A stretch of 32,591 nt of DNA, from contig JBDKTO010000049.1 in assembly GCA_039680175.1 (NCBI GenBank), positions 1 to 32,591 on the forward strand. Reading direction: 5' to 3'. How positions within the stretch are numbered: the first letter of the stretch is position 1; each line of letters begins with the position of its first letter. The notes beneath the pieces were generated by a model, which worked only from the letters and a program-made list of their open reading frames with translations, was not told where the DNA came from and did no database searches. This stretch comes from Veillonellales bacterium. Lineage in GTDB: Bacteria > Bacillota > Negativicutes > JAAYSF01. Below are positions 1 to 32,591 of this stretch, piece after piece. A program made the translations under genes and the position numbers.

Positions 1-165
1 TATGGCTGCAAGAAGCAGCTCCCTGGGAGGCGACCGTCTAAGGACCTGCTCCAAGGAAGAATATACCTTATGCTCAAGACAAAGTCTAGGAACGAATAAC
101 TATACAGATACAATTAGAGCTTTATTCAGAAGTGTTAATGATGGAAAGTCGTTTCCAAAACAGGA

Positions 166-966
166 ATGTTTTTCTATAACATAGCCGTTTTGGCTATGAC
201 TCTAATATACCAGAAGGTGAATATCATCGAGGATACGCTGCGTGACGCCATTCTTACCTATGGAAAACCCGAGTCCATCTATGTGGACAACGGCAAACAG
301 TATCGGAGCACCTGGCTCCAGAAAGCTTGTGCCAAACTCGGCATTAAGCTTTTGCATGCAAAACCGTACCATCCTGAGGGAAAAGGCAAAATTGAAGCAT
401 TTAACCGCAGGTTGGATTCTTTTTTGGCAGAGATTGCCCTGCAAAAGCCGAACAGTCTGGAAGAACTCAATCACTGCCTTGCTGTATGGCTCCAAGAAAA
501 ATACCATAAGGATTCGCATGCGGGCCTTTCCGGCGTTTCTCCTGAAACCGCCTATCTTACAGATAAGCGCCCGCTTTCATTCCCAGACATCGAGGCTTGC
601 CGCGAAGCGTTCCTGCATACGGAAACCCGCGAGGTAGATAAGACGGGCTGCATCAGCTTTAATGGACAGAAATATGAAGTTGGCCTGAAGCTGGTCGGTC
701 GTAAAATCGAGGTCTTCTACGATGCAACTTGGAAAGATGAAATTGAAATCCATCACAAAGATTTCCCCATCTTCAAGGCTAAACGTCTACAAATTGGTGA
801 AAATTGCGGCCAGACAGAGCTGTTTTCAGCAGAAGCACAACCTGTCAAAGCAAAGAATTCGCGGATGCTCACAGGCTTAGAGCATCAGGCAGCTAAGACA
901 TATACACCCGCGCCTATAGCTACAAGCTTCCGGAATATGGCGAAGGAGCTGAATGCACATGTATGA
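166..966 (+). pseudogene. 5'-truncated DDE transposase (Mu/Tn7 TnsB-like, partner of an ExeA/TniB ATPase)
   Basis: This is the C-terminal part of a DDE integrase-type transposase. Visible are the second catalytic Asp in 'VDNGKQY' (D41 of the 266-residue frame) and the Glu in 'EGKGKIEAFN' (E77), with 35 residues between them, followed by a beta-barrel-like Mu C-terminal region. The N-terminal DNA-binding helices and the first catalytic Asp are missing. Family resemblance starts only near base 220, so the first roughly 18 residues of the open frame are probably unrelated sequence. It overlaps the following ATPase gene by 14 bases, the usual arrangement of a transposase with its target-selector ATPase. 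A 7-bp hairpin at 180-198 lies at the apparent breakpoint. I could not find the missing 5' part in any frame of bases 1-200. Without the first Asp it should be inactive. Confidence 0.75.
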
Positions 967-1759
967 AGGATTCTTTTCGATGAAGCATACGCCATTCACG
1001 AACCACATTCCTACGAGCAGCCTTTATCTTTCCGATGCAGTCAGAGAAGGGCTTGGCCGTCTCTGCTATGCGGCAGATCAGCAGCTCTTTGCCGTAGTAA
1101 CGGCTGAAGTCGGCTGCGGCAAGACTACGCTCATCCGGAGACTCTCAGACAGTCTTAACCCGGAAAAATATCTGGTGCTGTACCTTTCGGATTCGCAGCT
1201 TACACCGCGCTGGTTCTACAATGGTTTGCTGCAGCAGCTGGGAGCAGAACCAAAATTCTATCGCGGTGATGCCAAGCTCAGTCTGCATCAGCAGCTTGAA
1301 TATATCCGGCAAGCCAAACACAAGAAGGTGGTCACCATCGTCGATGAAGCGCATCTCCTAAAGCGCGAGACACTGGAAGAGGTACGGTTCATGCTGAACT
1401 ACCAGATGGATTCTCTGAATCCAATGGCACTCATTCTCGTAGGCCAGAACGAGCTTTGGGATAAACTAAACCTGCAAGCTTATGCTGCGGTCCGCCAACG
1501 CATTGACCTGAAATGTGAACTGCCGGCCTTTGACCGGTCACAGACCGAAACCTATGTACAGGCGCATCTGGCTTACGCTGAAGGCAGCGAGGAAATCTTT
1601 ACGGATAAAGCGCTGGATGAAATCTACAATTATTCAGCTGGATCCGCCAGAGCTATCAATAAGGTCTGTACCCATAGTCTATTGAGTGCGGCGCAGCGAA
1701 ACAAAAAGCTTATTGATGACCACATGGTTCATATGGTCATTGAAAGCGAGCTCCCATAA
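953..1759 (+). CDS. AAA ATPase, ExeA/TniB-like transposition helper
   Basis: A 268-residue P-loop ATPase. Walker A is 'EVGCGKTT' (K57) and Walker B is 'VVTIVDEAH' (D131-E132). These are followed by the 'NYQMDSLNPMALILVGQ' segment typical of ExeA/TniB-type ATPases, which bind DNA and direct a DDE transposase to its target. An AAGGAG site at 943-948 serves the ATG at 953; an ATG at 959 is an alternative. The overlap with the transposase gene suggests translational coupling. The gene looks intact, but its transposase partner is truncated, so the element is probably dead. The stop codon lies inside a 22-bp perfect hairpin. Secretion ATPase ExeA has the same fold, but the transposase neighbour decides for transposition. 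Confidence 0.8.
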   Translation: MHMYEGFFSMKHTPFTNHIPTSSLYLSDAVREGLGRLCYAADQQLFAVVTAEVGCGKTTLIRRLSDSLNPEKYLVLYLSDSQLTPRWFYNGLLQQLGAEPKFYRGDAKLSLHQQLEYIRQAKHKKVVTIVDEAHLLKRETLEEVRFMLNYQMDSLNPMALILVGQNELWDKLNLQAYAAVRQRIDLKCELPAFDRSQTETYVQAHLAYAEGSEEIFTDKALDEIYNYSAGSARAINKVCTHSLLSAAQRNKKLIDDHMVHMVIESELP

Positions 1760-1808
1760 CGGCTTAAAATTTGGCATCTCTCAAGGTGCCAAATTTTAAG
1801 CCGTTATG
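1755..1808 (+). terminator. 22-bp perfect inverted repeat at the transposon gene end
   Basis: The arms 1755-1776 and 1787-1808 are perfectly complementary over 22 bp with a 10-base loop. The left arm contains the TAA stop of the ATPase gene. There is no T-run after the right arm, so it is not a classical intrinsic terminator. It may be an RNA-stabilising or bidirectional terminator hairpin, or a transposon-end structure. Confidence 0.6.
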
Positions 1809-1943
1809 CGGCAAAGTGTGCAAGCAGATTTTGTCAAAAGTTTTGAGCAAGGCAAGGATAAAACCTGTGAGCAGCAACATGTAGAGTAGCTTTTTTCGTG
1901 GATTGCAGTATTTATACTCTGTATATATTCATTAAGAAAATCA

Positions 1944-3212
1944 ATGTTTTTAACGTTTGTTGTTGGATTTGTTTCGTATATGTTGGGGGCGGCGAATCCC
2001 CATGCCGTACTTCCTATATTTATGTACTGGCCGTTTATTACTCTTAATGCAATTGCAGTTGCAAGTGTACTTGTTGTTTTTCGCCTTATTGCGGATAAAT
2101 GGAAAGGGTGGAATACGAGTGTTATTTTTGCAAGTGGCTTAACTGCGCAAGAATTTATTTTCTCCTTATTCTCTCCACATGGGACGGTAAGTAGTATTGC
2201 TTATACGCAAATATCTAACTTGCCAATTATCCAAATTGCTTCTATCACAGGTATTTGGGGTATTACTTTTTTGATAGCCATTACTGCTGCAAATATAGCC
2301 CTATTTTATCGTTACTCGCAAAATCGCAGAATAAAAGCAAATTTGATTCCAATAAGTCTATTGATAGCTACAGTCTTATTTGGATTTTACCGTTTGAATA
2401 TGCCATTCGAGGGAGAAAGACTGAAGATTGGGATTGCTGCTATATCTACTAATTTAGAACAATATTTAGCGGTATCAGCAAACAAGGATAAACAGCAAGT
2501 TGACCAATCTATTGAACAGTATATTCAAAAAGTTGATTTGCTTGCGCAGTCTGGGGCTGAAGTTGTTTTGCTACCGGAAAAAATTATTAATTTAGAAGAT
2601 CACGATGAAAATTTAAGATACTTTAGTGATATGGTAAGGAAGAATAAAATTAATTTAATTTTAGGAGTAACTAGTAAAGATGGTAGTAAATTATATAATT
2701 CTGCTTACATTTTTTCTCATGTAGGAGAAGTATTTTTTCAATATAATAAAAAACATCTTCAACCTACTTATGAAAGTAGGTATACTCCAGGGAATTCATT
2801 GGGAGTTATGAACAAATGGGGCGTTGAAATTTGCAAAGATATGGATTTTATTCAGCCATCATTAGAGTATAGTCAACAGGAAGTAAATATTGTTTTCGTT
2901 CCTGCTCTGGATTTCCATGATGATAGTTGGAGCCATGCACGTGTTGCAATAATGCGTGGAGTTGAGGGGGATTTTGCAGTAGCTCGAGCCGGACAGTGGG
3001 GATTATTAACGCTAAGCGATAGTAGAGGTCGTATTCTAAAAAACGTATCTTGTGATATAGCACAAGATAAAGCAGATATCATGGGAGAAGTATCGCTAGG
3101 GAAAGGAAATTCAATTTACAGTAAAATTGGTTGCAGTTTTGGATGGATGTGCGTACTAAGTTTTATTATATTAAGTACTGTATTATTGTTTGTAAAACCT
3201 ACTAAAAATTAA
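1944..3212 (+). CDS. Apolipoprotein N-acyltransferase (Lnt)-like membrane protein, possibly N-truncated
   Basis: The 422-residue protein has about five N-terminal membrane segments (residues 1-150), a carbon-nitrogen hydrolase domain (160-380) and a C-terminal membrane anchor (395-416). The hydrolase triad of Lnt/nitrilase enzymes is visible: Glu in 'LLPEKI' (E212), Lys in 'YNKKHL' (K269) and Cys in 'EICKDMDF' (C297). Lnt adds the third acyl chain to diacyl-lipoproteins in the inner membrane. Full-length Lnt is about 500 residues. In frame upstream of the ATG, bases 1890-1943 encode more hydrophobic residues (LFSWIAVFILCIYSL), closed by a TAG at 1887, and there is no clear ribosome binding site for 1944. 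The 5' end has therefore probably been lost, perhaps through the adjacent transposon. The gene is AT-rich, like the next cassette. Whether it is still functional is uncertain. Confidence 0.7.
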   Translation: MFLTFVVGFVSYMLGAANPHAVLPIFMYWPFITLNAIAVASVLVVFRLIADKWKGWNTSVIFASGLTAQEFIFSLFSPHGTVSSIAYTQISNLPIIQIASITGIWGITFLIAITAANIALFYRYSQNRRIKANLIPISLLIATVLFGFYRLNMPFEGERLKIGIAAISTNLEQYLAVSANKDKQQVDQSIEQYIQKVDLLAQSGAEVVLLPEKIINLEDHDENLRYFSDMVRKNKINLILGVTSKDGSKLYNSAYIFSHVGEVFFQYNKKHLQPTYESRYTPGNSLGVMNKWGVEICKDMDFIQPSLEYSQQEVNIVFVPALDFHDDSWSHARVAIMRGVEGDFAVARAGQWGLLTLSDSRGRILKNVSCDIAQDKADIMGEVSLGKGNSIYSKIGCSFGWMCVLSFIILSTVLLFVKPTKN

Positions 3213-3241
3213 TTTGCAATAGATTGATCTCATACTAAATA

Positions 3242-3265
3242 GTCTTCCAGTCTCTTCTGGAAGAC
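3242..3265 (+). terminator. Hairpin after the Lnt-like gene
   Basis: A perfect 9-bp stem (GTCTTCCAG / CTGGAAGAC) with a 6-base loop lies 30 bases after the stop codon. There is no T-run; it is followed directly by two 'atggggac' motifs. It is a possible terminator or a repeat remnant. Confidence 0.35.
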
Positions 3266-3281
3266 ATGGGGACGGAAACAT

Positions 3282-3515
3282 GGGGACAGGAAGATTGTTT
3301 CTTTGCAATGTATTAGGAATGAAAAAAGGAAAGTAAGTAACTATTAAAATCCTATGGAATATATGGAAACTATTAAAAACGAGACTGATGAAGACCGCGT
3401 GCCGGTGGTTCGAGTCCTCCCGGGCGAACCAATCTGAATATTAGAGAGGCAAGGCTTCAGAGATTCTGAACCTTGCCGTTTTTATGTTTTTAAGCAGTTC
3501 TGCAGCGAGTAAGAA
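3282..3515 (+). repeat. tRNA-Arg-derived repeat, copy A
   Basis: The left arm (3282 to about 3380) starts 'ggggacagg' and matches the arms at 9675 and 16192, including 'tgcaatg..ttaggaa' and 'aaaaggaaag'. It is followed by a tRNA 3' half at 3394-3431, with T-arm 'GGTTCGAGTCCTCC', acceptor 'CGGGCGA' and CCA. A terminator hairpin (3448-3477) and the 'taagcagtt' tail follow. No 5' tRNA half is present, so this is not a tRNA gene. The rest of the 3213-3925 spacer shows no gene, only AT-rich sequence leading to the SIR2 gene. Confidence 0.75.
3448..3483 (+). terminator. Intrinsic terminator of repeat copy A
   Basis: Stem GGCAAGG/CCTTGCC with an inner TTCAGA/TCTGAA stem, followed by TTTTT. The same hairpin occurs in copies B to F and was presumably the terminator of the original tRNA-Arg gene. 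Confidence 0.8.
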
Positions 3516-3925
3516 GGAAAAAGTTTACTATTTTAGAGCGGGTATATCTTTCTTTGGAAAGTAGGTATCAGAAGTAGTTCTAATAGGGCATGGGCAGTGG
3601 GCTTATTTCTGATTAACAAAAGCATAGGAAGTAACTTAAATCGAAAAGCTATTTCTTTGTTGTTGATGAGTGAAATCATGTAATTTTCTTGTTGATTTGG
3701 AAGGATTTTGGTAGTAAATATGTAATTTTATTATATAAATACTAAAAGTGATTAAAATTACATTACTTATAAGCATATTAGTGCTGATTTATGGACAAGT
3801 TCTATACTTTTTATTATTATCTAATCCAAGTACTTGGAGGAATTTGACAGCAAATTAGAAAGTTAAATTTAGAATAAAAATTCGCTGGATAATTTATAAC
3901 TTTATATTATAAGGGGATTATTTTA

Positions 3926-6352
3926 GTGAAAATTTGTAATTTTGATGAAGTGAAAAATGATATAATAGAACATCTTCGGGAGCATAGGCTTATTCCGGTT
4001 CTAGGAGCTGGTTTTTCAGCAAATAGTAGTGCCGTAAATGGTAAAGTTCCATCTGGGTCGGATTTGAAAGAATATATGATTCAACAAGTTTCAAATAAAA
4101 TAAATCTGACAGATGATAAAATATGGGATAATAAAACCTTCTCGCAGGTTGCAACATATTATCATAGTAAGATAGATAAGCCAGAACAAAAAAAGTATGT
4201 TAGAAATAATTTCACGCACGTAAAATTATGTGAACTAAAATGTGATTTCTTAGATATAGATTGGATATATTTATATACTTTAAATTTTGATGATGCGATA
4301 GAAGAATGTAGTCGTTATAAGTATGTAATTTATTCGAATAGAGATGTGGACTTTAACTCCTTATCAGACGAAAAATGCGTTATAAAATTACATGGCGATG
4401 CTAAAACTTTTATATCTTATAATGATGATAATAGTCAGATTTTTGATTTACAGCAATATGCAAAAAGTCTCAAAAAAAATATAAGTCTACTTAAAAAACT
4501 AGAACATGATTTTAAGTATAATAATTTGGTGTTTATTGGATGCAGTTTAGATAATGAATTTGACATAGCGTCATTAGAAATATGTAATGATATACATGTT
4601 GATATACATAATAGTGAAAAGACATCAAAATATTATTTAGCAATAACTGAACCAGATCCTTTAAAGAAAATTGACTTAGAACAATACGGAATTACTCATA
4701 TAGTTTTGTTTGATTCTTATAATGAAATATACAGGTCTATCATTGACGCATTTGAAATTTCGAAAAAGATACCAAAAGAAGATATTGATATTTATAAAAA
4801 TTTACCTATAAAAAAATACACTTCATCAGATTATGAAATTAACGCACCTTTTTTATTTGAAGGAAAACCTATATTAGATATTGAAAGTAAAGAAATTGTT
4901 TTGCCATATTTTTTTATTACGAGAACTATTACTGAAAAAATTTCAAAAAATCTAGATAAGAACACTATCCATGTTGTATATGGGGCAAGAGTTTCTGGTA
5001 AAAGTTATTTGCTTGCAGCATTGGTTCAAAATATTAGAGATAGAAATGTTTACTATTTTGATAGTAGAAATGAAATTTCTCATGAAGTTTTAAAGGTTCT
5101 TTTTAAAAAAGAGAATGTTTTATTGATTTTTGACACTAATTCAATTGATAAGGATAGTATTTTTGATTTATTGAATAGGCAAAATGACGTTCATGTAAAG
5201 AAAAATAATATTGTAATTGCCGTTAATACATCTGATAAGGATATTGTATCAGCAGTCAATAAAAATGAACGAAATAGAGATATTATTGGATATCCGTTGA
5301 GTTCAAAATTTTCAACGACAGAGATTAACGAGATTAATAAATTGATGTCACAAGCGGGACTTCCAAACTATAATATTCAACATACTATTATTGACAATAT
5401 TATAGAAATGGCGAAAACTTTTTCTTTAGAAAAAAATTATTTTACACAATTAACTCCCAATATGAAAACAGTTAATGATTTTGTTATACTAATTTTGTTT
5501 GCTATTAACGAGAAATTATCTACATCAACTCTTATGAATTTTGATATGACAGAGTCGTGTTTTGAGCAGATGAAAAAAACTACTCCTCTTATTACAGAAG
5601 AACATACTCTCTATTTTGAGCGAAATATAGAAAATTCATCATATAAAAAATATGTTATTAATGCCAAGTATTGGCTATATAGGCAACTTGGAAGTTATGT
5701 TAGAGAGAAAGATCATTATAAAACTATTATTGATGCATACAAATATATTATTTCTATTATTTTAAAGCAAAATAAAAAAAGAGCATATTCTTTAATTATG
5801 GATTATATTAAAATTGATATCATTAATGAAATTTTTTCAAGTGAAAAAAAGGGGCAATTAACTTTAGCTAAAGCGATTTATGAAGGATTAAGTTCACTTC
5901 TTTCAGAAAACCCTCATTTCTTTCACCAAAGAGCAAAATGTCATTGGTTACAAAGTTTTAGTAGCTCATCTATAGATGAACTAATAACTGGGTTAAGATA
6001 CGCTAACATAGCAAAGCATAACTTTTTGATTGAATATGAGCACCGAAAAAATGAAAAAATTGAGATATCTTTAGAGCATGTTAATTTTACCATTGCACTA
6101 ATTTATTCTCGTATAAATATAATAATTGGACTGGATAATATCGAAGCCATGCAGAAAGCAATTTCAGCAATATATGAGGCAATCAAGGGGCAATATAATC
6201 GAAGTGATTTCCTTGAAATAAAACAAAAGAGATCATCAAAGAAAAATGATATTCAAATTATACTTGAAAGTGCTATGAAAAATGCAAGTGCTTTAGATAA
6301 TAAGTCTAAGCAAAATTTAGAAGAGGTTATTCGTGAATTGAATTATATATGA
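3926..6352 (+). CDS. SIR2-domain plus P-loop (STAND-like) ATPase, probable anti-phage defence protein
   Basis: An 808-residue protein. The N-terminal SIR2-like domain (about 10-230) carries 'LGAGFS' (27-31), 'TLNFDD' with N120, 'KLHGD' with H156 and 'FIGCSLDNEFD' (203-213). The Asn and His are the residues that SIR2 defence effectors need to cleave NAD+. Next is a P-loop domain with Walker A 'GARVSGKS' (353-360) and Walker B 'VLLIFDTN' (398-405). The long C-terminal half (about 580-808) is mostly helical and without a recognised repeat, and is a likely sensor. This order matches SIR2-STAND defence proteins such as the Avs5 type, where phage recognition triggers NAD+ depletion. Start: GTG 9 bases after AAGGGG. 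The gene stands alone and is far more AT-rich than its neighbours, a sign of transfer. It lies between tRNA-derived repeats. The architecture is well supported; the defence role is inferred. Confidence 0.75.
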   Translation: MKICNFDEVKNDIIEHLREHRLIPVLGAGFSANSSAVNGKVPSGSDLKEYMIQQVSNKINLTDDKIWDNKTFSQVATYYHSKIDKPEQKKYVRNNFTHVKLCELKCDFLDIDWIYLYTLNFDDAIEECSRYKYVIYSNRDVDFNSLSDEKCVIKLHGDAKTFISYNDDNSQIFDLQQYAKSLKKNISLLKKLEHDFKYNNLVFIGCSLDNEFDIASLEICNDIHVDIHNSEKTSKYYLAITEPDPLKKIDLEQYGITHIVLFDSYNEIYRSIIDAFEISKKIPKEDIDIYKNLPIKKYTSSDYEINAPFLFEGKPILDIESKEIVLPYFFITRTITEKISKNLDKNTIHVVYGARVSGKSYLLAALVQNIRDRNVYYFDSRNEISHEVLKVLFKKENVLLIFDTNSIDKDSIFDLLNRQNDVHVKKNNIVIAVNTSDKDIVSAVNKNERNRDIIGYPLSSKFSTTEINEINKLMSQAGLPNYNIQHTIIDNIIEMAKTFSLEKNYFTQLTPNMKTVNDFVILILFAINEKLSTSTLMNFDMTESCFEQMKKTTPLITEEHTLYFERNIENSSYKKYVINAKYWLYRQLGSYVREKDHYKTIIDAYKYIISIILKQNKKRAYSLIMDYIKIDIINEIFSSEKKGQLTLAKAIYEGLSSLLSENPHFFHQRAKCHWLQSFSSSSIDELITGLRYANIAKHNFLIEYEHRKNEKIEISLEHVNFTIALIYSRINIIIGLDNIEAMQKAISAIYEAIKGQYNRSDFLEIKQKRSSKKNDIQIILESAMKNASALDNKSKQNLEEVIRELNYI

Positions 6353-6387
6353 GAAGAAACGTTGGATAAGTGAAATTCAAACTTTTT

Positions 6388-7707
6388 GGGTAGTGTAAAA
6401 TAGTTTGTGCTTTTGAAAAAAATCCGTAGAATGAAGATATGGAGGTCAAAAGCATGGGACTATTAACGAAAGAACAAATTCGGGAACTCATTAAAGAGCG
6501 AAACATGAAGACAACCAGCGATATTTCGGCAATGCTCAAGGATCTATTTAGTGAAACGATGCAGGAAATGCTGGAATCTGAAATGGATACGACGCTAGGA
6601 TATGGGAAAAATGAGAATTCTGCCAAGCAAACCGACAATCGCCGCAACGGCCATAGCAAGAAGACTGTAGTCAGCGAATATGGCGACACCGAATTGCTCA
6701 TTCCTCGCGATCGCGAAGGCGAACATGAGCCTCTAATCGTAAAAAAGCATCAGAAAAATTTGACTGGCATTGAAGAACAAATTATTGCCCTATACAGCAA
6801 GGGTATGACAGTCAGAGATATTCAAGATCACCTAAATCAACTATATGGCATTACCGTATCGCCGACTTTGATCTCCAACGTAACCAATAAGCTCATGTCC
6901 TTGATAAAGGAATGGCAAAGTCGGCCATTGGAAAAGACCTATGCCGTCGTCTTTTTGGATGCGATTCATTACAAAGTGCGTCAAGAAGGCGCCATTGTAA
7001 ACAAGGCCTCCTACATGGTTATTGGTATTGATTTAGACGGACGTAAAGACGTTTTGGGGATGTGGATTGGTGAACATGAAACCTCCAAGTTTTGGCTAGT
7101 CGTATTAAATGAGTTGAAAAATCGCGGCGTACAGGATATTCTGATTTGTTGCGTTGACAACCTGAAAGGATTTAACGAAGCTATTGGAGCTTGTTTTCCT
7201 GAAGCCGAGATTCAAAAATGCATTGTTCATCAAATTCGTAATTCTATTCGTTATGTATCCTACAAGGATGTGAAGAAAGTACTGGCCGATTTAAAGCCGG
7301 TCTATACGGCGGCATCGGAGCCGCTGGCGCTAGAAGCCTTGGAAAACTTCGAAGCGCTATGGGGCAATAAATACCCTTTGATCGTTAATTCCTGGCGGTC
7401 CAATTGGCCGGAGCTATCAACTTTTTTCAAATACCCGCCAGAAATTCGAAAGATTATTTATACAACCAATATGATTGAAAGCTATCACCGGCAGCTTCGG
7501 AAAGTGACGAAGGGAAAAAGCGTTTTTCCTAATGACGAATCACTGCAGAAGATGCTCTATCTAGCTACTATGGACGTTCTAAGAAAATGGACAGGCCGGG
7601 TTCAAAATTGGGGACAAATGCTGCTGCAATTATCCGTCTTTTTCCCCGATAAAGTAAAATCTGCTTTATCTTAATTAGGAAAAAAGCACAAAACTATTTA
7701 CAGACCC
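6388..7707 (+). mobile_element. IS256-family insertion sequence, apparently complete
   Basis: The element is bounded by imperfect inverted repeats: 6388-6414 starting 'gggtagtgtaaaatag', and 7682-7707 ending 'ctatttacagaccc'. They match at roughly nine positions in ten with one indel, and enclose a single full transposase gene. IS256 elements normally make 8-9 bp target duplications. Here the left flank (caaacttttt) and right flank (tattagaacg) do not match. The right flank is the middle of tRNA-derived repeat B, and the left part of that repeat is missing, so a deletion or recombination followed insertion. Confidence 0.85.
6454..7674 (+). CDS. IS256 family transposase
   Basis: A 406-residue transposase of the mutator-type/IS256 DDE family, which moves the element by cut-and-copy through a circular intermediate. 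The catalytic residues are visible as Asp in 'FLDAIHY', Asp in 'CCVDNLKGF' and Glu in 'TNMIESYHRQLR'. The C-terminal part after the Glu has the usual family length. I place the start at ATG 6454, preceded by GGAGGT at 6441-6446. The in-frame ATG at 6439 overlaps that ribosome binding site and is unlikely to be used. No frameshift or missing residue is seen, so the element may still be active. Confidence 0.9.
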   Translation: MGLLTKEQIRELIKERNMKTTSDISAMLKDLFSETMQEMLESEMDTTLGYGKNENSAKQTDNRRNGHSKKTVVSEYGDTELLIPRDREGEHEPLIVKKHQKNLTGIEEQIIALYSKGMTVRDIQDHLNQLYGITVSPTLISNVTNKLMSLIKEWQSRPLEKTYAVVFLDAIHYKVRQEGAIVNKASYMVIGIDLDGRKDVLGMWIGEHETSKFWLVVLNELKNRGVQDILICCVDNLKGFNEAIGACFPEAEIQKCIVHQIRNSIRYVSYKDVKKVLADLKPVYTAASEPLALEALENFEALWGNKYPLIVNSWRSNWPELSTFFKYPPEIRKIIYTTNMIESYHRQLRKVTKGKSVFPNDESLQKMLYLATMDVLRKWTGRVQNWGQMLLQLSVFFPDKVKSALS

Positions 7708-7797
7708 TATTAGAACGGCAAGGCTTCAGAAATTTTGAGTCTTGCCGTTTTTGTATTTGTAAGCAGTTTTGTATGCTATTTATATGCTACGGCGGTT
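7708..7797 (+). repeat. tRNA-Arg-derived repeat, copy B (5' part lost)
   Basis: Only the 3' part of the unit remains: 'tattagaacggcaaggc', the terminator hairpin (7714-7749), then 'aagcagttttgtatgcta' and a second 'tatgctacgg'. The left side ends exactly at the IS256 right end. The tail matches copy E through 'gctacgg...cttac'. Confidence 0.7.
7714..7753 (+). terminator. Intrinsic terminator of repeat copy B
   Basis: AACGGCAAG (7714-7722) pairs with CTTGCCGTT (7741-7749), followed by a T-run. It lies just past the IS256 transposase on the + strand. Confidence 0.75.
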
Positions 7798-7811
7798 GCT
7801 TACGAGAGAAG

Positions 7812-7860
7812 TTAGCTGGTATCCCCGATACGGGGGAACCGTATCGGGGATACCAGCTAA
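7812..7860 (+). promoter_or_regulatory. Perfect 22-bp hairpin, first of an overlapping pair
   Basis: The arms 7812-7833 and 7839-7860 are perfectly complementary with a 5-base loop (GGGAA). Its last six bases (AGCTAA) are also the start of the next hairpin's left arm, so both cannot form fully at once. This is the layout of an antiterminator/terminator switch or of back-to-back terminators. Confidence 0.55.
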
Positions 7861-7910
7861 AGATCCCTATCAAATTTTTACAAAATTTGATAGGGATCTT
7901 TAGCTTTTTG
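7855..7910 (+). terminator. Perfect 24-bp hairpin followed by a T-run, upstream of the kinase gene
   Basis: The arms 7855-7878 and 7882-7905 are perfectly complementary over 24 bp with a 3-base loop (TAC), followed by TTTTT. This is a strong intrinsic terminator on the + strand, ending about 90 bases before the kinase start. It competes with the preceding hairpin for the shared AGCTAA. Confidence 0.7.
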
Positions 7911-7994
7911 TGGAATTTAATAACATATTAAGTAATATAGAATCGACTTGGTGAACCTATTTAGCTGCATTACCTTAGGAATAGAGGAGGCTGT

Positions 7995-9308
7995 ATGTCA
8001 GAGTTTTCACTGATGTTATTTCATGTAGGCAGAGCTGTCTTTGCAATATCGAATATTTGGTTAATGTATTCCTTCTTAACCTCCAAGCGGCCTTGGTGGT
8101 TTCAGATAATAGCCTTTGTTGGTACAGTGGCAGCGCACCTCTTTTTGCGACACCTTTTAACGCCAATGGGGCTCGACCCTTATTTGATTGGTTATATCCT
8201 GGCGTTATTGTATTTAGTCCCTGTTGCCCTGGTTTTCAAGGAAACAATTCATACTAAATTTTTTATTGTGTTTATGGTTGTTTGTTTTTCTCATTTTAAT
8301 TATATTTTTTGTTTGTTTTTAGAGCAATTACTATTTGGCCATACGGTAAGTATTTTGATTTTGCCAGGTCAACTCTTAGAACTAGCCGCTATACCATTAA
8401 TAAGAAGATATATAACGCCCCATATTAAAACTATGCTTGAAATTCTTGATCAGCAAAATCGTATTTTTATATGGTTTCCCTTTTTATCTTATCTGTTATT
8501 CGCTTATTATGGTATACAAAGACAGTATTTGTTGTCTGTTTTTATTCCGCTGGTATTATCAACTATAATTATTTTTATCGCATATTACTTAATCGCCATA
8601 GCCATTGCGCAGACGAAGTGTCATCAACAGCTTGAACAGCAATTGGCTTTGCAGCGTGATCACTATCGCAATCTGAATGACAGTATTCAGGAGACAAGAG
8701 TAATCCGCCACGATATGCGCCACCATTTAGTGATGCTTTTAGAATTTTTGGGTAAAAATGATGCTGCTGCTGCCCAAGAATATTTGAACAAGCTTTGTAA
8801 TTTCTACGATGACAGTTCTCTCCCTACAGTGTGCCGCAACCAATTGGCCGATGCCCTTGTCTGTCATTACCTAAAGCTAGCTAAGCAAAAGGAGATCAAC
8901 TTTGTCACCAACCTTTATATTCCTGACGATCCGGGGATTCATGATCTAGACCTATGCGTTATTATCGGTAACTGTTTAGAGAATGCTTTTGAGGCCTGCT
9001 GCAAGCTAAGTGACGCCAAGTTGCGTTTCATAGACATAAAGGCCACGATAAACAAAGGGTATCTAGTCATTACCATTGCCAATTCCTTTAATGGTCTTAG
9101 TAATCAGCAAGGGGATCATGCTGATTCTTCTAAAGAGGGTACGGAGCACGGAATCGGACTTAATAGTGTGAAAACACTGGCTGCCAAATATCAGGGAAAT
9201 TGTTCGGTTTCGGTGGAAGAGCATGTCTTTACAGTATTTATTTCCTTAAAAATCCCGGAAAGAACCGGGGGTGTGGTGAAATATGCTACTTATAGCGGTG
9301 TGCGATGA
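7995..9308 (+). CDS. AgrC/ComD-like sensor histidine kinase (GHKL ATPase)
   Basis: A 437-residue membrane kinase. Residues 8-205 hold six or seven membrane segments and form the sensor. The cytoplasmic part has the phospho-acceptor box 'VIRHDMRHHL' (H239), the N box 'IIGNCLENAFEAC' (326-335) and the G box 'EHGIGLNSVK' (384-393). This is the plan of AgrC/ComD kinases, which respond to peptide signals and phosphorylate a LytTR-type regulator. The ATG at 7995 follows GGAGG. The response-regulator gene begins inside its 3' end (9283) in another frame but is broken, so the kinase is probably orphaned. No agrB- or agrD-like gene is nearby. The long perfect hairpins at 7812-7905 lie in its leader region. 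Confidence 0.88.
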   Translation: MSEFSLMLFHVGRAVFAISNIWLMYSFLTSKRPWWFQIIAFVGTVAAHLFLRHLLTPMGLDPYLIGYILALLYLVPVALVFKETIHTKFFIVFMVVCFSHFNYIFCLFLEQLLFGHTVSILILPGQLLELAAIPLIRRYITPHIKTMLEILDQQNRIFIWFPFLSYLLFAYYGIQRQYLLSVFIPLVLSTIIIFIAYYLIAIAIAQTKCHQQLEQQLALQRDHYRNLNDSIQETRVIRHDMRHHLVMLLEFLGKNDAAAAQEYLNKLCNFYDDSSLPTVCRNQLADALVCHYLKLAKQKEINFVTNLYIPDDPGIHDLDLCVIIGNCLENAFEACCKLSDAKLRFIDIKATINKGYLVITIANSFNGLSNQQGDHADSSKEGTEHGIGLNSVKTLAAKYQGNCSVSVEEHVFTVFISLKIPERTGGVVKYATYSGVR

Positions 9309-9521
9309 CAATAAGTCTGACAGAAATAAAATAGCGAACGCAATAGAAGCCTATTTGCAGAATCATCAGCTAGGGCAAAATTTTTGCTTATAATAGTGCC
9401 AAAAAGCTGCTTGCGGCGATGGGAGGAATAGGCCCTAAGCTTGATATTATATTGCTTGATATCGCGATGGACGAGATAAATGGGATGGCTTGTGCACGGT
9501 TAATCCACCAGGAAACAAGGG
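9283..9521 (+). pseudogene. Truncated, frameshifted response regulator (receiver domain of a LytTR-type partner)
   Basis: ATG 9283 overlaps the kinase gene and starts a receiver domain ('LLIAVCDDNKSDRNKIANAI'). The frame stops at a TAA formed after the T5 run at 9381-9385. Removing one T gives 'QNFAYNSAKKLL', which continues into 'LDIILLDIAMDEINGMACAR' with the phospho-acceptor Asp. So a single-base insertion in a homopolymer broke the gene (or is a sequencing error). Independently, the receiver ends near 9518 at a 'ggggacaggggc' remnant, and the rest of the receiver and the DNA-binding domain are gone. The truncation makes inactivity certain even if the frameshift is an error. Confidence 0.8.
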
Positions 9522-9908
9522 GACAGGGGCAATGTTTAACATTCTCGTATAATTTAACAAAAGCAAATTTCCTTATCTCCCTGTTTATTTTGTCTTACGG
9601 GTTCAAGTTCGGGCGCATCCTCTAAATACAATCACACTGCCAGGTTCACACCGATATGAGTTTCTAGGAAATGCGGGGACAGGGATATTGTTTCTTTGCA
9701 GTGTGTTAGGAATGAGAAAAGGAAAGCGATTAGTTTTAAAAGTTTGTTCTTCCTTATTTGTTTTTGCGAAAAATATTGTACCTTATCAAAACTGTAACCA
9801 GTTATTAATTGGGATTTGGTCACGAAAAAACAAAACATCTTAAGCAGTAGAGCCAAATTACCGATATAATAAGAAAGTCTGAAGAGTTTTATCCAGGGGG
9901 AATTTTGA
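9522..9908 (+). other. Gene-free spacer with two 'ggggacagg' remnants and a left-arm repeat copy
   Basis: The spacer starts at the remnant that truncates the response regulator (9516-9525) and holds a second one at 9675. From there, 'ggggacagg...attgtttctttgcagtg' and 'ttaggaatgagaaaaggaaag' (9675 to about 9745) match the left arms of repeat copies A and D, but no tRNA-like half follows. I see no gene. Bases 9745-9900 are AT-rich and lead to the ribosome binding site CCAGGGGG of the next gene. Confidence 0.55.
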
Positions 9909-10466
9909 ATGAATAAGTTGTATGCAATTATTGGTCCGCCGGCATCAGGTAAGACGACAATCGTGAAACGGCTTTTTGAACATTATAGTATTCCTGCGCT
10001 AGTAAGTCATACTACGCGTCTCCCCCAAAAAAATGAAGAAAATGGGAAAGACTATTACTTTGTCAGCAAGGCTGATTTTGCCACAATACAACATGTTGAG
10101 AAAGCCAATTATTCTGGCGATTTCTACGGACTTAGCAAAAATGAGGTTCTCAACAAAATTAGATTATATCCTGTTTCGGTTGTAGATATTGATGTGACTG
10201 GCTATAATCAGTTAAAAAGGTTACTGAGTGAGCGCTTGGAGTCCATCTATATTTTGGTTAACAAGGACGAGATTGTCAGTCGCTGTTTAGCTCAAGGGAA
10301 AAGCGCAGAGAATATTAAGAGGTTGATTGAATATGCGGAAGCTAAGGGCGAGTTTAACAACTGGCAGATTGCTGATCATGTGGTGAAAAATACTGGTTCT
10401 TTTGAAGTTACACTACGCCAGATTGCCGCTATATTGGATTTGGCGAATTTAAGTCATAATACCTAA
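9909..10466 (+). CDS. Guanylate kinase-like nucleotide kinase
   Basis: A 185-residue protein with P-loop 'GPPASGKTT' (9-17), the 'SHTTRLPQKNEENGKDYYFV' GMP-binding segment typical of guanylate kinases and 'VDIDVTGYNQLK' in the core. Guanylate kinase phosphorylates GMP to GDP with ATP. Canonical Gmk is about 200 residues with 'SvTTRxPRxGExdGxDYxFv'. Here the Arg-Pro-Gly part of that motif is changed (RLPQKNEENG), so this is likely an accessory paralogue or a related (d)NMP kinase rather than the housekeeping enzyme. A good ribosome binding site lies 8 bases before the ATG. It is a lone gene between repeat remnants, with no operon partner. Confidence 0.7.
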   Translation: MNKLYAIIGPPASGKTTIVKRLFEHYSIPALVSHTTRLPQKNEENGKDYYFVSKADFATIQHVEKANYSGDFYGLSKNEVLNKIRLYPVSVVDIDVTGYNQLKRLLSERLESIYILVNKDEIVSRCLAQGKSAENIKRLIEYAEAKGEFNNWQIADHVVKNTGSFEVTLRQIAAILDLANLSHNT

Positions 10467-10557
10467 GTCTTGGCAAAGCTTAAGAACCCCCAAAGTAGCA
10501 ATAGCTAAGTGCGTTTTAAGTTTTCGTAGACTAGGGTTGAAGGAATTTAGTGCATTA

Positions 10558-10870
10558 TTATATTGGAAAGTTCTTATTAAGTTTTTCCATTCCCTTATTT
10601 ACTGATTCCTCGCAGGAACGCATGGCAAGCAGTGCCATTTCAAGCAGTGTATCGATTCCCCATCTAAGCATTCCTGCACCTTTTTTTATCACGTCGCGCG
10701 AACAGCCTGCGGCAAATTTTTTATCTTTAAATTTTTTCTTTAGACTAGACAGTTCCATATCCACTGTGCTTCTGGAAGGACGCATTTTAGCAACGGCACG
10801 ATTAAACCTGTCAGTATATTAACGGCAAATAAAACTTTTTCCAGCTGGTGTTTCGGCTCAATGTCGACAC
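10558..10870 (-). pseudogene. C-terminal ghost of an HD-domain hydrolase
   Basis: On the minus strand, 'HQLEKVLFAVNILTGLI' (about 10800-10853) shifts frame into 'RAVAKMRPSRSTVDMELSSL', then 'KKKFKDKKFAAGCSRDVIKK' down to the stop at 10558. This matches the well-conserved C-terminal end of predicted HDIG-type phosphohydrolases ('EKVLYAVDELTGLI...RPS...LKKKFKDK.FAAGV.R..I.KG'). The catalytic HD half is absent: the homology ends where 'ggggacggtttt' (10886) begins. One base is missing at the frame change near 10797. It is a decayed fragment, not a functional gene. Confidence 0.65.
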
Positions 10871-10933
10871 ATAGACCGGACTTGAGGGGACGGTTTTGCT
10901 GAGTTGCTAAGTTTGGGTTTTTGAGTTTTCTAA

Positions 10934-11030
10934 ACTGCGTGCCGGTGGTTCGAGCCCTCCCGGGCGCACCAATCAAAATATAGTAACGGCAAGGCTTCAG
11001 AACATCTGAGCCTTGCCTTTTTTGTGGGTT
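10934..11030 (+). repeat. tRNA-Arg-derived repeat, copy C
   Basis: The tRNA 3' half is at 10934-10971 ('GTGCCGGTGGTTCGAGCC', acceptor 'CGGGCGC' plus A-CCA), followed by 'atagtaacggcaaggc', a terminator and a diverged tail. The left arm seen in copies A and D is replaced by 'ggggacggttttgctgag' (10886). No 5' tRNA half is present. Confidence 0.75.
10988..11023 (+). terminator. Intrinsic terminator of repeat copy C
   Basis: GGCAAGGC..TCAG (10988-11000) pairs with CTGA.GCCTTGCC (11006-11017), followed by six T. Bases 11031-11212 beyond it show no gene. Confidence 0.8.
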
Positions 11031-11212
11031 TTTTACATGATGTTTTGTAGATTTAATAGAATTTATATGAGCGCGTAGAAAATAAATAACTCGTTGAACC
11101 GAGCCGCAATTTGTATCGCCGTTATGCTGTTGAAAGTTATATAAATCCATATACAGGAGAGTGCGAGACGGGTTGCTTACTAATATTTAGTCTTTTGATC
11201 GATTTCATGCTA

Positions 11213-12082
11213 TTATGTAAATGAGTTCTCAAGAAATGTATATAAGGTTTGAGATGCATAGGAAAGGTATTTGCTTTTCTTTTTGGCGGCGCCGATTGAT
11301 ATTTCTAGTGGTGGCGATAATAACACTGAATTTATGGTTTGGGTCTCAAATATTCCATTAGGAAGTATAGCTACGCCGGCGCCGGAGGTAATTAAATGCT
11401 TAACCATTTGAATATAGTTTGTTTCAAAGCTAACATGTGGTGCAATATTTTGTTTAGTTAGTTCAGACTTTAGAAAATGATGCAAGGAGCAGTTTTCTTT
11501 TGGCAAGATGAGCAGCTCATTTTTCAAGGCTGATAACGGCACGATGGTTCGGTTTTTTAGCGGGTGACAAGGCGGCAGGAAAACGGCTAATTGGTGATGA
11601 CATAAATTTACGTAATCCAATGTATCCATATCATCATCAATTAGTATTAAGCCTAAATCAATATGGTCTTCTTCAAGCATTTTTTTTATGTTGTGGGATC
11701 CATCTTCAATAAAATTAATTTTTAGTGAAGGATAAATGGTGTGGAATTTAGCGAGTAGAAATGAAGTTACAGGCAAACTAGTAATGGGAGATATACCAAA
11801 ATTTATGATGCCACTGTTTAAATTTTTCAATTCCGCTGCTTTTTCTGTGGCCTTGGACACATCATCCATAACAATAGTGATATAATCATGAAAAATTTTA
11901 CCTTCCGGTGTTAGAACAGCTTTTTTTTTGTTGCGTTCAAATAGTATAATGCCAACTTCGTTCTCCAGACGCCGGATAGTAGTAGTAACATTCGGTTGTG
12001 ACATATAGATCTGCTCAGCGGCGCGGGTAAAACTTTTTAGTTTGCTTACTGCTAAAAAGCATTCCAATTGTTTCAATTCCAT
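11213..12082 (-). CDS. LysR-family transcriptional regulator
   Basis: The 289-residue protein has a typical LysR winged helix at residues 1-60 ('KSFTRAAEQIYMSQPNVTTT' is the recognition-helix region) and a periplasmic-binding-protein-like effector domain after residue 90. The start ATG (12080-12082) is preceded on the minus strand by a GGAG site. It is divergent from the gene at 12330, which is followed by an amidohydrolase and a DcuC carrier. LysR proteins usually control the divergent unit, so those three genes are its likely targets. The 247-base space between them is AT-rich and would hold both promoters. The effector is unknown. Confidence 0.88.
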   Translation of the reverse strand: MELKQLECFLAVSKLKSFTRAAEQIYMSQPNVTTTIRRLENEVGIILFERNKKKAVLTPEGKIFHDYITIVMDDVSKATEKAAELKNLNSGIINFGISPITSLPVTSFLLAKFHTIYPSLKINFIEDGSHNIKKMLEEDHIDLGLILIDDDMDTLDYVNLCHHQLAVFLPPCHPLKNRTIVPLSALKNELLILPKENCSLHHFLKSELTKQNIAPHVSFETNYIQMVKHLITSGAGVAILPNGIFETQTINSVLLSPPLEISIGAAKKKSKYLSYASQTLYTFLENSFT

Positions 12083-12329
12083 AGTTAGACTCCAACTAAG
12101 ACAAATTGTAATATTTAATTATTATAACATATCAGAAATGGAGTAGGAAAATGGCTACTATATTTTGTTTATATGATAATATATTCAATTGTTATAATAG
12201 CTTTTATATGAGTATGTTACACTATTTAATTATACGTAGTTCTAGTAATAAGTTCGCTAAAAATAGTTAACATTATATTTTCAAGCAAAGAACGATGTCG
12301 GAATATGATTGTAAGGGGAGTGGCTGAAC

Positions 12330-13229
12330 ATGTGTCTTAATATTGTCGCTGTAGGCAGCAATAAATTAATTGCTGAAGAGGTTTTAAACGCTGTTAAGGT
12401 GATAATTGGCGATATCGCTAGTATTACGGCGGTGACCACGGCCTCAGTGCAGAATGATAGTGCCGGTGATTTTTTTATTTGCGCGGTTACGCAGAAGGAA
12501 CCTTTATCAAAAGTGGTTTCACCGGAAAAGCTAATTGTTCTTGATTTGCGGCCAACATTAGAATTTTTTGTACAGGTTTCCCGAATTCCGGCAGGTGAAA
12601 CAGTATATATTTTTAATTCTAATATTAATTATGCACAGTTATTAAAAGCATCTTGTGAATCTTTGAATATCAGGCAAGTTAATTTTGTTCCCATTGCTTA
12701 TGAAGATATGCCTAGTGAAGAGGTTATTAGTAAGCTGAGGCAGGCGAGGCATATTATCGGCGTTGGCAAACTGGTGGAGAGGGAAGTCTTGCTGTCGGAG
12801 CGTTATAAGCCTTATTTGCGTTCTGATGTTAAAATAATCGGCAATACACGTGTTGCTACGATGCAGTCGGCTTGCTTTTTGATTCAGCGCGTTACTGAGT
12901 ATTTTCATACACTTGTATCAAAAAAAATTGCTGGTTTGGTAGCTGACCTCAAACAGGTAGCCACACCTAATGGAAACCAAAATGGAGATGAATTTATTCG
13001 TATTACAGCGGAAATTGAAAAAGTGATTGCTGAAAGCAACCATGCGTCTGTAGCGCTGCGTAATAACATCATGAGATCATTTGCCGCGCAAATTTCATGG
13101 AATATAGTCATGGAAACTAAAGAAGAAAACAGCGAACTTTCCAGGCAGATGTCTGAATCTGACGGGAATAACGGCGAAATTGTTAAGGTGCTTAAGAATA
13201 TTGACTTTCTCAGTGACAATTTACGTTAA
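12330..13229 (+). CDS. Unrecognised protein, weakly like N-terminal sensory modules of Firmicute enhancer-type regulators
   Basis: A 299-residue soluble protein without a signal peptide. Residues 1-190 look like two alternating alpha/beta subdomains ('LNIVAVGSNKLIAEEVLNAV' at the start, 'RHIIGVGKLVEREVLLSERY' in the middle). They resemble, without a firm match, the sensory halves that precede sigma-54 activator or HTH domains in Firmicutes. Here no ATPase or HTH follows. Instead residues 200-299 are helical and polar, ending in 'NIDFLSDNLR'. The start ATG has AAGGGGAG upstream. It lies divergent from LysR and ahead of an amidohydrolase and DcuC, separated from them by a terminator, so it may be independently controlled. 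I do not assign a function; a ligand-binding regulatory partner is one possibility. Confidence 0.6.
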   Translation: MCLNIVAVGSNKLIAEEVLNAVKVIIGDIASITAVTTASVQNDSAGDFFICAVTQKEPLSKVVSPEKLIVLDLRPTLEFFVQVSRIPAGETVYIFNSNINYAQLLKASCESLNIRQVNFVPIAYEDMPSEEVISKLRQARHIIGVGKLVEREVLLSERYKPYLRSDVKIIGNTRVATMQSACFLIQRVTEYFHTLVSKKIAGLVADLKQVATPNGNQNGDEFIRITAEIEKVIAESNHASVALRNNIMRSFAAQISWNIVMETKEENSELSRQMSESDGNNGEIVKVLKNIDFLSDNLR

Positions 13230-13245
13230 TATAAATTTATAATGG

Positions 13246-13281
13246 GAGCGGCTTCAAGCGTATTGAGGCCGTTCTTTTTTA
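13246..13281 (+). terminator. Intrinsic terminator after the unrecognised gene
   Basis: GAGCGGC (13246-13252) pairs with GCCGTTC (13268-13274) with extra pairs toward the loop, followed by TTTTTT. It separates the gene at 12330 from the amidohydrolase. Confidence 0.75.
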
Positions 13282-13376
13282 TTAATATTTTGTGTAAATT
13301 CTAGCATTTATAATTGCTATCATGTGTGCTGACTAGATGTGATATATTCGAGTTAGAAGAATAGAGGAGCTGAACT

Positions 13377-14603
13377 ATGATGGGTAAAGATTGGGTAGAG
13401 TTAATGTTTAAAAAGATGGCTGATATCGGGAAAATTGAGCATGGTTATAATAGATTGGCGTACTCTGATGCTGATTGGCAGGCCAAAATGTTAATCATGG
13501 ATACTATGAAAGAACTTGGTCTGAACGTTAGGATGGATGCTGTAGGGAATATTATTGGTAGGCTGGAAGGAACTGATAAGAATGCAACCGTTGTAGCTGC
13601 CGGTTCACATGTTGACTCTGTGCCGGAGGGCGGTAATTATGATGGCTCTGTCGGTGTTATCGGCGCCTTATGCGCAGTGAAACGACTTAAAGCACAGGGA
13701 GATTTAACGCATCCGCTTGAGATTTGGGTATTTGCTGGCCATGAGTCCAGCCGCTTTGGTTTTGCTCATTTGGGCAGCCGTTCTATTTGCGGCATGGCTG
13801 ATCCGGACAAATGGGCTACTATCAAAGATACTATGGGGAATACCGTTCCGGAAGTGCTGGTTTCACGCAATTTGCATTTTGATAAAATTGCTGAAGCAAA
13901 GCGCAATCCGGCAGAATTAAAGTCCTTTATGGAGTTGCATATTGAACAAGGGCCAATACTCGAAAATAATAAAATCGCTATAGGTATTGTTACGGACATT
14001 GCTGCACCGATTAGACTTTCGATTAAGATACAGGGCAATCCGGCGCATTCCGGAACAACACCGATGGGTGTCCGCCATGACGCTTTGGTTACAGCGTCTC
14101 AGATAGTGCTGGCAGTACGGAAACATGCGTTGGCTGCACTGGACAAGGGAATTGTCGGGACAGTTGGCATGATGCAGGTAAAACCGGGTGCTATGAATAT
14201 AGTTCCAGGCTTTGTAGAAATGTGGGTAGATGTGCGCGGAAATAAATTTGAAAATGTTTCTGAGGTTATTAATCAAATTAAGGAAAGCGCTAAGAAGAGT
14301 GCGGCTGAAGAAGGTACAAGGGTTCAGATCGATACAATATCATCAGCTAAACCTGTACATTTGGATGAAAATCTAATGAAAATGGTGAAAGAGTCTTGCG
14401 AAAAATTGAATATTTCTTATACGTATATGATTGGCGGCGGCGGGCATGATTCGCAAAATATCGCCCATATCATGCCGACAATTGTTATGCATATTCCCTG
14501 CCGCAATGGAGTCAGCCATACCCCGGAGGAGTACGCCAAAATTGAGGATATTATGCCAGGAATTGATGTAATGACTGACGTACTGGCTAAGCTGGCCAAA
14601 TAA
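13377..14603 (+). CDS. M20-family amidohydrolase (N-carbamoyl-amino-acid hydrolase / allantoate amidohydrolase type)
   Basis: The 408-residue enzyme belongs to the Zn-dependent hydantoinase/carbamoylase group, which removes a carbamoyl or ureido group from N-carbamoyl-amino acids or allantoate. Metal ligands are visible: His in 'GSHVDS' (H78), Asp in 'GGNYDG' (D89), Glu in 'GHESSRFG' (E123), His in 'ELHIEQG' (H188) and a C-terminal His in 'NGVSHTPEE'. The usual motif is 'EESSRFG', with the first Glu as catalytic base; here that position is His (H122), an odd substitution. Start ATG 13377 follows AGAGGAG; the next codon is also ATG. A DcuC-type carrier starts 29 bases after the stop, so the two form an operon, suggesting an imported dicarboxylic or aspartate-related substrate. 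The exact substrate is not known. Confidence 0.82.
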   Translation: MMGKDWVELMFKKMADIGKIEHGYNRLAYSDADWQAKMLIMDTMKELGLNVRMDAVGNIIGRLEGTDKNATVVAAGSHVDSVPEGGNYDGSVGVIGALCAVKRLKAQGDLTHPLEIWVFAGHESSRFGFAHLGSRSICGMADPDKWATIKDTMGNTVPEVLVSRNLHFDKIAEAKRNPAELKSFMELHIEQGPILENNKIAIGIVTDIAAPIRLSIKIQGNPAHSGTTPMGVRHDALVTASQIVLAVRKHALAALDKGIVGTVGMMQVKPGAMNIVPGFVEMWVDVRGNKFENVSEVINQIKESAKKSAAEEGTRVQIDTISSAKPVHLDENLMKMVKESCEKLNISYTYMIGGGGHDSQNIAHIMPTIVMHIPCRNGVSHTPEEYAKIEDIMPGIDVMTDVLAKLAK

Positions 14604-14632
14604 AAAGAGTTGATATTCAAGGAGGTGTTTTT

Positions 14633-15883
14633 GTGGTTTGGATAGGTTTTGCTATTGTAATAGTAACATTTTATGCAATAATCAAAAAATTTGAAACAAG
14701 ATTGGTGCTATTTGTTTCTGGGCTGCTTATGGCGTTTATAGGCGGTAATATTGCGGGCTGTGTGAATGCATTTGTAAAAGAATTTACAAATGCCGGACTG
14801 GTGCCGACAATTTGTACGGTATTAGGTTTTAGCTATGTTATGGACTATACTGGTTGCAGTAAGCATTTAGTAGTATTTATGACCAATATACTTAAGAAAG
14901 TCAAGATCATTCTCATTCCCGGTACAGTTATTGTGACCTTTCTGTTAAATATTGCGCTGCCCAGTGCTGCCGGCGCGGCAGCGGCAGTCGGGGTATTATT
15001 AATTCCAACTCTTATTAGTACAGGCGTTCATCCGGCGCTTGCAGCAAGTGCGGTTTTCTTAGGAACGTGGGGCAGTGTTATGAGTCCTGGGCTAATGTTT
15101 AACCCTCAAGTAGCTAAAATTGCCGGAGTCGATGTAATGACGGTTATTGCTACTTTTTCCAGGCAGGTTTTATTTGCTGCTTTTGTGGCAGCCATTGTGT
15201 TGGCTTTGATTGCCTATATAAAAAAAGAGGGCGCTGGCAGTCAGTCTACTGAAATTGTTGTTCAAGAAGAAGACTTTAAAGTAAATGTATTATGGGCGAT
15301 TGTGCCCATATTGCCCATCACTTTACTGATTTTAGGCAGTGAGCAGCTTCATATATTGCCGATAATTACAGTCCCGCAATCAATGCTCATTGGTACGGCA
15401 ATCGGTTTTATTGTAGCACGGCCTAATGTCTTTGAAGGGACAAAGCGGTTTTTTAAAGGCTGCGGCGATGGTATGGGCGATGTAGTTGGTCTTATAGCCG
15501 CCGCGGCTGCTTTTACTCAGGGAATGGAGATTATTGGCTTGATAGGAGCTTTGGTGGAAGTTATGAAAAATTCTCAGCAGGTTGCTCAATTTGCGTCGGC
15601 TTTTGGTCCATTTATTATTGCGGCTGTTTCCGGTTCTGGCAATGCGGCGGCACTGGCTTTTAATGGGGCGGTTACGCCTTACGCAACGCAGTTTGGCTAT
15701 GGTATAGTTGAACTTGGCTCAATGGCCCAGATCGGAGCTGGCCTTGGACGTTGTATGTCGCCAGTAGCAGGTGCGGCTATTATTTTAGCAAAAATGGCGG
15801 GAGTAAATCCAATAGAATTAGCTAAACGAAATGCGATTCCAACCATTATTGCGACATTAATAGTTATGTTTACGCTATTATGA
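14633..15883 (+). CDS. DcuC-family anaerobic C4-dicarboxylate carrier
   Basis: A 416-residue inner-membrane carrier with about 12 membrane segments and the small-residue-rich central segments of the DcuC family ('IALPSAAGAAAAVGVLLIPT', 'FLGTWGSVMSPGLMFNPQ', 'AAVSGSGNAAALAFNGAV'). DcuC proteins move C4-dicarboxylates such as succinate or fumarate across the membrane of anaerobic cells, often as exchangers. The start is GTG with GGAGGTG upstream. It is cotranscribed with the M20 amidohydrolase. E. coli DcuC is slightly longer (about 460 residues). Transport substrate and direction are inferred from the family; uptake of the amidohydrolase substrate is equally possible. Confidence 0.82.
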   Translation: MVWIGFAIVIVTFYAIIKKFETRLVLFVSGLLMAFIGGNIAGCVNAFVKEFTNAGLVPTICTVLGFSYVMDYTGCSKHLVVFMTNILKKVKIILIPGTVIVTFLLNIALPSAAGAAAAVGVLLIPTLISTGVHPALAASAVFLGTWGSVMSPGLMFNPQVAKIAGVDVMTVIATFSRQVLFAAFVAAIVLALIAYIKKEGAGSQSTEIVVQEEDFKVNVLWAIVPILPITLLILGSEQLHILPIITVPQSMLIGTAIGFIVARPNVFEGTKRFFKGCGDGMGDVVGLIAAAAAFTQGMEIIGLIGALVEVMKNSQQVAQFASAFGPFIIAAVSGSGNAAALAFNGAVTPYATQFGYGIVELGSMAQIGAGLGRCMSPVAGAAIILAKMAGVNPIELAKRNAIPTIIATLIVMFTLL

Positions 15884-16191
15884 TACCAGGTTTGGCGATG
15901 ATTTAAGCTTCTATACTTCGAGAATGGCAATTATCGCAAGGTATTGGGCAATAACAGGGTCAGGTCGACGATAATTCCCATGGAGAGATATTTAGGAATG
16001 CTTATGTGTTAAAGATGAGATCAGGTTTAATCCTATCTTTTACCTCCGCTTAGCATGGTAAGCCCTTCAATACCTAAACAGTGTCAAAATGGCCGCAAAG
16101 GTCAGTGCAATATCCGTAATAGAACGGCTTCATCTTGCACAGATTGGCGAAAAAAGCACCAATAAATAACACAAATCCCGAATGAAACCCA
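15884..16191 (+). other. Gene-free spacer after DcuC
   Basis: I see no gene on the plus strand. On the minus strand a short open stretch (about 16078-16191) reads as hydrophobic sequence ('GFVLFIGAFFANL') and may be the remnant of a membrane protein, but it has no start and is too short to identify. The spacer ends at the 'agggacaggg' start of repeat copy D. Confidence 0.4.
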
Positions 16192-16505
16192 GGGACAGGG
16201 ATTTTGTTTTACTGCAATGCACTAGGAAGGCAAAAAGGAAGGCAATTATCTGTAAAACACTGTAGAATATATGTAAAATAGTCAAAATGATAAATGGAAA
16301 GAACGTTGATTTTATTGAATTTGTGTAAAAGGATAGAGAGCAAATAAAAGAAAATCATGCCTTCCTAAACCGCGTGCCGGTGGTTTGAGTCCTCCCGGGC
16401 GCACCATTCAAAATATTAGAACGGCAAGGCCTCAGAAATTCTGAACCTTGCCGTTTTTGTGCTTTTTAAGCAGTTTTGTATGCTAGTTGTATGCATCGAT
16501 TTCGG
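16192..16505 (+). repeat. tRNA-Arg-derived repeat, copy D (most complete unit)
   Basis: The left arm runs 16192-16360 and matches copy A at its start and copy E at its end ('ttgattttattgaatttgtg'). The tRNA part (about 16361-16406) is the longest: 'CCTTCCTAAACCGCG' is a CCT anticodon loop plus 3' anticodon stem, then variable loop, T arm, acceptor and CCA. Terminator and tail follow, the tail with two 'gtatgc' repeats. Anticodon CCT plus acceptor CGGGCGC identify the parent as tRNA-Arg(CCU). The 5' half is absent. Confidence 0.8.
16420..16459 (+). terminator. Intrinsic terminator of repeat copy D
   Basis: AACGGCAAGG (16420-16429) pairs with CCTTGCCGTT (16446-16455) with an inner TCAGA/TCTGA stem, followed by TTTTT. 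Confidence 0.85.
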
Positions 16506-16549
16506 CATAAATTTTGGCTGCCTTAAAATCGGACTCAGGGGACGGTTCT

Positions 16550-16703
16550 ACTGATTCGCCATGGCGGCGCAAAGACGACCATGGCAACGCTCAAGCAACT
16601 GCCAACACTGGTAAAAGTGACAGCGGCTGTGCGGAAGGGTTGAAGAAAGCTACCGAGAAAATATTGACATGAATAAGTGACATTAACACTAACTGTCACT
16701 TAT
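16550..16703 (+). other. Possible 3' coding remnant followed by a 10-bp dyad
   Basis: After 'caggggacggttctactg' (from 16533), one frame is open to a TGA at 16672 and reads as a hydrophilic C-terminal tail ('DSGCAEGLKKATEKILT'). It may be the end of a lost gene; I do not recognise it. Directly after it, ATAAGTGACA (16673-16682) and TGTCACTTAT (16694-16703) form a perfect 10-bp inverted repeat with an 11-base spacer, an operator-like dyad without a clear target gene. Confidence 0.35.
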
Positions 16704-16830
16704 CTCATCGTATGGCATTATAATTCTCCCTACGGCCAATGAGCAACAGCAACCAGGGCTCTTTTGCTGCCTCGTCTAACCACAAGCCGTTGGTATTGAG
16801 CATGGGAAAAAAGCCACTATCGAAATCGCT

Positions 16831-16900
16831 TCGGTAGGTTCGAGCCTTCCGTTTTTGTATTTGTAGGCAGTTTTATATTGTTATTTGTATGATACGCAGA
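16831..16900 (+). repeat. tRNA-Arg-derived repeat, copy H (internally deleted)
   Basis: A T-arm piece 'GGTTCGAGCC' is joined directly to the terminator's T-run and tail ('gtttttgtatttgtaggcag', then 'ttatttgtatgatacg'). The acceptor strand and left hairpin arm are missing. It lies just downstream of the minus-strand LysR gene. Confidence 0.6.
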
Positions 16901-17794
16901 TTATAGTTGAACACACTTTAGCCCAAATTTTGTCATAAGTTCTAACCAATTCTTAACTGGTAGCTCATTTATTTTATTGGCATTAACCGCTAGGTAAGTT
17001 TCCCATTTTGGCGGTAAATTAGGTCCGATAAGTGGAATTTCGATAAGTGTCTTGTTATTTAATTCATTTGCTACAGAGGATCTGTTTAATATTGCCGGCC
17101 CCAGGCCCTGCTTTACTAAAGAAAGAATAATGTATGCAGGATCAATTTGGGCTTGAAATAAGTGATTTGCCGGTAGTACTTCATTAATCCACTTACTGAA
17201 TGGCCCAGACCAATTGTGATATAAGAGATTAATATGGGATAATTCTTCAACGGGAATGGAAGGACATTCTGCTAGAGGATGATTGGGATGGACAACTAAA
17301 ACGAAATCATCTTCATGACAGGCAAATACGTTAAAACGATTTAATCTTGGTGGTTGATAAACTATAGCAAGGTCTATTACGCCATCTACTAATAATTGTA
17401 TTATTTCTGATGAGTGCCCTGTTGTTGCTTTAAACGATATCTGCGGATACTGTACTAGATATTCTTTGAGGACTGGGAATAGGAGGTTACGCCAAATTGA
17501 ATCTACACTGCCAATAACAAGACGCCCTTCGAAGGGAATAATGGCGTTGGCTTTAGTTTTGCCTTCCTCGTAAAGATGAAGCATTCTTTCTGCGTAAGGC
17601 AAAAATACACTTCCGGCTTCCGATAACTCAACCTTCTGTTTAGTTCTTAGAAAAAGCTGTTTGCCAACAGCTTTTTCTAATTCCTGAATACGGGTTGTAA
17701 CTGTAGACTGAACAATATGCTGTAATTCTGCAGTTTTTGAGAAGTTTTTTGTTTGGGAAAGGATCATTAAGGTTCGCAATAACTCAATTTCCAA
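16901..17794 (-). CDS. LysR-family transcriptional regulator, TTG start
   Basis: A 297-residue LysR protein. The helix-turn-helix 'TKNFSKTAELQHIVQSTVTT' is near the N terminus and the effector-binding domain follows from about residue 90. I start it at TTG 17794. On the minus strand, AGGAGGTGATC, nearly a full complement of the 16S rRNA 3' end, lies 8 bases or less upstream, and the resulting N terminus 'LEIELLRTLMILSQTKNFSK' aligns with the family. A GTG at 17803 lies inside that ribosome binding site. It is divergent from the DcuA/B carrier gene at 17927 and is its likely regulator. The 132 bases between them hold a small dyad. Confidence 0.87.
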   Translation of the reverse strand: MEIELLRTLMILSQTKNFSKTAELQHIVQSTVTTRIQELEKAVGKQLFLRTKQKVELSEAGSVFLPYAERMLHLYEEGKTKANAIIPFEGRLVIGSVDSIWRNLLFPVLKEYLVQYPQISFKATTGHSSEIIQLLVDGVIDLAIVYQPPRLNRFNVFACHEDDFVLVVHPNHPLAECPSIPVEELSHINLLYHNWSGPFSKWINEVLPANHLFQAQIDPAYIILSLVKQGLGPAILNRSSVANELNNKTLIEIPLIGPNLPPKWETYLAVNANKINELPVKNWLELMTKFGLKCVQL

Positions 17795-17844
17795 AAGGAT
17801 CACCTCCTAATCGAAAATTATGATAAATATAATTGATATAATTC

Positions 17845-17875
17845 GTTATACAAATAACATATCCTGCCCTATAAT
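17845..17875 (+). promoter_or_regulatory. Putative LysR operator and -10 element before the DcuA/B gene
   Basis: GTTATACAAATAAC (17845-17858) is a short palindrome of the T-N(10-11)-A kind bound by LysR proteins, and TATAAT (17870-17875) could be the -10 box of the carrier operon. No good -35 is seen, which fits an activator-dependent promoter. This is pattern recognition only. Confidence 0.35.
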
Positions 17876-17926
17876 TATTTTTAGTAGGGATCAGCATATT
17901 ACAATGAAGTGTTAAGGAGGCAGAGG

Positions 17927-19249
17927 ATGTTTTGGGTTGAGCTAATACTTTTATTTTCCATGTTACTTATTGGTGCAAGGCGTGGCGGACTTTTTCTCGG
18001 TATGGTCGGCGGATTGGGAATGGCTGTCTTAGTATTCGGATTTCATTTGACCCCGGCGAACCCACCAATCAATGTAATACTAATCATTGCTACGGTCATA
18101 CTGGCTGCCGGTACCATGCAGGCTGCGGGCGGGATGGACTATATGGTTGGTTTAGCTGAAACAATATTAAGAAAAAATCCAAAAAACATTACATTTTTAG
18201 CACCCGTGGTGGTATATCTTTTTTGCTTTATGTCAGGGACGGGCTATGTAGCGTTCAGCCTGTTGCCGGTAATAGCAGAAGTAGCTCGTGAGTCTGGAAT
18301 TCGTCCGGAAAGGCCGTTGTCGATAACAGCCGCCGCATCGCAACAGGCTGTTATCGCTAGTCCGATTTCAGCCGCTACTGCGGTTATGCTTGGTATTTTT
18401 CTGCCTTTCAATGTTGGGCTAGTGGACATTTTAAAGGTTTGTATTCCTGCAACCTTTATTGGAGTGCTGGCCGGTGCTCTGTATGCCAGCCGAATGGGCA
18501 AGGATTTGGACAAAGACTCTGAGTACTTGGAACGAGTTGCAAAAGGTGAGGTTCCTCCTTTAGTGAAAGAAGAGTACAATGAAAAGCATTTTACAAAGGA
18601 AGCAAAACTGGCGGTTTTATTGTTCTTACTAGGTGCGGTAGCTATAGTGATTTTGGGAACTTTTCCATCCTTGCGGCCCTTATTAAAGTATGCTGGGAAA
18701 CTGCAAGCTTTACCTATGCCTGAAACCATAGAAATCATCATGTTAGTGATTTCGACAGCAATGGTTGTTTTATGTAAGGTTAATGTCGGGAAAATCAGTG
18801 ATGGCTCGGTTTTTAAGTCAGGTATGGTTGGCATACTCGTTGTTTTTGGAGTTGCATGGATGAGCGATACGATGGTAAGTACAAATAGCGCCCTGATACA
18901 AAGTGGTATTAAATCTACTGTTATGGCATATCCTTGGATGTTCCTTTTTGCTGTATTTGCTATCGATATTTTGATTGCAAGCCAGTCTGTATCAAGTGCG
19001 GCGATGATGCCGCTGGGGGTTTTGCTCGGCGTTCCCATCCCTTTATTAATCGCTATGTATCCGGCGGTGAACAGCCATTTCTTTTTACCTACTTCTACCA
19101 TTCAAGTTACGAGTGTAGCGTTGGACTGTACTAAGACAACAAAGATCGGCAAATATGTATTAAACCATAGTTTCATGATGCCCGGTTTCGTTACAATGGC
19201 TGTAGCAATTATTGCAGGATATATACTGACAGAGATTTTTATGCGTTAA
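17927..19249 (+). CDS. DcuA/DcuB-family anaerobic C4-dicarboxylate transporter
   Basis: The 440-residue integral membrane protein has about 11 segments and the DcuA/DcuB hallmarks: 'VVVYLFCFMSGTGYVAFSLL', 'RPERPLSITAAASQQAVIAS' with 'SPISAA', and a C-terminal 'SHFFLPTSTIQVTSVALD'. These carriers exchange fumarate, malate, succinate or aspartate in anaerobes. The ATG at 17927 follows AAGGAGG (17914-17920) by 6 bases; an in-frame GTG at 17909 precedes that site and is not the start. The length matches the family (430-446). It is the first gene of an operon with a PLP enzyme (24-base gap) and RidA, divergent from LysR. The operon context suggests import of the amino acid or dicarboxylate used by the PLP enzyme. 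Confidence 0.9.
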   Translation: MFWVELILLFSMLLIGARRGGLFLGMVGGLGMAVLVFGFHLTPANPPINVILIIATVILAAGTMQAAGGMDYMVGLAETILRKNPKNITFLAPVVVYLFCFMSGTGYVAFSLLPVIAEVARESGIRPERPLSITAAASQQAVIASPISAATAVMLGIFLPFNVGLVDILKVCIPATFIGVLAGALYASRMGKDLDKDSEYLERVAKGEVPPLVKEEYNEKHFTKEAKLAVLLFLLGAVAIVILGTFPSLRPLLKYAGKLQALPMPETIEIIMLVISTAMVVLCKVNVGKISDGSVFKSGMVGILVVFGVAWMSDTMVSTNSALIQSGIKSTVMAYPWMFLFAVFAIDILIASQSVSSAAMMPLGVLLGVPIPLLIAMYPAVNSHFFLPTSTIQVTSVALDCTKTTKIGKYVLNHSFMMPGFVTMAVAIIAGYILTEIFMR

Positions 19250-19272
19250 TTTAAAGTCGGAGGTAATGACTA

Positions 19273-20418
19273 ATGTACAAAATGAATCCCTATTTAAAAA
19301 AAATGTATTGTATACGTTGCGGGACGCTATATGAAATCGGCGATTACCACACAGGCTGTCCGTCGTGCCGTAAAGAAGGATATCCTGTCAATTTATCCTG
19401 TAAATATGAGGGAAAACAAAAAATACGAAACGATAAAAGACGTATGTTCCGTTACCAGGATTTTTTGCCCTATGAGTCATTTCCTACTCTTGGCGAAGGA
19501 AATACTCCTATTATAGAAGTAAAAAGCCTGGTTGATAAATTTAATCTTAAGAAGGTGTATATCAAAAATGAGTTTCAAAACCCAACTGGTTCTCATAAAG
19601 ACAGGATGAGTCCCTTCGCTGTCGCACGGGCGGTTAGTCTTGGTAAAAAGTGCGTTGTTGCGGCTTCTTCGGGTAATGCAGGCGCATCTTTATCTGCTTA
19701 TGCCGCTGCTGCGGGAATTGAATGTAAAATTATAACGACTAAAAAAATGAATCCTATTTGGAAAAAAGCGATTGAATTACCCGGAGCCGAATTAGTATTG
19801 ATGAACACACCTAAAGAAAGATGGCCCTATATGCAAAAAAAGGTTGAGCAGGAAGGCTGGTATCCGGTTACCAATTTTGTAGCTCCTCCTGTAGGTAGCA
19901 ATCCTTTTGGTATTCAAGGATATAAAACCATATCTTATGAAATTTACGAAGAACTCGGCGATGATATACCGTCTTTTATCCTGATCCCGTCCTGTCGTGC
20001 CGATTTACTTTGGGGGGTTTATGAAGGATTTAAGGATTTATTAGATTTGGGATTAGTTCAGAAGGTACCACATTTAGTAGCTGTTGAGCCATATGCAAGA
20101 ATTACCAAAATTCTTGAGGGAGAAGACTATCGAAATATATTTTCGGGGGACAGTTCCGCAACGGTGTCGATCGGAGGTGATACTGTCACTTATCAGGCTG
20201 TATCTGCGGTCCGGCTGTCAGGTGGAGCTGCAAGCAACATTAGTCAGAATCAGGTTGCTGATTATCAACGTGAACTTGCCAAGAGCGGCTTTTACCTTGA
20301 AAGTTCGGCAGCAACGATAATTGGGTCTCTTACCCAGCTTATTGCCGATAAGATTATTCCGCAAGGCGCCTGTGTGCTAATGATTGCAACCTCTAACGGA
20401 TACAAAGATATACCGTAA
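19273..20418 (+). CDS. Threonine-synthase-like PLP enzyme (fold type II) with N-terminal zinc ribbon
   Basis: A 381-residue PLP enzyme. Cysteines C13, C16, C29 and C32 form a CxxC..CxxC zinc ribbon as in archaeal-type threonine synthases. The PLP lysine lies in 'NPTGSHKDRMS' (K109) and the phosphate loop is 'SSGNAGAS' (132-139). The family contains threonine synthase and various ammonia-lyases and beta-replacing enzymes. It is not in a threonine pathway operon. It follows a DcuA/B carrier and is followed by RidA, which clears enamine/imine products of PLP dehydratases. A role in degrading an imported hydroxy- or amino-dicarboxylic acid fits better than threonine synthesis, but the substrate is not visible from the sequence. 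GGAGGT stands 8 bases before the ATG. Confidence 0.8.
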   Translation: MYKMNPYLKKMYCIRCGTLYEIGDYHTGCPSCRKEGYPVNLSCKYEGKQKIRNDKRRMFRYQDFLPYESFPTLGEGNTPIIEVKSLVDKFNLKKVYIKNEFQNPTGSHKDRMSPFAVARAVSLGKKCVVAASSGNAGASLSAYAAAAGIECKIITTKKMNPIWKKAIELPGAELVLMNTPKERWPYMQKKVEQEGWYPVTNFVAPPVGSNPFGIQGYKTISYEIYEELGDDIPSFILIPSCRADLLWGVYEGFKDLLDLGLVQKVPHLVAVEPYARITKILEGEDYRNIFSGDSSATVSIGGDTVTYQAVSAVRLSGGAASNISQNQVADYQRELAKSGFYLESSAATIIGSLTQLIADKIIPQGACVLMIATSNGYKDIP

Positions 20419-20465
20419 AAAATTATAAATTGTATATTTGAAAATTTAAGAAAGAAGTGGAAAAA

Positions 20466-20840
20466 ATGAAAACTATTGTTAATACAAATAGTGCTCCGGC
20501 GGCTATTGGACCGTATTCTCAGGCAATTAAAGCTAATGGCTTTTTATTTGGCTCAGGACAAATTCCGGTTGATCCTTCAACCGGGAATGTTTGCAGCGGC
20601 ATAGAGGCTTCGACACGGCAAGTGCTCGAAAATATTAAGGCCATCTTACAAAGTGAAGGGCTTAGGTTCGATAGTGTTGTGAAGACAACCGTATTTTTAA
20701 GAAGTATGGATGATTTCCGAATAGTGAATTCGATCTACGGTGAATATTTTATAGAGGGTGCTCCTGCAAGATCTTGTGTACAAGCAGTTAAATTACCTAA
20801 AGATGTATTGATAGAAATCGAATTTATTGCAATAGCTTAA
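20466..20840 (+). CDS. ridA: RidA-family enamine/imine deaminase
   Basis: A 124-residue protein of normal RidA length. Motifs: 'GPYSQAIKANGFLFGSGQIP' near the start and 'GAPARSCVQAVKLPKD' with the substrate-binding Arg (R102), then 'IEIEFIAIA'. RidA hydrolyses reactive 2-aminoacrylate-type enamines released by PLP enzymes, protecting other PLP enzymes. I take ATG 20466; the GTG at 20457 is part of the purine-rich ribosome binding region. It lies 47 bases after the PLP enzyme gene, as the third gene of that operon, which supports enamine release by that enzyme. Confidence 0.88.
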   Translation: MKTIVNTNSAPAAIGPYSQAIKANGFLFGSGQIPVDPSTGNVCSGIEASTRQVLENIKAILQSEGLRFDSVVKTTVFLRSMDDFRIVNSIYGEYFIEGAPARSCVQAVKLPKDVLIEIEFIAIA

Positions 20841-20865
20841 AAGTAAAAATGATTTGAGAGAATTC

Positions 20866-21110
20866 AACGCATGTAAAATATAACAACAATAATTTACCAA
20901 TATCATTGATTTTACTGAATTTGTATAACGATAAGGTATGTGAAGAGTGTCAATACCTTCCTAAACCGCATGTCAGTGGTTCAAGTCCTCCCGGGTGCAC
21001 CAACAAGAGTATAGTAACGGCAAGTACTTCAGAAATTCTGAACCTTGCCGTTACTATGTTTTTTTTAGATTTGTATGCTATTTATGCTACGGTGCTTTCT
21101 TACAAACGTA
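20866..21110 (+). repeat. tRNA-Arg-derived repeat, copy E
   Basis: The left arm 20866-20960 matches the second half of copy D's arm ('gattttactgaatttgtat'). The tRNA part, about 20957-21002, begins with 'CCTTCCTAAACCGC' (CCT anticodon loop) and carries several changes (CATGTCAGTGG, CGGGTGC acceptor). A long terminator and the 'ttgtatgctatttatgctac' tail follow. The spacer 21111-21333 shows no gene and ends in AAGGAGG before the hydrolase. Confidence 0.75.
21011..21067 (+). terminator. Intrinsic terminator of repeat copy E
   Basis: ATAGTAACGGCAAG (21011-21024) pairs with CTTGCCGTTACTAT (21044-21057), longer than in other copies, with an inner TTCAGA/TCTGAA stem, and a run of T follows. Compensatory extension of the stem suggests it has been kept functional. 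Confidence 0.8.
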
Positions 21111-21333
21111 AGAAGATAAAAATTGACTATTCCGAAGCAGTAATATTCTTGTTTTGATGAACAGCCATAGTACTTTTTTATGTGGTTTATCATGGCCATA
21201 TTACCTTATGTCAGGAGAAGGATATAGGAATAATTTGTTAAAGTTAAAAATTAATTGATATTTAACGAATTTAGGTCGATTATAGTGGCTCAGTCTGCAT
21301 CAACAGCTGGATCAGACATAAGGAGGTTCTTAA

Positions 21334-22353
21334 ATGAACAACAAGTGTAAATTCATTTCACACACCAGTACAGCATCTGAAAAACCATTGCGAGTCAAGG
21401 AAATTGGGAGTTTTTATGTTGGCGGTCAGGATGTTACATTGGAGGGACTGCCTACATATGAAGCCGTGGCGGTACCAGGAGGAGCACCACGCAAGGTAGA
21501 TCCTAACGGTGATTTTATCACGGGACAAATGTATGTACAGTATGTACAACTAGCAGATACGAAAGCAAAATATCCGTTATTGATGTGGCATGGCGGTGGT
21601 TTGACCGGTTCCAACTGGGAGACGAAACCTGATGGCCAACCAGGCTGGCAGTCTTTTTTCTTGAAAGCTGGCCACGATATTTATATATCTGATGCGGTCG
21701 AACGTGGCCGTTCTTCCTGGTCCCGCTATCCGGAGCTCTATAAGACTGAGCCTGTGTTCCGGCCCAAAAAGGAAGCCTGGGAATCCTTCCGCATTGGTCC
21801 CTTATATGCTACTAACCCTTCTGAACGAATAGCGTTCCCTGGGGTGTTGTTTCCCATAGATGCCTTTGATGAATTTATGAAACAGGCGGTTCCCAGATGG
21901 ACGTCGAACAATGCCGCTATTCAGGCTGCTTACGATCAACTCTTGCAAAAAATGGGACCCTGCGTACTGCTTGTCCATAGCCAGGCTGGCCCGTTTGCCG
22001 AAAAGGCAGCTCTGAATGCGCCTGACAAAGTGAAAGCTATAGTTTTGTTAGAATCAGCAGGGTCACCAAACATTGAAAAGGAAAACTTGGCGGCAGTTAA
22101 AAATATCCCCCACTTATTTATCTGGGGAGATAACGTGCAGAAATACCCCACTTGGGCTGGACCTAAAGGTTATTACGCTATAAGTGAGCGATACCGAGAT
22201 GCTCTTGTCGCAAGCGGTGTTCCTGTTTCCTGGATTGATTTGCCTCAAATCGGCATCACAGGTAATTCGCATATGATGATGATGGATAAAAATTCTGATG
22301 CCATTGCTACCATCATACAAAAATGGTTAGAAGATCAACGATTGATGAAATAG
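21334..22353 (+). CDS. Alpha/beta-fold hydrolase (esterase-like)
   Basis: The 339-residue protein lacks a signal peptide. It has oxyanion-type 'WHGGGLTGSNW' (85-95), a nucleophile elbow 'LVHSQAG' with S216 (the usual GxSxG variant HSQAG), and a C-terminal His in 'GNSHMMMMD' (H313). E240 or D266 may be the acid. The long insertion between strand 4 and the elbow (about 120-200) is a cap domain. Such proteins hydrolyse esters, lactones or amides; the substrate is unknown. AAGGAGG lies just before the ATG at 21334. The gene stands alone between repeat copies E and G, followed by an aminotransferase/MocR ghost. Confidence 0.82.
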   Translation: MNNKCKFISHTSTASEKPLRVKEIGSFYVGGQDVTLEGLPTYEAVAVPGGAPRKVDPNGDFITGQMYVQYVQLADTKAKYPLLMWHGGGLTGSNWETKPDGQPGWQSFFLKAGHDIYISDAVERGRSSWSRYPELYKTEPVFRPKKEAWESFRIGPLYATNPSERIAFPGVLFPIDAFDEFMKQAVPRWTSNNAAIQAAYDQLLQKMGPCVLLVHSQAGPFAEKAALNAPDKVKAIVLLESAGSPNIEKENLAAVKNIPHLFIWGDNVQKYPTWAGPKGYYAISERYRDALVASGVPVSWIDLPQIGITGNSHMMMMDKNSDAIATIIQKWLEDQRLMK

Positions 22354-22401
22354 TTTGAGACAATGTTATTAAATATAACCGACCTTCGCGGGGAATCGAA
22401 A

Positions 22402-22608
22402 ATGCATATATTCTTATTGCGAAAAGCCGTCGGACAATCTGTAGTATGTCTTAGAAAAACTGCCAGGACGGTAGGGGTGAGGGTCTACCCAATGTCAGTC
22501 TGTTCATTTTTTAAAACACCAAATATTGGAATAAAATTGAGCTTTGCAACTGTACCTGATGATATTAGGAATGGAATTCAACTTCTTTACAAAGTATGGT
22601 TTAAATAA
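22402..22608 (+). pseudogene. C-terminal ghost of a MocR/GntR-type (PLP aminotransferase-fold) protein
   Basis: An open stretch ends in 'VGVRVYPMSV' and 'GIKLSFATVPDDIRNGIQLL' followed by a stop. This matches the end of MocR-like regulators and related class I aminotransferases ('GVrVyP.s....I.LgFA....I.eGI..L'). Only about 68 residues remain; the HTH and PLP lysine are absent and no ribosome binding site precedes it. It lies right after the hydrolase gene. I read it as a leftover of deletion, not a small gene. The remaining spacer (22640-22826) has repeat fragment G and nothing else I can name. Confidence 0.5.
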
Positions 22609-22639
22609 ACGAGTCGGTTCGTTATGCCGCTCGTTTATT
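22604..22639 (+). terminator. Terminator-like hairpin after the MocR ghost
   Basis: AATAAACGAG (22604-22613) pairs with CTCGTTTATT (22630-22639), with CGG/CCG inside. The left arm overlaps the ghost's stop codon. No long T-run follows, so it is a moderate candidate. Confidence 0.5.
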
Positions 22640-22673
22640 ATGGTGCAAAAAACGCAAAAATGGTCTGTTATCT

Positions 22674-22698
22674 ACCAGCGCGTGTCAGTGGTTCAAGT
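22674..22698 (+). repeat. Fragment of the tRNA-Arg-derived repeat, copy G
   Basis: 'GCGCGTGTCAGTGGTTCAAG' matches the variable-loop/T-arm part of copy E ('GCATGTCAGTGGTTCAAG'). The acceptor strand, terminator and tail are missing. Confidence 0.5.
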
Positions 22699-22826
22699 GC
22701 AGGTCTGCTAATTGAAAAAACCGATTGAGTCAATGAATATATTAAATTTCACTTTTTTTAGCGAGAAAGATAAAATGAAAGCAACATAAATATAGAGCCT
22801 AATTAATTGTCAGGCCGAGAAGAATG

Positions 22827-22855
22827 TCCTACAATTAAGAAAAGTAATTGTAGGA
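22827..22855 (+). promoter_or_regulatory. 11-bp perfect hairpin holding the ribosome binding site of the next LysR gene
   Basis: TCCTACAATTA (22827-22837) and TAATTGTAGGA (22845-22855) are perfect complements around a 7-base loop. The right arm ends in AGGA, 11 bases before the ATG at 22867 and the only plausible ribosome binding site. In RNA it would be sequestered; in DNA the dyad could be an operator for autoregulation. Confidence 0.5.
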
Positions 22856-22866
22856 TGTGTTAAAAT

Positions 22867-23760
22867 ATGGATTTGCGTTTATTAAAAACTTTTCTTTCCG
22901 TAGCAAAAACTGAGAACATCACACAATCTGCACAAGAAATTAATTTTAGTCAACCTACTGTAACAGCTCAAATCAAAGCATTGGAAGAACATTTTGGAGC
23001 TTTGCTGTTTGAACGAGTAGGCAAAAAGTTGTATATAACAGAAGCGGGAAAGTGTTTGATTAGCTATGCAGAAAAATTGCTAGTCATTCATGGCGAAGCT
23101 CAAGCGGCTTTGCGAGAATTCTCATATGCTAAAAGCATCAAGATAGGTCTTGGTACGGCAGTGGCGGCACATATACTTTCGCCTATTCTTCAGGAATTTC
23201 AGGGAAAAATGCCTAATGTTGCAGTAAGTATTGAGCATTGTTTTAGTTTGCCGATTACAGTGAAAGGCATATTGGATAATAGTTTTGATTTTGCAGTGGT
23301 TCATGATGAAATTAGCCACAATAGAATTCTGCAATTTAATGTTGCGGTGCAAAGGCTAGTGTGGGTTGTGTGCCCGAGCCTTGTTGAAAAATATGGAAAT
23401 GACATTTGGCGGTACCCGTTTATCGCATTAAAGCAAGGTAGCATTTATCGAAAAATATATGATGAAATATTTCGCGAAAAGGGGATAAGACCGGTTTTGG
23501 AATACAGCGATTCCGAAGCAATCAGGCAGGCTGTGCTAAACGGATTGGGAGTGGGCATATTGCCGGAAGTATTGGTTAGAGACAGCGTAAATGATGAGAC
23601 ATTGGTTGAGCTTAAGCAGGTGCCAAAACTCGGAGTTACATTTTCGGTCATTTTCCATAAGGAAAAAACATTTACAAGGGAAACGCAGGCACTATTAACA
23701 ATGATGGCTTCACGTGTAAAACTTAAAAGTTCGCTGTTAGATTATTTACACTCCATATAA
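22867..23760 (+). CDS. LysR-family transcriptional regulator, cotranscribed with an MFS transporter
   Basis: The 297-residue protein has a LysR winged helix ('TENITQSAQEINFSQPTVTA') and an effector domain from about residue 88. Unlike the other LysR genes here it is not divergent from its likely target: the MFS gene starts 20 bases after its stop, in the same direction, so the two form an operon and the regulator probably controls itself and the exporter. Its ribosome binding site lies in a perfect hairpin immediately upstream. The inducer is unknown. Confidence 0.87.
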   Translation: MDLRLLKTFLSVAKTENITQSAQEINFSQPTVTAQIKALEEHFGALLFERVGKKLYITEAGKCLISYAEKLLVIHGEAQAALREFSYAKSIKIGLGTAVAAHILSPILQEFQGKMPNVAVSIEHCFSLPITVKGILDNSFDFAVVHDEISHNRILQFNVAVQRLVWVVCPSLVEKYGNDIWRYPFIALKQGSIYRKIYDEIFREKGIRPVLEYSDSEAIRQAVLNGLGVGILPEVLVRDSVNDETLVELKQVPKLGVTFSVIFHKEKTFTRETQALLTMMASRVKLKSSLLDYLHSI

Positions 23761-23779
23761 GCGGAGAGGATTGGGGCTT

Positions 23780-24967
23780 ATGGTAAAAATTTTAGGCGGC
23801 ACGGAAAAAATATATAATAAAGCTCTATTAACTGGAGGATTAGCGCATTTTATGCATGATGGAGTTACCGACATGCTGTATGTCTTTTTTCCAATATGGC
23901 AAGCCCAGTTTTCGCTGACATTCACTGAGATCGGTTTTTTGAAAACCCTTTTTTCAGGCACTATGGCCGGTTTTCAAGTACCGTCAAGTTATCTGGCTTG
24001 CCGAATAGGAGGAGTTCGGTTGCTGGTACTGGGGACAGTACTTACAAGCGTTTCCTTATTCCTGTATGGGTGGGCACCAACGCTAGTAGTTTTAGGCTGT
24101 TTACTTATTGCAGGAGGATTAGGCTCAAGTGTACAGCATCCATTATCTTCGTCGCTAATTTCTAACGCTTATCCTGATAATGATGCGCGAAGAGTTGCGC
24201 TGAGTACGTTTAATGTGGCAGGTGATATCGGTAAGCTGCTTTTGCCGGCTGGAGCTTCCTTAATAATAAGTCGGTATAGTTGGCAGGCTGCAAGTCAGGT
24301 TATGGGGATAGTGGGTATAGGAATAGCAATTCTTCTTTTTATAAACAGTAAAAATATAATCTATCAGAATGCCCGGCCAGAAAGTGCAAAACGAGCAAGT
24401 AAATCAATGGTATGGAAAGCAAGCAAAGGCTTTTGGGCTTTGTTAATAATAGGAATGATTGACAGCAGTACGAGAATGGGATTCTTAACTTTTTTCCCTT
24501 TTGTGCTGCAAGATAACGGGGCGGTGGTGACGACAATCGGGTTAGCGCTGTCTCTCATATTTGCTGGGGGCGCTATGGGCAAATTTGTCTGTGGTCTGCT
24601 AGCTACAAAAGTTGGAGTACTCCGGTCGGTCATCATTACGGAGATACTCACATCGCTTTGCATTTTGGGTATGCTCAGTTTTTCATTACATGTTGAAATA
24701 ATGCTGTCTTTGCTTCTCGGGGTGGCCTTAAATGGTACTTCTTCCGTACTTTATGGCAGCGTTCCGGAATTGGTACCGGAAGGAAATAGACAGCAAGCTT
24801 TTGCGATATTTTATACAGCAACGATTGCTTCGGGAGCATTCTCGCCCTGGTTGTACGGAGCTGCAAGTGATATTATCGGAATAAAAGCATCTGTAGTATT
24901 GATAGCGCTAGTGGTATTGTTTGTTATTCCGCTAACCATACCAATCAAGAGAAACCTTGTTTGGTGA
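23780..24967 (+). CDS. MFS transporter, fosmidomycin-resistance (Fsr)-like
   Basis: The 395-residue protein has 12 membrane segments. The start 'GGLAHFMHDGVTDMLYVFFP' and 'LGSSVQHPLSSSLISNAYPD' are typical of the Fsr-like branch of the major facilitator superfamily, whose members export drugs or small organic compounds. I take ATG 23780, 11 bases after GGAGAGG; a TTG at 23771 is too close to that site. It forms an operon with the preceding LysR gene. The substrate cannot be read from the sequence. Confidence 0.83.
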   Translation: MVKILGGTEKIYNKALLTGGLAHFMHDGVTDMLYVFFPIWQAQFSLTFTEIGFLKTLFSGTMAGFQVPSSYLACRIGGVRLLVLGTVLTSVSLFLYGWAPTLVVLGCLLIAGGLGSSVQHPLSSSLISNAYPDNDARRVALSTFNVAGDIGKLLLPAGASLIISRYSWQAASQVMGIVGIGIAILLFINSKNIIYQNARPESAKRASKSMVWKASKGFWALLIIGMIDSSTRMGFLTFFPFVLQDNGAVVTTIGLALSLIFAGGAMGKFVCGLLATKVGVLRSVIITEILTSLCILGMLSFSLHVEIMLSLLLGVALNGTSSVLYGSVPELVPEGNRQQAFAIFYTATIASGAFSPWLYGAASDIIGIKASVVLIALVVLFVIPLTIPIKRNLVW

Positions 24968-25025
24968 TCCCTTTTGACAAAACGGATGGCTAATACCTTT
25001 ATTAGCGCTTTGACAGGAGTATTTT

Positions 25026-25070
25026 TTATATAGCCATAAAGTTGACACTTCAACTTTATGGCTATATAAT
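25026..25070 (+). promoter_or_regulatory. Consensus sigma-A promoter inside a 44-bp palindrome, upstream of MarR-GNAT
   Basis: TTGACA (25042-25047) and TATAAT (25065-25070) match both sigma-A consensus boxes exactly, with the ideal 17-base spacer. They lie within a perfect 20-bp inverted repeat (25026-25045 and 25050-25069, 4-base centre CACT). The -35 box spans the centre and the -10 box is in the right arm, so a dimeric repressor on this palindrome would cover the whole promoter. The MarR gene just downstream is the obvious repressor candidate. Confidence 0.75.
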
Positions 25071-25124
25071 TTAGTTGAAATATCAATCAATTAAAATTGC
25101 TATGGAGGGGTTAAGATTATTAAA

Positions 25125-25580
25125 TTGGAAAATGAAGTACTTCGAGAAGTAGGGTCGTTGGCTCGTTGTATTCAGTCTATAAGTGATATTAAATATCGCC
25201 AAATTAATTTAAAAAGAGGTCAATTTGTTTTTTTAACTCGTATTTGCGAAAATCCGGGTATCAGCTTAATTGAACTTTCCAATATTCTCAGGGTAGATAA
25301 GGCAACATCAACTAAGGTAGTACAAAAGCTGATGAAAGAAAATTATGTTTTAAAAGAACGTAATGATGAAGATAAAAGGGGATGGCATTTGTTTCCTTGT
25401 GGCAAAGCACAAGAGATTTACCAATATATTATTCAAGAAGAGAATCGGAATATTGAAATATGTTTTACGGGATTAAGTATAGAAGAAAGAGATACAGTTT
25501 ATCGATTACTTAAGCGGATGAGTGAAAATATTGAACATGATTGGAAGGAACTCAAACATTATAAGGGCGAGTCAAAATAG
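25125..25580 (+). CDS. MarR-family transcriptional regulator
   Basis: A 152-residue winged-helix protein: a dimerising N-terminal helix, then 'GISLIELSNILRVDKATSTK' as helix-turn-helix and 'LKERNDEDKRGWHLFPCGKA' as the beta wing, then C-terminal dimer helices. MarR proteins bind palindromes and usually repress their own operon until a small molecule binds. The start is uncertain: TTG 25125 gives 'ENEVLREVGSL' but lies 14 bases after GGAGGGG (25104-25110). An ATT codon at 25116 or 25119, in the same frame, is better placed. The promoter-palindrome at 25026-25070 is its probable operator. The GNAT gene follows after 16 bases in the same operon. Confidence 0.85.
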   Translation: MENEVLREVGSLARCIQSISDIKYRQINLKRGQFVFLTRICENPGISLIELSNILRVDKATSTKVVQKLMKENYVLKERNDEDKRGWHLFPCGKAQEIYQYIIQEENRNIEICFTGLSIEERDTVYRLLKRMSENIEHDWKELKHYKGESK

Positions 25581-25596
25581 GACAGGAGGAAATAAA

Positions 25597-26088
25597 ATGG
25601 GAGAAGTTCTAATTACAAAATATACTGACAAATACAGGGAAGATGTTATTGATTTAATTCTCAGTATTCAGCAAAAAGAATTTAATATTCCTATAACAAA
25701 AGAAGATCAGCCTGACTTAAGCAATATAGCCAATTTTTATCAATCAGGGGATGGGAATTTTTGGATAGCTCTTAATAACGGTCAGGTCGTTGGGACGATT
25801 GCATTAATCAATCTAGGAAACCATCAAGGGGCATTGAGAAAAATGTTTGTCAAGGCTGCTTTTAGAGGAAGTAGATATAATGTGGCAAAATCATTATTGC
25901 ACCAGTTAATGATATGGTCTAGCGAGCATGATCTTTATGAAATTTATTTAGGAACTACAGAAAAGTTCCTAGCGGCGCATCGTTTCTATGGAAAGAATGG
26001 TTTTGTACAAGTAAATAAAGTGCTATTGCCAGAGACTTTTCCTATTATGCAAGTTGATACAAGTTTTTATAAACTTAAAATTGAATAA
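25597..26088 (+). CDS. GNAT-family N-acetyltransferase
   Basis: The 163-residue protein shows the acetyl-CoA-binding region 'FVKAAFRGSRYNVAKSLL' (the Arg/Gly loop of GNAT motif A) and 'AAHRFYGKNGFVQV' (motif B, with Tyr as possible general acid). It transfers an acetyl group from acetyl-CoA to an amine of an unknown substrate. ATG 25597 follows AGGAGG (25584-25589); upstream in-frame codons overlap the MarR gene and are not needed. As second gene under the MarR promoter it is probably the induced function, for example detoxification of an amine compound. It ends 18 bases from the convergent protease gene. Confidence 0.85.
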   Translation: MGEVLITKYTDKYREDVIDLILSIQQKEFNIPITKEDQPDLSNIANFYQSGDGNFWIALNNGQVVGTIALINLGNHQGALRKMFVKAAFRGSRYNVAKSLLHQLMIWSSEHDLYEIYLGTTEKFLAAHRFYGKNGFVQVNKVLLPETFPIMQVDTSFYKLKIE

Positions 26089-26106
26089 GGTTAATAATCT
26101 TCGGCT

Positions 26107-27189
26107 TTATTTGAGCGGGGCTATACAACTTAGAATGTCTATCCAGCTATTATTACTTGCAAACGACAGTGCGTCGTAATATGGCTGGAACCGCATGTAC
26201 TGAGTGAAATGATTAGGCAAGTAGATGCTGGGGCCCATTTTTCGATTTTGGATGAATTCGTTTAAGACCGGATAAAAAACAAATTCTGACAATACGTTTT
26301 CAATGCTTTTACAGCAGGTATCGGCTTTGACGAGATTGGCATCAGCTTGTTTTATTAAGTCTTGCAAGCTGATGAGTGCAGACGGTTTTGTCGATAAGCC
26401 GGGTAATTTTTTAAGTAATTTATTATCAAGTATTAGTATAGCCAGGTTATTGATTAATGCTTTCAGCACTATAAAAATTTTTGGAGCCAGCGAAATGGCG
26501 AAAAGGGCAGTATCCAAAGGAAATTTTAGATTAATGGATTGAACTATATTTTTGACAGATGTCTTCACACTATATTTACTTGCTTCATTGCTGATAAGTA
26601 AATTGATGAGAGCATGCCAAGGCAACCCTTGCATGGGGGGATTTTCCTGTGGTACTATCAAATATTTTACGCAATGTCCGGCTAAAGCCAATTCATACCA
26701 AATTTCCACTAAATTCATATAGCAAGTATCAAATACCATAATGTCAATGCTTTTTTGTGTTTGTGTGTAAAAAGAGGATAGTGCCTGGACAAATTCCCGG
26801 ATACTTATTAGATCTATTATTTCGCGGCCGCAATCCATCATTATCCCGGCAAATCCTGCGCTATGCCCGCACATGACCAGCATAAGGCGATTGGCGGTAA
26901 ATTGCGAATATCCCCATAGTAAAAATTCAATAAAGGATGTTGCTTTTCCCATATTGGCGCAGCCCAGGGAATCACTTAGAGCGAGCCAGCCGTTTTTGCT
27001 GATATAACGCCGCGAATCTCGCTGCGCGGCGTTATTTTCCTGCACTTTTCTGCCGAACTGAGCCGCAACATTTATATTCGGAGGAATTCTGATGTTTTGC
27101 AGAACTTTGAATTGTTCTGCCAAGGTTTCTTCCAGGTCATTATTTCCTGCAATATACAGCAGCACAGTCCACTGATCAATCGTTGCCAT
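26107..27189 (-). CDS. Clostripain-like cysteine peptidase (family C11)
   Basis: The 360-residue protein begins 'QWTVLLYIAGNNDLE', the usual C11 opening. The catalytic dyad is His in 'MLVMCGHSAGF' (H109) and Cys in 'VFDTCYMNLVE' (C156). C11 peptidases are Arg/Lys-directed caspase-fold enzymes (clan CD), usually self-activated by internal cleavage. I start at ATG 27189, 11 bases after GGAGGT on the minus strand; an in-frame start at 27222 lies upstream of that site. No signal peptide is seen, so it appears cytoplasmic, unusual for clostripain itself but common among C11 relatives. The divergent neighbour at 27424 encodes a glycine-rich protein, a possible partner. Confidence 0.85.
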   Translation of the reverse strand: MATIDQWTVLLYIAGNNDLEETLAEQFKVLQNIRIPPNINVAAQFGRKVQENNAAQRDSRRYISKNGWLALSDSLGCANMGKATSFIEFLLWGYSQFTANRLMLVMCGHSAGFAGIMMDCGREIIDLISIREFVQALSSFYTQTQKSIDIMVFDTCYMNLVEIWYELALAGHCVKYLIVPQENPPMQGLPWHALINLLISNEASKYSVKTSVKNIVQSINLKFPLDTALFAISLAPKIFIVLKALINNLAILILDNKLLKKLPGLSTKPSALISLQDLIKQADANLVKADTCCKSIENVLSEFVFYPVLNEFIQNRKMGPSIYLPNHFTQYMRFQPYYDALSFASNNSWIDILSCIAPLK

Positions 27190-27423
27190 AGTATTTATTA
27201 TACCTCCGGACAGTATGGTCAACTTCGCTTTTACCGTTGAAAAGCACGGTAGTTTATTTGCTTATAAGGATTAGTTATGTAAAAGCGGGGCTTGATATAT
27301 TTCTATTCAACATGGCCGGCATAAGTGCCCCCAAAAATCGCAGCAGCAAGAATTGAGGTCTCAGGCCAATTTACGAGCATATAATGTAAAAGTGAAAATT
27401 TGCGATAAAGGGCGGATTACTGG

Positions 27424-28215
27424 ATGGAGTCTGTATCATTTGACTATACCGGAGCATTGCAACCGTTTACTGTTCCGGAAGATGTAACCAAAATTACCGT
27501 TACCGCGGTTGGTGCCCATGGGGGCGGAGTTACCCTTACAAGTCATTCTGGTGGCTTCGGGACATCTATTACAGGGGATTTTGTGGTTACTCCCGGTCAG
27601 AATTTAGCGGTGCTGGTGGGGGGAGCCGGCAGAGATGCCATTCATTCGGGAGGCGGTGGCGGCGGATCCTTTGTATGGCGCGGAACAGACTATAGAGACA
27701 TTGCTACGGCTACGCTGCTGGTTGCCGCGGGAGGCGGTGGCGGCGCGGGACTTTCAGGGAATGGACTGGGAGCCGGCACTTCAACTAGTGGCGTTACTGT
27801 CAGCGGCGGCGGCAGCGGCGGTAGCGATGGAGATGGCGGTGGTTATGCCAGCGACGCAGGCGGAGGAGCGGGGATAGCCGGTAATGGCAAGGGGGAGGGA
27901 AGTTCTATGGGGGGAACTGCAATTTATTCCGAAGGTAAGGGAGGAACAAGTACGGACGAAACAAACAGTGGCGCCGGAGGCTATGGCGGCGGTGGGGCAG
28001 GAGGGCCTGTTGGTGTCAATGGTGGGGGAGGCGGAGGCTACAGCGGAGGCGGCAGCGGAAGTATCGCTACTGGCGGAGGCGGTGGTGGTTCCTTTAATGC
28101 CGGTACGAATCAGAATAATACTCCCAGCACCAGAGCCGGCAATGGGACGGTTACGATAAGTTATGGCGCATCAGATCCGTCAACTACGCGGGGACTGCGG
28201 GTTTTCTATCCGTAA
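27424..28215 (+). CDS. Glycine-rich repeat protein (surface or fibre-like)
   Basis: The 263-residue protein opens with a beta domain ('FDYTGALQPFTVPEDVTKIT', 'GDFVVTPGQNLAVLVGGAG') and then has a Gly/Ser-rich body with runs of five or six glycines ('SGGGGGGSFVWRG', 'VAAGGGGGAGL', 'GYGGGGAGGPVG', 'TGGGGGGSF'), closing 'RAGNGTVTISYG'. This is the plan of the glycine-rich domains in bacterial surface proteins, phage tail fibres and animal ALK-type receptors, where polyglycine helices pack together. No signal peptide or anchor is visible. Its codons are GC-rich, unlike the AT-rich flanks. The ribosome binding site is weak (AAAGGG), so the start is less certain. The divergent clostripain-like protease is 234 bases away. 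Confidence 0.7.
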   Translation: MESVSFDYTGALQPFTVPEDVTKITVTAVGAHGGGVTLTSHSGGFGTSITGDFVVTPGQNLAVLVGGAGRDAIHSGGGGGGSFVWRGTDYRDIATATLLVAAGGGGGAGLSGNGLGAGTSTSGVTVSGGGSGGSDGDGGGYASDAGGGAGIAGNGKGEGSSMGGTAIYSEGKGGTSTDETNSGAGGYGGGGAGGPVGVNGGGGGGYSGGGSGSIATGGGGGGSFNAGTNQNNTPSTRAGNGTVTISYGASDPSTTRGLRVFYP

Positions 28216-28352
28216 AGGGAAGCCTTTTTCGGCAAATTTGAACTGGACGATAAAAGGGTTAAATATAAATACGACCAAGTATTTAAAAGCATTGATGTAA
28301 TTTATTTTATAAGAGTGCATGTGTTTAGTATAATTGACAGCTTTTATTCTTA

Positions 28353-28470
28353 AACCGCGTGCCTGTGGTTTGAATCCTCCGGGGAACACTAATTAAAAAA
28401 TAGTAACGGCAAGGCATCAGAGATTTTGAGCCTTGCCGTTTTTGTATTTTAAGCAGTTTTGTACGAGGCT
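28353..28470 (+). repeat. tRNA-Arg-derived repeat, copy F
   Basis: A degraded tRNA 3' half (28353-28391: 'AACCGCGTGCCTGTGGTTTG', acceptor changed to 'GGGGAACAC') is followed by 'atagtaacggcaaggc', terminator and 'taagcagttttgta' tail. It lies downstream of the glycine-rich gene. The spacer 28216-28571 holds no gene otherwise. Confidence 0.7.
28405..28445 (+). terminator. Intrinsic terminator of repeat copy F
   Basis: AACGGCAAGGC (28405-28415) pairs with GCCTTGCCGTT (28430-28440), followed by TTTTT. Confidence 0.8.
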
Positions 28471-28571
28471 TTCATGTACGGGACAGCGGTTTTTCCCGCC
28501 ACTTTATACTCCGGATAGCTTCCGGCGGAAGGTGATCCATCTGTTGCGAAGGGGACTGTAAGGGTGCGCAA

Positions 28572-29438
28572 TTAACCAAGGGCTAGGCAGGTTAGTCCGG
28601 ACAGAATAACGATGGCAGCGGTTATACGAAGTTTAGCGTCTTCTTCCGCCAGGAACCGGGCTCCCATGATGGCCCCGATTAAAATACTGACTTCTCGGGC
28701 GGGGGCGGCATAGCTCACCGGCGTAAAAACCATAACTGTGAGAACAAGAATGTAGGAAAGCGGACACAAAATCGCGACACCAAAAATCGAGCGGCGGTTG
28801 GTTCGCCATTGTGTAATTGCGTTTTCACGGTTTTTCAAGGCATAGGGCAGCATCAACAAAGCCTGACCGACAGTAGTGCCCCAATACAGCAGTATTGGCG
28901 GAACCGCCATATTGCTGACTGCATACTTATCCCAAAGGGTGTAGCCAGCAATAAAAACTCCGGTGAAAACAGCAAACAGAATAGCCGAGGAGGCTTTACT
29001 TTCGGCATACTTTGCCGGGTTGCCTAAAAGAAGAAATACACCGACTGCGATAAACAGGGTACCTGTTAATGCAATGAAAGACGGGTGTTCTCCCAGAAAA
29101 AAGATGGCAGCCAGTGTCGACAGCAAGGGGCCTGTACCACGGGCCAGAGGATAAACGAGCGAAAGGTCACCGGCTTTATATCCTTTATTTAGCAATAGGA
29201 AGTATCCGACATGAAGAATAGCACTTCCCAGCATAAAAATGATGTACCCCCAGTGGAATGAGGATCTTGTAATCCATAGCAAGGCAATAACAACCGGGAT
29301 ATACAGTACGGATGCAACCACATTAAACAACCACACGAACACAGCTCCGCCACAGGCTTTTTTGGATATAAAATTCCATGTTGCATGAAAGAAGGCTGCA
29401 CCGATAAGAAGCAGTAAGGCCAGAACGGTCAAATTCAT
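28572..29438 (-). CDS. EamA/DMT-family permease
   Basis: The 288-residue inner-membrane protein has about ten segments in two EamA halves. 'ATWNFISKKACGG' near the start, 'YPLARGTGPLLSTLAAIFFL' closing the first half and 'SYAAPAREVSILIGAIMGAR' in the second are typical of drug/metabolite transporters. Members export or import amino acids, sugars or metabolites; the substrate is unknown. The ATG (29436-29438) has GGAGGAA upstream on the minus strand. It is divergent from a LysR gene, its probable regulator. Confidence 0.85.
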   Translation of the reverse strand: MNLTVLALLLLIGAAFFHATWNFISKKACGGAVFVWLFNVVASVLYIPVVIALLWITRSSFHWGYIIFMLGSAILHVGYFLLLNKGYKAGDLSLVYPLARGTGPLLSTLAAIFFLGEHPSFIALTGTLFIAVGVFLLLGNPAKYAESKASSAILFAVFTGVFIAGYTLWDKYAVSNMAVPPILLYWGTTVGQALLMLPYALKNRENAITQWRTNRRSIFGVAILCPLSYILVLTVMVFTPVSYAAPAREVSILIGAIMGARFLAEEDAKLRITAAIVILSGLTCLALG

Positions 29439-29504
29439 TTCCTCCTTTTACATATCCTAATGATAACAGTATTGAATATTTTCCAGCTTCATGTTAATTT
29501 TAAA

Positions 29505-29563
29505 TATAGAATGACAGAATGTAAAACGAGAAAACTTTGTATTTAATATTGAAATATTCTATA
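29505..29563 (+). promoter_or_regulatory. Spaced 8-bp inverted repeat between EamA and LysR genes
   Basis: TATAGAAT (29505-29512) and ATTCTATA (29556-29563) are perfect complements 43 bases apart in the 137-base divergent spacer. LysR tetramers often bind two half-sites at such distances. Chance occurrence in AT-rich DNA is possible. Confidence 0.3.
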
Positions 29564-29575
29564 GGTGGTGGCAGG

Positions 29576-30463
29576 GTGTATTTTTTGGGAATCGAAGCGT
29601 TTCTAGCCATTGTACAAACCGGCAGTCTAACGAAGGCCGGTGATTTGCTAAATTTAACACAAGCGACTATCAGCTATCGATTGAAAACCCTGGAGCATCT
29701 CTTGGGAAATACCCTAATCGAACGTAATAAAGGCGCCCATACCGTTTCTTTAACTATATTTGGAAGAAATTTCATTAATGTAGCAGAACGTTGGCGAGTA
29801 TTAAAGCTAGAGACAGATTCTTTGTGTAGTGACCGACCGGAATTGCATCTTTCGATTGGCGGTTCCATGAGTCTGAACCGCTATCTTTTGCCGCCGGTAT
29901 TTCAGGCACTCAGCAAACATATACCCGAAATACAACTTCGGGTTCGTACAGAGCATTCCTGTGAACTCTATAAATGTATTGAGCGGCGGGAAGTTGATGT
30001 AGCCTTTGTGAAAAGGGAACTGTCATTGCCTAACATTGAAATAGAGACTTTTTATATTGATGAGATGGTATTGGTCAGGCCTTTCACTCCTGACAATATT
30101 GCAATGAAATCGGTTCACCCGCAAGAGTTGCGAGGCGAGCATGAGTTGTATATCAATTCGACCGGGTGGGGTTCCGCTTACCAAACATGGCATGACCAGT
30201 GGTGGGGGTCTGGCTGTTCAGCCCGCATTAGAATTGATAGTACCGGAATGATCTTTCCGATGATGCAGGATTCCAGGCAATGGGCCATCGCTCCCAAGAC
30301 GATAGCCACTGCATTTATCAAATTGGGCCAATGCGTTATCCAACAGCTATCTGATCCGCCGCCGTCCATGGTATATTATAAAATCACACATACCTGTCCC
30401 AAGCCGGTAACCATGGAGAGCCTCAATATATTGAACCGCTATCTGGGGCTGATTAATCAATAG
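29576..30463 (+). CDS. LysR-family transcriptional regulator, GTG start
   Basis: The 295-residue protein begins 'VYFLGIEAFLAIVQTGSLTK' with the helix-turn-helix 'AGDLLNLTQATISYRLKTLE'; the effector domain starts near residue 80. I choose GTG 29576, preceded by GGTGGTGG; the frame is open further upstream but without a ribosome binding site. It is divergent from the EamA permease gene, so it most likely controls that transporter. Confidence 0.85.
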   Translation: MYFLGIEAFLAIVQTGSLTKAGDLLNLTQATISYRLKTLEHLLGNTLIERNKGAHTVSLTIFGRNFINVAERWRVLKLETDSLCSDRPELHLSIGGSMSLNRYLLPPVFQALSKHIPEIQLRVRTEHSCELYKCIERREVDVAFVKRELSLPNIEIETFYIDEMVLVRPFTPDNIAMKSVHPQELRGEHELYINSTGWGSAYQTWHDQWWGSGCSARIRIDSTGMIFPMMQDSRQWAIAPKTIATAFIKLGQCVIQQLSDPPPSMVYYKITHTCPKPVTMESLNILNRYLGLINQ

Positions 30464-30748
30464 GAGACTCTTCTATTGTTTTGTCGATGTTCACAATAAG
30501 CATCGAATTTTCGCTAAAGAATGGGGTTGTTTGCTGGTTCTTTTTCTAACACTGCTCAAACCGGCGCGAAGAATTTCAATTTCTTTGTTTAGTGTTGTCA
30601 CGTTCAACATGGATTTCCGCTTACTTATAACGAAACTTTCTGAAATGCTTAGTGAAATCAATGCTTTCCGGGATTTCGCCGTAGCAAGTACTACGTTATG
30701 AGTCAAAGACACGTAACGATTTGTAGTTTTCAGCGATGACAAAGGTTC
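30464..30748 (+). other. Spacer without a recognisable gene
   Basis: A minus-strand open frame (30491-30742, 83 residues, Ser/Lys/Arg-rich) exists but has no ribosome binding site and no family resemblance. A small dyad (CGATG 30485 / CATCG 30501) follows the LysR stop. The spacer ends where group II intron reverse-transcriptase homology begins. Confidence 0.4.
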
Positions 30749-31493
30749 GAGACCATTTTGCTAAGTTTTTCAGAAATTCAGATCTACTGCGGTTGATCGT
30801 ACGCTTTCTTAAACAGGGATCATGGAACAGGGCAAAAACGATGTGACGGAAATGGGAACGCCACAAGGGGGGGAATTATATCTCCTACTTTGGCGAACGT
30901 ATACCTGCACTATGTACTGGACCTGTGGTTCACCGTCAAAGTGAAACGGGAAAGCAGGGGAGAGGCATATCTCATCCGGTATACCGATGACTTTCTGTGC
31001 TTCTTCCAGTACCAAGAAGATGCTGAAACTTTTAATCAGAAGCTCATTGAGCGATTGAGGAAATTCAATCTGGAGATAGCGGAAGGCAAAACAAAAGCAT
31101 TGAATTTGGACGCTTTGCGCAAGAAAGGCGTGCACGGCGAGGAGAAGGTAAACCGGGAACTTTTGATTTTCTCGGATATACGCATTACTGTAACCAGAGT
31201 CAAAATGGAAGATTCCGCGTCAAGAGGGCAACCAGTAGGAAGAAATTCCGAGCGAAGCTAACAAGCCAACCGCTTTTGCACAATGGCTTCACGAGAATAT
31301 GCATACAGAGATAGGAGAGCTAGTAAGACAAGTTAATGCTAAGTTAGTTGGGCATTACCGCTATTACGGGGTAACCGATAACAGCGGCAGAATTCATGGC
31401 TTTGCATATTTCATACGGCGTAACCTTTTCGCTGCGCTGAATCGTCGGAGCCAGAAAAAGAGTCTTACATGGGAAAAAATTCGCAAAACTTAA
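30749..31493 (+). pseudogene. Group II intron reverse transcriptase/maturase, truncated and frameshifted
   Basis: Homology runs through three or more frames. 'NSDLLRLIVRFLKQG' (about 30776), then 'NDVTEMGTPQGG', then after an expanded G7 run at 30867-30873 the frame 'ANVYLHYVLDLWF' with the catalytic 'YLIRYTDDFLCFF'. From about 31160 another frame reads 'FDFLGYTHYCNQSQNGRFRV', and the last frame (31299-31493) holds 'MHTEIGELVRQVNAKLVGHY', the thumb/domain X part. The active-site 'YTDD' is a variant of the usual YADD. At least three frameshifts and a missing N terminus mean no functional enzyme. It belongs with the domain V/VI RNA downstream. Confidence 0.8.
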
Positions 31494-31565
31494 CGAGCGA
31501 TTCCCACTTGCAAGGCAAGAATCTATGTGAATGTATATAGCTAACGAAGTGAATGATGTTGTGAA

Positions 31566-31638
31566 GAGCCGGATGCCTTAATAGGGCACGTCCGGTTCTG
31601 TGAGGGTTGTGCACCGTGAGGTGGCGCTTCTACTCGAC
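31566..31638 (+). ncRNA. Group II intron domains V and VI
   Basis: Domain V (31566-31599, 34 bases) starts GAGCCGGATG and ends GCACGTCCGGTTCT. The outer strands GAGCCGGA and TCCGGTTC pair over 8 bp and contain the catalytic AGC; length and sequence fit the bacterial consensus. Domain VI follows and ends near 'TCTACTCGAC' (31629-31638), which carries the likely branch-point A and the 3' splice site. Downstream DNA (31639 on) is the 3' flank. Confidence 0.75.
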
Positions 31639-31748
31639 CACGTGTCCTGCACTTTTGAGGAGAGGAGGCCTAACTTTATAAATGTGAATTACTGCGATAG
31701 AGCGAGATAAACAAAGAAAAACGTTTGATTATTAAGGGAGGAGATAGA

Positions 31749-32447
31749 ATGAAAAAATTAGGTTTGGTCGGGGGGATGGGCCCGGAGTCTACTATCCTTT
31801 ATTATCATGACATTGTGTACGGCGTCCAGAAGAACGTCGGTGGCGGTTACTTCCCCAATTTAACCATTGAAAGCGTAAATGTATTTGAGGTTCTGAGATT
31901 ATGTCGGGAAGGAAAATTTAGTGAACTGGTGGACTACCTTATGCAGGCAATCAACAATTTGACTGCCTGCGGCGCTGAGTTTGCCGCTTTGTCAGCCAAC
32001 ACACCGCACATCGTATTCGACGAATTGAAGAAAAAATCCCCCATCCCGCTCGTAAGTATAATTGACACGGCCTGCAAGGAAGCAAAAAGACGGAATTTTA
32101 CAAAGCTGGGCTTGCTGGGAACGGTATTTACAATGACCGATGAGTTTTTCAAGGAGCCTTTTATCGACAGTGGAATCGAAATAATTATCCCAAAAGAGCA
32201 GGAGATGTCATTGATCAATGAGAAAATTTCCGGTGAGTTGGAGTTGGGAATTATAAAAGACGAAACGCTGCAGGCCTTCTTGAGAATTATCAAACGTATG
32301 GAACGTGAGGAAGGCATTCAGGCTATCATACTAGGCTGTACAGAACTTCCCTTAATCTTAAACGATGAGGTAACTCCCATCCCTTGTTTGGACACGATGA
32401 AAATCCATGTGCAGGCGCTGGTGGATACCATCACAGAACGATTATGA
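31749..32447 (+). CDS. Aspartate/glutamate racemase-family protein with Ala in place of the first catalytic Cys
   Basis: The 232-residue protein starts 'KKLGLVGGMGPESTILYY', the standard opening of the Asp/Glu racemase family, which moves the alpha proton of acidic amino acids without a cofactor. Two cysteines act as acid and base in most members. The second is present ('LGCTELPLIL', C197), but the first motif, normally CNT, reads 'LSANTPH' with Ala at 83. E. coli YgeA has Thr there and works mainly from the L side. So this enzyme may be one-sided, a different isomerase, or not a racemase. ATG 31749 has AAGGGAGGAG upstream. The next gene overlaps its stop (ATGA), suggesting coupled translation. 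Confidence 0.82.
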   Translation: MKKLGLVGGMGPESTILYYHDIVYGVQKNVGGGYFPNLTIESVNVFEVLRLCREGKFSELVDYLMQAINNLTACGAEFAALSANTPHIVFDELKKKSPIPLVSIIDTACKEAKRRNFTKLGLLGTVFTMTDEFFKEPFIDSGIEIIIPKEQEMSLINEKISGELELGIIKDETLQAFLRIIKRMEREEGIQAIILGCTELPLILNDEVTPIPCLDTMKIHVQALVDTITERL

Positions 32448-32591
32448 AGGCAATCGCCTATCAAAAATTACGGCAATTAGTGTTAGAAGGTAATTGGCAT
32501 ATGGACAGCCTAAAAGTGATAAGACGATTTGATCTAAAAAAAGCTGGAATTTGTTCCGCAGTGGCGCGGACTGCTAATATCATCGTTCATC
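32444..32591 (+). CDS. Start of an unidentified gene, cut by the window end
   Basis: An ATG overlaps the racemase stop (ATGA) and the frame stays open for 49 codons to the window edge ('MKAIAYQKLRQLVLEGNWHM...'). A second in-frame ATG at 32501 follows AGAAGG and could be the true start. The visible residues are basic and lack a signal peptide; I recognise no family. The overlap suggests one operon with the racemase-like gene. Confidence 0.45.
   Translation, partial: MKAIAYQKLRQLVLEGNWHMDSLKVIRRFDLKKAGICSAVARTANIIVH

Follow-up and report, generated by a model that had tools for sequence, protein, structure and literature searches.

The M20-family protein encoded at positions 13377–14603 of the window (the whole 32,591-nucleotide stretch of DNA that was analyzed) has a histidine, His122, in place of the catalytic glutamate of its relatives and, as judged from sequence comparisons, appears to belong to a separate, selectively kept branch of the M20 hydantoinase/carbamoylase family that differs from the rest both at the catalytic residue and around it. 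The swap is accompanied by His131, His372, Gly353, and Gly355. We suggest, with a probability of about 0.5, that the protein is an active His-based metal amidohydrolase with a rebuilt active site, whose substrate would be brought in by a DcuC carrier. A Glu to His swap that is natural, conserved, and linked to further changes offers a ready test of the role of that residue, and the name "allantoate amidohydrolase" conceals the distinct active site of this lineage. The active-site motif of the window protein is WVFAGHESSRFGFAHLGSR, and the gene and its relevant codons are as follows.

13377–14603, + strand: M20-family (hydantoinase/carbamoylase-type) protein, 408 residues; intact open reading frame, assigned by profile and predicted fold
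13608–13610, + strand: codon of His78, metal ligand, kept (alignment)
13641–13643, + strand: codon of Asp89, bridging metal ligand, kept (unreadable in genome G033, where the assembly has a gap)
13740–13742, + strand: codon of His122, which replaces the catalytic Glu (alignment, census)
13743–13745, + strand: codon of Glu123, metal ligand, kept (alignment)
13767–13769, + strand: codon of His131, clade-specific (none of the 124 others has His here, 84 having Thr)
13938–13940, + strand: codon of His188, metal ligand, kept (alignment)
14433–14441, + strand: codons 353–355, Gly-Gly-Gly, before His357; Gly353 and Gly355 are clade-specific
14490–14492, + strand: codon of His372, clade-specific, last residue of a predicted strand (Phe in 111 of the 122 others with a letter here, His in none)
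14517–14519, + strand: codon of His381 (the C-terminal His), metal ligand, kept (alignment)

In profile and fold the window protein resembles the hydantoinase/carbamoylase family, represented here by AllC (1z2l/4pxd), ureidoglycolate amidohydrolase (UAH; 4pxb/4pxe), 3n5f, 8c46, and beta-alanine synthase (1r3n). It scored 385.3 bits against TIGR01879 (hydantoinase/carbamoylase family amidase; curated cut-off 204), and an AF2 model built from an 11-row alignment (mean pLDDT 89.3, pTM 0.86) has the two-domain M20 fold, the first 38 PDB matches listed by Foldseek all being solved structures of this family. The TM-score (query-normalized) was 0.94 to AllC 4pxd and UAH 4pxe and 0.74 to the top match by E-value, L-N-carbamoylase 3n5f. 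Also shared with the family are its five metal ligands (His78, Asp89, Glu123, His188, and His381), along with Gln191, His224, Asn274, Arg287, and His357. The differences are His122 for the catalytic Glu that directly precedes the ligand Glu, a GGGGHD loop for SGAGHD in all four of the His proteins described below, and the extra histidines 131 and 372. The residue after His381 also differs, being Thr in the His clade (Ala in G566) and Asn in 86 of the 122 others with a letter there. Since His122 replaces the catalytic Glu, we file the window protein as a homologous variant lineage rather than as a functional member of the family.

The protein also passed the cut-off of the "allantoate amidohydrolase" subfamily model NF006771 (415.1 bits against 399); that match is a name by subfamily, holds no evidence for the substrate, and the automatic label should not be trusted. 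Both equivalog models were missed, that of the AllC allantoate deiminase (TIGR03176) with 281.4 bits against 597.75 and that of ErtE, an N-carbamyl-L-glutamate amidohydrolase (NF058540), with 380.1 bits against 520. Given the missed AllC cut-off, allantoate as a substrate taken from annotation is unsupported.

The sequence-only reading had proposed that the family motif EESSRFG reads GHESSRFG here, with His at the general-base position and the five ligands present, and both parts were borne out. In phmmer alignments His122 falls on the catalytic Glu of wild-type UAH (4pxe) and AllC (1z2l), which is Ala in chains 4pxb and 4pxd; the Glu that follows it aligns with Glu123. Columns 121–123 are Glu-Glu-Glu in AllC and Gly-His-Glu in the window protein, so that no neighboring Glu has moved in, AllC already having Glu at each place. 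Another Glu taking the base position was sought and found neither in the alignment nor among the nine clade-specific changes given below (0 of 9 is to Glu).

Histidine as a common state of the family was likewise rejected by a census of the homologous column. Among 129 distinct homologous stretches from the sampled loci, a part of those that the searches listed (window included; L067–L070 and L073 skipped as repeats, nine duplicate stretches dropped), 128 have a letter at column 122, which is Glu in 122, His in four, Ser in one, and Lys in one, with one gap; outside the His clade, a Glu thus precedes the metal-binding Glu in 122 of 124 homologues. A degenerate DNA pattern for GHESSRFG was present in four of 380 genomes of the class, belonging to four genera and three families: the window's own genome (G000, family f1), G033 (f22), and G566 and G589 (both f12). 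The same 380 genomes include 233 with a match to the window protein at E up to 0.001, and the His gene is therefore patchily spread. The orthologues are 72% (G033), 64% (G589), and 55% (G566) identical to the window protein.

No further His-type member was detected in the other collections searched. This was the case in a scan of contigs from 84,980 species (three distant relatives, 34% identical), which is weak because it used exact eight-residue peptides of the window protein only, and among the matches listed for a phylum sample of 398 genomes with up to four candidates scored in each, where the best by E-value outside the window's genome was 43% identical and a 181-residue stretch in G382 was 48% identical. 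It was also the case in viral contigs, where one search was empty and another gave eight distant relatives, with Glu in the seven of seven aligned, and in 1,238 plasmid records, where all matches were below 60% identity and the best of 12 listed was 38% identical. A literature search, outside which most subscription papers fall, found no natural Glu to His swap at this M20 position.

Nine positions are uniform in the four His proteins and rare (<5%) in the 124 others: Cys99, His122, His131, Ile212, Ser215, Gly353, Gly355, Val370, and His372. A histidine at 122, 131, or 372 occurs in four of four His proteins and in none of the 124 others. In the SGAGHD loop, Gly353 stands where 121 of the 122 others with a letter have Ser, and Gly355 where 117 of 122 have Ala and a single one (L008) has Gly. 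That related bacteria keep the swap together with two other new histidines makes it look like part of a rebuilding of the active site and not like an error. In the AF2 model the ligands His78 and His188 end strands 72–78 and 181–188, His372 ends strand 368–372, and Gly353 ends strand 348–353; since each is the last residue of its strand, the four probably lie on one edge of the sheet, and we infer from the model that the clade-specific changes line the metal site. The surrounding machinery is kept, with all five ligands readable in the window, G589, and G566 and four in G033 (Asp89 lies in the gap), and with the substrate-side residues Gln191, His224, Asn274, Arg287, and His357 conserved wherever readable (Asn274 and Arg287 are unreadable in G033).

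What residue 122 may touch is suggested by the N-carbamoyl-beta-alanine amidohydrolase structure 8c46, where, according to its authors, the carbamoyl group of modeled ligands is oriented by Glu131, Gln196, and His385 and the carboxylate is bound by Arg291 (PMC10952681). Homologue L031 aligns with 8c46 over equally long stretches (1–397 to 9–405), and a single constant numbering offset, worked by hand, followed by the alignment of L031 with the window protein, places these four residues on conserved residues of L031 and on window positions 122, 191, 381, and 287. If this mapping is right, the replaced residue is in contact with the scissile group, and the three residues that act with it are conserved.

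The gene is otherwise well kept, as had been noted from the sequence. Pairs of His orthologues differ at 0.67–0.87 of synonymous sites (pS) and at 0.17–0.31 of non-synonymous sites (pN), so that synonymous change is almost saturated in a protein that is conserved, and the protein is therefore under purifying selection. Of 52 family-invariant positions, 48 are retained in every His orthologue with a letter there (G033 covers 43); the changes amount to three of 52 in the His proteins, or four of 43 in G033, and some Glu-type members (L086, L089, L095, and L130) also differ at four of 52. The frames are open in the three full orthologues, and in G033, an assembly 73% complete, runs of N interrupt the M20 gene.

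The four His proteins form one clade with an SH-aLRT value of 100 in a 127-row tree. They do so again (100/100) in a 52-row tree built without columns 122, 131, 353, 355, and 372, with a stem length of 0.89 changes per site (neither tree includes fragment L084). The window's genome also encodes two Glu-type M20C paralogues, L080 and L081 (45 and 42% identical to the window protein), which belong to the same family but have the Glu-Glu motif and the usual family residues and fall outside the His clade. L080 groups with Glu copies of the same-family genomes G001 and G002 with a support of 83 in the 127-row tree and is not grouped with them in the 52-row tree.

Three other M20C homologues lack the catalytic Glu or metal ligands. 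L008 (genome G009; the same gene as L074, 3694–4941 on the − strand) has Ser at the catalytic position (SESSRFG), is changed at six of 52 invariant positions, Asn274 among them, and keeps the five metal ligands; it has Gly355 like the His clade, but lacks His131, His372, and Gly353, and it is not the sister of the clade in the 52-row tree, its place in the 127-row tree being unresolved. L101 (G711:C4:39201–40388) has Lys at the catalytic position, Tyr for ligand His381, and eight of 52 invariant positions lost. L123 (G082:C1:2365218–2366426) is an open homologue that has lost 20 of 51, ligands His78, Glu123, and His381 included, and is a strong pseudoenzyme candidate by its sequence.

The genes around the M20 gene bear on what it may do, and comprise the following.

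11213–12082, − strand: divergent LysR-type regulator, with a counterpart at each of the three other His-type loci (truncated by the contig end in G033)
12330–13229, + strand: 299-residue protein with no family match, between the LysR and M20 genes (open reading frame)
13244–13276, + strand: terminator-like hairpin of 14 pairs with a T run, between the gene of the 299-residue protein and the M20 gene (consensus match only)
14633–15883, + strand: DcuC-type carrier (NF037994); downstream in the three other His-type loci too (in G566, after an added gene)

The carrier gene reached 365.5 bits against NF037994 (cut-off 100) and missed the other DcuC subfamily model, TIGR00771, with 157.8 against 187. 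It starts 29 bases past the M20 stop with a good Shine-Dalgarno sequence, and no terminator-like site was found in this gap among those listed (10 sites in 12050–16950, with 4.1 expected); co-transcription of the M20 and dcuC genes is plausible from this arrangement. In G033, G589, and G566 the carrier is 69–72% identical to that of the window, and the LysR gene is divergent and 46–56% identical. The carrier directly follows the M20 gene in G033 and G589; in G566 it follows an added amidohydrolase gene (TIGR01891, 289 bits against a cut-off of 153.75), here called M20D. Between regulator and carrier, no recognizable enzyme other than the His protein is encoded in the window, G589, and G033.

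Related loci in other genomes have a homologous LysR regulator, a neighbor of 253–324 residues, and a DcuC carrier, as the His-type loci do, but with different hydrolases. In G679 the same regulator, neighbor, and carrier (85% identical to that of G566) occur with a Glu-type M20C and an M20D, and in G006 and G572 a more distant set (carrier 44–48% identical to those of the His-type loci) occurs with an M20D, no M20C being found in these two stretches. These M20D proteins are 63–73% identical to that of G566 and keep the AEEG motif; they take the place of a Glu-type M20C or, in G679, lie beside it. M20 hydrolases are thus found at seven of the eight carrier loci compared (window, G033, G589, G566, G679, G006, and G572, but not G007), which lends mild support to a hydrolytic job for the His protein. 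An M20 reaction cannot be deduced from the set of regulator, neighbor, and carrier alone, since the 10 kb read in G007 encode regulator, neighbor, and a 58% identical carrier but no M20 protein, and the 9 kb read in G003 encode regulator and neighbor but neither carrier nor M20 protein.

The 299-residue neighbor matched nothing in Pfam at E values up to 10 and one PDB entry weakly (E 0.055), and its relative in G589 had three Pfam matches, all below cut-offs (best E 0.019). In G589 and G566 the relatives (46 and 53% identical, respectively) are encoded with the LysR gene between them and the M20 gene, and none was seen on the stretch of the G033 contig that was read. Relatives occur in 53 of 380 genomes of the class, so the protein is not tied to the His enzyme; a LysR gene adjoins in the eight loci checked (window, L071, L072, and L170–L174). 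It represents an undescribed family and is perhaps a sensor.

In relatives of the window protein the metal holds a water molecule and the Glu acts as proton acceptor and donor. Under the reading that we favor, His122, aided by His131 and/or His372, would take over this proton transfer, the relay activating the metal-bound water and then protonating the leaving nitrogen. With the metals and the substrate-side residues kept, such a relay is the simplest active design. The DcuC-type carrier would import the substrate, a small N-carbamoyl, ureido, or N-acyl compound with a carboxylate, and expression of the M20-carrier pair would be turned on by the LysR protein.

An analogy is offered by isatin hydrolase, also a metal-dependent enzyme of amide hydrolysis, for which a His is argued to be the base and whose site is likened by the authors to that of AllC (PMC6117287). 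Isatin hydrolase differs from M20 proteins in having an unrelated fold and one Mn site, so the analogy is one of mechanism only. The AllC counterparts given there for its proton-transfer triad, Glu127, His382, and His226, map by phmmer to Glu123, His381, and His224 of the window protein, all kept; if that triad applies, residue 122 would be less central.

The best allantoinase matches sit away from the His genes, on contigs with other M20C genes. Allantoinase matches above the cut-off (357.85) occurred in one of four His-type genomes, compared with two of 14 control genomes. The exception is G566 (369.7 bits on contig C38, with an M20C match, its type unread, at C38:7714); in the window's genome the best match (355.0 bits) falls just below the cut-off and lies on contig C11, which carries a Glu-type M20C at C11:53709, the window being contig C49. 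D-hydantoinase matches above the cut-off were found in none of the four and in two of the 14 controls. G033 may nevertheless have such a gene, as its best match is split into pieces scoring 384.4 and 130.2 bits (cut-off 393.25).

It is rather doubtful, but deserves serious weight, that the protein binds metal and ligand without cleavage and works inside the cell by binding or sensing the compound that DcuC carries. The lost residue is the one that is Ala in chains of relatives crystallized with substrate: 4pxb and 4pxd are such Glu to Ala entries, and with substrate held in them the swap at 122 could simply stop catalysis. Beta-alanine synthase E159A is likewise titled as a substrate complex (2v8h, column unchecked), as is wild-type 1z2l with allantoate. 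The window protein retains its substrate-side residues and not the base. Other metallopeptidase families include pseudopeptidases with a swapped base, an example being Ecm14 of family M14, with Lys for the base Glu and no detected activity (PMC11266112). Nor does ligand retention prove activity, because L008, with Ser122 and the Gly355 of the His clade, retains all five. Against a loss of catalysis, three coordinated new histidines in four orthologues suggest rebuilding, the invariant positions changed are fewer (three of 52, or four of 43 in G033) than in L008 (six of 52) or L101 (eight of 52, ligand His381 included), and in three of four loci no other recognizable enzyme stands between regulator and carrier. 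The sequence-only reading had left altered chemistry, a binding role, and loss of activity side by side; we favor altered catalysis over binding, a choice that sequence alone cannot decide.

A changed metal site or new chemistry is unlikely; here His122, His131, and His372 would bind an extra or different metal, or the protein would catalyze a non-hydrolytic reaction (lyase or isomerase) on a ureido compound or amino acid. The three histidines are common to one clade and absent outside it, His372 ends a strand in the model as the ligands His78 and His188 do, and the stem branch of the clade is long. However, the literature search found no precedent, and the kept metal ligands and carbamoyl-orienting Gln191 fit hydrolysis. 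Drawing on this and on the proton relay alike, we put forward only tentatively that the lineage is a new type of M20 active site, in which a set of three histidines (122, 131, and 372) stands for the Glu as a proton relay or as ligands of an extra or different metal, in a reaction new to the family and from an operon with its own carrier.

Sequencing error, a pseudogene, or chance drift in one genome is extremely improbable, having the rarity of His at 122 in its favor and nothing else, whereas codon 122 is CAT in four genomes of four genera whose GHESSRFG orthologues are only 55–72% identical to the window protein, frames are open in the full orthologues, and the retained invariant positions, pN far below pS, and the kept link to dcuC make loss by decay very unlikely.

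Several other genes of the window may be noted. A second Dcu-type C4-dicarboxylate transporter gene stands in a row with genes for a threonine-synthase-like PLP enzyme (below model cut-offs) and a Rid-family protein (17909–20840, + strand), and a LysR gene (16901–17803, − strand) diverges from this row. An amino-acid racemase gene lies at 31725–32447. A guanylate-kinase-like protein (9909–10466, + strand; PF00625, 74 bits) is encoded adjoining a GHKL-type sensor kinase gene (7995–9308). At 30890–31261 (+ strand) is a reverse transcriptase-like fragment (PF00078, 28.8 bits against a gathering score of 29.6), probably a remnant. The gene at 3926–6352 (+ strand) encodes an 808-residue protein with a SIR2-like domain, weak ATPase similarity, and a match to the PADLOC Avs5 model (E 2.9e-74), and is likely an anti-phage defense gene.

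Follow-up and report, generated by a model that had tools for sequence, protein, structure and literature searches.

We propose that the long palindrome upstream of a marR-GNAT gene pair in the window (the whole 32,591-nucleotide stretch of Veillonellales DNA that was analyzed) belongs to an ordinary autoregulated promoter with two operators, O1 and O2, of which O1 has been extended in this lineage, likeliest by a template switch; we put the probability of this reading at about 0.7. The promoter region is very probably the operator of its own MarR protein, as judged by comparison with orthologues, where a palindromic operator with predicted MarR binding, in the form of O1 and O2, overlaps marR's own promoter. 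The features of the locus are collected in Table 1.

Table 1. Features of the marR-GNAT locus, with positions in the window
Feature	Position	Strand	Basis or remark
MFS transporter gene, upstream of marR	23771..24967	+	Co-directional with marR
Perfect inverted repeat, 20-nt arms, 4-nt center CACT	25026..25069		Window sequence
Operator O1 core AGTTGACACTTCAACT, putative MarR recognition unit	25040..25055		Conserved in orthologues
-35 box TTGACA, within O1	25042..25047	+	Exact match; promoter scan; orthologues
-10 box TATAAT	25065..25070	+	Exact match; promoter scan; orthologues
Operator O2 AGTTGAAATATCAATC, putative	25073..25088		9/10 core positions; O1-O2 centers 33 bp apart
Shine-Dalgarno GGAGGGG	25104..25110	+	Sequence
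Inferred non-canonical start ATT of marR	25116..25118	+	Homologous codon in orthologues
marR-family repressor gene	25116..25580	+	Pfam PF01047, 1.8e-11; orthologues
GNAT acetyltransferase gene, ATG start	25597..26088	+	Pfam PF00583, 7e-13

The operon and its promoter

The repressor carries a MarR winged-helix domain that scores 44.2 bits, above the Pfam gathering cut-off of 24.6. Its stop codon is separated from the GNAT ATG by 16 nt, and in 27 of the 49 orthologues with 40% identity or more, a GNAT gene follows marR. On this layout, repressor and acetyltransferase form a predicted two-gene operon with a self-controlled promoter. The upstream MFS gene ends 58 bp before the palindrome, and a convergent gene of the clostripain family (Peptidase_C11; 26107-27222, minus strand) adjoins the GNAT gene downstream.

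An earlier note on this DNA had described a 44-bp perfect inverted repeat with a 4-base center, and the sequence bears it out: the arms, at 25026-25045 and 25050-25069, are 100% complementary in a 20+4+20 layout. The exact TTGACA-N17-TATAAT that it reported is likewise present at 25042-25070, is the sole exact match in the window, and scores 12/12 in a promoter scan. Its placement of both boxes inside the repeat holds in part, in that the TTGA of the -35 box lies in the left arm, but the following CA lies in the center and the final T of the -10 box (25070) falls outside the right arm; for that reason the end given in the note, 25070, is one base beyond the palindrome. By our own arithmetic, at ~0.26 per pair for 40% GC, the chance of the 14 extra pairs outside the 16-bp core is ~6e-9 per site. 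The window has further long inverted repeats at 1755-1808, 7855-7905, and 17647-17680; the one at 7855-7905, with a T-run after its stem, resembles an ordinary terminator.

A short operator conserved among orthologues

We collected MarR orthologues from 380 same-class genomes and 398 genomes of the phylum and compared their upstream regions; class searches around two further genomes produced no new MarR orthologues. The element shared by these regions is GTTGA-N4-TCAAC, which precedes nearly all MarR orthologues of at least 40% identity, usually in two copies corresponding to O1 and O2. O1, present in 39 of 49 such orthologues, covers the -35 box, and O2 sits between the -10 box and the Shine-Dalgarno sequence, around +1. 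The spacing between the two centers is mostly 37 bp, with a range of 32 to 41 in other species. Moreover, the -35 hexamer starts one base inside O1 in every one of the 39 orthologous promoters; it is exactly TTGACA in 23 of them, and in most cases the -10 box follows after 17 nt. Four of the 39 loci (the window, which is L003, together with L034, L004, and L045) reach 12/12, and thus the window is not alone in having a consensus promoter.

The identification of this promoter as that of a MarR-GNAT operon is upheld, as both the promoter and the short core are found again ahead of orthologous genes. The search upstream of marR homologues that the earlier note had suggested as a check recovers the promoter and the short core, but the sequence of the outer arms is not conserved. 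The tight repression that the note expected of so strong a promoter is plausible.

The exact 16-bp O1 core occurs once in the species' own 4.08-Mb genome. On both strands of that genome, 16 one-mismatch sites were found against 10 for the control, a count so near the control that we claim no further regulon targets. Among distant orthologues (e.g., L064 and L157), the half-site shifts from GTTGA to TTGC alongside divergence of the protein, a possible case of co-evolution between operator and recognition helix.

Symmetric arms without sequence conservation

Outside the core, each lineage has its own arm sequence, yet symmetry within a species is far above chance. In a flank-swap test, which took its expectation from left flanks paired with right flanks of other species, extension scores of at least 8 were observed at 16 of 79 sites against 0.13 expected, and scores of at least 10 at 14 of 79 against 0.05. 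For O1 only, 7 of 39 sites scored at least 10, compared with 0.08 by flank swap. This amounts to ~14 independent long-arm cases if L005/L006 and L047/L048 each count once. Long arms occur at O1 in the window, L045 (19+4+19), L018 (with one mismatch, next to the core), L005/L006, L013, L014, and L042, and at O2 in L034, L035, L038, L042, L047/L048, and L025. L058, which has a single site, holds by eye a 58-bp perfect palindrome of two 29-nt arms without a center that spans the operator and the likely -10 box and extends to the Shine-Dalgarno sequence. Around 80% of sites lack long arms, and since most show little or no extension, it is evidently not required.

A second orthologue lineage, which we take to be Paenibacillaceae, uses a different half-site, TTGC-N4-GCAA, and long arms are rare in it (4 of 133 sites at a score of at least 11, against 0.09 expected). 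As a control, 30 CIRCE sites from the same class, with their 9-nt loop, displayed no flank symmetry, indicating that not every kind of palindromic operator acquires such extensions. Scans for the Rex-like patterns TTGTGA-N6-TCACAA and TTGTTAA-N4-TTAACAA matched at about the chance rate and were uninformative as controls. Elsewhere in the species' own genome, a 37-bp palindrome (CATATAATATTTTACAATTTATGTAAAATATTATATG; L109 on contig C70, 2076-2112) contains TATAAT and lies just upstream of an ORF that by eye resembles spoIIE; it may be another extended operator.

Origin of the arms

A template switch can perfect or create the arms of an inverted repeat in one event, leaving compensatory changes on both sides (PMC7202029, PMC8794818). 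We give roughly even odds to such hairpin-templated mutation as the maker of the arms described here. Symmetry beyond chance combined with lineage-specific sequence (16/79 and 4/133) is what template-switch products would look like, and the sporadic occurrence of long arms, with most sites lacking them, is the pattern expected of sporadic events. Because arm sequences differ between species, sequence-specific binding does not account for them.

Individual loci provide suggestive evidence that one arm has been rewritten. In L157, the right arm is unlike that of its relatives; it matches the mirror image of the L157 left arm at 14 of 15 positions, compared with 9 to 11 for the right arms of the relatives. 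The left-arm motif is also carried by the relatives, although the left arm aligns to them only with indels. L194 and L198 have a common right arm and different left arms. A further trace that fits a template switch is the compensatory T:A/A:T swap that distinguishes L047 from L048. For the window species itself, no close relative with the marR gene was found in the class and phylum collections searched, and consequently its copying event cannot be polarized. Promoter-specific selection may also contribute to the symmetry, in line with the negative CIRCE control. The literature that we searched held no report of template switching at bacterial operator flanks, and searching it by operator motif sequence returned only noise.

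Other readings of the palindrome

The earlier note had allowed that the palindrome might fold in RNA. From the position of the -10 box, transcription would start at ~25077, within O2; if it does start there, ~7 nt after the box, the left arm lies upstream of the start and marR mRNA cannot fold it, and so we rejected a hairpin in that mRNA. Folding would be possible only in a transcript that reads through from the MFS gene upstream. The outer arms might have been selected as a hairpin that ends or insulates MFS read-through, making the site a combined operator and terminator, a reading that we consider unlikely. The folding energy does speak for it, as a read-through RNA of 24968-25090 forms a hairpin of -38.7 kcal/mol (z -6.7), and so does a terminator-like flag for the palindrome in a scan that found no other terminator between MFS and marR. 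Also, among co-directional loci, a separate terminator is absent from all five that have long O1 arms but present in 12 of the 25 others, a weak association (Fisher p 0.066). Nevertheless, the 20-bp stem, with 5 G-C pairs, is followed by a poor U-tract (tail TTTAGTTGAA), and O2 arms are extended as well. Moreover, the upstream gene is divergent in L005, L006, L013, and L058, where no insulation is needed and the arms are still long; with these four loci, a terminator or insulator fails as a general cause.

The 44-bp length had led the earlier note to see a double-length MarR site that could hold two dimers. MarR promoters do often hold two sites (PMC9892617), but most orthologues have the 16- to 18-bp core alone, which is the usual size for a MarR site and forms the center of the palindrome, and the second dimer would have a site of its own at O2, downstream. 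With outer-arm sequence unconserved between orthologues, we rejected two dimers on one long site, and an extended operator for two or more dimers is very improbable. Least credible is selection of the symmetry for a divergent, leftward promoter under the same repressor: by eye the minus strand does offer TTGAAG and a mirrored -10 box in TTGAAG-N17-TATAAA (9/12 to consensus), but this site is absent from the promoter scan listing, the upstream MFS gene lies on the plus strand so that there is no divergent gene here, the spacer is mirrored too, which a promoter does not need, and O2 extensions create no such promoter.

Start codon of the repressor

Repressor translation likeliest initiates at an AUU or another isoleucine codon, as evidenced by a comparison of 41 orthologues with 47% identity or more. 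In the window, the ATT at 25116 stands 7 nt after GGAGG, and no in-frame ATG, GTG, or TTG occurs from the upstream stop to the TTG at 25125. The homologous codon is isoleucine in 27 of the 41 orthologues, written ATT (14), ATC (10), or ATA (3), and ATG in 5; most of the remainder carry ATG or GTG one to two codons downstream. An isoleucine codon that follows a Shine-Dalgarno sequence and alternates with ATG between orthologues has the pattern of a non-canonical start.

The TTG at 25125, at codon 4, is a common start codon and was the choice of the ORF caller, and a start there would mean that the repressor is translated normally. That is unlikely too: this codon lies ~16 nt after GGAGG, and although it encodes leucine in all 41 orthologues, in 22 it is written CTA, TTA, CTC, or CTT and is unable to start translation normally. 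Furthermore, from the upstream stop through codon 4, canonical starts are wholly absent from seven of the orthologues that have isoleucine at the start position; for L038, one first appears at codon 52. The isoleucine start is less clear for a few orthologues (e.g., L050, L045, and L019), in which an in-frame upstream ATG or GTG overlaps or precedes the Shine-Dalgarno sequence. In five loci (L007, L008, L036, L009, and L037), a very small ORF in another reading frame, ATGACNGATTAA, lies just upstream of the marR start and overlaps its ATT, a possible sign of termination-reinitiation coupling.

A model for regulation and operator growth

In the model that we favor, MarR would bind as one dimer at O1, where the TTGA of the -35 box comes from the operator half-site, and as another at O2, around the transcription start. 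Bound MarR would exclude RNA polymerase until a ligand releases it. MarR would not need the outermost 14 bp of either arm for recognition; these form a symmetric extension specific to the lineage. The extension most likely arose as DNA synthesis, within a hairpin that formed at the operator core, changed template and used one arm to copy the other; in the window the left arm is the likelier copy because the right arm contains the working spacer and the -10 box. The AUU start would keep the yield of repressor below that of GNAT from the same strong promoter.

A broader version is more tentative, and we rate it somewhat below an even chance. It holds that operators of this MarR-GNAT family seed repeated template-switch growth of long, perfect palindromes through the promoter and that the conserved AUU/AUC/AUA start throttles the repressor, leaving a consensus-strength promoter that would be silent when repressed and biased toward GNAT when induced.

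Significance

A long palindrome is often interpreted as a sign that the protein site is larger or that there are several. In this case, comparing orthologues distinguishes a short, conserved operator from symmetric arms whose sequence changes with each lineage. This pattern is consistent with a mutational origin, and it opens the evolution of operators by template switching to testing. If true, the isoleucine start, which most orthologues share, would bring a repressor found across a class into the small set of bacterial genes that begin with AUU, AUC, or AUA, and it would mean that gene callers mis-start marR. A strong repressible promoter combined with a throttled repressor would favor GNAT output on induction.

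Comparison with known systems

The arms share with quasipalindrome correction both arm perfection and two-sided compensatory changes (PMC7202029, PMC8794818); the published cases are E. coli mutation reporters and RNA genes, whereas here the flanks of a bacterial operator are concerned. Known isoleucine starts include those of infC and pcnB (AUU), ccpN (AUA), and cvfC1 (AUU), of which the last two are backed by ribosome profiling, with a yield ~10% of that from AUG (PMC13009471). All resemble the present case in combining an isoleucine start with a strong Shine-Dalgarno sequence and reduced yield, the latter predicted for marR, and CcpN is also a repressor (PMC13009471). Unlike them, the gene described here encodes a MarR repressor, is the first of its operon, and has a start predicted from comparison.

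The closest solved sequences are the MarR structure 5eri, to which the protein aligns over almost its whole length (6e-53), and the SlyA-like 4mnu and 1lj9; the titles of these structures name no operator or ligand. For the operator, the nearest system is MexR of Pseudomonas aeruginosa, acting at PI and PII of mexR-mexAB. Both proteins belong to the MarR family, both systems have inverted GTTGA half-sites and autoregulation, the latter predicted in the present case, and MexR too has two adjacent sites overlapping its promoter (PMC9892617). However, the half-sites are 4 bp apart here and 5 bp apart in MexR, MexR is a weak match at the protein level (7e-6), and the target is a GNAT gene instead of an efflux pump. 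MexR sites are also highly asymmetric outside the palindrome (PMC9892617), in contrast to the symmetric arms seen here. The operator would thus work like the MexR type without being a member of it. Overall, this is a known kind of regulatory site, unusual in the recurrent symmetric growth of its flanks and in the conserved non-canonical start of its repressor.
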